From positions 1-50,491 of the forward strand of contig JAITXJ010000042.1 in NCBI GenBank assembly GCA_031284745.1: DNA of 50,491 nucleotides, given 5' to 3'. The translations under genes were made by a program, and so were the position numbers. This DNA is from Acholeplasmatales bacterium (GTDB lineage Bacteria; Bacillota_I; Bacilli_A; Acholeplasmatales; Acholeplasmataceae). The notes beneath the pieces were generated by a model that saw only the letters and a list, made by a program, of their open reading frames with translations, searched no databases and had not been told where the DNA came from. Positions 1 to 50,491 of the stretch are shown here, piece after piece. Every line of letters begins with the position of its first letter. Position 1 is the first letter of the stretch.

Positions 1-279
1 GATGATGAGCTCTCTAATATTCTTGCAAAAAAACCTTCCTATATGGTTCAACGCTATAAGGGCTTAGGAGAAATGAATGCTTCGCAACTTTGGGAAACAA
101 CGATGGATCCCGCCCGCAGGAATTTAATTCAAGTGCGCGTGGAAGATATGGTCGATAGCGATAAAAAAACCCAGATATTAATGGGAGAAAATGTTAGTTT
201 GCGAAAATCGTGGATCGACAATAACATTTCTTTTGATATTGTCGACAATTTTGAGATAAAAAAAGATGGCGAAGAATAA
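1..279 (+). CDS. parE: Topoisomerase IV subunit B, C-terminal fragment
   Basis: This is the last 92 residues of the ATPase subunit of a type IIA topoisomerase, running in frame from base 1 to a TAA stop; the rest lies outside the window. The segment shows the end of the TOPRIM domain ([13 protein letters not shown]) followed by LWETTMDP, where the WETTMDP motif is typical of ParE/GyrB C-termini. The stop overlaps the parC start by 14 bases, the usual parE-parC operon arrangement, which favours ParE over GyrB. The partner ParC completes the A2B2 enzyme that decatenates daughter chromosomes. Confidence 0.95.
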
Positions 280-3007
280 TTTAACAACTAGTGAAATAAT
301 CGATAATTTTATTGAAAAAATTCTCAATGAAGACTATGTTAGTGTCATGTCTTCGAGATTTTCGCGCTATACCAAGATTGTAGCCTTAGATCGCGCCATT
401 CCTGATGTTCGTGATGGCCTTAAACCAGTTCAAAGAAGAATCCTTTATGCCATGAATAATATGGGCTTAACTCATAATAGTGCTTATAAAAAATGTGCTC
501 GTATTACCGGTGATGTCATGGGAAAATATCACCCTCATGGAGACTCTTCTATTTATGAGGCTTTAGTTCATCTTTCACAAGATTTTAAAATGAATACTCC
601 ATTAGTGGATATGCATGGTAATAATGGTTCGATTGATGGCGATCCCGCCGCTGCCTTTCGTTATACCGAGGCGCGACTATCTTTAGCTAGTGAATATCTT
701 TTAGATAATATCGACTCCAATACGGTTCGTTTTATCCCCAATTTTGATGATACAGAAAAAGAACCTATTGTTTTACCTGCTCGCTATCCTAATCTTTTAG
801 TTAATGGTTCTCGCGGTATTGCGGTCGGTCTTGCAACCGAAATACCTCCTCATAATTTAGGAGAAGTAATCGATGGAACAATTGCTTTAATTGATAATCC
901 CTATTTAACCAATAATCAACTGTTTGAAATTATTTTGGGTCCGGATTTTCCTACCGGAGGGATTGTGGGGCCACGTAGTGAGATTTTTAAGGCTCTGTCT
1001 TCTGGTGAAGGTAAAATTCTGATTCGTTCCAAAGTGGATATTGAGGTAGAAGAAAATCTCAAACATTTAATTGTTACCGAAGTTCCTTTCGATGTTAATA
1101 AAGCTGAATTATGTAAAGCCATCGATGAGTTGCGCATTTCAAAGAAATGTGAAGACATTTTAGAGGTTCGTGATGAAACAGATGCTAGTGGAATTCGTAT
1201 CGTAATTGATTTAAAGAGTTCGAGTGATGCCAATGTCATTTTAAATTACCTTTATAAGACCACTAAATTGCAAAATAACCTCAGTTATAACTTAGTCTCG
1301 ATCATTGATAACAAGCCGATGAAAACCGGCTTTATGGAAGTTTTAAGTGCCTATATCGACCATCAAAAAGATATCTATACCAATAAATTAAACTTTGATT
1401 TAGAAAAAGCCAAAAGAAAAATGCATATCAATGAAGGTTTGGTTAAAATTGCTTCGGATACTTCCATACTCGATGAAGTTATTCGGATCATTCGTTATGA
1501 AGCCAAAGGGAAGGCTGATTCTAAATTAAGAATTATGAATCGCTTTGGGTTGGATGATTTACAGGCAGAAGCTATAGTCACCTTACAATTGTATCGTTTA
1601 TCCAATACGGACATTCGCTTAATCATCGAAGAACAAACCCAGTTAGCTAAAAATGTTAAGGATATCGAAAGCATTTTAGGCAGTGACAAAAAACTTTTAA
1701 AACTGATTAAAGAAGAATTAATTAAAGCTAAAGAAGCCCTTCATCAAGCTCGTCGTAGCCAAATTGTCGATAGTTTTGAAACGATTAAAATCAATAAACA
1801 AGACCTGATTACCAAAGAAGAAGCCTTTATCGGCATTACTAATGACGGTTATATCAAACGGTCCACCATTAAAAATTATAACTCCTCCAAGGAACAAGGC
1901 TTAAAAGATGGCGATTATTATATTTTTACCAAGGCTTGTTTAACAACAGAATTTTTATTAATAATTACGAATTTTGGAAACTATATGAATATTCCTGTTT
2001 ATCGATTAGATGATCAAAAATGGTCTAATTTAGGAAATTTTATTGGTAATATTGTCGATATTGAAAAGGATGAAAAAATAATTAGTGTTCATAAAATTAC
2101 TTCATTTTTAGAAAAACAACGAGTTTTATTAGCAACTAATTTTGCTTATGTTAAACAAATAAATTTAAGTGAATTTGAAACCCAAAAGAACAAAACCTAC
2201 AAAGCTATTAAATTAAGCCCTGGGGAATTAGTGGTTTCTAGTGAAATAGGTTATAATACTAACATCATCGGTCTCACCAAAATTGGATATGGTATCCGTT
2301 TAGATGAAACCTCAGTGGAATTATCATCGACTGGCACCAAGGGTTCACGTGTTTTAAATTTACGCGAAAAAGATATTTTTAAAGGAGCTTTTTACTCTGA
2401 TGCTTTTAGTGAAATCGTGATTTTAACCTCGCGGGGACATATCATAAAAGCGAAAACGGATGATTACCATATTGTCCAAAGATTAAAGTCGGGTTTTCTT
2501 TTAATTGAAAAATTAAAAACTAACCCTCATTATGTGGAAAGTTTCTTTAATTTAACCAAAAATCAAGCCAAAGAAGTCAAAGGAATTACCTTAAGATCGA
2601 AAAATATCACCCTCAACCTCAATACCAATGATTTGAAATATAACCAAAATAAGTATGGAAAAGAGATTATTGGCCTCTCACCAAGCAACCCATTATACAC
2701 TTTTACGATCGAAAAGTCAGAATTTGATATAATAGAAGCGCCTACTACTAATGTAGATCAACCAACTCTCTTTGATTATCTTGATCAAGAACCAGTTAAT
2801 AAACAGCAAGTAGAAGAGCCTGTTAGTTTCGAGATTACCAAAGCTAAAGATCTAGTTTCCGGAAGTAAAAAAGATTCGCTTAAAGAATCCCTTCCAACGA
2901 CCAAGAAGCCAAAATTGACTCCAGAGAAAATCTCGGAAGAAGAAAAGCCAACTAAGAAAATCGAAATCAAACCTATTTCCCGACTCGATTTAGATGATGA
3001 TTTCTAA
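266..3007 (+). CDS. parC: Topoisomerase IV subunit A
   Basis: DNA breakage-reunion subunit of topoisomerase IV, 913 residues. The winged-helix/tower region is intact: [18 protein letters not shown] at about 46-63, the quinolone-determining stretch [11 protein letters not shown] at 90-100 with Ser94/Ser95 and Glu98 in the usual sensitive form, and catalytic Tyr133 in [11 protein letters not shown]. The C-terminal beta-pinwheel is weakly conserved. It is followed by a charged tail rich in Lys, Glu and Pro (about 830-913), which looks disordered and makes the protein longer than most ParC. The start lies inside the end of parE with no clear Shine-Dalgarno, consistent with translational coupling. 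GyrA is the alternative, but the ParE coupling argues for ParC. Confidence 0.95.
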
Positions 3008-3018
3008 AGGAGAATAAT

Positions 3019-4650
3019 ATGTATATCAACTCAAAAAAAGCCCCAAACACCCTAGGTACCCTCGAAGAGATTGCGCGAACAGAAGGGATCAGTGGAATTT
3101 ATTGTGCCACTACCAACGGACGCTTACGAGAATTAACTTATGTTATTAAAAAGAAGAACATTGATTCGATGGAAATTAACTTTTTAGATTTAACTAACGA
3201 ACATGCCCATCAAATTTATCAATCAACTCTTCGCTATTTACTTAGTTATGCCATCTATCGAATTGATCCATCTTTATCTCTAAAGATCTCCTATAGCATT
3301 TCTAGATCTTTATTATGCACGCTGGAGAACATTAAAATAAGTGATGAATTCTTAGCGCGGATTCACGATGAATTAGCCGCGATCATCAGTGCTGACTATC
3401 AAATTAAGCGGGTAAATACCGAAAAGGATAAAGCTATCCGGATTTATCAAGAACAAGGCTTTTTTGATAAAATTGATATTCTTCAATATCGGGAAGAGAC
3501 AGTTGTCAATTTATATGAATGTAATGGTTTTTACAATTATGTTTATAATTACATGCTTCCTTCAACTGGTTATATTAAAGAATATAATATGTTCATTTAT
3601 GGCCCTGGTTTTCTCGTTCAATATCCGCGAGCTGAATATGGTGGACATATTCCCGCTTTCGAAGATGCTCCTGTTTTTTCCAGTGCTTTAAAAGAATCTT
3701 CCAAATGGGGAAGAATTACGAAAGGAAACACCATTGCTCGCATGAACGAATATGCGACTAATGATTTCTGTGATGATTTTGTCAATCTTTGTGAGACAAG
3801 ACATAATGATATGCTTTGTCATTTAGGCGATACTATTTTAGCACAAAAAGATGAAATAAGATTGATTTGTATTGCGGGACCTTCATCCAGTGGAAAGACT
3901 ACTTTTTGTAAAAGAGTAAAAATTGAATTAATGGCTCGAGGATTAAATCCGATTATGATTTCCATTGATGATTATTATTTAGAACGTCATTTAGTACCTA
4001 AAGACGAAAACGGAAAAGAAGATCTCGAACATATTGAAGCCTTAGATATTAAGCAATTTAATACCGATATGTATAACCTGATCAACGGAAAAGAAGTAAC
4101 TCTTCCAAGATTTAATTTTAAGTTAGGCAAAAGAGAAGCTGGAGAAACCATTAAGATTACCGAGGATAATCCCATTCTAATTGAAGGCATTCATGCTTTA
4201 AATAATCGATTAACAAATTTGATTCCAATGCATCAAAAATTCCGTATTTATATTGCTCCGCAAACAAGTTTACATATCGATAATCATTCACCAATTTCCA
4301 TTACCGATTTAAGATTAATTCGTCGAATGGTCCGTGACCAACAATTCCGAGGAGCCTCGGCTGAGGATACCATTAACATGTGGCCATCGGTTCGAGCGGG
4401 GGAATTTAAGTGGATCTATCCTTATCAAGAACAAGCTAACTTAGTCTTCAATAGCGAGTTAAGTTATGAACTTAATGTTCTAAAAAAACATGCTTTAAAG
4501 AGCTTACAATTAATCAAAGATGATTCTCCTTACTTCATCACTGCTAATCGTTTAATTAAGTTTTTGAAATACTTTAGCGACATCGATGATGATTTAGTGC
4601 CAGCCAATTCTTTACTTCGAGAGTTTATTGGCGGATCTAATTTTCGCTAA
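3019..4650 (+). CDS. TGS-domain uridine kinase family protein
   Basis: Nucleoside kinase of the phosphoribulokinase/uridine kinase family, 543 residues, with a long N-terminal extension. Residues 1-270 resemble the TGS and second additional domains of threonyl-tRNA synthetase (for example YLLSYAIYRI and GPGFLVQYPRAEYGGH). The kinase domain begins at IAGPSSSGKTT, a Walker A at 287-295, followed by SIDDYY at about 320 (substrate-site Asp) and the LIEGIHALN strand. This architecture is common in Firmicutes and Mollicutes and is usually annotated uridine kinase; the true substrate is not settled by sequence. A strong Shine-Dalgarno (AAAGGAG) precedes the ATG, 11 bases after parC, so it is probably part of the topoisomerase operon. 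Confidence 0.88.
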   Translation: MYINSKKAPNTLGTLEEIARTEGISGIYCATTNGRLRELTYVIKKKNIDSMEINFLDLTNEHAHQIYQSTLRYLLSYAIYRIDPSLSLKISYSISRSLLCTLENIKISDEFLARIHDELAAIISADYQIKRVNTEKDKAIRIYQEQGFFDKIDILQYREETVVNLYECNGFYNYVYNYMLPSTGYIKEYNMFIYGPGFLVQYPRAEYGGHIPAFEDAPVFSSALKESSKWGRITKGNTIARMNEYATNDFCDDFVNLCETRHNDMLCHLGDTILAQKDEIRLICIAGPSSSGKTTFCKRVKIELMARGLNPIMISIDDYYLERHLVPKDENGKEDLEHIEALDIKQFNTDMYNLINGKEVTLPRFNFKLGKREAGETIKITEDNPILIEGIHALNNRLTNLIPMHQKFRIYIAPQTSLHIDNHSPISITDLRLIRRMVRDQQFRGASAEDTINMWPSVRAGEFKWIYPYQEQANLVFNSELSYELNVLKKHALKSLQLIKDDSPYFITANRLIKFLKYFSDIDDDLVPANSLLREFIGGSNFR

Positions 4651-5663
4651 TGTCGGATAACTTATATAATAATATTGACATCATTAAACTTCTTTCCTTG
4701 TATGAAAAAAAAGGAAAGGAGTTTTATTACCAGGATGTTTTTTCGAAAGATGAAAAAACTATTTCTAAGAAATTTTTGCTTGATGACTACTTGAATTTGG
4801 CGTCTTGTCTGGAGATTAATATTTCCCCCAACAAGATCAAAAATATTATCAAAAATGGTTATCTCCCTAAGAATAAAGAAGAACAACTATTTATTAATTT
4901 TGTCAATGTTTTTAATTTAATTAATAGCAAAAGTGATCATCTTTCTTTTAATATTTTTGACATCAATAAAATCATTAACGGTATCAATTATAACCTTTCT
5001 AACTTAAAGAAATCTGAGAGCGTAAAGAACCTTTTAGACCCTTCTAAATCACAGATTCTTGAACAAATCATTAATGATTATCTTTCCAAAAAAGATGATG
5101 AAAAATATGAGTATTTATATTTAGTTGCTAATGTGATCACCAAGTTTTATAATGAAAAATTCTATTTAACTTTTAATTTTGAAACATCATTATTTCTTTT
5201 ATATTTGTTAATCTTCAAAAAATTTAAGGCCTTAAAATACTGTTCTTTTTTTGCTAGTCTTTATAAGTATCAGGAGGATCTAAAGCATGCCTTTAGTAAT
5301 AGCGAATACCATTATAAAAAAGGAATTAAAGACACGACTTTTATATATGAAACTTTAATCGATATCATGCTTGATGTTTACAAAAAAGTCGATAATTATT
5401 GTCTTCAATATCAAGTGGAGAATACCCAATCCAAACAACAAAATTTGAGGCAAATAATCTTACAAAGGAATAGTTATTTTAGTGTTAAGGAATTAAGAGA
5501 AGAATTTCCTAATACTTCAAAGGCCACCATTGATCGCACCTTAATTAAATTAAAAGCTGAAGGATTTATCGATTGTCAAATAAAAGGCCGGGCTTCCTTC
5601 TGGCAAGTAACCAACAAAGGTAAAGAAGAAACAAATATATCTACTAATCTATTTGATGAATAA
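4650..5663 (+). CDS. Unknown protein with C-terminal winged-helix domain
   Basis: A 337-residue protein I cannot assign. The C-terminal 65 residues (about 265-330) form a clear winged-helix unit: an N-terminal helix, then SVKELREEFPNTSKATIDR, then a recognition helix and a wing ending in GRASFWQVT. Such a domain commonly ends Fic-family proteins. The preceding helical region has roughly Fic-like length and hydrophobicity, but I see no HPFxxGNGR catalytic motif, so if it is Fic-derived it is inactive as an AMP-transferase. The start codon overlaps the kinase stop by one base (TAATG), so it is translationally coupled and is the last gene of the topoisomerase IV operon. An intrinsic terminator follows at 5769. 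Confidence 0.75.
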   Translation: MSDNLYNNIDIIKLLSLYEKKGKEFYYQDVFSKDEKTISKKFLLDDYLNLASCLEINISPNKIKNIIKNGYLPKNKEEQLFINFVNVFNLINSKSDHLSFNIFDINKIINGINYNLSNLKKSESVKNLLDPSKSQILEQIINDYLSKKDDEKYEYLYLVANVITKFYNEKFYLTFNFETSLFLLYLLIFKKFKALKYCSFFASLYKYQEDLKHAFSNSEYHYKKGIKDTTFIYETLIDIMLDVYKKVDNYCLQYQVENTQSKQQNLRQIILQRNSYFSVKELREEFPNTSKATIDRTLIKLKAEGFIDCQIKGRASFWQVTNKGKEETNISTNLFDE

Positions 5664-5664
5664 A

Positions 5665-5690
5665 TTATAATTATTATAAATAATTATTAA
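5665..5690. repeat. AT-palindrome family, copy at left edge
   Basis: Copy beginning two bases after the stop codon of the winged-helix gene, with core AATTATTATAAATAATTATT. A near-identical copy in the opposite orientation lies at 5963-5992. Confidence 0.5.
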
Positions 5691-5768
5691 ACTATTACCC
5701 GGATTAATTTATAAAAATTATAATTAATTTAGAAATAAAAATACGAAATCATATACCAATAAAAATAT

Positions 5769-5820
5769 AATAATAGCTATAGATGTAATTTAATAATGAA
5801 ATTATAGCTATTATTTTTTA
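5769..5820 (+). terminator. Intrinsic terminator of the topoisomerase IV operon
   Basis: A perfect 13-bp stem (AATAATAGCTATA at 5769-5781 with TATAGCTATTATT at 5803-5815), a 21-nt loop and a run of T at 5814-5819. It lies 105 bases after the last + strand gene and is placed to stop transcription before the gene-free region. Confidence 0.75.
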
Positions 5821-5962
5821 TAAAATATTATCAGGCTGATCAAATAGAAGAAGTACCATCATAATGTTTAATTGAGTATTTCTGGTTATTGAGATCTTTA
5901 AATCAAACCAAATATGAATTTTGAATATCATATCGAAAGAAAAACATCTAGTAGAATAATGC

Positions 5963-5992
5963 TTATATTATTTATAATAATTATGAATTAAG
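5963..5992. repeat. AT-palindrome family, inverted copy
   Basis: Reads on the minus strand as CATAATTATTATAAATAAT, nearly the same as the copy at 5665-5690 but in inverted orientation. Confidence 0.45.
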
Positions 5993-6383
5993 ATGAAAAT
6001 CATAGATTGATTAATTATAAAAATTATAATTTAGTAAAGAAGATTAAAATAATGTTATACTCTAAATTTTAATAAAAATAAGATCATAGAAAACTTATTC
6101 CGTCAATAATATTAAAACCAATGAATCAATAAGAAAAGCAGAAGAAGTAATTAAAGAATTAGAAATAACCATTTTACTTTAAAAAAGACTTAAGCTTTTA
6201 ATTGTAAATTTAGAGCTTAAAATTTTTCAATAATAGTAATTTAATTTAAGAAGTAAATGAATAGAAAAAAGATCCAGACATCTAAAATTAGTAAAATTAA
6301 AATATGTATTTTATTTTTAATTATTAAATTAATATAAATGAAAGAAAATATAATACTAGTAGAAGTTTATCATAGAGCCTTTT

Positions 6384-6424
6384 TATCTATATTTATTTAT
6401 AATTATTTTAAATAAATATAGATA
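6384..6424. repeat. AT-palindrome family, most perfect copy
   Basis: A perfect inverted repeat with 15-base arms, TATCTATATTTATTT (6384-6398) and AAATAAATATAGATA (6410-6424), around an 11-base centre. It is not followed by a T run on either strand, so it is not a simple terminator. Related copies occur throughout 5664-7820. Confidence 0.7.
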
Positions 6425-6702
6425 TCCAACATTGACTTATTTATAATTTTTATAAAAAGTTTCAATTTTTCTTACCGCCCTTTTGAGAAGAAGAGAGGTA
6501 TGTTTTTCGACTAAAATAAAGTTTTAAATTAATATGAATATAATCAAAATTAGAGTTAAAATGGACAATTGGCCATCAAAACATGCAAAATCATCAATAT
6601 TTCGATATAATGATATATAAATCATTATCAAAATCGATTTATGAATATGATTACGCATTATTAAACATAGTATTATTAAATAAAAACAATATCACAAGTC
6701 GG

Positions 6703-6738
6703 AAGAGAAGTGGTAAAATAAAAAAAATCACTTCTTTT
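6703..6738. other. Hairpin just left of the dif-like site
   Basis: Arms AAGAGAAGTG and CACTTCTTTT (nine of ten bases pair) with a 16-base A-rich loop, ending 13 bases before the dif-like site. Only four T follow the stem on the + strand, so terminator activity is doubtful. It could instead insulate dif from transcription. Confidence 0.35.
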
Positions 6739-6751
6739 ATAATATTTTATA

Positions 6752-6779
6752 TGTTCGTATAATATATATTATGTAAAGT
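6752..6779 (+). other. dif: dif-like XerC/XerD recombination site
   Basis: A 28-base segment made of a left arm TGTTCGTATAA, a 6-base centre TATATA and a right arm TTATGTAAAGT. Against the Bacillus subtilis dif sequence as I recall it, 23 of 28 positions match. The XerD arm matches 10 of 11, the centre is identical and the XerC arm is the least conserved, which is the normal pattern. The site lies in gene-free DNA between convergent operons and about 1 kb from xerD. It would resolve chromosome dimers at the terminus. Confidence 0.75.
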
Positions 6780-7033
6780 TATAATTATTGTGATTATGAA
6801 GTAATTTAATTAATCAATGTTTGAAAGTTGATAATTACAATTAATAATAATTGTCTAAACTTCTAAATCGATCATATATCTAAATTTTTAAAATTAAAAT
6901 ATTTAATAGTAATATTATAATAAAAACTTAAAAAGTGAATTTTTATTAATTTCTAAAAAAATTAGTAAAATGCTTAATATTTAAGATTTTTTTATTTTAT
7001 GTCAAACTTTTATTTTATAGTTTTTACTAGGCA

Positions 7034-7058
7034 ATATTTAAAATTATTATAAATAAAT
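7034..7058. repeat. AT-palindrome family copy
   Basis: Contains ATTTAAAATTATTATAAAT, shared exactly with the copy at 7748-7770. Confidence 0.45.
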
Positions 7059-7180
7059 CGACCTTTAAGTTTAGTTATTGTTTATAAATTTTATAAATAA
7101 TTTATCTAAATTAAATTAAAAATATAAAATTGGATGTTTTTTAAATTGACTTATTCAGATAACTTAATAGTAAATTTTGC

Positions 7181-7266
7181 ATATTTATTTAAAATAATTA
7201 TGAATAAAATATAGTATATATTTGATAATTAATTGTAATAATTATAAATAATTATTTAATATTTAT
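7181..7266. repeat. Two adjacent AT-palindrome family copies
   Basis: Copy 7181-7214 carries the arms ATATTTATTT and AATAAAATAT around a 12-base centre. Its minus-strand reading TAATTATTTTAAATAAATAT matches the perfect copy at 6384-6424. Copy 7234-7266 contains AATTATAAATAATTATTTAA and is nearly repeated at 7517-7548. Confidence 0.45.
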
Positions 7267-7516
7267 TCATTTTTTAAAGTCTCTAATTTTCTTAATAGTT
7301 CTAATTGTAAGTAAAATCTAGCATGAAATTTAATTTATATTTATAAAAATCGATGAATTCAAACTGTTAAATTTTAATCATTATATTTTCATTACCTTAA
7401 GATTTCTTTTGATGAAATTTTTATTTATGCTTATCTTCTTCTCTTTTTGGAATAGATCATTAAAAAATTAATTATAATAAATATAAATAGTTATTGTATG
7501 ATTTTGCTTATTATTC

Positions 7517-7548
7517 ATATAAATTATAAATAATTATTTAAATATTTG
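7517..7548. repeat. AT-palindrome family copy
   Basis: Contains AATTATAAATAATTATTTAA, the same word as the copy at 7234-7266. Confidence 0.45.
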
Positions 7549-7747
7549 ATATTCTAATTTTATATTATTCTTATATTTCTTACTTCATATAGTACTTCTC
7601 TAGCGATTCATTTGCCAAAAAAAATAACTTATTTAAGTAAACCAATTAAAACAAAAATTATTAACTTAAAAATAAAACATCTAATATTATTATCCTTAAA
7701 GAAAATGCTGACATAAATTTTTGAATTTAATATATAAAACTTAATAC

Positions 7748-7770
7748 TTTATTTAAAATTATTATAAATT
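7748..7770. repeat. AT-palindrome family copy
   Basis: Contains ATTTAAAATTATTATAAAT, identical over 19 bases to the copy at 7034-7058. Confidence 0.45.
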
Positions 7771-7788
7771 GTTTGTAGTAAGATTTAT

Positions 7789-7819
7789 ATATTTATTTAG
7801 AATTTATATAAATAAATAT
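7789..7819. repeat. AT-palindrome copy at the xerD stop codon
   Basis: Perfect 10-base arms ATATTTATTT (7789-7798) and AAATAAATAT (7810-7819) around an 11-base centre, the same arm word and centre length as the copy at 6384-6424. Its edge overlaps the xerD stop codon. It may act as a transcript-end hairpin, though no T run follows. Confidence 0.55.
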
Positions 7820-8718
7820 TAATCCTTTTTAATATCTGGATGAAATTTTAAGTATTGTTCCTTTGCTCTATTTTGGGAAATATGTGTATAAATTTGGGTG
7901 GTTCCTATATCGCTATGGCCCAGTAATAATTGAAGCGATCGCAAGTCTAAGCCGGCTTCTAAAAGATGGGTAGCGAAGGAATGCCTTAAAGTATGCGGCG
8001 AGATCTTTGTGGTAATCCCAGCGGCTTTTGCTAGTTTATCAAGTATACCAAAAAAACCTTGCCTGGTTAATTTATCCCCAAATCTATTTAAAAATAATTC
8101 TTTTCTTATTTTGTTTTTTTGAAGCTTTGAACGCGATCCTTCCAGGTAATTCATTATTGAAATATGGGCAGCTTCGGAGATGGGCACCACTCTTTCTTTT
8201 GATCCTTTACCCTTAATAATTATCTCTCTTTTCGAACTATGAATTTGTTCCAATTTGATGGATAGTAGTTCACTAACTCTTAAACCGGATCCATAGATAA
8301 GTTCGATTAAAGCGATGTTACGGAGTCCCAAAATATTGTCATTTTTAATGACATTTAAAATTGCGACTACTTCTTCGATTGATAATACGCTTGGTAATTT
8401 TTGATCTAATTTTAAGGATTTAAACTCTTTTGCTACATTGATGGAAACTTCCGATTCGATCAATAAATATTTATGAAATGATTTAATTGCACTAAGCTTT
8501 CGACTTATCGAGCGAGCTGTAAAATGATGGCGACTTAGACTTTTTAAATAGGCCTCAATATGCTTGCGTTCGATCGCTTTCGCTTCATCGATATCATGAT
8601 ATTTTTTTAAAAATAAAAGGTATTCGGAGATATCAATTTTGTATGATGAGATCGTATTTTGAGCAAGCATTTTTGTATTTTCTAAGTAATAAAGATATTC
8701 ATTTAAAAGTCCAATCAT
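7819..8718 (-). CDS. xerD: Tyrosine recombinase XerD
   Basis: Site-specific recombinase that, with XerC, resolves chromosome dimers at dif. Its 299 residues match the family length. The N-terminal SAM-like core-binding domain covers about 1-90. All catalytic residues are present: Arg147 (GSGLRVSEL), Lys171 (KGKGSKER), His242 and Arg245 (SPHTLRHSFATHLL), His268 (LLGHSD) and nucleophile Tyr277 (TTQIYTH). The LGHSDIGTTQIYTH wording is closer to XerD than XerC. The ATG overlaps the hemW stop as ATGA and is preceded by GAGG, so it is the third gene of a lepA-hemW-xerD operon. A dif-like site lies 1 kb downstream. Confidence 0.93.
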   Translation of the reverse strand: MIGLLNEYLYYLENTKMLAQNTISSYKIDISEYLLFLKKYHDIDEAKAIERKHIEAYLKSLSRHHFTARSISRKLSAIKSFHKYLLIESEVSINVAKEFKSLKLDQKLPSVLSIEEVVAILNVIKNDNILGLRNIALIELIYGSGLRVSELLSIKLEQIHSSKREIIIKGKGSKERVVPISEAAHISIMNYLEGSRSKLQKNKIRKELFLNRFGDKLTRQGFFGILDKLAKAAGITTKISPHTLRHSFATHLLEAGLDLRSLQLLLGHSDIGTTQIYTHISQNRAKEQYLKFHPDIKKD

Positions 8719-9815
8719 AGAAAAACCTCAAATATTTGATTAGCAACATAGTACCCTTTTTTAGACAATCTTAAGATATTATTTCGATATACAAGAAAAT
8801 GATTTTCAATGAAATTATTTAGTTGAGGATATAATTTTAAGACATCACATTGATATTTTAAATTAATTATTTTAATGTTTACACCTTTCATTTTTCGTAG
8901 TCCAAAAATCATTTCATCTTCAATAGCTAGCATTTGATCTTGAACTTCAACTAGGGGTGGTTCTCCTTTTAAGTATTTACTAAACACTTTTGTATTAGTA
9001 ATTCTTTGATTGTCAATTAGCGAACAGGCTCCTTGACCAAGGCCGAGATATTGTTGATAAGTCCAGTACTTGAGATTATGTTGCGAGACGAATCCCTTTA
9101 AAGCAAAGTTAGATATTTCATAATGTTGATAAGCATTTTTTTGAAGAGAATTAATCACTAACTTAGTCATCTCGTAATTTAAATCTTCATCTATTAACTG
9201 ATATTTACCGTGAATAATATCCCACATCATTTTGGTCTTTTCTTCTAAAATCAACGAATAATAAGAAATATGAGTTGGTTTTAAAGATAGTACTTTTTGA
9301 ATATCTTCTTGCAAATCACCCATGGTTTGCGTCGGGATGGCTAGGATCATATCAATGTTAATGTTATTAATCCCTTTGCTTCGTAAGTCACACATCATCA
9401 TTTCTACTTGTGAAAAATTATGAAATCTATTGAGTAAATTAATAAGCGGTTTTTGAAAAGTTTGAACACCAATTGAGACTCTTGTAATACCGTACTTTAC
9501 AAATAAATCACCTTGTTCTGGAGTGTATAGTTCGCTATTTGTTTCGATCGTATATTCCCGAGGATGAATATCTTGGAGAATGATTAATAATTTTTCTAAG
9601 TAAGAAATAGCCACGCTATTGGGGGTTCCTCCGCCAATATAGATGGTATCAATGTCTGGGAAATATTTTTTTTTCGAAACTACTTCCGCCAACAAGGCCT
9701 CAAAATAATTATTGATGCTGCTTATTCGATGATCATTTGTTTTGATAAAATCACAATAACTACAGATTTCTTGACAAAAAGGAATGTGAATATATAGTCC
9801 AATTTTATTGTTCAT
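8715..9815 (-). CDS. hemW: Radical SAM protein HemW (heme chaperone family)
   Basis: Radical-SAM enzyme of the HemN/HemW family. I place the start at the ATG giving [15 protein letters not shown], because members begin a few residues before LYIHIPFC and this gives 366 residues, a normal length; an upstream in-frame ATG at 9875 would lie deep inside lepA. The 4Fe-4S motif CxxxCxYC is present ([12 protein letters not shown]), followed by IYIGGGTPN and the family EISNFA motif, then a C-terminal HemW helical region ([15 protein letters not shown]). The start overlaps lepA by 11 bases. HemW binds and delivers heme, but the sequence cannot show which hemoprotein is served here. Confidence 0.88.
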
Positions 9816-11616
9816 CTTCGGTGGAAGTTGAAAGAATAGCCATAAAAGCTTCTTGTGGAATCTCGACTGACCCAATTTGTTTCATCTTCTTTTTCCCTTC
9901 TTTTTGTTTTTCTAGTAACTTCTTCTTTCTAGTAATATCCCCACCATAGCATTTAGAAATTACATCTTTTCGTAGAGCTTTAATACTTTCTCGAGCAATA
10001 ATTTTTGAACCTATTGCGGCTTGAATAGGAATCTCAAAAAGAGCTCTGGGGATTAAACCTCGTAACTTTTCGACAATCGCTCGACCGCGATAATAGGCAT
10101 TGCTCTTATGAACGATTAGCGATAAAGCATCGACAACATCACCATTTAAAAGTATTTCCATTTTAGCTAAATCTGATCTTTGATAATCGCTTAATTCATA
10201 GTCAAAGGAGGCATAGCCTTTAGTGGAGGATTTGATTTTATCAAAGAAATCATATACCATTTCACTCAAAGGAACGTTATAGGTAATAACCACAAGATGC
10301 TGTTCACCATATTGCATATTTTTAAAAGTTCCCCGCTTCTTTTGACATATATCCATCACTACCCCGACATATTCGTTGGGGGTAAAAACGGTTATTTTAA
10401 CAAAGGGTTCTTCGATATAATCAATGACTTGTGCATCTGGTAAGCGGGAAGGATTATCGATGAATACGATTTTTCGATCGGTTAAAAAAACTTTATATAC
10501 TACACTTGGCGCGGTGGCGATTAGATCAATTTTAAATTCTCTTCTAATTCTTTCCATGATGATTTCCATGTGTAATAATCCCAAGAAGCCAGTTCGAAAA
10601 CCAAAGCCTAAAGCTTGCGAGGATTCATTTTCAAAAACCAAAGATGAATCATTTAGCCTTAGTTTATCTAAGGCATCTTTTAAGTCTTCGTATTGGGTGG
10701 AATCGATAGGGTACAAACCACAAAAGACCATCGATTTTAATTTTCGATAACCAGGTAGGGGAGTTAAAGCCCCATTGGTCGCATTAGTGATGGTATCACC
10801 AACATTAACGACCGATATATCTCGAATGGAGGCCACCACATAACCCACGTCACCAAAATTTAGGGTATCTTTTACCAGTTCTTTGGGAGTATGCACGCCA
10901 ACTTCTAAGACTTCAAATTCGGCATTAGTCGACATTAACTTAATTTTATCACCCTTGGTAATGGATCCTTTAAAGACTCGCACTAAAGGGATCACTCCTC
11001 GAAATGAATCATAAACCGAATCAAATACTAAAGCTTGTAATTGAGAATTATCTTGACTAGTGGGGGCGGGAACTTTATCGATGATAGCATCCAAAACTTG
11101 ATTAATGTTGATGCCTTCTTTAGCACTGATAAGTATCGCTTCGGAAGCATCTAAGCCGATGATTTCTTCGATTTCTTGTTTTACGCGCGGGATATCAGCT
11201 GAAGGAAGATCAATTTTATTAATGACTGGAATAATAAACAGATCATTATCGAGGGCTTGGTAAACGTTGGCCAAAGTCTGAGCTTCTACTCCTTGAACAG
11301 CATCGACCACTAAAATGGCTCCTTCACAAGCCGCCAGGCTTCTAGAGACTTCATAAGTAAAATCCACATGACCAGGAGTATCGATTAAATTAAGAATATA
11401 GTTTTTCCCATCGGTATGAAGATATTTTATTTGTACGGCATTTAATTTAATGGTAATTCCCCGTTCTCTTTCTAAATCCATCGAATCTAAGAGTTGTTCT
11501 TTCATTTCTCTTTTACTGACACTATTGGTGTATTCTAGAATACGATCAGCAAGGGTGGATTTTCCATGATCGATATGGGCGATGATACAGAAGTTGCGAA
11601 TTAAATCATTTTTCAT
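9805..11616 (-). CDS. lepA: Elongation factor 4 (LepA)
   Basis: Ribosome-associated translational GTPase, 603 residues, full length. It has the G1 motif AHIDHGKST at 14-22, the switch region RERGITIK, G3 DTPGHVDF, G4 NKIDLP and the LepA-specific C-terminal domain ending in basic repeats. It back-translocates stalled ribosomes or aids 30S assembly. The ATG sits 6 bases after an extended -10 element and has no Shine-Dalgarno, so the mRNA is probably leaderless. It is the first gene of an operon with hemW and xerD, which overlap each other in turn. Confidence 0.96.
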
Positions 11617-11622
11617 ACTTAA

Positions 11623-11631
11623 ATTATATCA
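11623..11631 (-). promoter_or_regulatory. Extended -10 promoter of lepA
   Basis: Minus-strand TGATATAAT, with TATAAT at 11628-11623, ends exactly 6 bases before the lepA ATG. No -35 match and no Shine-Dalgarno are visible. A start at the seventh base would make the ATG the first codon of the transcript. Confidence 0.6.
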
Positions 11632-11749
11632 TAAGTAATCTTTACATAATATTTTACGAATAAAAATATCTATTAATTATTTTATCTATCTGGATCGTAA
11701 AAAAAGAAAAATTTAACAATTATAAATTGATGATTCTTCGTTATTTTTT

Positions 11750-11828
11750 AAAAGAAAAAAAGATGTGCTCGATTCCTTATAGGTTTCGGCTTCAATTGCC
11801 TACGGCTCTGGATTCCCTCATCTTTTAC
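11750..11828 (-). ncRNA. Candidate small RNA A, about 75 nt
   Basis: Predicted minus-strand transcript from 11828, the seventh base after an extended -10, to a T-rich run near 11755. The closing stem pairs AAAAGATG with CATCTTTT and leads straight into a T7 run, so the whole RNA ends as a terminator. The inside is GC-richer than the surroundings and carries two GGAATC words and a GGC...GCC hairpin. It does not match SRP RNA, tmRNA or any riboswitch I know. It could also be an orphan attenuator, but lepA has its own promoter downstream. Confidence 0.45.
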
Positions 11829-11834
11829 ACTAAT

Positions 11835-11843
11835 TTTTTATCA
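11835..11843 (-). promoter_or_regulatory. Extended -10 of candidate small RNA A
   Basis: Minus-strand TGATAAAAA, 6 bases before the predicted 5' end of the GC-richer hairpin RNA. Weaker than consensus at the last base of the -10. Confidence 0.35.
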
Positions 11844-11962
11844 CAAAATTATTAATAAATTATAATTTGATAATTTTATTAAACTTAAGGTTTACTTAAA
11901 GACAAAAGCGATATACATACATCACTTTTGAAAGAAAATAAGTATGAAAAAACCAAAATTAA

Positions 11963-12028
11963 TAAAAAAAAGAAGTGTTGATACTTTGTATTAGGGGAAT
12001 GGTATTTCATTCAGTAGCAACAACTTCT
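11963..12028 (-). ncRNA. Candidate small RNA B, about 66 nt
   Basis: Predicted minus-strand RNA whose first base (12028) is both the seventh base after an extended -10 and the first base of a long stem. AGAAGTTGTTGCTAC pairs with GTATCAACACTTCT (one bulge, one mismatch) and is followed by eight T. Inside is a small GAATG/CATTC hairpin and an exposed C-rich stretch, TTCCCC. A C-rich loop is a common way for Firmicute small RNAs to pair with Shine-Dalgarno sequences. The identity is unknown and the SRP RNA tetraloop motif is absent. Confidence 0.55.
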
Positions 12029-12034
12029 ATTAAT

Positions 12035-12043
12035 ATTGTATCA
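12035..12043 (-). promoter_or_regulatory. Extended -10 of candidate small RNA B
   Basis: Minus-strand TGATACAAT at the usual 6-base distance from the hairpin 5' end at 12028, the same geometry as rnpB. Confidence 0.5.
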
Positions 12044-12410
12044 TAATAAAAATAAAAGTAATTATAAGATGTCTTATCTCACTTAAGAAGGCAAATAATG
12101 GATGTTAAGGAGTAATTAATTAAATACTTAAACTTAACTTAAATGGTTTCTAAAAGGGGGTGAAATAGGATCTGGGAAGTTAATATTGACCAAGAAGACA
12201 AAGCATCAGAAAGTCAGGAGTTGTGATAAGCTATTAATAATTGAAAAGCTTCTTGTTAATTTAGTATATTTATAAAAGATGTGGTCAAATATATTGGCAT
12301 TTTGCTTCAATTTGGGTATTGTGTTCGCCGATATTGAAAGGCAGTGGAAAACTTGATGTTGGCCCGTTTTATAAAACGGTATTAGAGTGGTGGAGTTTTT
12401 TAAGAAAAAA
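12044..12410. other. Non-coding stretch, no gene recognised
   Basis: Less AT-rich than the terminus region. Short open frames of 40-70 codons occur on both strands, but they lack starts, Shine-Dalgarno sequences and recognisable motifs. A perfect 16-base palindrome CCGTTTTATAAAACGG lies at 12364-12379. It could be a decayed gene or a larger structured RNA; I cannot decide. Confidence 0.3.
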
Positions 12411-12444
12411 AAACATCACTTAAATATTTCTTTAAGTGATGTTT
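12411..12444 (-). terminator. Intrinsic terminator of the superoxide reductase gene
   Basis: A perfect 14-bp stem (AAACATCACTTAAA with TTTAAGTGATGTTT), a 6-base loop and nine T on the minus strand, starting 15 bases after the stop codon. Confidence 0.9.
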
Positions 12445-12458
12445 AAGGCTAAAAAAAA

Positions 12459-12833
12459 TTAAATAACTGTTTTCCAAAGACCGTGTAGGTTGCAATATTC
12501 ATATACGGCAATTACTTTATCACCTTTGGATAATGAAAAACTAGCAGTTGCTTCGTGGCCGACAATAATCGGCTTTCTTTGAGTTCCCTCAAGAGTTTCT
12601 AAAGCAATCCACTCAATATGATGTTCTTCTAAGGTTGGATGAGGAACGCTCCCTACTTTAACGTTAACTGTTGCACCAGCTACTTCTACCACTGGTAAAT
12701 GCTTCTCACGACTAGCTTCAACGGTATTAGCCACCAATTCTTGCATTTTTTCTCCACAACATACGACACTGACTCCGGAACTTTTTGCATAACAGATAAT
12801 GTTACCACAATGTTTACAAATATAAAATTTCAT
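12459..12833 (-). CDS. dfx: Desulfoferrodoxin-type superoxide reductase
   Basis: Reduces superoxide to hydrogen peroxide without making oxygen, a defence typical of anaerobes; soluble and cytoplasmic. The 124 residues form a class I (2Fe) enzyme. The N-terminal desulforedoxin knuckle has all four Cys ligands (ICKHCGNI and VCCGEK). The catalytic domain has Glu-Lys-His in SREKHLP, HPTLEEHHIEW supplying His ligands, and YCNLHGLW supplying the axial Cys and the last His. AAGGAG precedes the ATG, a TATAAT lies just upstream, and a strong terminator follows, so it is monocistronic. Its presence suggests an anaerobic or microaerobic life. Confidence 0.95.
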   Translation of the reverse strand: MKFYICKHCGNIICYAKSSGVSVVCCGEKMQELVANTVEASREKHLPVVEVAGATVNVKVGSVPHPTLEEHHIEWIALETLEGTQRKPIIVGHEATASFSLSKGDKVIAVYEYCNLHGLWKTVI

Positions 12834-12964
12834 ATCAAATCTCCTTAATATTATTATATCCTAAAAAAGATAAATTGTCGTTTATACGCTTTAAAAAAAA
12901 TCAATAAAAATACTATTAATTTAATGAAAAAAGTGAAATTTGGCTTTAAAAAAGGTTTTTTTAA

Positions 12965-14206
12965 TTATTCTTTAGTTATTTGCTTTATTAAAACTAATTC
13001 AATCTTTAAATCACTTACTTGTTTGATGATAAATTCCCAACCAAAAATATTTAATCTATCTTCAACTTTTGGAAAATTTCCGAATTTTTCTAATAGGTAG
13101 CCATTTAAAGTAATGAAATCATTCTCTTCTAGTTCGGTTTTTAACTCATAATCATCCTGAGGAAAATATTCAATTAACATTTCGAGAGTTGCGTCCCCCT
13201 TGACTTCTAAAGATTTGTCTTCTAAGATCTTGATAGAATCAACGACTTTATCATGTTCATCGTAAATCTCTCCGACTAGCTCTTCAATGATATCTTCTAA
13301 GGTAATTAATCCCAAAGTACCACCAAATTCATCTTTAATAATTGCGATATGCTTTTTATATTTTTGTAATAAACTAAGGACATCTTTAATGTGTTCGAAT
13401 TCGGAAACATTTAATGGTGTGCTTATAATGTCTTGAATTTTTGTTTTATTTCCCATGATACAGAAATTCATAAAATCTTTGTAATTTAGGATACCTATAA
13501 TATTATCTAACGAGTCAGTATAAACAGGAAGTCTTGAAAAACCCGTCTCTAAATATTTCTTTTTAATCAATTCCAAAGAATCACCCAGGTTAATTCCAAC
13601 AATTTTTGTTCGAGGAATCATGCAATCAGTAACGAGAATGGAATCAAATTCCATAACATCAATGATCATATCTTTTTCTTTTTTACTAATGGTCCCATCT
13701 TCAAGAGCATCTTCAATGGTATCAATTAGATCCTCTTCACTCACCACTTCTTCGTTGGCCACATTCATGGCTTTCGATAAGGTCTTTTTTTGAAAAAGAA
13801 AAAGTGAGGTAAAGATATAAAGAAGCCAATAAAAAGGAACTATTAACCAGGAAAACCTTCTTAAATATTTATTAGGAGCATTGTTGCTCATCGCTTTGGG
13901 AAAATAAAAGACGATAAGAATTAAAGCAATCGAACTAAAGAAAGCAATCAGAAGAGCTAGTTCTAGTCCAAAAGTTTGGAAAATAAAAATGTTTAAACTA
14001 TAAATGATGACAATTAAAAATATTCGTAAAATGATCATCGTGTTTTTGGCACGAACAATGTTCTTTAAAAAGAATTTAACTAATTTATTTTTTTCTTCAT
14101 TGATTTCATCGTTGTTAATTTCTTCTAAGCTAATATAATAGCCTTCAAATAAATATAATAAAGTCAATGCTAAAAATAAAAGACTTATCCATAAAATATT
14201 AATCAT
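12965..14206 (-). CDS. CNNM/CorC-type CBS membrane protein (second of pair)
   Basis: Membrane protein of the DUF21-CBS-CorC/HlyC family (413 residues), linked to magnesium and cobalt efflux or resistance, though transport is not proven for most members. It has about four hydrophobic segments in residues 1-145, a linker with VVSEEDLIDTIEDALEDG, two CBS repeats (MIPRTKIVGI and the region ending DEFGGTLGLITLEDIIEELVGEI), and a C-terminal CorC/HlyC domain (residues 330-413). Its start overlaps the stop of the upstream paralogue as ATGA, so the two are co-translated and may form a heteromer. Confidence 0.88.
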   Translation of the reverse strand: MINILWISLLFLALTLLYLFEGYYISLEEINNDEINEEKNKLVKFFLKNIVRAKNTMIILRIFLIVIIYSLNIFIFQTFGLELALLIAFFSSIALILIVFYFPKAMSNNAPNKYLRRFSWLIVPFYWLLYIFTSLFLFQKKTLSKAMNVANEEVVSEEDLIDTIEDALEDGTISKKEKDMIIDVMEFDSILVTDCMIPRTKIVGINLGDSLELIKKKYLETGFSRLPVYTDSLDNIIGILNYKDFMNFCIMGNKTKIQDIISTPLNVSEFEHIKDVLSLLQKYKKHIAIIKDEFGGTLGLITLEDIIEELVGEIYDEHDKVVDSIKILEDKSLEVKGDATLEMLIEYFPQDDYELKTELEENDFITLNGYLLEKFGNFPKVEDRLNIFGWEFIIKQVSDLKIELVLIKQITKE

Positions 14207-15498
14207 TGTTTAACCACCTTAATTTCTTCGATTATTTGGCCCTTGGTTTTTAATACACTAAAAGTGAGGCCATTTTCCGTAAAACTAATTATTTCTCCTT
14301 GAGTTGGTAAATGTTCGATTTTGCTTAAAATGTAACCACTTAAAGTGTCATAATCATCATTAGGTAATTCTACTTCTAAAGCTTTTTCTACATCGTGAAT
14401 ATTCGTAAGACCATTAATGATAAATTCGTTTTCACTAATCTTTTTGATATCGTTGGTTTCTTCATCATATTCATCTAAAATATTACCAAAAATCTCTTCC
14501 ACAATATCTTCTAAAGTCAATAAACCGGCTGTTCCGGAAAATTCATCAATAACAATCGCGATATGATTGCGGCTACGTCGCATAGTTTCAAATAAAGTTT
14601 TAATTTTTTGACTTTCGGGAACAAATATCGGTTTTTTCATAATCTTTTTGATATCGAAAACTAAACTATCATCAATGAAGAAAGGCAATAAATCCTTTAA
14701 ATTAACAACCCCTACAATATGATCAATTGTAGATTCATAAACTGGGTATCTAGAATACTTTTCGCTAGCTACTAAACCCCAGATTTTTTCTTTGGAAAAT
14801 TTAATATTAATACCACTAATTTTCGTCCGATGAGTCATAATCTCACTAACCAGAGAATCATTAAATTCAAAAACATTTTCAATTAATTTTACTTCTTCTT
14901 TGGTTATATCGGAGCTTTGATTGGTTTTGTTCAGCATGGAAATTAATTCATCTTCGGTAATATTTTCATTATTTTCATCTTTTTTAACACCAAATATTTT
15001 CGAAATAATATTTGCCAGCCAGGTTAAAAGTAATACCAGTGGGCGGAAGATGGCTTCCACTACCACTAAAAGATAAATATAAGCATAAGCTATTTTTTTA
15101 GGATAAGCAAAAGCTATTCTTTTGGGAATTAGTTCACCAAATAATACTTGAAAAAAAACTAATAAGATGGAGATTATCACCATAAATAAAGCTTGATAAA
15201 AGCCGGCATTCGCATTATTATTTAGTTTAAATAAGTCCATTAAAGCCAGAGCATATCGATCGCCAGCAATCACCCCGTTAATAAAACCAATAAAAGTAAT
15301 GCCAATTTGAATCGTCGATAAAAATCTCGTCGGTTTATTTAAAAATTTAAGTAATAATTTGGTTTTTTTTGTTTGGTTTTTTGAATCCGCATCAATCATC
15401 GAAGGGCTTAAGCTAACCAAAGCCATTTCGCTGGAGGCAAAGATGCCATTTAGGACAATTAAGACCAGTATTAATAAAGATACAATGATTAAATTCAT
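14203..15498 (-). CDS. CNNM/CorC-type CBS membrane protein (first of pair)
   Basis: Paralogue of its downstream neighbour, 431 residues, same order of domains: DUF21 membrane region (1-165, starting with a signal-anchor-like helix and the ASSEMALVSLS motif), acidic linker with ENITEDELISML, CBS pair (IMTHRTKISGI and VIDEFSGTAGLLTLEDIVEEIFG), and CorC/HlyC domain. The full DUF21 signature is better preserved here than in the partner. The ATG overlaps the stop of a 31-codon ORF upstream, whose last codons carry the AAAGGAG Shine-Dalgarno for this gene. Function in divalent cation homeostasis is inferred from the family and from the divergent cation ATPase. Confidence 0.9.
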   Translation of the reverse strand: MNLIIVSLLILVLIVLNGIFASSEMALVSLSPSMIDADSKNQTKKTKLLLKFLNKPTRFLSTIQIGITFIGFINGVIAGDRYALALMDLFKLNNNANAGFYQALFMVIISILLVFFQVLFGELIPKRIAFAYPKKIAYAYIYLLVVVEAIFRPLVLLLTWLANIISKIFGVKKDENNENITEDELISMLNKTNQSSDITKEEVKLIENVFEFNDSLVSEIMTHRTKISGINIKFSKEKIWGLVASEKYSRYPVYESTIDHIVGVVNLKDLLPFFIDDSLVFDIKKIMKKPIFVPESQKIKTLFETMRRSRNHIAIVIDEFSGTAGLLTLEDIVEEIFGNILDEYDEETNDIKKISENEFIINGLTNIHDVEKALEVELPNDDYDTLSGYILSKIEHLPTQGEIISFTENGLTFSVLKTKGQIIEEIKVVKQ

Positions 15499-15590
15499 TT
15501 AATCTCCTTTAATATACTATCCAAAAACACTAAGCTGTTGCTTCGTTTAGGACCAGGTTCTTCTTTGTTACTCGTGTGACTATCTTCCAT
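15495..15590 (-). CDS. 31-residue small ORF ahead of the CorC pair
   Basis: A short frame with a strong AAGGAG 5 bases before its ATG and a TATAAT promoter about 20 bases further up. It encodes a polar, charged peptide beginning MEDSHTSNKEEPGPKR and ending LDSILKEIK. Its UGA stop overlaps the ATG of the membrane protein gene (ATGA), so ribosomes leaving it could reinitiate there. It has no run of one amino acid, so classic amino-acid attenuation is unlikely. It could be a translated leader that couples expression, or a genuine small protein. No homologue recognised. Confidence 0.55.
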   Translation of the reverse strand: MEDSHTSNKEEPGPKRSNSLVFLDSILKEIK

Positions 15591-15712
15591 ATAACTCCTT
15601 GTTACTTGTAATATTATACTAAATTTATCAAAAACTCCGGTTATTTTGATAAATTTTATGATTAATTTTTTCTTTTTATTGAATAATGATAAAATAATAT
15701 GGTGAGGTATTT

Positions 15713-18535
15713 ATGAAAGTTAAAGCAAAAACCGAAGAATTAGTAAAAGAAGAGCCGAAAATTCTCTATTATCAAAAAACTATCGAAGAAACCACTACCG
15801 AGTTAGCTACTTCGACGAAAGAAGGGCTTAGCACTCGGGAAGCTCAATCTCGCTTAATCGCTAATGGTAAAAATGAATTAGATAAAGGTAAAAAACGTAG
15901 TATCATAATGAAGTTTTTAGACCAATTAAATAACTTTATGATTTTCGTTCTCTTAGGAGCGGCAGTGATTAGTTTGGTTATTAACATTATCGAAATAAAA
16001 ACATCAGGAGCAAGTTTAGATGTTGATCCCTTTTTAATTTTAGGAATTGTTATTCTTAATTCTATTATCGGGGTAATTCAAGAAGCTAAAGCTGATAAAG
16101 CCTTAGAATCAATTAAAAAACTTTCGTCGCCACAAGTTAAAGTAATTCGTGATGGTATTCAAATAGTTATCGATGCTAAGGATATCGTGGTGGGTGACTT
16201 GGTAGTTTTAGATGCTGGTGATTATGTGCCGGCTGATTTAAGATTAATTGAATCTGTTTCTTTGAAAATTGATGAAGGTGCTCTAACTGGAGAATCCGTA
16301 GCTGTTGATAAAAATCTCCATTTGCTTTCTAATGTGGTCCCTTTAGGTGATCGTCTAAATTCGGCTTATATGTCCACTGTCGTGACTTACGGACGGGGAA
16401 AAGGTATCGCTGTAGCTACCGGAATGAATACCGAAATCGGTCATATTGCAAAATTACTATCTAACCAGGAACAAGAAATAACCCCTTTACAAAAATCCAT
16501 TAATGGTTTAGGAAAAATTTTAGCAATAATTTGTTTAGCCATCGTGGTATTTATCGCCATCATTCAAATCATAACTACTTTAATATCTCATAGCGAATTG
16601 ATGGGAGAACCCGATACTTATGTCGATATCTTCATGACCGCTGTTGCTTTAGCAGTAGCGGCTATTCCTGAGGGCTTACCGGCCATCATCACTATTGTTC
16701 TTGCTCTGGGTATGCAAAACCTAGTTAAGCAAAAAGCCATCATGAAAACTCTTCCGGCTGTGGAAACTCTCGGTTCTACTTCCATTATTTGTAGTGATAA
16801 AACTGGTACCCTGACCCAAAACATTATGGACGTTTTAAAAGTTTACGATAATGGCGAAATCATCGATATCAATAAAAATACCAATCTAAGTGCTTCACTG
16901 GATAAATTGATTCTCTATGGGGTTTTAAATAATGACACCAAAACCAATTTCACCGATAATAAATTCGTAAAAATAGGCGATCCCACTGAAATTGCCTTTA
17001 TTGATTTAGCTTTAAAGTTTAATCAAGATCCGATGGTGATTGCGGAAAGTTATCCGCGTATTCATGAATTCCCTTTTGATAGTGATCGCAAAATGATGAC
17101 AACTTTCCACCAAATCGATGGAAAAACCATTTCCATCACAAAGGGTGCTCCCGATGTTATCTTTTCCAAGAGTATTTCCGAGATAAAAAACGGAAGAGTG
17201 ATCAATTTAGAAAGTACTACCGATTATGAACACGCTAATACCACGATGACCGATACCGCCCTGCGAGTTTTAGCTATCGCCATCAAGGAATATGCTAACG
17301 ATACAGATTTTTCACAATTAACGATGAAAGAAGTCGAAAAAGATTTGACTTTAGTTGGTTTGATTGGAATGATGGATCCGGCTCGTCCTGAAGCTAAAGA
17401 AGCAATTAAAGTATGTCGAAAAGCTGGTATTACCACAATCATGATTACTGGTGATCATAAAAATACCGCCATTGCTATTGCTCGAGAGTTAAAAATTTTA
17501 AGTAAAGGAAATCTGGCGATTACCGGAGCAGAACTTGATTTAATGGAAGACGCTGAATTTAGAGAAAAGTTGCCAAATATCCGGGTCTATGCGCGAGTTA
17601 GTCCCGAAAATAAAGTTAGAATTGTTACTGCTTGGAAAGAAACTGGCCTAATCGTGGCGATGACTGGCGATGGAGTTAATGATGCACCAAGTATTAAGAA
17701 AGCCGACATTGGGATTGCAATGGGGATAACCGGTACCGAAGTAGCTAAGGGAGCAGCTGATATGATTCTAACTGATGATAACTTCGCTACCATAGTTAAT
17801 GCCGTTGGCGAAGGAAGAACTATATTCGCTAATATTAAAAAAGCTATTCACTACTTATTAAGTTGTAATATCGGTGAAATATTAGTTGTATTATTAGGTT
17901 CAACTATCGCCTTCATCTTATTAAAAGAAACAGTAGTTACCTTAACTGCTATTCAATTATTATGGGTAAATATCGTAACTGATTCCTTAATGGCGATTGC
18001 TTTAGGTTTAGAAAAAAAAGAAAAGAATGTCATGGATAGTGCTCCTAGAGATGTTAAAAAGAATCTCTTCTCAGGTTCTTATGCTATTAATATCATCGTT
18101 CAAGGTGTTATCTTAGGTATCATTTGTTTCGCTGCCTATATGTTAGGTTATTACTTAGGAAAAAAACATAATCTTGGAGATACAATATTAGCCCAAAGAG
18201 AAGGTCAAACTCTTTGTTTCATGGTCTTAGCTATATCTCAATTATTTCACGCTTGGAATGCTCGTAGTAGTGAAGAATCCATCTTTAAATTAAAAATGAA
18301 TTGGTGGCTATTCGGTGCCTTCTTTATTTGTTTAGCCCTCCAAATGATGACACTTCTTCCAGGCATTAGCAATGTCTTTGATCTCACAACCAGTCTTGAG
18401 TGGTATGAACCAGTCATCATTGTTGGCCTATGTTTAGTTTTGGTCTTCGTGGTGGAGATTCAAAAAATATTCCTTCGTCGTCAACGCAAAGCCCGTAATA
18501 AATATCAAGAAGAGCAAGAAAATCAGACTTTATAA
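15713..18535 (+). CDS. P-type Ca2+-transporting ATPase (P2 family)
   Basis: Cation pump of 940 residues. The A domain has LTGESV at about 193-198, the phosphorylation site is Asp362 in SDKTGTLTQN, and the hinge is MTGDGVNDAPS. Membrane motifs match calcium pumps: PEGLPA in M4, LLSCNIGE in M5 with the site-I Asn and Glu, and WVNIVTDSLMA in M6 with Asn and Asp. A PMR1/SERCA-like bacterial Ca2+ exporter is therefore more likely than a Na+/K+ pump. The start follows GTGAGG, and the gene is divergent from the CorC pair. A small membrane protein gene begins 2 bases after its stop, so the two are co-transcribed. Confidence 0.92.
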   Translation: MKVKAKTEELVKEEPKILYYQKTIEETTTELATSTKEGLSTREAQSRLIANGKNELDKGKKRSIIMKFLDQLNNFMIFVLLGAAVISLVINIIEIKTSGASLDVDPFLILGIVILNSIIGVIQEAKADKALESIKKLSSPQVKVIRDGIQIVIDAKDIVVGDLVVLDAGDYVPADLRLIESVSLKIDEGALTGESVAVDKNLHLLSNVVPLGDRLNSAYMSTVVTYGRGKGIAVATGMNTEIGHIAKLLSNQEQEITPLQKSINGLGKILAIICLAIVVFIAIIQIITTLISHSELMGEPDTYVDIFMTAVALAVAAIPEGLPAIITIVLALGMQNLVKQKAIMKTLPAVETLGSTSIICSDKTGTLTQNIMDVLKVYDNGEIIDINKNTNLSASLDKLILYGVLNNDTKTNFTDNKFVKIGDPTEIAFIDLALKFNQDPMVIAESYPRIHEFPFDSDRKMMTTFHQIDGKTISITKGAPDVIFSKSISEIKNGRVINLESTTDYEHANTTMTDTALRVLAIAIKEYANDTDFSQLTMKEVEKDLTLVGLIGMMDPARPEAKEAIKVCRKAGITTIMITGDHKNTAIAIARELKILSKGNLAITGAELDLMEDAEFREKLPNIRVYARVSPENKVRIVTAWKETGLIVAMTGDGVNDAPSIKKADIGIAMGITGTEVAKGAADMILTDDNFATIVNAVGEGRTIFANIKKAIHYLLSCNIGEILVVLLGSTIAFILLKETVVTLTAIQLLWVNIVTDSLMAIALGLEKKEKNVMDSAPRDVKKNLFSGSYAINIIVQGVILGIICFAAYMLGYYLGKKHNLGDTILAQREGQTLCFMVLAISQLFHAWNARSSEESIFKLKMNWWLFGAFFICLALQMMTLLPGISNVFDLTTSLEWYEPVIIVGLCLVLVFVVEIQKIFLRRQRKARNKYQEEQENQTL

Positions 18536-18537
18536 AG

Positions 18538-19041
18538 ATGGGCAAAAAAGTACGTAAAACCCAAAAATTATTACAATTTCTAAATATTCTTTTAGTTTTT
18601 CTGCAGTTAGGTCTTTCCGTTTTAATTTTAATTTGGAACTGGAAGAATGGAAATCTGGTAAAAATTACTAACTTTATTTCGATCGGTATAATGGTGATTG
18701 TCTTACTAAGTTATTTAATTCTTTTTATCTTTATTAAAGATCGCCTAAAGACTTTAGTTTTTGAAAGAAGATTAAGAATCTTTCGTATCACTTCTTCTTT
18801 ACTAGTTGCGATTATATCTATTTACTATGCAGTGGTAGGTTTTATAAACTTAAATGACGCTGATAAAAATAGAGTAACTAATATAATTAGTATTATCTTA
18901 GCGGGAATTTTATTTTTGATAAACTTTATTAAATTTATTAAAGGGATGAAAAAAGCGAAAGTCGAAAAATCCAAAATTATTGCCCAAGAAAAAGCCCAGG
19001 AAAAGGCCGAGGAACGCAAAAAAATCCATGAAAAATCTTAA
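18538..19041 (+). CDS. Small four-helix membrane protein, unknown
   Basis: A 167-residue protein of unknown function with about four hydrophobic segments (roughly 10-32, 42-66, 80-103 and 113-133) and a basic-acidic C-terminal tail containing alternating KAQEKAEE-like residues, probably cytoplasmic. It starts 2 bases after the calcium ATPase stop with no separate promoter and ends at a strong bidirectional terminator. It may assist the ATPase, but that rests only on position. Confidence 0.7.
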   Translation: MGKKVRKTQKLLQFLNILLVFLQLGLSVLILIWNWKNGNLVKITNFISIGIMVIVLLSYLILFIFIKDRLKTLVFERRLRIFRITSSLLVAIISIYYAVVGFINLNDADKNRVTNIISIILAGILFLINFIKFIKGMKKAKVEKSKIIAQEKAQEKAEERKKIHEKS

Positions 19042-19043
19042 AT

Positions 19044-19072
19044 AAAAAAAGAGATGCAAATCTCTTTTTTTA
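19044..19072. terminator. Bidirectional intrinsic terminator
   Basis: Stem AGAGAT/ATCTCT with a GCAA loop, flanked by A7 on one side and T7 on the other. It can serve the ATPase operon on + and rnpB on -. Confidence 0.9.
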
Positions 19073-19075
19073 TTG

Positions 19076-19410
19076 TAAACTGATGGTAATAAGCCATTTT
19101 CTGTATTAGGTAATTATTTATCTCGAATTTCTTCGTAAGTTTTAATTTTAATTCATTAAAACTCATTCCCCTACCAAATTTGGGTTTCTAGCTTGTAAGG
19201 TTTACCGCGTTTCATTTATTTAGTTGCCTAAATAACTCGTCTCTGTGGCACTTTATAGATTACTAATCCCTAAAAGGGGTGGTTCATCCGCTGTCACTGG
19301 TTAGGTGCCCTAAGTTATTTTTTCCTTAGGTACAAACACTACAATCATCGCAGACTGTGCTAGTATGGACTTTCCTATCTATTTTTATAGATCAATTACC
19401 TGCCATCAGC
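19076..19410 (-). ncRNA. rnpB: RNase P RNA, class B
   Basis: Catalytic RNA that removes tRNA 5' leaders. On the minus strand the ends pair as P1 (CTGATGG near the 5' end and CCATCAG near the 3' end). The conserved core reads AGGAAAGTCCATACTAGCAC, then ATTGTAGTGTTTGT, then AAAGTGCCACAGAGACGA, AACGCGGTAAACC, and AGAAACCCAAATTTGGTAGG, all characteristic of the Bacillus (class B) type. The 3' part is shorter than that of B. subtilis. The 5' end at 19410 lies 6 bases beyond an extended -10, and transcription ends at the bidirectional terminator. Confidence 0.97.
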
Positions 19411-19416
19411 AAAACA

Positions 19417-19425
19417 ATTATAACA
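19417..19425 (-). promoter_or_regulatory. Extended -10 promoter of rnpB
   Basis: Minus-strand TGTTATAAT (TGn plus perfect TATAAT at 19422-19417). The 6-base gap to the P1 helix fixes the start site and calibrates the other promoters in the window. Confidence 0.75.
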
Positions 19426-19447
19426 AATAATCCAAGATTATGGATAT

Positions 19448-21682
19448 TTAATTATTTCGGGGTTTGTTTTTAAAATCTTTGTTTCTGGAAGAATTATGGT
19501 CATTGCGTTTTTGATAATCACGAGGTTTGGATTCACGTTTTTCTTGAACCGGAATACCTTCTGTAAAGGCATCCTTTCGTGATAAATCAATTCGACCTTT
19601 ATCATCAATACCAATTACTTTAACAATTACTTGATCGCCTAAATTCAGAACATCAGTAACTTTTTCGACCCGTTGTTCACTAATTTTGGAAATATGAAGT
19701 AATCCTTCACAACCATTCCACAATTCAACAAAAGCCCCATATGCTTCAATACGCATTACTTTTCCTTCGTAAACTGCCCCAATTTGTGCTTCTTTGATAA
19801 TTTCTTCAATGGCCTTGATAGTTTCTTCTAAAACATTTTTATCCATATGCATAACATAGACACGACCATCTTGTTCAATATCAATTTTTACTCCCGGATG
19901 AGCATCAATAATTGCATTAATAACTTTTCCGCCTGATCCGATCACTTCTTTGATCTTTTCTGGTTTAATTTTAATCATTTTAACTTTAGGGGCCCATGGA
20001 GACATTTCTTCTCTGGACTTTGCTAAAGTAGTTAACATATGATTTAAAATCTCGATTCGTCCTTTTTTAGCTTGATTTAAAGCTTCTTCTAAAATTTGCG
20101 GAGTAATCCCATCAATTTTAATATCCATTTGTAAAGCAACGATTCCATCAAAAGTTCCCGCTACCTTAAAATCCATATCTCCTTCATGATCTTCCATGCC
20201 TTGAATGTCGGTTAAAATTGTATAATGTTCCCCTTCCTTGATTAATCCCATCGCAATACCCGCTACTGGAGCTTTAATAGGAACTCCGGCATCCATTAGG
20301 GCTAAGCAGCCACTACAAATAGTTGCTTGCGAAGAAGAACCGTTGGATTCTAAAATCTCGGAAACAATTCTAATAGTATAAGGGAACTCTTCTTCGTTCG
20401 GAATAACTTGAGCAAGAGCCCGTTCACCTAAGGCACCATGACCTATTTCTCGGCGACCAGGTGAGCCATAACGCCCAGTTTCCCCAACGCTATATTGTGG
20501 GAAGTTATAATGAAGCATGAAACGCTTGGAATCTTCTAAAGTTAAGCCATCAATAATTTGATTTTCTTTTAAAGAACCTAAAGTAACAGTTCCTAGTGAT
20601 TGAGTTTGGCCTCTGGTAAAAAGAGCGCTACCATGAACTCGCGGTAGTAAACCTACACGCGAAGAAAGTGGTCTAATTTCATCAACACCTCTTCCATCAG
20701 GACGAATTTTATCTACGGTAATTAATCTTCGAACTTCTTTGGTGACGATATGATCTAACACCGCCTTAACTTGCTTTAAATAGTTTTCTTGTTCTTGATA
20801 ATCAAAGACTTCTACTTCCCCTACTTTCTTGAGAAATGGTACTTCTTTAGCAAGCTCTAATTCCTTATTAATAATAAGATCAATCGCTTGATAACGTTCT
20901 AATTTTTCCTTAATAGAAACCGCTTTAACTAATTTAGCTTGACATTTTTTGGTCAATTTAGTAGTTAATTCTTTGCTAATGGTAAATAATTTAGATGGAA
21001 CTTTAGCAACACCAATTTCCTTGACAATTTTATTTTGAAATTGACAGAGTTTTTTAATTTCCGCATGACCATAAGCAATAGCATCTAACATTTCCTTTTC
21101 AGAGGCTTGTTTAGCACCAGCTTCCACCATATTAATGGCGTCTTTTGTTCCAGCAACTGTTAAATTGATTTTTGAGTCACCAAGTTCAGCGTTAGTTGGA
21201 TTTCCAATATAAACCCCATCTTTATAGCCAACAATCGCTCCTGCAATCGGTCCTAAAAAAGGAATATCCGATAAACTTAAAACAAGACTAGAACCAAATA
21301 AGGCCGCCATCACTGAAGAACAGTCTGGATCATTTGATAAAACAGTATTAATTACTTGGACTTCATCATTAAAACCTTGATCAAATAATGGTCGAATTGG
21401 ACGATCAATCAAGCGTGAAGCTAAAGTTTCTTGTTCAGTTGGACGAGATTCACGTTTTAAAAAACCCCCTGGAATTTTCCCAGCGGCATAAAGTTTTTCT
21501 TGATATAACACCATTAATGGGAAGAAATCTTGATTTAAAAGCGTTTCTTTCGAAACTACTACACTTAAAACACAAGTATCTCCATAATATACTAAAGCTC
21601 CCGCTTTAGTTTGTAACGCTACTTCGCCTATTTCTACGCGGAGTTTTCTACCAAAATAGGTAGTTTCATAAATTTTTTTCAT
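19448..21682 (-). CDS. pnp: Polynucleotide phosphorylase
   Basis: 3'-5' phosphorolytic exoribonuclease, 744 residues, trimeric in the cytoplasm. The first RNase PH-like domain begins at the N-terminus (KIPGGFLKRESRPTEQE with the FFRR-loop region). The second has the active-site stretch QTICSG/MDAGVPIKAPVAGIAMGL and TDIQGMEDHEGDMDFKVAGT with its catalytic Asp residues. KH (IGSGGKVINAI) and S1 (GKVMRIEAYGAFVEL) domains follow, then a short basic tail. The ATG has AAGGAG, and an extended -10 (TGGTATAAT) lies 50 bases upstream, separating it from rpsO. It sits next to S15 as in many bacteria, and rnpB lies directly downstream. Confidence 0.97.
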   Translation of the reverse strand: MKKIYETTYFGRKLRVEIGEVALQTKAGALVYYGDTCVLSVVVSKETLLNQDFFPLMVLYQEKLYAAGKIPGGFLKRESRPTEQETLASRLIDRPIRPLFDQGFNDEVQVINTVLSNDPDCSSVMAALFGSSLVLSLSDIPFLGPIAGAIVGYKDGVYIGNPTNAELGDSKINLTVAGTKDAINMVEAGAKQASEKEMLDAIAYGHAEIKKLCQFQNKIVKEIGVAKVPSKLFTISKELTTKLTKKCQAKLVKAVSIKEKLERYQAIDLIINKELELAKEVPFLKKVGEVEVFDYQEQENYLKQVKAVLDHIVTKEVRRLITVDKIRPDGRGVDEIRPLSSRVGLLPRVHGSALFTRGQTQSLGTVTLGSLKENQIIDGLTLEDSKRFMLHYNFPQYSVGETGRYGSPGRREIGHGALGERALAQVIPNEEEFPYTIRIVSEILESNGSSSQATICSGCLALMDAGVPIKAPVAGIAMGLIKEGEHYTILTDIQGMEDHEGDMDFKVAGTFDGIVALQMDIKIDGITPQILEEALNQAKKGRIEILNHMLTTLAKSREEMSPWAPKVKMIKIKPEKIKEVIGSGGKVINAIIDAHPGVKIDIEQDGRVYVMHMDKNVLEETIKAIEEIIKEAQIGAVYEGKVMRIEAYGAFVELWNGCEGLLHISKISEQRVEKVTDVLNLGDQVIVKVIGIDDKGRIDLSRKDAFTEGIPVQEKRESKPRDYQKRNDHNSSRNKDFKNKPRNN

Positions 21683-21731
21683 AATAAAGTCTCCTTCACT
21701 TATTATCTATATCCCATATAAATACCTAAAT

Positions 21732-21740
21732 ATTATACCA
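21732..21740 (-). promoter_or_regulatory. Extended -10 promoter of pnp
   Basis: Minus-strand TGGTATAAT, about 50 bases before the pnp ATG; it implies a 40-base leader that includes the AAGGAG site. Confidence 0.55.
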
Positions 21741-21832
21741 AAATTCTCTAAAATTTTAAATATGATGAGAAAAAATATTTTATAATTTAAAATAAAATAA
21801 CTAGTAACCTGAGAATAATTTTATGAGCAATT

Positions 21833-21854
21833 AAAGAAAAAGGGTATTAACCCT
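21833..21854 (-). terminator. Terminator overlapping the rpsO stop codon
   Basis: Minus-strand AGGGT-TAAT-ACCCT followed by TTTTTCTTT. The 5' arm of the stem includes two bases of the rpsO stop codon. Confidence 0.6.
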
Positions 21855-22122
21855 ATTTTCTTAATTTTAATTTTTCTTTTAAAGTATTGTATGCAACACT
21901 ATCATGAGTTCTTAAATATCTAAGCAATCGGCTACGATGTCCAATTTTTAAATAAAGACCTCGACGAGAATGCTCATCTTGTTTGTGAACTTTTAAATGT
22001 TCATTTAATTCCACAATTTCTGCGGTAAGGATAGCGACCTGGACTTCAGTTGAGCCAGAGTCATGTTCATCTCGACGAAACAATTCAATGATTTGTTGTT
22101 TCTTAGATTTTTCTAGGGCCAT
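21853..22122 (-). CDS. rpsO: 30S ribosomal protein S15
   Basis: Primary 16S-binding protein of the small-subunit platform, 89 residues, full length. The signature is clear: DEHDSGSTEVQVAILT at about 15-30, LNEHLKVHKQDEHSRRGL, and GHRSRLLRYLR. AAAAGGAG precedes the ATG. A 66-base leader with a hairpin may allow S15 to repress its own translation, and a terminator overlaps the stop codon. Confidence 0.97.
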   Translation of the reverse strand: MALEKSKKQQIIELFRRDEHDSGSTEVQVAILTAEIVELNEHLKVHKQDEHSRRGLYLKIGHRSRLLRYLRTHDSVAYNTLKEKLKLRK

Positions 22123-22188
22123 AATTTTCTCCTTTTTACGAGTTATCCAGAGCTGAGGTTTGGCACTCCAAAGCTACAGAAAACTTAC
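22123..22188 (-). promoter_or_regulatory. Possible S15 autoregulatory leader
   Basis: Predicted transcript start at 22188, 6 bases after TGATAAAAT at 22203-22195. The leader can form a TTTGG-AGTG-CCAAA hairpin flanked by a CTG/CAG pairing ahead of the Shine-Dalgarno. S15 leaders in bacteria mimic its 16S site. The match here is structural guesswork. Confidence 0.35.
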
Positions 22189-22227
22189 CATATAATTTTA
22201 TCATAATTTTCAAAATAAATATAAAAT

Positions 22228-22611
22228 TTAATTTTTTGGTAGATAATCAACTTTTTTTTCTTTTTTCTTCTTTAATTTTTCTTTTAAACGCCATAAAGAG
22301 GAACCTTCGAAACCAAAATAAACTTTTAATTCATCGATAGCCAAATCAGTTTCTACTAATTTTTGACGGATCTCTTCTCGGTCTTTATACGAAATCACTT
22401 CTTTTTTCGCAAAATATTCCTTGCTTTCATCTTCAACAACAATAGGTGTTACATCATCGATGTCCAGTTGAATAGGATCTCTAACAAAAACCGATCTACG
22501 CAGATACTTCGTTAATTCGATTTGTAAAAGAGCTAAGGTTTCAATAGCATCACTTAAAGCTAAACAATCATATTTTTTGAATAAGCTATTATATAAAATC
22601 TTCTTTTTCAT
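22228..22611 (-). CDS. Unknown 127-residue protein downstream of RNase J2-like gene
   Basis: Not recognised. It opens with a basic segment, has an acidic centre (DIDDVTPIVVEDESKEYF) and ends in a Lys/Glu-rich helix (KEKLKKKKEKKVDYLPKN), with no Cys motif or membrane segment. An AGGAG precedes the ATG, and the gene starts 7 bases after the RNase J-like stop, so the two are co-transcribed. It is not RpoY, which neighbours rnjA in other Firmicutes and is smaller. A role as an RNase J partner is possible from position only. Confidence 0.6.
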   Translation of the reverse strand: MKKKILYNSLFKKYDCLALSDAIETLALLQIELTKYLRRSVFVRDPIQLDIDDVTPIVVEDESKEYFAKKEVISYKDREEIRQKLVETDLAIDELKVYFGFEGSSLWRLKEKLKKKKEKKVDYLPKN

Positions 22612-22618
22612 ATTTCTC

Positions 22619-24289
22619 CTAAATAAAGACGGAAAGAGGAATAATTACCGGACTACGCTTGGTTAAATCAAAGATAAACTCTTTTAAGTTTTCTTTAATA
22701 AATTTACGATAATCATTGGAATCTAGAACCTTAATCACTTTTAAATAACGTAAGGTAATATCAATAAATCTCTTTTTAATCGAAGCTAATATTTCTTCAC
22801 TTTGTTCTAGATAAACAAAGCCCTTGGTCACTAATTCAATATTTGATAGTAATTTACGACTTTCTTGTTCAATATGGGCCACAATAATTAAAGTTCCATT
22901 TTCTGATAAAGCTAAGCGATCTTTCATGATTTGATCACCAATATCATTAACAGGCGTTCCATCAATTAAAATTTCCGAAACTCCGACATCGCCATGGGAA
23001 GCAAAGATTTTTTGTTCTTCCACGTATAACATATCACCATTTTCTAACACAAAACAGTGGTTATTGTCATAATCCAATTCTTTTGCAATGTTTTTTAAGG
23101 TATATAAATGTCGATACTCGCCTATGATCGGAATAATATAATGGGGTTTTAAAATATTAATCATCATTTTAATTTCCTCGATTGTGGCGTGAGTGGTGGG
23201 AAAGAGGGTTTTATCGATGGTTTTGATATTGGAATTAGTTCGATAAAGTAAATCTAGCGTCTTAGCTGCCATCTTTTCAATTCCAGTAGCAGGAGGAGTT
23301 AAAATAATAACTGTATCATCGCTGGTAAAGCGAATAAATTTATCAGTATTGTTATACATATTTTGTAACATAAAATATGGTTCATTACGAACTCCTAAAA
23401 CTAAAACCACTAAGTCTTCGATTTCATTTTCTTCGAGAGACTCTTCGTTAAAGCGATATAACTTGTTTTCATCGATTTTTATGAGCCCTTTATCGATTGC
23501 AATATCCACTAATTTTTGTCCTTTTTTCCCTCTTAAACCAATTTTCTTATTATATTGGTTGCATAAATCGATGACATCTTGAATTAGTCGTAAATTGGAA
23601 GAAAATAAAGAAATAATTATTCGATGATTGGCATTAGAAAAAATGGAATCCAATTTAGTTTTAAAGAGAAAACTCGATGAATCATTACCATAAGTAAAAG
23701 TTCCCAAAGATTCAATTAATAAAAGAAAAACTCCTTCTTTGGCAATTTGACATAATTTATCCAAATCCGTTAGATAATTGCCATCGCGAGTTTGGATGAA
23801 ATTAAAATTAGAAGTATAAATGATATTACCCTTAAAAGTATTGATGCATAAACCCAAACATCCTGGAATGCTATGACCAACTTTAAAAAAAGAAAAGGTC
23901 GCATCCTCAAAATTAATGATGGAGTTTTCATCTATTTCATGAAATTCAAAATCATGATAATCCACATCATTTAAAGTTAAATTATTCTTTAAAATAGTCA
24001 AAGTAAATTCGGAAGCATAGACCGGAATGTTAATTTCCTTTAAAATATAGCCAACCGCCCCAATATGATCTTCATGAGCGTGCGATAAAAAGATTCCTTT
24101 AATAAGATTTTTTACACGGACTAACGAGTTAAAATTGGGGATGATTTCATCCACTCCAAATAAATCACTACTCGGATATTTTAATCCCGCGTCAACGATG
24201 AATACGCTGTTATTAATGTATAAGCAATATAAATTTTTCCCATCTTCGCCAAGTCCGCCCAACGCAAAGAATCTGATTTTGTTTTCCAT
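22619..24289 (-). CDS. rnjB: RNase J-family protein, J2-like, altered active site
   Basis: Metallo-beta-lactamase/beta-CASP protein of 556 residues, normal for RNase J, with the C-terminal dimerisation region retained. The first metal motif HAHEDH (70-75) and GHSIPG (138-143) are present. Several other catalytic positions differ from RNase J1: the usual GDFKFD is SNFNFI (Asn161 replaces the metal-binding Asp), SDSTN is ESLGT, and HGEYR is IGEYR (Ile389 replaces His). This resembles RNase J2, which has weak activity and mainly partners J1. The position next to rpsO-pnp is also like B. subtilis rnjB. An extended -10 lies 19 bases upstream and GGAG precedes the ATG. Confidence 0.85.
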   Translation of the reverse strand: MENKIRFFALGGLGEDGKNLYCLYINNSVFIVDAGLKYPSSDLFGVDEIIPNFNSLVRVKNLIKGIFLSHAHEDHIGAVGYILKEINIPVYASEFTLTILKNNLTLNDVDYHDFEFHEIDENSIINFEDATFSFFKVGHSIPGCLGLCINTFKGNIIYTSNFNFIQTRDGNYLTDLDKLCQIAKEGVFLLLIESLGTFTYGNDSSSFLFKTKLDSIFSNANHRIIISLFSSNLRLIQDVIDLCNQYNKKIGLRGKKGQKLVDIAIDKGLIKIDENKLYRFNEESLEENEIEDLVVLVLGVRNEPYFMLQNMYNNTDKFIRFTSDDTVIILTPPATGIEKMAAKTLDLLYRTNSNIKTIDKTLFPTTHATIEEIKMMINILKPHYIIPIIGEYRHLYTLKNIAKELDYDNNHCFVLENGDMLYVEEQKIFASHGDVGVSEILIDGTPVNDIGDQIMKDRLALSENGTLIIVAHIEQESRKLLSNIELVTKGFVYLEQSEEILASIKKRFIDITLRYLKVIKVLDSNDYRKFIKENLKEFIFDLTKRSPVIIPLSVFI

Positions 24290-24307
24290 AAGAACTCCAA
24301 TACTAAA

Positions 24308-24316
24308 ATTATACCA
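24308..24316 (-). promoter_or_regulatory. Extended -10 promoter of the RNase J2-like gene
   Basis: Minus-strand TGGTATAAT, giving a leader of about 12 bases with GGAG. It is back-to-back with the recU promoter. Confidence 0.55.
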
Positions 24317-24330
24317 AATTTTTAAAAAAT

Positions 24331-24339
24331 TGATATATT
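24331..24339 (+). promoter_or_regulatory. Extended -10 promoter of recU
   Basis: TGATATATT, with 6 bases between it and the recU ATG and no Shine-Dalgarno. This predicts a leaderless message. Confidence 0.5.
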
Positions 24340-24345
24340 ATTTAT

Positions 24346-24912
24346 ATGATTAACTATCCTAACATGAAAACCCATCAAACTAAAAACAATTATTCCAACA
24401 AAGGAATGACCCTTGAACACGATATTGAAAAGTCCAATCTTTTTTACTTAACCGAAAAAATTGCTTGCATTTATAAAAAACCAACCCCGGTTCAAATAGT
24501 AAAGGTGGAATTTCCCGCACGCAATAAGGCTAAAATTGTTGAAGCTTATTATCGTAGTGCTTCGACAACGGATTATAATGGCGTGTTTCAAGGCCACTAT
24601 ATCGATTTCGATGCTAAAGAATTTAGTGGGGCCACTAGTTTCCCTTTGAAAAATATTGAACCTCATCAAATAAAGCATTTAAACGAATGCAGTTTCCATG
24701 GGGGAATTACCTTTCTAATTGTGGCTTGGAAAAAATATGGTGAATACTATTTGATTCCTTGGAAGGTTATTAATGAGATAATCTTATCCCAAGAAAGACA
24801 ATCTCTTTCTTATCAATTATTTAAAGAAAAAGCCTATCTAATTAAAGAAGGCTTTAATCCCCGTTTAGATTATTTAAAAATTGTGGCCGAACACTTGATC
24901 GAAGATAAATAA
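24346..24912 (+). CDS. recU: Holliday junction resolvase RecU
   Basis: Resolves four-way junctions made during recombination and acts with RuvAB, whose genes are at 38181-39739. It has 188 residues with the family order: NKGMTLEHDIEKSN, KKPTPVQIV, STTDYNGVFQGHYIDFDAKEF, SFPLKNIEPHQIKHL and a C-terminal FNPRLDYL. Catalytic Asp76 and Lys91 are present. The usual Glu of EAK is Asp89 (DAK), a conservative but active-site change. The first ATG is chosen because it gives the family N-terminus and lies 6 bases after an extended -10. Confidence 0.93.
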   Translation: MINYPNMKTHQTKNNYSNKGMTLEHDIEKSNLFYLTEKIACIYKKPTPVQIVKVEFPARNKAKIVEAYYRSASTTDYNGVFQGHYIDFDAKEFSGATSFPLKNIEPHQIKHLNECSFHGGITFLIVAWKKYGEYYLIPWKVINEIILSQERQSLSYQLFKEKAYLIKEGFNPRLDYLKIVAEHLIEDK

Positions 24913-24930
24913 AAGTTTTACTTTTTTTTT
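24911..24930 (+). terminator. Weak AT-rich terminator of recU
   Basis: AAAAGT-TTT-ACTTTT immediately after the stop codon, followed by more T. The stem is short and has a single G-C pair. Confidence 0.5.
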
Positions 24931-24978
24931 CATTCATCTTTAGCTTCTAAATATTACTAATATTTAATAACTCCGAGT

Positions 24979-25626
24979 TTATAAATTATTTTGATTATTT
25001 TCGTCAGTAGAAGTATTTTCTTGGATACTACTCGAAGAATTTTGACCTTCAAGAGTGTTAGATGTCGTATAGTCATAGAAAAGTTTTCGGGTTAAAGAGT
25101 TATATGGATACCAAATGGACACTCCTACCACTAAACATAAAACCGTCGAAGTCAACATGTATGGACCATTATATAAAACAAAAGAATAAAACCATAAATT
25201 ACCTTCAGCGTATGCTGCCCAGATAGTTACTCCACTAATACTTAAAACCACATATCTTAGAAAACTACCCAGTAAAATAGCTCCAATAAAAGAAATGATT
25301 TTATTTTTTGGTTTAAGAAAGAAACCTAAACCTAAGACCATCGCGGGAATAATATAATCTAGTGCCCAAGACCAAGCGGTATAGTCATGGCCACTAATAG
25401 CCCAATTAATTACTCCAAAGATTAAACCACCAAATAGTCCATAGTACCACCCACAAGAAAAACCAACTAAAATTATTGGTAACATGGAAAGTCCAAAATA
25501 ATTTCCTCCATTATAACCATTAATGTTTAAACCAGGAACAAAATCTGTCAAAACCTCCAGAACGATGGCTAAAGCGACTAATGATGAACTAAAGATTAAT
25601 TTGCGTAACTCAATTTGCTTTTTCAT
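24979..25626 (-). CDS. thiT: Thiamine ECF transporter substrate-binding component ThiT
   Basis: S component of an energy-coupling-factor transporter, 215 residues with six hydrophobic segments. The EVLTDFVPGLNINGYNGGNYFG region, the GLFGGLIFGVINW segment and the tryptophan-rich DYTAWSWALDY stretch agree with ThiT, which binds thiamine through aromatic residues. A TPP riboswitch directly upstream confirms a thiamine role. The C-terminal 30 residues are polar (Ser, Asn, Gln). The energising EcfA and EcfT subunits are not in the window, so it must use a shared module. Confidence 0.93.
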   Translation of the reverse strand: MKKQIELRKLIFSSSLVALAIVLEVLTDFVPGLNINGYNGGNYFGLSMLPIILVGFSCGWYYGLFGGLIFGVINWAISGHDYTAWSWALDYIIPAMVLGLGFFLKPKNKIISFIGAILLGSFLRYVVLSISGVTIWAAYAEGNLWFYSFVLYNGPYMLTSTVLCLVVGVSIWYPYNSLTRKLFYDYTTSNTLEGQNSSSSIQENTSTDENNQNNL

Positions 25627-25633
25627 AAAAAAT

Positions 25634-25659
25634 ACTCCTTTCTAGTTTTAGAAAAGAGT
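25634..25659 (-). promoter_or_regulatory. Riboswitch expression platform: hairpin holding the thiT Shine-Dalgarno
   Basis: An 11-bp stem (ACTCTTTTCTA with TAGAAAGGAGT, one G-U pair) and a 4-base loop. The 3' arm contains AAAGGAG, and ATTTTTT then leads into the ATG. It can both hide the ribosome site and act as a terminator. Confidence 0.7.
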
Positions 25660-25674
25660 AATAAATGCCTGTTT

Positions 25675-25749
25675 CTTTCCCTCCGCTAGTATTATCTAGA
25701 TCAGGTAATAAGGGTTTAATTCTCAAAGCCGAAGCCTTCCCCTAAGATT
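25675..25749 (-). promoter_or_regulatory. TPP riboswitch
   Basis: Minus-strand core elements of the THI-box occur in order: AGGGGAAGGC, TTTGAGA (variant of CTGAGA), AAACCCTT, ACCTGATCTAGATAATACTA and GCGGAGGGAA. High thiamine pyrophosphate should switch thiT off through the hairpin at 25634-25659. Confidence 0.95.
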
Positions 25750-25787
25750 ACATAAATGATTATAGCACTTTTGTTGATAAAAATAAA

Positions 25788-27083
25788 TTAGATAACTTTT
25801 TTAATGAGTTTTTGTTTTGGTGGTTTATTGCCCACGATGATAGCGCTTTGAACAATAGCTTTGGCTTCAAGAAGACCTTTGTTATGATGGTAAATGACCG
25901 CAAGACTATCGCCTTGTTTCACTTGGTCTCCAACTTTTTTATTTAGGACAATTCCGACATCTAATAAGATCTTATCTCCGATAGTTTCTCGACCAGCTCC
26001 TAAATATTTAGCCGCATTTCCTAAACTAAGGGCATCGGTCTTTTTGATATAACCGCTACTTTGAGCAAATACTTCTTCCTTTAGAACACCTTTAAGCAAA
26101 ACTTGTGGATGCGAAATAATTTCTGGGTCGCCGCCTTGAGCTTTAATCATTTGGCTAAGTTTATCCAAAGCCACCCCACTATCCATGATCTGTCTTAATT
26201 TATTATAAGCTACATTAAAGGAAACTTCTAGTTGGGAAGCTAAGAGCAATTGGGCACCAATAACTGCACAGACGTGAACCAGATCTTCAGGTCCTTGTCC
26301 CTTAAGCGTTGCAATGGCTTCAATCACTTCTAGACTATTACCAATAGCCAAACCTAGAGGCTCATCCATGTCTGTCAAAATTGCTTTGATGTTTTTGCCT
26401 TGTGACTGACCAATCCTAATCATTAACTTAGCTAATTTAGTAGCTTCGCTCACATTTTTCATAAAAGCTCCACTGCCAACTTTGACATCTAAACATATAC
26501 AATCAGCCCCGGAGGCTAATTTCTTACTCATAATACTAGAAGCAATCAAACTTCGATTCGAAACAGTTTCACTGACGTCTCTTAAAGCATAGATTTTTTT
26601 GTCAGCTGGTGCGATATGACCAGTTTGACCAATAATCGCTAAACCAATACTTGTTAATTGTTGCTTAAATTCATCGACACTTAATGATGTTCGGAAGCCT
26701 GGAATAGCTTCTAATTTATCAATCGTACCCCCAGTATGACCTAATCCTCGTCCACTCATTTTGGCTACCACTAGTCCACTATAAGCTAAAATAGGTCCTA
26801 AAACCAGACTAACCTTATCGCCTACCCCTCCGGTAGAATGTTTATCAACTTTGATACCAGGAACATCGCTTAAATCTAAAACGTCGCCACTATCACGCAT
26901 GCTTAAAGCCAGGTTAATGGTTTCTTCATCATTCATTCCATTGATATAAATCGCCATTAAAAGGGCACTAGCCTGATAATCAGGAATTAAACCCTTCGTA
27001 TAATTATCAATAAAATATTCTATTTCCGCTTTCGTTAATACTTGGTGGTCTCTCTTTTTGGCAATGATTTCTAAAATATGCAT
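25788..27083 (-). CDS. pdp: Pyrimidine-nucleoside phosphorylase
   Basis: Cleaves uridine and thymidine to base and sugar-1-phosphate for nucleoside salvage, 431 residues, full length. It has the family signature DKHSTGGVGDKVSL near residues 80-93, SGRGLGHTGGTIDKLE and the SRKLAS-like catalytic segment SSIMSKKLASG, with a C-terminal alpha/beta domain. The ATG follows AAGGAG, and a TATAAT lies about 30 bases upstream. Single-gene unit before the thiT riboswitch. Thymidine phosphorylase (deoA) is the close alternative; Bacillus-type Pdp accepts both substrates. Confidence 0.93.
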   Translation of the reverse strand: MHILEIIAKKRDHQVLTKAEIEYFIDNYTKGLIPDYQASALLMAIYINGMNDEETINLALSMRDSGDVLDLSDVPGIKVDKHSTGGVGDKVSLVLGPILAYSGLVVAKMSGRGLGHTGGTIDKLEAIPGFRTSLSVDEFKQQLTSIGLAIIGQTGHIAPADKKIYALRDVSETVSNRSLIASSIMSKKLASGADCICLDVKVGSGAFMKNVSEATKLAKLMIRIGQSQGKNIKAILTDMDEPLGLAIGNSLEVIEAIATLKGQGPEDLVHVCAVIGAQLLLASQLEVSFNVAYNKLRQIMDSGVALDKLSQMIKAQGGDPEIISHPQVLLKGVLKEEVFAQSSGYIKKTDALSLGNAAKYLGAGRETIGDKILLDVGIVLNKKVGDQVKQGDSLAVIYHHNKGLLEAKAIVQSAIIVGNKPPKQKLIKKVI

Positions 27084-27132
27084 AGGTCTCCTTGAAATAA
27101 TTCTACTATTATTATACTAAATTTCCATACTT

Positions 27133-27161
27133 TTGGCAAAATTTTAAAAATTTATTATAAT
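27133..27161 (+). promoter_or_regulatory. Consensus promoter of the histidine phosphatase gene
   Basis: TTGGCA at 27133-27138, a 17-base spacer and TATAAT at 27156-27161. The ATG comes 6 bases later, so transcription should begin at the start codon. Confidence 0.75.
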
Positions 27162-27167
27162 TATAGT

Positions 27168-27731
27168 ATGAAAATATGGATTATTCGGCATGGCCAAACC
27201 AATGAAAATAAAAATAAATTAATTCAAGGCAGTAAAATTAATCACCCCTTAAATCAACAAGGCGAAAAGCAAATCCTGGAATGTGCTAAATTTTTTGACC
27301 ATAAAAAGATCGTAATTGAAGAAATTTATGCTTCGAATTTGACTAGAGCTTTACAGAGTGCTTTAATTGTCCGTGATTATTTAAAAATATCTTCGAAGAT
27401 TTGGCTCATGGGCGAATTTGTGGAAAGAAACTATGGACTTTTAGAAGGAAAACCCATCCCCATCGAATATAAAGACCCCCAAACTATGCACGCCGAAAGT
27501 GACGAACAGTTACAGCAAAGAGTTCAACGGGGATTAAATTTCATCGAAAAAAATTCGAAACAAAATATCGCAATTTTTACTCATTCTCAAGTTTTAAAAG
27601 CCATCAATAAAATTGCTAAAGGGCCGATCGAATATTATAGTCCCATTAATAATGGCTGTATTTTAGAAATTGATTATCAGCCTTCTACAAATCAATATAC
27701 TTATGTTAATTTTTATGATGGCCAAATTTAA
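27168..27731 (+). CDS. Histidine phosphatase family protein
   Basis: Phosphoglycerate-mutase-like phosphatase, 187 residues. It has the RHG motif (WIIRHGQTNENKNKLIQG, catalytic His8), the conserved Arg in SNLTRALQSA, the acid residue in ERNYGLLEG and the second His in IFTHSQVLKAI. The length is shorter than glycolytic dPGM (about 230-250), so it is more likely a general phosphatase than the glycolytic enzyme; the substrate is unknown. The strong promoter with no Shine-Dalgarno makes this the clearest leaderless gene here. The 3' end overlaps the opposing plsC gene by 4 bases. Confidence 0.85.
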   Translation: MKIWIIRHGQTNENKNKLIQGSKINHPLNQQGEKQILECAKFFDHKKIVIEEIYASNLTRALQSALIVRDYLKISSKIWLMGEFVERNYGLLEGKPIPIEYKDPQTMHAESDEQLQQRVQRGLNFIEKNSKQNIAIFTHSQVLKAINKIAKGPIEYYSPINNGCILEIDYQPSTNQYTYVNFYDGQI

Positions 27732-28573
27732 CGATAAATTGTAATGTTGGTCGGCATGGGCTGGACACCATTAATTTCTTCAACTTTTTGATTAATTGTA
27801 TTAAAAACATAATCCGCGATCTCGCTAGTATCCATATTTTTATAATCTTCGGCCATTAGGGGTTTTAAAATGTGTACTTCAACTTTTAGTGGAACAAAGA
27901 GTGGAAACTTTTTAGCAATTTTTGAAGTACCAATTAAAGCTACTGGGACAATGGGAACTCCCGTCTTGGTAGCGAACTTGTAAGCTCCAGGTTTTTTGTT
28001 GACCATTATTTCGACCTCTCGGGTACAAATCCCACCTTCAGAAAAGCAAATCAAACTCATCCCGGCTTTGATATCATTAATCGTTTTTAGCATCGCTTTG
28101 GCGGTTTGACGGTCGCTTTGGCGGTCAATTAACATACAACCAATACCTTTTAAATAGGAACCTAAAACTGGAATTCGATATAATTCTTTTTTAGGAGTAA
28201 AGCCCACGGGTCCTTTAATACTTTCCATAAGGATGATTGGATCATTTTGGGATTTATGATTGGCATAAGCCACGATATTCTTCAGACCCTTTAACCATTC
28301 ACTACCATATACTTTAACTTTTATCCCTTGAATAACATGTAAAGCAAACCAACAAATGCTGCTGGTGTAGTAAGCTTTAAATTTGTTAGTAACTTTGGTA
28401 TATTTAAAGACAAAATAAGTTAAAAACAAAGTGATTAATAACATAAATATCAAACCAACAAAAAAACCAACTACCACCCAAACACTGATCATATAAAGTT
28501 TATCCGGAGTAACAAAGATGCTCATTAAAGATGAAAACGTTGCCCACCCAAAAACTATTATAGCGATTATCAT
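27728..28573 (-). CDS. plsC: 1-acyl-glycerol-3-phosphate acyltransferase
   Basis: Transfers an acyl group to lysophosphatidate to make phosphatidate, 281 residues. Two N-terminal hydrophobic segments (1-24 and 30-58) anchor it to the membrane. The acyltransferase motifs follow: NHKSQNDP (the HX4D catalytic pair) at about 115-122, GCMLIDRQ, CFSEGGICTR in place of the usual FPEGTR, and VPIVPVALIGT. The FSEGG variant is known in Firmicute members. The start overlaps the folA stop as ATGA, so it is the last gene of pepV-thyA-folA-plsC. Confidence 0.88.
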   Translation of the reverse strand: MIIAIIVFGWATFSSLMSIFVTPDKLYMISVWVVVGFFVGLIFMLLITLFLTYFVFKYTKVTNKFKAYYTSSICWFALHVIQGIKVKVYGSEWLKGLKNIVAYANHKSQNDPIILMESIKGPVGFTPKKELYRIPVLGSYLKGIGCMLIDRQSDRQTAKAMLKTINDIKAGMSLICFSEGGICTREVEIMVNKKPGAYKFATKTGVPIVPVALIGTSKIAKKFPLFVPLKVEVHILKPLMAEDYKNMDTSEIADYVFNTINQKVEEINGVQPMPTNITIYR

Positions 28574-29046
28574 AATTGTTTTTTCCTTTCATAAACCAAA
28601 AATAAAAGTTCTAAACTATTCTTAAATGATACTAAATCAAAATTGCTAAGATCAATTTTATCAAAATAAGTATCGCCAGTAAAAGATTTTAGAATGAGCG
28701 TGATATATAATCGATCAGCATAAGGAAGGGCCAAATTATAGATAGTTTTCCCGCCAACTACATAAAGTTCTTCTTGATTTTTTTCTAAAAAAATCTTGAT
28801 ATCAGGAACTAAAATAGCATCTTCAAAACTTAGTTGATTCAAAGAGGCAACATAAATAGTTTTATAGGGAAGAGCCTTATTTTGATAATAGGATTTTAAG
28901 GAGTAATAAGTATTTTCGCCCATGATGACCCTTTTATTATTGGTGATACTTTTATAATATTTTAAGTCTTCTTTATAATGCCAGGGGATTTTATTATCTT
29001 GGCCAATTAAATGATTGATGTCCATTGCCCAAATAAGGTTTATCAT
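28570..29046 (-). CDS. folA: Dihydrofolate reductase
   Basis: Regenerates tetrahydrofolate from the dihydrofolate made by ThyA, 158 residues. Landmarks: the N-terminal [27 protein letters not shown] with the catalytic acid region, [11 protein letters not shown], the NADPH loop [22 protein letters not shown], and a conserved FTGDTYF. It overlaps thyA upstream and plsC downstream by 4 bases each, a tightly coupled thymidylate-folate unit. Confidence 0.95.
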
Positions 29047-29909
29047 ACGCTCACCTCGGCTTTAATCTTCGGATAAGGATGATAATCATTTAATGTAATA
29101 TCTTCATAGGTAAAATCGAAAAGGGATTTTATATGAGGGTTTAAACTAATTGTTGGCAATTTTCGGGGTGTCCGATTGAGGATAGTTGAGACTTGATCAA
29201 GGTGGTTTAAATAGATATGAGCATCGCCAATTGTATGAATAAACTCTCCTGGAACAAAATTACTCACTTTAGCAACTAAAAGAAGTAAAAGACTATAGGA
29301 AGCAATATTAAAAGGTACCCCTAAAAACATATCGGCGCTTCTTTGATATAGTTGAAGCGATAATTTCCCTTCACTAACGTAAAATTGAAATAAACTATGA
29401 CAAGGTGGTAAGGCCATTAAAGGAATTTCTGGGGGGTTCCAACTACTTATTATTAACCTTCGAGAAGTTGGATTATCTTTTAATTCCTGTAAAATATTGG
29501 CTAACTGGTCGACTCCGGCAAAATTGCGCCATTGCGAACCATAGATTGGCCCTAAATCGCCCCATTTTAGGGAAAAATCACCACCAGCTTTAATTTTTAA
29601 GATAAATTCTTCGAGACTTTCTCCATGATAATCGGCTGACTTTTGAAATTTATCCCAGGGCCAAGCGGTCCAAATATTGACTCCATTATCGACTAAGTAT
29701 TTAATATTAGTATCGCCTTTAATAAACCATAAAAGTTCATGAACAATCGATTTAAAATGAACAGATTTAGTCGTTAATAGGGGAAAACCTTGACTTAAAT
29801 CATAACGACTCGTAAGACCAAAATAGGATATAACACCAGTTTTGGTGCGATCATCCTTCTTCACCCCATCCTGCAAAATTTTTCTTAAAAGATCTAAATA
29901 AACTTGCAT
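29043..29909 (-). CDS. thyA: Thymidylate synthase
   Basis: Methylates dUMP with methylene-tetrahydrofolate, 288 residues. All landmarks are present: DRTKTG near the N-terminus, [22 protein letters not shown], the phosphate-binding [11 protein letters not shown], catalytic Cys170 in [13 protein letters not shown] and the [11 protein letters not shown] region. The ATG lies 3 bases after the pepV stop with no Shine-Dalgarno, so it probably relies on ribosomes finishing pepV. Confidence 0.97.
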
Positions 29910-29912
29910 AAT

Positions 29913-31280
29913 TTACGAAGCTAATAAATAAAGACTTTCCAAATAAATAACCAAGGCTTGTAAGAGATCCTCAATCTCTAAATATTCATCTTTATTATGA
30001 ATATAAGAAGGTCGATTAGGAAAGTGAGGACCAAATGCCACACTATTATGCAACGCTCGAGCGAAGGTCCCGCCGCCTATGACAATTGGTTGGGCCTGGG
30101 TGTCATTAGTATATTTTTTATAAACATCCATCAAGGTCTTCACTAGATAAGAATTTTTATCAAAATATAAAAGAGGGTTGTCATGACCAATAGTCACCTT
30201 TAATTTGCTAATCTTTTCTTGGGCTAATTCTTTAATTTGAGGAGCCGTTGTGCCCTTTGGATAACGGATATTTAAAATTATTTCTAAATGATTATTTTCA
30301 TAATTCAGAATTCCTAAATTACTGGATAATACTCCCATTTCGCCGTCAGTATAAGCGATATTGATCTTTTTTCCATAAAAATCATCGGTAAAATATTTAT
30401 CAATAATCTGAATTATTTCTTCATCAAATTGTTGCTTTAAAAAATTATTTAATAAAAAAATCGCATTTTTTCCCACCCATGGTGTTGAGCCATGAGCACT
30501 AATACCTTCAATTTCTAAGGTATTATCGCTAACCTTACCTTTAAAATTATTTTGTTTTAAATACTCTAAAAAGGCCTTGCTCACCTTTGGACTTAAGTTA
30601 TTAATTTGGGCTTTAGCCACGTCTGGCACCATATTAGCCCGGGCTCCGGCGTGTAGACTATGAATATTTTTACTTTCAATAAGACCATTTAGATGCAAAT
30701 CGACGATCCCTTTTTCTGCATATATTAAAGGAAAATCAGCATCGGGAATAAAACCCCAAACAGGTTGTTCAGGATATTTTTTAAAATAATAATCTACGCA
30801 TCGCCAACCTGATTCTTCATCACAAGCTAAAATCATCTTAATTCGCTTATTTAGCTTAATGTGTCCTTCATCTTGGAGTCGTTTTAAAATTTTCATAGCA
30901 TAATAAAAACATACTGAAGGACCTTTATCATCTTCGGCTCCTCGCGCATAAATTCGATTATTGACAATCTTAGCTTCATAAGGAGGATAAGTCCAATTGA
31001 TTCCGGCGGGTACAACATCCAAATGGCCAATGGTCCCGACCCATGGTTTTTGTTCTCCGAGAGTGATATCTCCGGCATAACCATCCACATAGGTGGTTTT
31101 AAATCCATCTTTTTCAGCCATCTGCAAAAATAATCGGAGCACTTCATCAATTCCTTCTCCGAAAGGAGTTTTGGACTTCGGATCAAAAACCGTTAACTCT
31201 GAGTTAATTTTTAATACTCTTACCAAATCCCTAATAAAATCTTCTTTATACTCTAATACATATTTCTTAAAATCAATCAT
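29913..31280 (-). CDS. pepV: Dipeptidase PepV (M20 family)
   Basis: Zinc dipeptidase of the Sapep/PepV type, 455 residues. Metal and catalytic motifs appear in order: GTIGHLDVVPAG (His ligand and Asp), ARGAEDDKGPS (bridging Asp) and CDEESGWRC (catalytic Glu and ligand), with a late PSYIHNKDEY His ligand. The inserted lid domain gives the long length. It releases amino acids from dipeptides in the cytoplasm. The ATG follows an extended -10 by 6 bases and has no Shine-Dalgarno. First gene of the run leading to thyA. Confidence 0.94.
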   Translation of the reverse strand: MIDFKKYVLEYKEDFIRDLVRVLKINSELTVFDPKSKTPFGEGIDEVLRLFLQMAEKDGFKTTYVDGYAGDITLGEQKPWVGTIGHLDVVPAGINWTYPPYEAKIVNNRIYARGAEDDKGPSVCFYYAMKILKRLQDEGHIKLNKRIKMILACDEESGWRCVDYYFKKYPEQPVWGFIPDADFPLIYAEKGIVDLHLNGLIESKNIHSLHAGARANMVPDVAKAQINNLSPKVSKAFLEYLKQNNFKGKVSDNTLEIEGISAHGSTPWVGKNAIFLLNNFLKQQFDEEIIQIIDKYFTDDFYGKKINIAYTDGEMGVLSSNLGILNYENNHLEIILNIRYPKGTTAPQIKELAQEKISKLKVTIGHDNPLLYFDKNSYLVKTLMDVYKKYTNDTQAQPIVIGGGTFARALHNSVAFGPHFPNRPSYIHNKDEYLEIEDLLQALVIYLESLYLLAS

Positions 31281-31286
31281 ATGAAA

Positions 31287-31295
31287 ATTTTATCA
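31287..31295 (-). promoter_or_regulatory. Extended -10 promoter of pepV
   Basis: Minus-strand TGATAAAAT, 6 bases before the pepV ATG, no Shine-Dalgarno. Confidence 0.55.
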
Positions 31296-31326
31296 TAAAA
31301 ATGGTAGAAAATTAAAAAAAGCAATT

Positions 31327-32328
31327 TTACCATGAAAATGCTCCAAAGTCTTTATTTTTGATGGTTAGTAAAAATTCATTTAAGGATTTGGCGTTGATTA
31401 AAACACTACCGATGATCAAAAAGGCAAAAACCAGCTGGGCATCTAAGCGAAAATAGGATAAAATGGCCGCCGAGGTTTGTAATAAATAGAGAGCTAGCGA
31501 TAAAGATCCTAAGTAATCTAAGAATGGTAAATGAAAATTTACTTGAAAAACAAAATAAATTAAGGGAAAGAATAGAAATAACAAAATAACTTCTTTATAA
31601 GGAAAATAAGGCAAAATTACCAAGGTGATGACCGTTATTGTCAATAAAATACTAAGAAGGAGTTTAAGCACTTTAAGATTAATTTTTGGAAGCATACCGA
31701 GTAAATATCCACCAAACAAGCTGCCCATTCCTCTTAAGACATAGCCAATAGGCTCCTGAGAGCGCACAAAATTGATTTGATAACCCAGCGTTGGCGTACG
31801 ATAATATGGTGGGGGAAAATTCATAAAATAAGCATAACCACCCACAAAAAATAACAAACCTAGCAAAATAATAATTTTCTTATTTTTGACTAAACTTACC
31901 AGACAAATTACCAAGATAATCGCGATAATTTCCACGAAGATAAACCATAAATAACCAAAAAAATAAGCCATATTCGTTATATTTGGTTCACTCATAGTTA
32001 AATAGATCGCTTCCCAAAGGGCTAAACCACTGGCAATAACAAATAATAATCCTAATTTTTGCAATTTTTTACCAAGAATTTTACCTAATTTTTGCTTAAG
32101 GCTGAGGTCTTGTAATCTTTGTAAACTAGAAAATAGTAAGTAGCCACCTAAAACAAAGAAAAAATCTACACTTACCGCCCAACTTCCAACATCAAAATAC
32201 TTGGTTGGAAAGGGAAAATAACTATGAAAAAATAAAATGGAAAACGCCATAACAAATCTTAGGAGTTCAATAATACTATTTTTATGAATTTTTGGTCTTT
32301 CTGAAAAGGTTGCTTCTTGAACTATCAT
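31327..32328 (-). CDS. Acyltransferase 3 family membrane protein
   Basis: Integral membrane O-acyltransferase, 333 residues, about ten hydrophobic segments. The N-terminal motif SIIELLRFVMAFSILFFHSY carries the conserved R and catalytic His of the family, and VSVDFFFVLGGYLL the second signature. Such enzymes acetylate cell-surface sugars or lipids; the target is unknown. If the organism is wall-less, a glycolipid or exopolysaccharide target would fit better than peptidoglycan. The ATG lies 6 bases after TGATAGAAT and no Shine-Dalgarno is present. Confidence 0.87.
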   Translation of the reverse strand: MIVQEATFSERPKIHKNSIIELLRFVMAFSILFFHSYFPFPTKYFDVGSWAVSVDFFFVLGGYLLFSSLQRLQDLSLKQKLGKILGKKLQKLGLLFVIASGLALWEAIYLTMSEPNITNMAYFFGYLWFIFVEIIAIILVICLVSLVKNKKIIILLGLLFFVGGYAYFMNFPPPYYRTPTLGYQINFVRSQEPIGYVLRGMGSLFGGYLLGMLPKINLKVLKLLLSILLTITVITLVILPYFPYKEVILLFLFFPLIYFVFQVNFHLPFLDYLGSLSLALYLLQTSAAILSYFRLDAQLVFAFLIIGSVLINAKSLNEFLLTIKNKDFGAFSW

Positions 32329-32334
32329 GGGACT

Positions 32335-32343
32335 ATTCTATCA
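32335..32343 (-). promoter_or_regulatory. Extended -10 promoter of the acyltransferase gene
   Basis: Minus-strand TGATAGAAT, 6 bases from the ATG, the same geometry as lepA, recU and pepV. Confidence 0.5.
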
Positions 32344-32439
32344 AATTCTGGCCTTTTCACGATGTTTATTTAAAACATTTCGCTAATGACCAAAAAACAA
32401 CCTCAAAATAATCATATTTTTGGTGATTTATAAAATAAA

Positions 32440-32448
32440 TGATAAAAT
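32440..32448 (+). promoter_or_regulatory. Extended -10 promoter of the rplU operon
   Basis: TGATAAAAT; the predicted start is at about 32455, giving an 82-base leader. Confidence 0.5.
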
Positions 32449-32454
32449 ATTTAA

Positions 32455-32536
32455 GTACCACATTTATCAGGTTATAAACATCTAGATATGGCTAGATTAC
32501 CTTCTGAAGTGAGTCCTATCGAAAAGGGGTAACAAT
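32455..32536 (+). promoter_or_regulatory. Putative L21 leader
   Basis: An 82-base untranslated leader holding a perfect ATCTAG/CTAGAT hairpin (6-base loop) and a second CCT...AGG pairing that covers part of the AAGGGG ribosome site. Firmicute rplU operons commonly have an autoregulatory L21 leader. I call this on position and hairpins, not on a confirmed consensus. Confidence 0.5.
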
Positions 32537-32848
32537 ATGTATGCAATCGTAGCAACTGGCGGAAAGCAAGTTAAACTTGAATTAAATCGCTATACTAAAA
32601 TTGAAAAAGTAGCTGGAGAAGTCGGAGATGAAGTAGTATTTGATAAAGTATTACTAGTTAGTCATGAAGATGAACTAAATCTCGGAAAACCTTATCTAGA
32701 AAAAGCCAATGTTTTGACCACTATTTATAAACAAGGAAGAGAGAAAAAAATCGTTGTTTTCAAATATCGTCCAAAAAAAGGTGAAAAAACTAAACGAGGC
32801 CACCGTCAATCTTATACTTTGGTTTTAGTTAAAAGCATTAATTTATAA
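32537..32848 (+). CDS. rplU: 50S ribosomal protein L21
   Basis: Large-subunit protein of 103 residues, normal length, beginning MYAIVATGGKQVKLE and containing the family core VFKYRPKKGEKTKRGHRQSYT near the C-terminus. First gene of rplU-prp-rpmA-obgE, the standard Firmicute arrangement. The AAGGGG ribosome site may be masked by the leader. Confidence 0.97.
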   Translation: MYAIVATGGKQVKLELNRYTKIEKVAGEVGDEVVFDKVLLVSHEDELNLGKPYLEKANVLTTIYKQGREKKIVVFKYRPKKGEKTKRGHRQSYTLVLVKSINL

Positions 32849-32851
32849 ACC

Positions 32852-33166
32852 ATGATTAAATATTCTTACAATAACCTTAATACAATTTCTAATTTGGAAG
32901 TTCTAGGTCATGCTAACATGGCTAAATATGGTACTGATATTGTCTGCAGCAGCGTTTCAACTCTCATTATTAGTAGTATTAATCTCATTGAAAGACTGCA
33001 ATTAAAAGATTTTCTGAAATTAGAACTTACCGAGGGAATATTTCGTTTACAAGTCTTAAAAGCCAATTCTTTATTAAATACCATATTAATTAATTTAGTA
33101 GAATCCTTAAATGACTTAAATGATCAGTTCCCCCAATACATTAAAAAGGAGAAAAAAACATGTTAA
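32852..33166 (+). CDS. prp: Ribosomal-processing cysteine protease Prp
   Basis: Protease that trims the N-terminal extension of L27 in Firmicutes, 104 residues. The catalytic pair is visible: His20 in [11 protein letters not shown] and Cys32 in [12 protein letters not shown]. It lies between rplU and rpmA as in Bacillus and Staphylococcus, starting 3 bases after rplU with no Shine-Dalgarno of its own and overlapping rpmA by 7 bases. The matching substrate motif is present in the L27 gene. Confidence 0.92.
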
Positions 33167-33441
33167 AATTTAATTTACAATTATTCGCTTCCAAAAAAGG
33201 GGTTGGTTCCACCAAGAATGGACGTGACTCCCATGCTAAAAGACTAGGATCGAAGGCCAGTGATGGTCAAGTTGTTAGTGCTGGTAGCATTCTTTATCGT
33301 CAAAGAGGAACTAAAGTACATCCCGGTAATAACGTGCTTCGTGGGGGAGATGATACTTTATTTTCAACCATTGATGGCATCGTAAAATATGAAAGATTAG
33401 GTAAAGATAAAAAACAAGTGTCGGTCTACGGGGTAAACTAA
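33160..33441 (+). CDS. rpmA: 50S ribosomal protein L27 with cleavable extension
   Basis: L27 reaches the peptidyl-transferase centre. Its 93 residues start [21 protein letters not shown]. The first nine residues (ending QLF) form the Prp-cleaved extension before the mature ASKKG end. The rest is typical ([29 protein letters not shown]). AAGGAG lies within prp. A hairpin with five T spans the stop codon and separates it from obgE. Confidence 0.97.
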
Positions 33442-33455
33442 GGTTTACCCTTTTT
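33431..33455 (+). terminator. Terminator or attenuator between rpmA and obgE
   Basis: GGGTAAA and TTTACCC pair around a 6-base loop that carries the rpmA stop codon, followed by five T and then directly by the obgE ATG. The 7-bp stem suggests partial termination. Confidence 0.6.
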
Positions 33456-33457
33456 AT

Positions 33458-34705
33458 ATGTTTATCGATGAAGTTAAAGTTAAGTTAATAGCTGGCAAAG
33501 GGGGCAACGGTCTCGTTAGTTACCGTCAAGAAAAATATGTGGAATATGGTGGACCTTGGGGCGGTAATGGCGGTCGCGGTGGTAGTATTTTTTTTATTGG
33601 TGATGAAAATAAAAGTACTCTTTTAGATTTTAAATATCTCTCCATCATTAAAGCTCCAGCTGGAGAAAATGGAGCCAGCAATAATTGCCAGGGAGCCCAA
33701 GGCGAAGATACTTTCTTGAAGGTTCCACTAGGTACTATAATTTATAATACTCGCACCAATGCTTGTCTGGGTGAGATCTTAACTACTGGCCAAAGTTTGA
33801 AAGTGGCCGCTGGTGGAAAAGGTGGACGTGGTAATACTTTTTTTGCAACCAATAAAAATAAATGTCCTGACTTTGCAGAAAATGGTGATCTCGGAGAAGA
33901 AATTGAAGTTCGATTGCTTTTAAAGATGATCGCGGATATTGGCTTAATAGGTTTACCAAGTGTTGGTAAATCCTCCATCATTTCCACGATAACCAATTCG
34001 AAGTCCAAAGTGGCGGATTATCCTTTTACCACCTTAGAGCCTCATCTTGGGGTCCTCAACTATTATAATGTCAGTATTAGTATTACCGATTTACCAGGTT
34101 TAATCGAAGGAGCTTCGCATGGTGAGGGCTTAGGCTTAGAATTTTTAAAGCATATCGAAAGAGTGCGGGCTTTTTTTCATGTTCTGGATGCCTCGAGTGA
34201 ACATATTAAAGAAGATTATGAAATCTTACGAAATGAATTAGGTCAATATAATAAAATTCTTCTTTCTCGAAGAGAAATAATTGTGGTCAATAAAATCGAT
34301 TTAGTCAGTTCTGAAACAATTAAAAATATCAAAAAAATTTTTAAAGGTCAGGAAATTATTTTTATTTCCATTTTAAGGTATGAAAATATTGAATTGATTA
34401 AAAAAATAGCCTACCAAGTCTATAACGAAACCAAAAAAATCGAATTAGATTTAGCCACTCAAATCGAAGAAAAAATAAACTTTGAAATCTTGAAAGTAGA
34501 AATAAAAGATAATATTTTTTATGTAACTGGCGATAATTTAAAAATACAATACCAAAGATCTAATCTGGATAACGAATATTCTTTAAAGCGTTTTATGCGA
34601 ATTATCCGTTCTATGGGGATTGATGATATTCTAAAAGAAAAAGGAGCAGTCGATGGAGACACAATCAATATTTACGGCTTTGAATTTCAATATTATTTAG
34701 AATAA
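33458..34705 (+). CDS. obgE: GTPase ObgE/CgtA
   Basis: Ribosome-assembly and stress GTPase, 415 residues. The glycine-rich Obg domain fills 1-158 (KGGNGLVSYRQEKYVEYGGP, GGNGGRGG). The G domain has GLPSVGKSS, DYPFTTLEPHLG, DLPGLIEGASHGEGLG and NKID. A C-terminal OCT domain follows (about 330-415). The ATG has no Shine-Dalgarno and sits 2 bases after the T run of a hairpin, so expression may depend on read-through from rpmA. It converges with the coiled-coil gene with only 1 base between. Confidence 0.96.
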   Translation: MFIDEVKVKLIAGKGGNGLVSYRQEKYVEYGGPWGGNGGRGGSIFFIGDENKSTLLDFKYLSIIKAPAGENGASNNCQGAQGEDTFLKVPLGTIIYNTRTNACLGEILTTGQSLKVAAGGKGGRGNTFFATNKNKCPDFAENGDLGEEIEVRLLLKMIADIGLIGLPSVGKSSIISTITNSKSKVADYPFTTLEPHLGVLNYYNVSISITDLPGLIEGASHGEGLGLEFLKHIERVRAFFHVLDASSEHIKEDYEILRNELGQYNKILLSRREIIVVNKIDLVSSETIKNIKKIFKGQEIIFISILRYENIELIKKIAYQVYNETKKIELDLATQIEEKINFEILKVEIKDNIFYVTGDNLKIQYQRSNLDNEYSLKRFMRIIRSMGIDDILKEKGAVDGDTINIYGFEFQYYLE

Positions 34706-34706
34706 C

Positions 34707-37700
34707 TTAAAAGGTCTCTCGGGTTATTTTTAAGGATTTTTTTAATTTATTGATTTGCTTTAAAAAAAGTTGATCTTTACTATTTTTAAAGTATTTTAAG
34801 TTTTTCTTGGCACTAGCTTGTTTTCTTTGAATTTGTAAATATTGTTTAAATAAACTGCGCTTTTTTTTCGAAATATTTTTCCGATTACTAGCGATGAGAT
34901 CGAGTCGTCGACGAACAAAGTAATCAATTTTTCGATTATTTTTTTCAATTTGTTCTTCAAAGCTTTTGATCTTCGAATTCATCACTTTCTGGGCATCAAC
35001 TATCTTGTTATAAGCAATTAAGTTTAATTTATTTACTCGAGTTTCTAAATCAATTTTAATTGTATGGAGTGAATCTTGGTAATTATCATCGATTAATTTG
35101 TTGGAATCAATGACATGTTGGTTATGATCATTTAAGCGTTTAAAATAGGTTTCTACACTCAATTTAGAGGCTGATTGCTTGGAAGAATTCGATTCGATTA
35201 ATAATTTAAGCTTTTTTTCATGGTCAAGCTCTTGATCTTTGTTGGACTTAACAGCAATATTGCTTCTTAAAGAAATTAATAAATCGTTAAAGATGGTGGT
35301 ATTTTCTTCAAAATATTTTAACGTGTTTTGATAATTATCGACCACATGAATATATTTTTCATTGATTTCTTCATACATCGTCGAAGCATATTTTTTCATC
35401 GAAGTAATATCAGCTTCCATAAAACTTTCGATGGTCGATAGACTTTGAAATAATTCATAGAGGTGTTTAGTTTTTTCTTCAATAATATCCAATAAGGATT
35501 TACCATTTAAATTCCGCAATGAATAGGCTTCTTCAAAACTTAGCCTTTCACCTTCAATAATTGAGGTGACATTAACTTGAGCCAAGCTAATGATATTTTC
35601 CTTTAAATTATTAATGACGCTATAATCGATGGTATTTAAATCTTCTAAATCTTCAAAATTAATTTCTTTTAAATCACTGATGGTTTTTTTGTTTTCTTCA
35701 TAAAGATGACGCGCTTTATCATAATCCTCATTATCTAAATTACTTTGCGAGATGCTACTAAATTCTTCCATCTTTTGTTCAATGTTTTTATATAAGTCAT
35801 CAGTTATAACATTTATATCTAATAAACTAGTAATATAACCATAATAGGTGGTATGGGCTTTAATACTATCGACCAGAAAATTATTATTAATATAATTAAT
35901 AGTATCATTTAAGATTTCCAAAAAACGGCTATTGATGAGGTTACTAACCTCACAGGCCAAATTAAGGATCCTTTTTAAAGGTATGATATTAATTGCTTTG
36001 GCAATTAATTCTTTAATAGTTAAAAGATTATAAATAAAAAATTCGATATAATATTTTGCAAAATTGGTCGTATTATTCAAAAGTACTTGATATTTCTCAC
36101 ATAATTCATCAATAAATTTTTGTTTAATTTTATGATCATTTTTAAAAGTAAAGACGATCGTTGAAAGGAAATTACTCATGGAAGAAATATGATTACTATC
36201 AACTTCGGCTTGATAGTTTAACAAAGCAATCGATGTTTGATCATTATAATCCTTTTGTGCCTTCTTTTTCAAAAAAGAACGATTATTAGCATATAAACGC
36301 AGTTCGAAAAGATTTTGTTCCTTTTTACTTTCCCCTAAAACTTGATAATATTTTAAGTAATCTTCAAAATAATTTTTACGCATTTTCTTTTCAATATAAA
36401 TGCGGTCAAGCTTCATTTTTTTGATTAGCAGCATCTTTTCAATATAGTATTTACATTTTAAATCAAGAATTTGCAACTTATTATCATTATTAATCAAACT
36501 AGTATAATGATCAAAATCAAGTTTTCTTTTATATATTTCCCCATCTATTTGGGCAATTAAGCTTCGATTAGAAATGATATTAAAGTCGACGTTTAAATTA
36601 TCATTAAAAAAAGATTTACAATAATCAATAGGTACTAAAGAATAAGAATAACTAAGAGTTTTTTTCTTAATTCCCATTTTTAAATCATTATCTAAAATAC
36701 TAATCGATTGATTAATAACCGAACTATGACAATTATATTGTAACGAATTTTTTTTCGTCAGATAAGTTCGCAGATTATTGTTATAATTTAATTCAATATT
36801 ATATTTACGATTCAATTCCGTCTTATAGGCATTAATTCGCTTAATTGCATTATTTAAACGTAGGATACTACTCTCATTAACTTTTTCACTAAAAGATAAT
36901 TCCTTAATTTTGCGTTGGATATCGGAAATTTTTTTATTGTTTTCATCGATCAAACGATAATGTACCGAATTAATTTCATTAATTTTAATGGTATAATTGT
37001 AAGACACCTCTTTATGGGTATCATTAAAAGCATTAGAGTATCTCAGCGCTTGCTCTTGTAAATAATTTTGATGAGTTTGAAAATTAAGCTTTTCTTCTTT
37101 GATTTCTTCGCTGATTTCTTCGTTTTTGATTAAAAGAAGATTATTGGTATTGGAACTATATTTTAGGTAATTATCATTTATTAATTTAGATTGTTCATTT
37201 AAATGGTTGATATTAAAGGCCACACTTTTTTGAATGGTGAGGTTTTGTTCCTCGTAGACTTCTAATTCTTTTTTTGCCTCTTCTTCTAATTTATTGCGAA
37301 AAATAACCACATAATTTTTTAAACGATCGATGTGTGAAGAATAACGGTCATTAAGTTTATTAATAGTTTTAGCGTAATATATCTCATAATATTTCTTATC
37401 ATTATCAATACTTCGAAGACTTCTTGTGTAAACAATATCATTAAAAGTATTATTTTTTTCAATTTCTTCAAAAATTGACGCATAATTATTATTTATTTCG
37501 ATATTTTTTTTATTTAATTGTTCCTGAAGGGTTTGAAATTCCTCGGTTTGTTGCTTGGATAAATCTAAATCCACCAGCACTTTTTTTTCATTAATAATTC
37601 GTAGTTGATTCTCATTATTATTGATAAAAATAGCCTTCCTTTTTTTTAGACTTTCAATAATAGAATCGGCCGATATTTGTTGATTTCGATACAGATTATA

Positions 37701-37835
37701 ATAGGATGAGATCTGGGAATCAAGATCATCTAAATAATTACTCATGTTTGTAATCGTCTCATTTAAAGAGATTTTACGACTTTCTAAATTTTTATGGAGT
37801 TTTTCTTTAATTTCTTCAAAAATATTTATTCCCAT
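34707..37835 (-). CDS. Giant coiled-coil protein, unknown
   Basis: A 1042-residue protein without a recognisable catalytic motif. Almost the entire length is predicted-looking coiled coil: long runs rich in Lys, Glu, Asn, Ile, Leu and Ser with hardly any Pro or Gly. One more hydrophobic stretch lies near 590-625 but is not a convincing membrane segment. The last 80 residues are strongly basic (KKKRSLFKQYLQIQRKQASA), suggesting nucleic-acid or membrane contact. No P-loop, so it is not a complete SMC protein. It could be cytoskeletal, tethering or nucleoid-associated. A TATAAT ends 8 bases before the ATG, so the message has little or no leader. Confidence 0.8.
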   Translation of the reverse strand: MGINIFEEIKEKLHKNLESRKISLNETITNMSNYLDDLDSQISSYYNLYRNQQISADSIIESLKKRKAIFINNNENQLRIINEKKVLVDLDLSKQQTEEFQTLQEQLNKKNIEINNNYASIFEEIEKNNTFNDIVYTRSLRSIDNDKKYYEIYYAKTINKLNDRYSSHIDRLKNYVVIFRNKLEEEAKKELEVYEEQNLTIQKSVAFNINHLNEQSKLINDNYLKYSSNTNNLLLIKNEEISEEIKEEKLNFQTHQNYLQEQALRYSNAFNDTHKEVSYNYTIKINEINSVHYRLIDENNKKISDIQRKIKELSFSEKVNESSILRLNNAIKRINAYKTELNRKYNIELNYNNNLRTYLTKKNSLQYNCHSSVINQSISILDNDLKMGIKKKTLSYSYSLVPIDYCKSFFNDNLNVDFNIISNRSLIAQIDGEIYKRKLDFDHYTSLINNDNKLQILDLKCKYYIEKMLLIKKMKLDRIYIEKKMRKNYFEDYLKYYQVLGESKKEQNLFELRLYANNRSFLKKKAQKDYNDQTSIALLNYQAEVDSNHISSMSNFLSTIVFTFKNDHKIKQKFIDELCEKYQVLLNNTTNFAKYYIEFFIYNLLTIKELIAKAINIIPLKRILNLACEVSNLINSRFLEILNDTINYINNNFLVDSIKAHTTYYGYITSLLDINVITDDLYKNIEQKMEEFSSISQSNLDNEDYDKARHLYEENKKTISDLKEINFEDLEDLNTIDYSVINNLKENIISLAQVNVTSIIEGERLSFEEAYSLRNLNGKSLLDIIEEKTKHLYELFQSLSTIESFMEADITSMKKYASTMYEEINEKYIHVVDNYQNTLKYFEENTTIFNDLLISLRSNIAVKSNKDQELDHEKKLKLLIESNSSKQSASKLSVETYFKRLNDHNQHVIDSNKLIDDNYQDSLHTIKIDLETRVNKLNLIAYNKIVDAQKVMNSKIKSFEEQIEKNNRKIDYFVRRRLDLIASNRKNISKKKRSLFKQYLQIQRKQASAKKNLKYFKNSKDQLFLKQINKLKKSLKITRETF

Positions 37836-38180
37836 ACTTAATAATTATACCTATTTTTAAGATTATCATTAAAAACATCTATTTTTTTATTTCTTATCAG
37901 TGCAATTATCAAGTTATTTTATGATTATAATAATAAAGCCAAAGAAATAAAGTATTTTTATTTAATAAAGAAATATTTACAGAATAAAAAAGAGTGGTCG
38001 ACTTTTTCGAAGATTATTTTGCCTATTCTAATTAATATTATTTAATTTCCCAAGGTAAATAAAAAACTGGCTTTTTCTTGCGTCTTTGGCCTTAATTTTC
38101 CGATTTTTTTCAATTTTTCAGGGGATTGATCAATAAGCAGGGATTAAAGAAAAAAATGATATAATTTTAAAGAGGAATTT
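37836..38180. other. Divergent intergenic region with two promoters
   Basis: 345 bases between the coiled-coil gene (-) and ruvA (+). It holds the TATAAT of the former at 37844-37849 and the extended -10 of ruvA at 38157-38165. A GTCGAC-centred partial palindrome lies near 37990-38010. I see no gene in it. Confidence 0.5.
38157..38165 (+). promoter_or_regulatory. Extended -10 promoter of ruvAB
   Basis: TGATATAAT, with a leader of about 9 bases that includes AGAGG before the ruvA ATG. Confidence 0.6.
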
Positions 38181-38732
38181 ATGTATTCATATATCATCGG
38201 AACGATCAAAAATATTAATCCCCAAAATATTGTCTTAGAATGTCAGAATATCGGTTATGCCATCATAACGCCTAATAATTTTAATTATCATTTAAACGAT
38301 GAAGTTAAAATTTATACTCACCAACATGTTAAAGAAGACGCTATTACCCTTTATGGTTTTTCCAGCGCCGAGGATCGCGATTTCTTTATTAAATTATTAA
38401 GTGTAACCGGGATTGGACCCAAAAGTGCCTTAAGTCTTTTAAGTAAAGAAGATCTAAATTATTTAAAACAGGCCATTGAAAGTGGTAATGCCAAATACTT
38501 AACTACTTTTCCTGGCATTGGACTTAAATCCGCCAACCAAATTATTTTAGACTTAAAAGGTAGACTGACGATTCATGAGGTGGCGGATAATTTTCATGAT
38601 GCTGTTTTAGCGCTTTGTAGTTTAGGTTATCATAAAGATAAAATTAATACCATTTTGAAAAACTTAAATCTTTCCCCCAACCTATCTACTTCTTTAATTG
38701 TTAAAGAAATATTAAAGGAAATTAATAACTAA
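38181..38732 (+). CDS. ruvA: Holliday junction branch-migration protein RuvA
   Basis: Junction-binding subunit that loads RuvB, 183 residues. It has an N-terminal OB fold (1-63), helix-hairpin-helix motifs (LLSVTGIGPKSALSLL and YLTTFPGIGLKSANQIILDL) and a short C-terminal domain (about 135-183) that contacts RuvB. The stop overlaps the ruvB ATG by one base. With RecU in the window, the Firmicute-type resolvasome (RuvAB plus RecU in place of RuvC) is complete. Confidence 0.95.
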   Translation: MYSYIIGTIKNINPQNIVLECQNIGYAIITPNNFNYHLNDEVKIYTHQHVKEDAITLYGFSSAEDRDFFIKLLSVTGIGPKSALSLLSKEDLNYLKQAIESGNAKYLTTFPGIGLKSANQIILDLKGRLTIHEVADNFHDAVLALCSLGYHKDKINTILKNLNLSPNLSTSLIVKEILKEINN

Positions 38733-39739
38733 TGGAAAGAACCACCTCCGCCGCTCTTCAAAGTAGCGATGTTGAAGATCGTAGTTTACGCCCCCAATAT
38801 TTAGCCGATTTTGTTGCGCAACAAGAAACAAAAGAACTTTTAAGTATTTACATTAAAGCCGCTAAAGCCCGAAATGAAACAATCGATCATCTTTTATTTT
38901 ATGGTCCTCCTGGTCTAGGTAAAACGACCCTTGCCAATATTGTAGCCAATGAAATGGGTGTTAACATTAAAATTACCAGTGGACCAGTAATTGAAAAAGC
39001 CGCAGAATTAGCCGCCATTTTAACTTCATTAAAAGCTGGCGATATTTTATTTATCGATGAAATTCATCGCCTACCTAAAATTGTCGAAGAAGTATTATAT
39101 AGTGCGATGGAAGATTATCAAATTGACATCGTCATTGGAACTGGTGATGAAACAAGATCGATTCGTATTGATTTAGAACCCTTTACCTTAATTGGTGCTA
39201 CCACAAGATATGGGGATTTAACCGCTCCTTTACGGGAACGTTTTGGTATCGTTCGTCGTTTAGATTTTTATAAAATTCCCGAATTAAATGAAATTATTCA
39301 ACGAACATCCAAACTTTATAATGTGGAAATTGCCGCTGATGCTGCTTTATTACTAGCCCGTTGTAGTCGCGGTACTCCACGAGTAGCTAATCGCTTATTT
39401 CGACGAATTAGAGACTTTGCTGAAGTATTAAATAAAGGAGTTATTACCCTCGAGCTCACAAGAAACGCTTTAATTAAACAAGGAGTCAATATTAGTGGTC
39501 TCGATGAAATCGATCGCCATTATCTTGAGGCTTTAATCCTCAAATTTAATGGAGGACCAGTAGGACTAAATAATATTGCAACTTCCATCGGAGAAGAGGA
39601 AATCACCATTAGTGAAGCTATTGAACCTTATCTAATTCAAGAAGGTTATGTCGAAAGAACTAAATCAGGGCGTCTTGCGACCAAAAAAGCCTGGGACGAA
39701 CTAAATATTAAAGAATCTTTAATTAATAAAAAAAAGTAG
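38732..39739 (+). CDS. ruvB: Holliday junction helicase RuvB
   Basis: AAA+ motor of branch migration, 335 residues. It begins with the LRPQYLADFVAQ segment and has Walker A GPPGLGKTTLA, Walker B ILFIDEIHRL, sensor I LIGATTRYGDL, the arginine finger in PLRERFG and a C-terminal winged helix (QEGYVERTKSGRLATKKAW). A terminator overlaps the stop codon. Confidence 0.97.
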   Translation: MERTTSAALQSSDVEDRSLRPQYLADFVAQQETKELLSIYIKAAKARNETIDHLLFYGPPGLGKTTLANIVANEMGVNIKITSGPVIEKAAELAAILTSLKAGDILFIDEIHRLPKIVEEVLYSAMEDYQIDIVIGTGDETRSIRIDLEPFTLIGATTRYGDLTAPLRERFGIVRRLDFYKIPELNEIIQRTSKLYNVEIAADAALLLARCSRGTPRVANRLFRRIRDFAEVLNKGVITLELTRNALIKQGVNISGLDEIDRHYLEALILKFNGGPVGLNNIATSIGEEEITISEAIEPYLIQEGYVERTKSGRLATKKAWDELNIKESLINKKK

Positions 39740-39760
39740 CAGTTTCCTGCTACTATTTTT
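39731..39760. terminator. Bidirectional terminator between ruvB and tldE
   Basis: GTAGCAG-TTTC-CTGCTAC with A-rich DNA before and T-rich DNA after. The stem includes the ruvB stop codon, and the T run reaches the tldE stop codon. Confidence 0.85.
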
Positions 39761-41063
39761 ATTTTCCAGCAATTGGTAAGCGACCTACCCAAACACTCGG
39801 ACTATAAATATCCGACATTGTTAATTTACCATCAGAAGCTAATTCCTGAACGTTTAATAAGATATCAAAGAAATTGGAAGCTAAAACTACTAGGCGTACA
39901 GCTTGGCCTAATTTACCATCTTTAATGATAAAGCCACTAGTTTGAGCTTGAAAAGAGCCACTAGTTGGATTAACACTAGCATGTAACCCCGCTAGTTCCG
40001 TAACATAGACACCGTTATTCACTTTCTTTAATAAATTAGGTAGGCTAGTTTTTCCTGGTAATACTTCGGCTTGAACAAAAGAAATACCATTGAAACCATT
40101 ACCAGTAGGTTTTTGGTTAGCCATTTTAGCAAATTTTAAATTGTTAATAAATCCTTTAAATACACCTTTTTCAATAATGTTTTTCTTTCTTGTTGGGTAT
40201 CCTTCATTATCAAAAGCTTGTTGAACAATCGCGTGCTTCGAAAAAGGATTATCAACTAAATTAACAATGCTAGCAGCAATAGTCGTACCAACCTTATCTT
40301 TTAATTTGGTAATATTTCGAACTAAAGATTCCGAAGTAAAGATACTGCTAAAAACACTTACAAGTGAAGCGAAAGCTTCATTAGAAAAGACCACATCATA
40401 TGTGCCAGTAGGAATTTGGGAAGCTCCTAGTTTAGCATTCCCATCTTTAATAATCGTCTTGGCTAATTTATCAATCTTAAAATCAGCAAAATTAAAACCA
40501 ATCTTATAATCTAGCGAACTTTGAGTATCGCCATCTTTATCAAAGATTCCTACGGAATATAAAATAGCACTACCAGTAGTTTTCGAAAGATTAAGACCTT
40601 TCGAATTAATTAAAGTAAAAGTTGTAAAACTTTCCGAATAAACTGTAGTTTCAACTTTCGAAGCGTTCTTACCTTTTAAAATGAGAGCTTCCAAATCTAA
40701 TAAAAGATTTTGTTTTTCTTCAATCGAATGATTGGCTAAATCACTAGTTTTTAATTCCACTTCATGATATTTTTTAGCCCCTTTATAAAAAACTGTTGGT
40801 TCTTTCGAAGTGACTAAACTTGCATTAGTAATTAATTCATCCAGATAATACTCGATTTTATTTTCATCTAAATCTTCAATGGAAATACTAGCTTGATGTC
40901 CGCGGTATAAACCCTTAATGTTAATAGTATTTAAATCAGATTTTTCGACTTTTTCGATTTGACCACCAAAAACTTCAATATCTAAACCAACAACTTTCTT
41001 TCCTCGTACTTCAATCGTATTAAAACCTTTTTTTAGACCTATTTCAATTATTTTCTTGAGCAT
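39759..41063 (-). CDS. tldE: TldE/PmbA-family metalloprotease subunit
   Basis: Non-catalytic partner of TldD, 434 residues. The C-terminal barrel domain shows the family blocks NPFSKHAIVQQAFDNEGYPT and GNGFNGISF, and no HExxxH is present, as expected for TldE. In Enterobacteria the heterodimer degrades unfolded peptides and matures microcin B17; the substrate here is unknown. It overlaps tldD by one base, so the two are translated together. Confidence 0.92.
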   Translation of the reverse strand: MLKKIIEIGLKKGFNTIEVRGKKVVGLDIEVFGGQIEKVEKSDLNTINIKGLYRGHQASISIEDLDENKIEYYLDELITNASLVTSKEPTVFYKGAKKYHEVELKTSDLANHSIEEKQNLLLDLEALILKGKNASKVETTVYSESFTTFTLINSKGLNLSKTTGSAILYSVGIFDKDGDTQSSLDYKIGFNFADFKIDKLAKTIIKDGNAKLGASQIPTGTYDVVFSNEAFASLVSVFSSIFTSESLVRNITKLKDKVGTTIAASIVNLVDNPFSKHAIVQQAFDNEGYPTRKKNIIEKGVFKGFINNLKFAKMANQKPTGNGFNGISFVQAEVLPGKTSLPNLLKKVNNGVYVTELAGLHASVNPTSGSFQAQTSGFIIKDGKLGQAVRLVVLASNFFDILLNVQELASDGKLTMSDIYSPSVWVGRLPIAGK

Positions 41064-42442
41064 TATAATTTACCTCCGCCCCCAACTGTCATTTTTGAAA
41101 CTCTTAAAACTGGTTGTCCAACATCAGTTGGAACGTTGCCACTAATCGAACCACACATTCCTTGACCATAAGATAGGTTATTCCCTACACGATCAATCAA
41201 ATGAAGGATTTCATGGCCATAACCCACCAATGTGGCACCTCTTACCTTTTTAGTTAGTTTACCTTCTTCAATCATGTAACCTTCACTAACACTAAAATTA
41301 AATTCGCCAGTAGCGGGATCTACGGAGCCTCCGCCTAGATGACTGGCAAAAAGCCCATATTTGGTATCTTTAATAATATCATCCACATTATCATGGCCAT
41401 TATCTATATAAGTAACAGACATTCTAGAAGTTGGTGAAAAACGATAATTTTGACGTCGTGAAGCGCCATTTGGTCGGTGATTCATTTTTAAGCCATTTCG
41501 GTAATCAACCATATAGTCTTGTAAAATACCATCTTTGATTAAAAGTTTTCTTTCACCTTTATTTCCTTCATCATCATAATTGACATAGCCCCATTCGCCT
41601 TCTTGAGTTGCATCATCATATGCAGTCACTAAAGTTGAACCAATTTGGGTGCCGACTTTATCAGCAAACTTAGATAGCCCTTTAGCTACCGCAGTCGCTT
41701 CTAAAGGATGTCCGCAAGCTTCATGGAAGATAACTCCACCGAAGCCATTATTTAAAATAACTGGTAAACTTTGAGAAACAAATTCTTCCGCGTCCAACAT
41801 TTCAACCGATCTTTTAGCCACATCTAAAGCAATCTTTTCAGCATCAATTTTATCAAGATATTCCACTCCCAAAGATTTTCCTGGTGCTTCATAAGCATCC
41901 TGCATATTAGCTCCATCACTGGCTACCGCCATAAAGATTACTCTTGTTCTTACCCGCAAATCATCTTGATAAATTCCTTTAGAATTAGCAATTAATACTT
42001 TTTGCACTTCTTCAGAAATTCCTACACGACTTTGAACTATTTTCGCCGAATATCCTTTAATAAGTAAATTCAATTCAACTAATCTTTTAGCAATTTTTTT
42101 TCGATTAACCTTCGAACCATAGACTTTAGCTAAAACTTTAATCGGTTTAGCTTCCCCGAGAGGAACTACTTCTTTGGCTCCCCCACTAAATGAACTAGCC
42201 AGATCTCCAACAATTGATTTTAAATGTGCAAAATTCAAATCATTAGTATAGCCGTAAGTTTCCCTAGTCCCTTGCAATACTCGTACTCCCACACCATAAG
42301 TATTAGATGTTGAAGATGAATTTAAACTGCCGTCGATTGCCATCGTAAAGCGAGTAAGGGTATCTTCAAAAAATAATTCTATGAAATCAGCTCCGTGTGA
42401 GAGACCTAAACGTAATAACTCTTGGATTTTTTCTTTTTCCAT
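41063..42442 (-). CDS. tldD: TldD-family zinc metalloprotease subunit
   Basis: Catalytic subunit, 459 residues from the chosen start. The HExxxH zinc motif is in FHEACGHPLEA, and the C-terminal glycine-rich block MCGSISGNVPTDVGQP is typical. I start at the ATG giving MEKEKIQELL because AAGGAG stands 7 bases before it; the frame is open to 42463 but that extra part (seven residues) would include the ribosome site. Followed directly by tldE. No bacteriocin precursor was seen nearby. Confidence 0.93.
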   Translation of the reverse strand: MEKEKIQELLRLGLSHGADFIELFFEDTLTRFTMAIDGSLNSSSTSNTYGVGVRVLQGTRETYGYTNDLNFAHLKSIVGDLASSFSGGAKEVVPLGEAKPIKVLAKVYGSKVNRKKIAKRLVELNLLIKGYSAKIVQSRVGISEEVQKVLIANSKGIYQDDLRVRTRVIFMAVASDGANMQDAYEAPGKSLGVEYLDKIDAEKIALDVAKRSVEMLDAEEFVSQSLPVILNNGFGGVIFHEACGHPLEATAVAKGLSKFADKVGTQIGSTLVTAYDDATQEGEWGYVNYDDEGNKGERKLLIKDGILQDYMVDYRNGLKMNHRPNGASRRQNYRFSPTSRMSVTYIDNGHDNVDDIIKDTKYGLFASHLGGGSVDPATGEFNFSVSEGYMIEEGKLTKKVRGATLVGYGHEILHLIDRVGNNLSYGQGMCGSISGNVPTDVGQPVLRVSKMTVGGGGKL

Positions 42443-42572
42443 ATTAAAACTCCTTTTACACAATAATTTTACTACTTTATTAATTAAACTGGAAAATAAT
42501 AACTTAATAATAATTATGAAAACCTTTTCACTATTTATTTTACCAATATTTTTTCTTTCTTAACTAAAATAT

Positions 42573-42606
42573 ATAAAAAACCATCATATTTTATTAAATG
42601 ATGGTT
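42573..42606 (-). terminator. Terminator of tRNA-Arg
   Basis: Minus-strand AACCATCAT and ATGATGGTT pair across a 10-base loop, followed by T6, 13 bases after the tRNA 3' end. Confidence 0.85.
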
Positions 42607-42618
42607 ATACAAAATTAA

Positions 42619-42695
42619 TGGCGACTCAGGGAAGATTCGAACTTCTGACCTACGGCTTAGAAGGCCGTTGCTCTATCCAACTGAGCTACTGAGTC
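42619..42695 (-). tRNA. tRNA-Arg, anticodon UCU
   Basis: A 77-base tRNA with encoded CCA. Acceptor stem GACTCAG/CTGAGTC, discriminator G, D loop with AGCTCAGTTGGATAGAGC, anticodon loop CTTCTAA reading AGA and AGG codons, and T loop GTTCGAATC. It has its own extended -10 (TGATATAAT at 42716-42708) and terminator. AGA is the favoured Arg codon in AT-rich genomes. Confidence 0.97.
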
Positions 42696-42707
42696 ATTTA
42701 CCTATAA

Positions 42708-42716
42708 ATTATATCA
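42708..42716 (-). promoter_or_regulatory. Extended -10 promoter of tRNA-Arg
   Basis: Minus-strand TGATATAAT, 12 bases before the mature 5' end, leaving a short leader for RNase P. Confidence 0.6.
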
Positions 42717-42738
42717 AAAAAACGTGATATAGGTGTTA

Positions 42739-43341
42739 TTATATTATATTATTGGGATCATTATTAACTATATTTTTAAAATACTCTAAAGAATCTAAAC
42801 TATTTTTGGTGGGGGTTTTTCCATTTTTGATTAAATAATTAGTTTTTAAATTTATCGCCATCAGAACAGCCTCATTTAAACCTACATTTAAAGCGGTATT
42901 TCTAATCTGTAAAGCATCAGAATAACTTCGAGATTTTTCGCCGATATCACTGACATAAAGAATCATCGATGTCAGATTATGATCCGTTGAGCCGATCGTA
43001 TGCGCTTTGATAGCATACAAGATGGTTTGATCTTTTATTTTAAATTTACTTTTTATAAAATTAGCCCCACTAAATGAATGAAGAATACCAATACTATGTT
43101 GATATTGAGCAAAATCTAAAGGATCAGTATAGTATTTATGAAATTCCAAACTTTCATCCTTGGTGATATCATGTAATAAACAAGCGGTTTTTACTTTATA
43201 AATACTGGCCCCATATTTTCGAGCTAGTTTAACGCCCAATTCTTGGACATTTAAAAGATGTTGATATCTTAGAGGATCGTGATGAAAATCTACCAATATT
43301 TTTTTAACCCATTTTTTTAAAAAACGATAACTATATCTCAT
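42739..43341 (-). CDS. yqeK: HD-domain Ap4A hydrolase family protein YqeK
   Basis: HD phosphohydrolase of 200 residues; family members hydrolyse diadenosine tetraphosphate symmetrically. It has YQHLLNVQELGVKLA with the first His ligand, the HD pair in ACLLHDITKD, HSFSGANF and AIKAHTIGSTDHNLTSMILYVSDIGE for the remaining metal ligands. The start overlaps the yqeH stop as ATGA. In Bacillus nadD lies just before yqeK; here nadD, aroE and the YhbY gene are missing from the cluster. Confidence 0.9.
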   Translation of the reverse strand: MRYSYRFLKKWVKKILVDFHHDPLRYQHLLNVQELGVKLARKYGASIYKVKTACLLHDITKDESLEFHKYYTDPLDFAQYQHSIGILHSFSGANFIKSKFKIKDQTILYAIKAHTIGSTDHNLTSMILYVSDIGEKSRSYSDALQIRNTALNVGLNEAVLMAINLKTNYLIKNGKTPTKNSLDSLEYFKNIVNNDPNNII

Positions 43342-44321
43342 AATAAATCAGAAATAAAATAGCGGTAATTTTGTGCAATAGTTAAATTAATTTCTACCTG
43401 TTTATTAAAAGTTAGAAAGCCCAAAGAAGATAAATACAATTGTTCATGGGCACGTAGACTTAATTTAACAGTTGAATAGGTATTTTTACTTTTTAGTCCA
43501 AAAATATCCTGATGAAAATAATTATCTTTTTTTATAGTTTGATATTTTTTTATTTTCACATTATCATAAAAAAAGCAAGTTAAATTAGCATCCTTGCTAA
43601 GTAAATCAATAATAAAAAGGCGTTCAATCATTAAACTTTGATCAGCTAACAAATTAAAATAATTGCGAGTTATTTTATTACTAAAAATTAATGGTCCATA
43701 TTCTTGATAATTAAACTCTTGATATAAATAATTATTATTTAAGGACACATGATCAACAATTTCATAATGATTAACCAAGGAGGATAAACTATCTTTGGTT
43801 TTAAAAGCACAAGGTTTTAAATCTTGTGTTGACTCATTGCTGTAATATTTAAATAAAGTAGTTTTGCCAGCTAGCGGATAACCATAAAGATGAATTTTTT
43901 CATAGGCATTAAAATAAAGGGCTAAATATCTTTTATCAACATCATTACGAACAAAGTAAACATCAATATACTTCATCGCTATAAAATTATTGCTTAATTG
44001 CTGATTAATTTCCTTAAAGTCAAAATATGGCGTTAGTAAGTCTAATTTTGTGATAACTAAAATCTTATTTTTAATATTTTGATAACTAGCTCGCTCACTT
44101 ATAAAGAAAGGTAAATCTAAAATACTAATAACTATCAAACATAAATCTTCCGAAAACTCTACCTCATATTGAGAAGGCAAATAATGGATTAATTCCTTAT
44201 TATAATTAATTAATGAAAAACAATTTTTACAATAAGCTAACTCGAGATTAGGCGTATAATTAATTAATGTTTCATCTTGATCTTGTAAGGTGAGGCTACA
44301 CAATTTACACTTTTTCATCAT
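43338..44321 (-). CDS. yqeH: YqeH-like circularly permuted GTPase, divergent
   Basis: 30S-assembly GTPase family, 327 residues. An N-terminal zinc finger has Cys5, Cys8, Cys31 and Cys34. The G motifs are permuted: G4 TKLD (91-94) comes first, then Walker A GYPLAGKTTL (147-156). The expected G3 DxxG after it is not visible; the corresponding segment reads EIVDHVSL. GTP hydrolysis may therefore be weak or lost. The position between yqeG and yqeK, overlapping both, supports the assignment. Shorter than B. subtilis YqeH by about 40 residues. Confidence 0.82.
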   Translation of the reverse strand: MMKKCKLCSLTLQDQDETLINYTPNLELAYCKNCFSLINYNKELIHYLPSQYEVEFSEDLCLIVISILDLPFFISERASYQNIKNKILVITKLDLLTPYFDFKEINQQLSNNFIAMKYIDVYFVRNDVDKRYLALYFNAYEKIHLYGYPLAGKTTLFKYYSNESTQDLKPCAFKTKDSLSSLVNHYEIVDHVSLNNNYLYQEFNYQEYGPLIFSNKITRNYFNLLADQSLMIERLFIIDLLSKDANLTCFFYDNVKIKKYQTIKKDNYFHQDIFGLKSKNTYSTVKLSLRAHEQLYLSSLGFLTFNKQVEINLTIAQNYRYFISDLL

Positions 44322-44850
44322 ATTCTCTTAATTTATCTGAATAAGAAACAAAATCATGTTTCTTTATTTTTTTAATAAAATGCTTAGCTAAAAATCGATT
44401 AAAACGGGTCCTTTTTAAATCAGCACGTTTATTTAGCGGGTTTACTAAAATTTGATGTTTAAGATGAACTCTTCGAGATCCGAAGATATCTGTAAGCAAT
44501 TGGTCGCCAATTGAAGCAGTTTCTTCTTTAGTAGAATTAACTAATTTTAACGCTTGTTTAAAACCTTTCTTAAGGGGTTTGTTGGCTTTATAAACATAAG
44601 GTATCGTAAAGGAAGCAAACTTCACTCTTTGAAGAACATTATTTGATAAAATAAGTACTTTAAAATTTTGTTGAAGTTGTTGTAAAAATTCAAGAGATTT
44701 ATTATCGATTTGTTTCACATCGTTAGGAATGATAGTGTTGTCTAAATCAAAAAAAAGAGTGGTAATCCCCTCTTTCTTAAGAAGTAAATAATCAATATCA
44801 AAAATAGTCGGGTAATATAAAGAAGGGATAAATTTCCGATAAAAAGCCAT
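44305..44850 (-). CDS. yqeG: HAD-superfamily phosphatase YqeG
   Basis: HAD hydrolase, subfamily IIIA, 181 residues. The nucleophile motif FFDLDNTIIP (DxDxT type) is near 34-43, motif II is LILSNN, and motif IV is SIGDQLLTDIFGS. Its family is related to phosphatidylglycerophosphate phosphatases, and the YqeG substrate is uncertain. It overlaps yqeH by 17 bases and starts at the last base of the greA stop. Confidence 0.9.
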   Translation of the reverse strand: MAFYRKFIPSLYYPTIFDIDYLLLKKEGITTLFFDLDNTIIPNDVKQIDNKSLEFLQQLQQNFKVLILSNNVLQRVKFASFTIPYVYKANKPLKKGFKQALKLVNSTKEETASIGDQLLTDIFGSRRVHLKHQILVNPLNKRADLKRTRFNRFLAKHFIKKIKKHDFVSYSDKLREYDEKV

Positions 44851-45326
44851 TATTTAATATCTAAGACTTTCACTAACACTTGTTTTTTAGTTAGCGTGGT
44901 TATATAATTTTCATCACCAACTTTGGCGGTCTCTAAAAAGGCACCAATAGGACTAGAAGTGGAAATTATATAATTATTGGGATCAGCTTCATGAGTACCT
45001 AAAAGTTTATAAGTTTGAACAATGCCATTGATTTCAATAGTAATATCCTTATTAAAATTACTATCTTCCGATTCATCATTTTCACTAATAATATCGGCTG
45101 ATTCAATAATAGCGTTTACCCGTTCAATTTCACTATTAATAAATCCTTGTTCTTCTCGGGCGGCACTATAATCAGCATTTTCTGATAAATCGCCCTGTTG
45201 TTTAGCTTCACCGATTCTTTTTACTATTTCCGAAAACTTTAAGTTAAGTTCCTTTAATTGTTCAACTAACTCATCGTATTTCTTTTTAGTAATTTTGTTC
45301 ATATTTTCTTTCTTAATTTTGGCCAT
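44850..45326 (-). CDS. greA: Transcription elongation factor GreA
   Basis: Rescues backtracked RNA polymerase by stimulating transcript cleavage, 158 residues. The N-terminal coiled coil carries the catalytic acidic tip in GDLSENADYSAAREEQ, and the C-terminal FKBP-like domain begins near 85. I keep the first ATG because AAGGAG stands 5 bases before it. Its place after the U32 genes copies the Bacillus yrrM-N-O-udk-greA order, with a YgjP-like gene where udk would be. Confidence 0.95.
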   Translation of the reverse strand: MAKIKKENMNKITKKKYDELVEQLKELNLKFSEIVKRIGEAKQQGDLSENADYSAAREEQGFINSEIERVNAIIESADIISENDESEDSNFNKDITIEINGIVQTYKLLGTHEADPNNYIISTSSPIGAFLETAKVGDENYITTLTKKQVLVKVLDIK

Positions 45327-45345
45327 AAAAACTCCTTAGTACTTA

Positions 45346-46041
45346 TTAAGTATACCATTTTTTTAAGGAAAAACTATTTTTTTGTTTATTTAGTTCTTTT
45401 TGTAATTGTCGATGATTAAAAATTAAAGACTCTAGTAATTCATGGAAATCTTGTCGATGATTAAAATATTTAATATGAGCATGTTCATGATAAATAACTA
45501 AGTCTAAATACTTCGGATTGTGTAAGGCCATGTGGGAGGATATTTTAAGTTTTTGCGTATTGATATAATAACATCCTCGACGGGTTTTACAATTATCAAT
45601 GATCGGAGTAATAAAATCAATCCCTTTCGAATTTAAAACTTCTTGGTAAGTATCTTGATTATAGGCGATATATTTTTCAACTTGATCTTTTAAAAGAAGG
45701 TTTAAATATTTATCGTAATCACTATTTTTCTTAATTTTCCCCCAAATAGAAACTAGACCATTATCTCGATCAACTAAGTAAGAGAATTTATCAGCCACGC
45801 CAAATTGAAGATTAAGTCTTTGACCCCAAAGAGTAAAATAATCATCACTTTTATTGATCAGGTCACCCATTGATTTATTGATAAATTTTATTATAACCTC
45901 TTTTGTATAATCCCGGGGGGAATTAACTTTTATTTCGTTATGATCTAAAGCGATGGTGATCTTGGTCATTCCTCTTCTAATATAAAAATAGACATGAATG
46001 GGATTATCTTGATAATTATAAATGAATTCTTTCTTAAGCAC
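45346..46041 (-). CDS. YgjP-like zinc metallopeptidase-fold protein
   Basis: A 231-residue protein of the DUF45/YgjP family. The zinc site VIYHEHAHIKYFNHRQDFHELL (HExxH plus a later His) lies near 184-205, and the N-terminal half has the family pattern FYIRRGMTKITIALDHNEIKVNSP. The fold resembles WLM/SprT-type metallopeptidases; the activity is not established. Some relatives are annotated UTP pyrophosphatase without strong support. Its start overlaps the U32 gene stop by 8 bases. Confidence 0.85.
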   Translation of the reverse strand: MLKKEFIYNYQDNPIHVYFYIRRGMTKITIALDHNEIKVNSPRDYTKEVIIKFINKSMGDLINKSDDYFTLWGQRLNLQFGVADKFSYLVDRDNGLVSIWGKIKKNSDYDKYLNLLLKDQVEKYIAYNQDTYQEVLNSKGIDFITPIIDNCKTRRGCYYINTQKLKISSHMALHNPKYLDLVIYHEHAHIKYFNHRQDFHELLESLIFNHRQLQKELNKQKNSFSLKKWYT

Positions 46042-47233
46042 TTTTCCTCCGAATAAAACAATTTTCCATGATATCTTGGGTTATTATTTTATTAATTTGA
46101 ATATTTAATAACTCCTGAGGATGATTAGCACTAGCGACTTGTTCACCTTGAAGATTAATTATTTTACAAACCTTAATATTGGTAATAATTGTTTGTGGGG
46201 TAATTATTTCCATAATTTCTCCTACTTTAAAATTATTTCTTTGTTCAATAAAAAGTGATTTTGAACCTGGCAGATATTTCTTTAAAATTGCGATAAACCT
46301 TTGATTAGGTTCTTGATTTAAATCATAAATATTCATTTCCTCGTCACTATTGGTCAAAAATCCCCCAAAAGCACTTCTATTTTGGGCGGAAGCTAATTCT
46401 TGAAAATATTTTTGATAGGACTTAACTTTTTTGGTGGAAAATATTTCATCGATTAATAAACGATAGGTACGAACAACAATTCCGATGTAGTATAAACTTT
46501 TCATTCTTCCTTCAATCTTTAAACTATTAATTCCCATCTCTTGCAATTTTTTAACACTTTTTAAACCACAAAGATCTTTGGAAGCTAAGGAAAAGTAATA
46601 AGGACTCAGTTGTTGATATTTATCATTAAACAGATGATATTCCCAGCGGCAACAATGAGCACAAGCTCCTAAATTAGCATCGCGACCGCTTAAGTAATAG
46701 GATAGACTGCATCTTCCCGAATAAGAAGAACACATCGCTCCATGAATGAAAACTTCTAACTGGGCTTGGTGAGGAAAATTCGTAATACTTCTAATATCCC
46801 TTAAAGAAAGTTCGCGGGCTAAAACCACGCGAGATATTTGATATTCTTCATAGTATTTTATCACATAAGAATTGGTGGTAGAAACTTGGGTGGAAAGATG
46901 CAAAGGTATTTTAGTTAAGGAGTTGACCAATTTAATAATCGAAAGACTTGCACAAATAAGTGCATCAATTCCAATGGCTTGTAAAAATATTAAATATTCT
47001 TTTAATTGGTCAAAGGTCTTAGGGTAAACATTTAAGGTAACATATAATTTTTTGTGATAAACTTCATGAGCTAAGTAGCAGGCCTGTTTTAATTCTTCTT
47101 CATTAAAATTTACCGCTCGCGAACGCAAAGAGTAAAGATATCCTCCGATATAGACGGCATCTGCCCCATATAAATAAGCAATATTTAATTTTTCTAAATC
47201 ACCAGCAGGGGCGAGAAGTTCGATTTTTTCCAT
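46034..47233 (-). CDS. trhP: U32 family tRNA hydroxylation protein TrhP
   Basis: Member of peptidase family U32, 399 residues, corresponding to B. subtilis YrrO (TrhP2). These proteins make 5-hydroxyuridine at tRNA wobble position 34 from prephenate rather than acting as proteases. Landmarks: LLAPAGDLEKLNIAYLYGAD at the start, YVTLNVYPKT, the U32 signature HGAMCSSYSGRCSLSYYLSGRDANLGAC, then CRWEY, giving the Fe-S-type cysteines, and a C-terminal beta-barrel. It follows the TrmR and YrrN-like genes, so the cluster encodes the whole uridine-34 hydroxylation and methylation route. Confidence 0.9.
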   Translation of the reverse strand: MEKIELLAPAGDLEKLNIAYLYGADAVYIGGYLYSLRSRAVNFNEEELKQACYLAHEVYHKKLYVTLNVYPKTFDQLKEYLIFLQAIGIDALICASLSIIKLVNSLTKIPLHLSTQVSTTNSYVIKYYEEYQISRVVLARELSLRDIRSITNFPHQAQLEVFIHGAMCSSYSGRCSLSYYLSGRDANLGACAHCCRWEYHLFNDKYQQLSPYYFSLASKDLCGLKSVKKLQEMGINSLKIEGRMKSLYYIGIVVRTYRLLIDEIFSTKKVKSYQKYFQELASAQNRSAFGGFLTNSDEEMNIYDLNQEPNQRFIAILKKYLPGSKSLFIEQRNNFKVGEIMEIITPQTIITNIKVCKIINLQGEQVASANHPQELLNIQINKIITQDIMENCFIRRKSA

Positions 47234-47871
47234 TAGTCAATAACCAAATAACTTAAATCATCTTTTAAGCTTTCCACGATGGAAGCATTATTTTGCTGAT
47301 CATAAATAAAAGTTCCATTTGAATTACTAATTAATTCATAAAACAAACCAGGGCGTAAAGATTCTTCTAAATAATATTTTTCATTCAAAGGATAATTTAG
47401 TCCATAGTGGCGATTGAAGGAAGCCAACTCAGGGCGGGAAGTCTGAAAAATAAGTCTTTTTAAAGATAAAAAAGTGGCTATTTTTGTTTGTTTAACCATA
47501 CTTTTCAAACTTTCAAAACTACTGGTGGGGGAAATAAAAACTCCCTGAAGATTTTCATAGGCTTCTAATTCATTTAAAGAATTAATCGTTATATTCGGAT
47601 TATAAACTAAATAGTAATTTAAGTTTAAATCATTAACTGCTTTTAAGAGCCCTAAATCACTGGAAATAATTGCTAGGCCAGCACCTAAAATATTTAATTT
47701 TAAAAGCGTGGAATGGATTTCTTGATTGTTTAATAATTTTTCACAACTTAAAAAGACTTTTAAATGATGGTATTTTTTTAAAAGCTTCTTTATATTAGCA
47801 ACACTATTATTAAGAAGGTCAATGATTAAGCCATCAGAGTTTTTTTGGGGATCATGGGATAAAATGATCAT
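47233..47871 (-). CDS. YrrN-like short U32 relative
   Basis: A 212-residue protein between trmR and trhP, in the slot of B. subtilis yrrN (TrhP1). It has a TIM-barrel-like alternation (KVFLSCEKLL, GAGLAIISSDLGLLKAV, NYYLVYNPNITINSLNEL, GVFISPTSSFESL) but lacks the cysteine cluster of trhP. It is shorter than YrrN (about 310 residues), so assignment relies on context. Probably a partner subunit of the trhP product. The stop of trmR overlaps its start by 4 bases. Confidence 0.7.
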   Translation of the reverse strand: MIILSHDPQKNSDGLIIDLLNNSVANIKKLLKKYHHLKVFLSCEKLLNNQEIHSTLLKLNILGAGLAIISSDLGLLKAVNDLNLNYYLVYNPNITINSLNELEAYENLQGVFISPTSSFESLKSMVKQTKIATFLSLKRLIFQTSRPELASFNRHYGLNYPLNEKYYLEESLRPGLFYELISNSNGTFIYDQQNNASIVESLKDDLSYLVID

Positions 47872-48440
47872 TTAATAACACTCACAGCCAAACCATCACC
47901 AATTGCTAAGATTTGAGTTTTAAAAGTGGGATGATCTTGTAAAAATTGACGATAATTTTGCAGTTTTAATAAAAGTTTCTTAGTATTTTTAGAAACTAAT
48001 TGCGGTTGTAAGTGATGGAAAAACATATTATCACTAATAATACAACCATTCGCAGTTAAATAAGGGGCATATTTTTCAAAATATTCTTGATATTTTGATT
48101 TAGCAGCATCGATAAAGATTACTTCAAATTTCAAGGTTTCATCTAAATGATAGGCTAAAGCATCAGCGTTGATGGCAATCACATTATCGATTTGAAACTG
48201 TGGCATTAAAAGCCTTAATTTTTCGTAGCGCTCTGGGTCTTTTTCGATCGTATAAACTAATTTAGCTTGAGTGGACATCAAAAAACTACTAAAACCAATT
48301 CCACTACCAATCTCTAAAACTTTAGGTGAGGAATAACTAGCAAGAGTGTTTAACAAAAACTCACCAACTTCTAAACTAATGAGGGGAATCTTTAAATCTT
48401 TTGATATTTGAGCTAGTTCTCGAATTTGGGCGCTAATCAT
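47868..48440 (-). CDS. trmR: SAM-dependent O-methyltransferase TrmR
   Basis: Class I methyltransferase of the COMT type, 190 residues, matching B. subtilis YrrM (TrmR), which converts 5-hydroxyuridine-34 in tRNA to 5-methoxyuridine. SAM motif VLEIGSGIGFSS is near 40-51, the acidic motif YTIEKDPERY follows, and FIDAAKSKYQEYFE and CIISDNMFFH supply metal-ligand acids. Overlaps both neighbours by 4 bases. Confidence 0.9.
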   Translation of the reverse strand: MISAQIRELAQISKDLKIPLISLEVGEFLLNTLASYSSPKVLEIGSGIGFSSFLMSTQAKLVYTIEKDPERYEKLRLLMPQFQIDNVIAINADALAYHLDETLKFEVIFIDAAKSKYQEYFEKYAPYLTANGCIISDNMFFHHLQPQLVSKNTKKLLLKLQNYRQFLQDHPTFKTQILAIGDGLAVSVIK

Positions 48441-49033
48441 TCTTGGTATCTAGTTTGAAGATAGTGGTTATAGTGATCAATCATTTGTTTATTGACCTCT
48501 GGTAAATCAACATCAATGATTTCACCACCGCCTCTTTCATCATGATTAACCAGCTCACCAACTACATGAAAAGGAACGAAGTTCTCGATACGAGGATCGT
48601 GCGTTATTTCAATGAGAGCATATTTATGATCATCAATGATTTCAATATATAAGATTAACCCGCGAGCGACAAAATTACCATCCTTGGAAAAATCAATAAC
48701 CGAGTGAGCATTGAAATTAGCTCGAAAACAAATGGCTTCTAAAATATCATCTGGCAAATAGGTATTGGGCAGCATCGAAATATCTTTAAAAAGCTGAGCT
48801 AATTGATCGATATCAATCGCATAGCAATAAGGACTAATGTCTTTAATATAATATTTAACTTCCGAATTAGCTGCAATTATGGTTGAGAGTTTTTCAACAT
48901 CATCACTTAAAGAAACAAGGTTGCTCGTATCGATTAAATAATATCCCTGTTCAGATGCTAATTCACTTTGTTTGCTAATGACAACCACAATATTTTTTTT
49001 AGGTTTAATGGTTGATGGTGTTACTTGAAACAT
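48437..49033 (-). CDS. Unknown protein in the YrzB position
   Basis: A 198-residue protein between ruvX and trmR, where Bacillus has the small DUF1292 protein YrzB. I do not recognise it as DUF1292. Features: a basic N-terminus, beta-rich segments (NIVVVISKQ, GYYLIDTSN, YALIEITHDP), and an acidic C-terminal half with a GGGEIIDVDLPE loop. I start at the ATG at 49033, with GTGAGG 9 bases before it, rather than at the in-frame GTG further up. It overlaps ruvX by 29 bases. Confidence 0.7.
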   Translation of the reverse strand: MFQVTPSTIKPKKNIVVVISKQSELASEQGYYLIDTSNLVSLSDDVEKLSTIIAANSEVKYYIKDISPYCYAIDIDQLAQLFKDISMLPNTYLPDDILEAICFRANFNAHSVIDFSKDGNFVARGLILYIEIIDDHKYALIEITHDPRIENFVPFHVVGELVNHDERGGGEIIDVDLPEVNKQMIDHYNHYLQTRYQE

Positions 49034-49451
49034 TTTTGTTTTCCTCACTTTTTTTATCTAAGTATTTTTGTAATATAATCATCGCCGCTACATTATCGAC
49101 TAAGGCTTTCTTTTTTTTGGGTTGAAGTCCTTGTAAATAGGAAAGTGATTCCACCGTCGAAAGTCGTTCATCTTCCAGTTCAACCTTTAATTGAAAGGTT
49201 TCTTCTAAAAGTTTTTTAAATTCCGCACTGCGAGAAGTCCCAATACTTTCTTCTCCGCTCATATGTTTTGGTTCACCAAGCACTAAGATCTGCGGTTGAT
49301 ACTCCAAAATTAAAGGTTTCAATCGTTTAATCGCTTCTAGATAGTCGCCACCGGAAAAATGGATAGTTAATAAATTGGTTGCTAAAACACCAGAGTAAGA
49401 TATCGCAACCCCGAGGGATTTCGTTCCTAAATCAAGACCGAAATAGGTCAT
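49005..49451 (-). CDS. ruvX: Holliday junction resolvase-like protein RuvX/YqgF
   Basis: RNase H-fold nuclease implicated in 16S rRNA 5' processing and, in some bacteria, junction resolution; 148 residues. All acids are present: Asp in GLDLGTKSLGVA, Glu/Asp in VELEDERLSTVES, and Asp in KALVDNVAAMIIL. Overlaps alaS by 4 bases, the usual alaS-yqgF arrangement in Firmicutes. Confidence 0.93.
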   Translation of the reverse strand: MTYFGLDLGTKSLGVAISYSGVLATNLLTIHFSGGDYLEAIKRLKPLILEYQPQILVLGEPKHMSGEESIGTSRSAEFKKLLEETFQLKVELEDERLSTVESLSYLQGLQPKKKKALVDNVAAMIILQKYLDKKSEENKNVSSNTINH

Positions 49452-50491
49452 TTTAGTAATTCCTTAAAATATTTTAAGATATCAGCGGCCAAAGCTATGT
49501 TGGGAGTACCACCTTGAGCTAAAGTTTTACTTCCCCCACCTTTAGAGGCAAATTTTAAATTAATTTCACTAATGATGGCGGAGGCTTGTTGCGTTTCACT
49601 TCGAACTAAAAACGAAATATCCTTTTCGCTGACATTGAAGCAAACTAAATTTTTAGCTTTTGTCTTAGTCCATAAAAGATTAATTCCTTCTCTTAAATTT
49701 TCTAAACTAATGTCTTTGGACTCATAAATATAGAAATCTTGGTTTGCCGGGAAAGTAAGATTATTAAGAGTGGCTAAGAAATTATCGCGAATCTTTAATT
49801 TTAAATCCCGATCTTTGATTTGTTTAACCCGGCGAAGTTCTTCTAAAGAAGTACGTAAATTTAAAATATCTTGATAAGAACCCACTACTTTAGGGTATTT
49901 AAAGCGATAGGATGGATCTAACTGTAAAATTAAATTAAGGATATTCTTAATTTCTTTTTTTAAAGGTCTTAAGAATCTCAATATTTTACTTTTTGTTTGT
50001 CCACTAACCGCTTCAATTCGAAAAATACCACTGCCTATCGAAGATATACTTCCAATAGCAAAACTACCGATTTCACAAACACAATTAACATGGGTTCCTC
50101 CACAAAGTTCCACTGAATTGCCCATATCGACCACTCTCACCGTTTCACTATATTTTTCACTAAAAATGGCCATTGCTCCTTTTTTTATAGCATCATCATA
50201 ATTCATATAAGAAACAACAACATCGTTTTTTTGCTTTATAAACGAATTAACCAAAGCTTCAACTTCTAATATTTTTGTTTCATCAACATTAGAAAAATTA
50301 TTAAAATCAAAACGTAAACCCTTATCTGATACATAAGAACCCTGTTGAGTAACATGACTACCAAGAATCTTACGTAAAGAGGCTTGTAGCAGATGGGTTG
50401 CCGAATGATTTTGTTGAATCAAAAATCTACGATCACAATCAATAGAAGCTTTAACCGCTTCATGAAGCAAAAATTTATGTTTAGTATGATG
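49448..50491 (-). CDS. alaS: Alanyl-tRNA synthetase, C-terminal part
   Basis: The 3' 347 codons of alaS; the frame runs on past the window edge. The editing domain is intact, with zinc ligands in NHSATHLLQ and VELCGGTHVN, and LRFDFNNFSN in between. The C-Ala domain ends with SKGGGSKTLAQGG, the family's glycine-rich tail. The catalytic domain is outside the window. First visible gene of the alaS-ruvX-trmR-trhP-greA block. Confidence 0.96.
   Translation of the reverse strand, partial: HHTKHKFLLHEAVKASIDCDRRFLIQQNHSATHLLQASLRKILGSHVTQQGSYVSDKGLRFDFNNFSNVDETKILEVEALVNSFIKQKNDVVVSYMNYDDAIKKGAMAIFSEKYSETVRVVDMGNSVELCGGTHVNCVCEIGSFAIGSISSIGSGIFRIEAVSGQTKSKILRFLRPLKKEIKNILNLILQLDPSYRFKYPKVVGSYQDILNLRTSLEELRRVKQIKDRDLKLKIRDNFLATLNNLTFPANQDFYIYESKDISLENLREGINLLWTKTKAKNLVCFNVSEKDISFLVRSETQQASAIISEINLKFASKGGGSKTLAQGGTPNIALAADILKYFKELLK

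Follow-up and report, generated by a model that had tools for sequence, protein, structure and literature searches.

Organization of the locus

The window, that is, the whole stretch of DNA that was analysed, is a contig of 50,491 nucleotides from an Acholeplasmatales bacterium with a draft genome of 968 kb, spread over 49 contigs. Close to its left end lies a 28-bp dif site, inside an A+T-rich region devoid of open reading frames (ORFs) on which the flanking genes converge (Table 1). An earlier note, made from the sequence alone, had placed the topoisomerase IV operon to the left of this site and lepA-hemW-xerD to the right; both flanks are indeed occupied by these genes, but those of a uridine-kinase-like protein and of a Fic-fold protein intervene between parC and dif. 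The site was also said to have its own recombinase 1 kb away, which agrees with the 1039 bp that separate the end of xerD from dif. In the protein encoded at 4650-5663 the Fic catalytic motif was not found, and there was no Pfam or NCBIfam match. Its gene is conserved across the order and stands beside dif in several families; the family is missing from a genus without Xer and dif.

The region between the Fic-like gene and xerD is the longest ORF-free stretch of the genome (counting ORFs of at least 80 aa), the next one being 1430 bp long; the fourth longest, of 842 bp, is also in the window (11617-12458), between lepA and a desulfoferrodoxin-like ORF (12459-12833). In all 25 relatives compared, no ORF-free gap within 20 kb of sequence around dif is longer than the one that contains it. 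The description of 2.15 kb of gene-free DNA was accurate as far as ORFs are concerned, but the region is not featureless: it contains a structured array of repeats, and direct and inverted repeats of 12-16 bases are far above the level of third-order Markov simulations in 5664-7818. A search of 5200-8000 against Rfam gave no matches, no phage or plasmid DNA similarity of note was found besides one weak match to an A+T-rich plasmid, and octamers like the SRS of B. subtilis do not occur in the window.

Table 1. Features of the dif locus, in window coordinates
Feature	Position	Strand	Remarks
parE, 3' end, cut by contig end	43..279	+	ORF; parE beside parC in relatives
parC, topoisomerase IV subunit A	266..3007	+	highest-scoring family TIGR01061 (790 bits), slightly below cut-off
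Uridine-kinase-like PRK-family protein	3019..4650	+	PF00485
Fic-fold protein, C-terminal winged helix	4650..5663	+	8uqu: profile E 5e-25, fold E 4e-8
ORF-free A+T-rich terminus region with dif and palindrome array	5664..7818		2155 bp, 15.9% GC
Paired palindrome element 1	5661..5727		44-bp pitch, starts 5661/5705; overlaps stop codon of Fic-like gene
Paired palindrome element 2	5968..6033		43-bp pitch, starts 5968/6011
Paired palindrome element 3	6393..6459		44-bp pitch, starts 6393/6437
dif	6752..6779	+	28-bp 11-6-11 layout: XerC arm 6752-6762, centre 6763-6768, XerD arm 6769-6779
Paired palindrome element 4	7034..7100		44-bp pitch, starts 7034/7078
Paired palindrome element 5	7185..7251		44-bp pitch, starts 7185/7229
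Paired palindrome element 6	7468..7533		43-bp pitch, starts 7468/7511
Paired palindrome element 7	7749..7815		44-bp pitch, starts 7749/7793; ends 3 bp before xerD stop codon
xerD, tyrosine recombinase	7819..8718	-	TIGR02225 318.7 bits vs XerC model 296.5; R-K-H-R-H-Y motifs present
hemW	8715..9875	-	TIGR00539 above cut-off; true start probably inside, downstream of lepA overlap
lepA (elongation factor 4)	9805..11616	-	TIGR01393

The dif site and its recombination machinery

The letters at 6752-6779 are TGTTCGTATAATATATATTATGTAAAGT, exactly as first reported. The dif of B. subtilis is quoted as ACTTCCTAGAATATATATTATGTAAACT in PMC3025954, so that the sequence used in the earlier note was correct, and so was its count of 23 identical positions out of 28; the XerC arm contributes 7/11, the centre 6/6 and the XerD arm 10/11, the latter being the better conserved side as had been claimed. 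The agreement with the consensus of the difs of relatives is 26/28. With a weight matrix built from the sites of relatives alone, our own site being excluded, dif scores 32.2 bits and the second-best place 9.4 (966.9 of the 968.2 kb of the genome were scanned, some of it masked N), and hence no better match is found elsewhere. A pattern search allowing 3 mismatches likewise gives one match in the genome, and none when the pattern is reversed as a control, so the chromosome has a single dif by both searches. A dif was predicted earlier in one Tenericutes genome (PMC3025954). One other genome, G085, carries two identical dif-like sites (C4:188705 and C17:938), the second at a contig start and possibly a dif-integrated or plasmid copy.

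Two tyrosine recombinases are encoded in the genome: the product of 7819-8718 fits the XerD model better than that of XerC, and the reverse holds for a protein on contig C39. Both have the catalytic residues, and both score under the curated equivalog cut-offs (for XerD slightly so, 318.7 versus 329.6 bits). XerD aligns over its length to E. coli XerD (1a0p, E 3.9e-47), its nearest named relative being that of Paracholeplasma vituli (53%), which suggests that the bacterium is Acholeplasma-like. The xerC gene adjoins trmFO, as codV does in Bacillus. An FtsK gamma domain is present as well (PF09397 on contig C27, E 5.1e-14). These components are present or absent jointly: in three near-complete genomes of one genus (g7: G007, G020 and G030) XerD, dif and FtsK-gamma are all missing together, and in a class-wide sample none of the 17 genomes without a XerD match has a dif match. 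In samples of family f22 (e.g. G092, G100 and G135) XerD-like proteins are present and the dif pattern is unmatched; this family may use a diverged dif.

Across the order, dif lies 672-8344 bp past the 3' end of xerD (0.7-8.3 kb), the two converging, in every one of the 41 genomes that have both on one contig; conservation next to xerD had been proposed as a check of the site, and it is borne out. A purely accidental resemblance of the 28-mer to dif is conceivable given that the site is itself A+T-rich and lies in DNA of 16% local GC, but the gap between 32.2 bits and the next score, the recurrence of the same site, orientation and neighbour across 41 genomes, and the loss of dif jointly with XerD and FtsK-gamma make this explanation negligible. 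We are therefore highly confident that 6752-6779 serves as chromosomal dif in a canonical XerCD/FtsK system with two recombinases, and in its make-up it is an ordinary, standard XerCD site. It shares with the Bsdif and CodV/RipX system of B. subtilis the 28-bp 11-6-11 layout, an identical centre, 10/11 positions of the XerD arm, two recombinases and FtsK-gamma, and differs from it in the XerC arm, which matches at just 7/11 positions. XerC would bind the left arm of dif and XerD the right arm; FtsK would draw the dif copies of a chromosome dimer together at the septum, where its gamma domain would activate XerD, and strand exchange initiated by XerD would yield monomers.

Position of dif and its linkage to xerD

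The claim that dif marks the replication terminus is well supported through the relatives and consistent with what is seen in our genome. Seven relatives are assembled as a single contig; counted from dnaA, dif is reached after 46.6-51.7% of the circle in six of them and after 63% in the seventh. GC skew has a more positive value to the left of dif than to the right in 23 of 25 relatives (mean +0.090 versus -0.078). In our own window the change at dif is weak (+0.028 on the left, -0.052 on the right); since the genome is a draft in 49 contigs, the evidence for the terminus in this organism is indirect.

The linkage of dif and xerD extends beyond the order to the Bacilli families f9, f11, f12, f13, f14 and f19 and to one genome of f7, whereas in the sampled families f15, f16 and f24 the two are 50-240 kb apart, as against 1 kb here. 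On the other side of dif the arrangement is looser, the kinase gene being found there in 10 of 25 loci and parC close enough to be seen in 5; topoisomerase IV is near dif in some further families too. The side-by-side layout of topoisomerase IV, XerD and dif pointed out in the earlier note is real and conserved, with the qualification that the dif-xerD linkage is far more constant than that between dif and topoisomerase IV; the adjacency may reflect a shared function, as the note suggested. Dif and xerD form a conserved terminus module, which in some members of the group includes topoisomerase IV as well.

Most members of the family have an asparaginase gene to the right of dif; it is missing from our genome, which is why xerD comes so near to dif, and tblastn revealed no trace of asparaginase remnants beside the site. 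The turnover of genes between dif and xerD argues mildly that the linkage is selected rather than a matter of inherited gene order.

Modules in which a recombinase gene adjoins its own site are known from XerS/difSL of streptococci and lactococci and from XerH/difH of epsilon-proteobacteria (PMC5357621, PMC2731167). The locus described here resembles them in layout, gene and site forming one module, but it cannot be assigned to either, because each of those systems requires a single recombinase and two tyrosine recombinases are present here; difSL, moreover, is 31 bp long with an 11-bp centre, compared with 28 bp for this dif. In the literature that we searched, no such linkage of recombinase and site is described for XerCD, and a two-recombinase dif that keeps its convergent linkage to xerD throughout an order and in several other Bacilli families appears to be undescribed.

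A paired-palindrome array around dif

What is repeated in the ORF-free region is a 23-bp palindrome, TTATTTATA-N5-TATAAATAA. Its copies are arranged in seven 67-bp elements, three to the left of dif and four to the right, each with two palindrome copies whose starts are 43-44 bp apart. Palindromes with at most 2 mismatches number 11 in the gap, against 0.14 expected and a maximum of 2 in 200 third-order Markov simulations, probabilities that are post hoc because the consensus was picked by eye in the same regions in which it was tested; the fixed pitch and the array of a second genus (G006, see below) are the main independent checks. One further palindrome of this quality overlaps the stop codon of the gene on the left, and six are found in the other 889 kb of the genome, where no palindrome pair exists, although some 76 kb of this sequence is likewise free of ORFs. 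Within the pairs, the spacers of 20-21 bp are unrelated in sequence and the pitch is held, as would be expected if the palindromes were sites for a protein, but not if they were elements that had been copied.

A congener (G001) has seven palindrome pairs around its own dif, all with a pitch of exactly 44 bp, and 14 of its 16 single palindrome matches fall on the 8-kb contig that carries dif; some of its spacers have short stretches in common. An extra pair occurs in this congener between xerD and hemW (L063, contig C6, 3444-3510 of the reverse strand), 1.6 kb from dif, where our genome has none. In another genus, G006 has nine looser tandem A/T palindromes (L162, contig C89, 10149-10536), at a pitch of 43-44 bp with one 60-bp step, ending about 0.4 kb to the left of dif. 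The spacer in this array is partly conserved, CGTAAATTGAAC. A weak pair stands at the matching place in G019, of the same genus as G006. A stronger overall enrichment of palindromes was sought in the dif gaps of the other genera, but these show no 44-bp signal, the pitch being seen only in our genome, its congener and G006; as most genera of the family do without the array, dif does not in general depend on it.

What the array might do

At the terminus of other bacteria, MatP/matS and RTP/Ter consist of multiple sequence-specific sites and a dedicated binding protein. The array resembles them in that many sites are gathered at the terminus, the protein being in our case proposed only, and differs in being made of pairs of pure A/T 23-bp palindromes, at a pitch of 43-44 bp and within about 1.1 kb of dif. 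Binding of a protein is the function that we consider most likely for the pairs, at roughly even chances. A putative dimeric protein would then occupy each pair as two dimers about four helical turns apart, and could mark, fold or anchor the terminus around dif. A terminus-specific role of the array is a more tentative proposal, and we hold with equal caution that the pairs may be the sites of a new system of Acholeplasma-like bacteria that organises the terminus, stops forks or serves as an anchor, and that is physically integrated with dif, xerD and topoisomerase IV. The neighbouring Fic-fold winged-helix protein was considered as the binder and rejected: members of its family are encoded in genomes that lack the array too, so that nothing supports it in this role.

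Several explanations compete with protein binding. The gene-free region might be DNA decayed after the loss of a neighbouring gene, with no function besides dif, and the absence of the asparaginase gene that most family members have here would fit such a history; it is nevertheless unlikely, as tblastn finds no trace of that gene, the repeats far exceed the Markov expectation, and the array is ordered, has a fixed pitch and is common to the congener. Somewhat less probable still is a REPIN-type miniature mobile element that accumulated at the terminus by chance. Two palindromes around a short spacer are the architecture of the REPIN/BIME doublets (the REPIN doublet family is described in PMC3116915), and the short stretches common to some congener spacers point the same way. 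The pairs are however restricted to the dif region, the dispersed extragenic copies of a REPIN being missing from the other 889 kb, the spacers of our genome are mostly unrelated, a crude motif scan gave no match to an HUH transposase, the cognate enzyme of a REPIN being the RAYT (Y1) transposase, and G006 has a tandem array instead.

Far less credible than either of these is a role of the pairs as bidirectional terminators or as hairpins in RNA or DNA, although inverted repetition is seen in every element and the genes on either side point towards each other: four of the five elements tested fold no better than their shuffles, the centre bases of the paired palindromes do not co-vary in our genome, the 14 pure A/T palindromes would make poor terminators, and Rfam matches none of them. 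Equally improbable are DnaA boxes or XerD half-sites serving in SMC unloading. The half-palindrome TTATTTATA has nine bases and is reminiscent of the DnaA box, and in B. subtilis SMC is unloaded by XerD near ter (Karaboja 2021, cited in PMC8357415), but the dnaA region of our genome uses TTATCCACA, which is absent from the dif region, and the gap shows no enrichment of XerD half-sites, which are also unlike the palindrome in sequence.

A paired-palindrome array centred on dif, in a genome of about 1 Mb, appears to be undescribed in the literature searched. If the array binds a protein, as we consider about evenly balanced, strongly reduced genomes would also keep a dedicated system of terminus sites, and the compact locus would lend itself to easy biochemical testing. 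Single palindrome matches also occur elsewhere in the genome, on contig C34 (L082, 5230-6400), where runs of GA dinucleotides lie beside two near-identical segments with one match each; this segment looks like phase-variation-type simple-sequence repeats.
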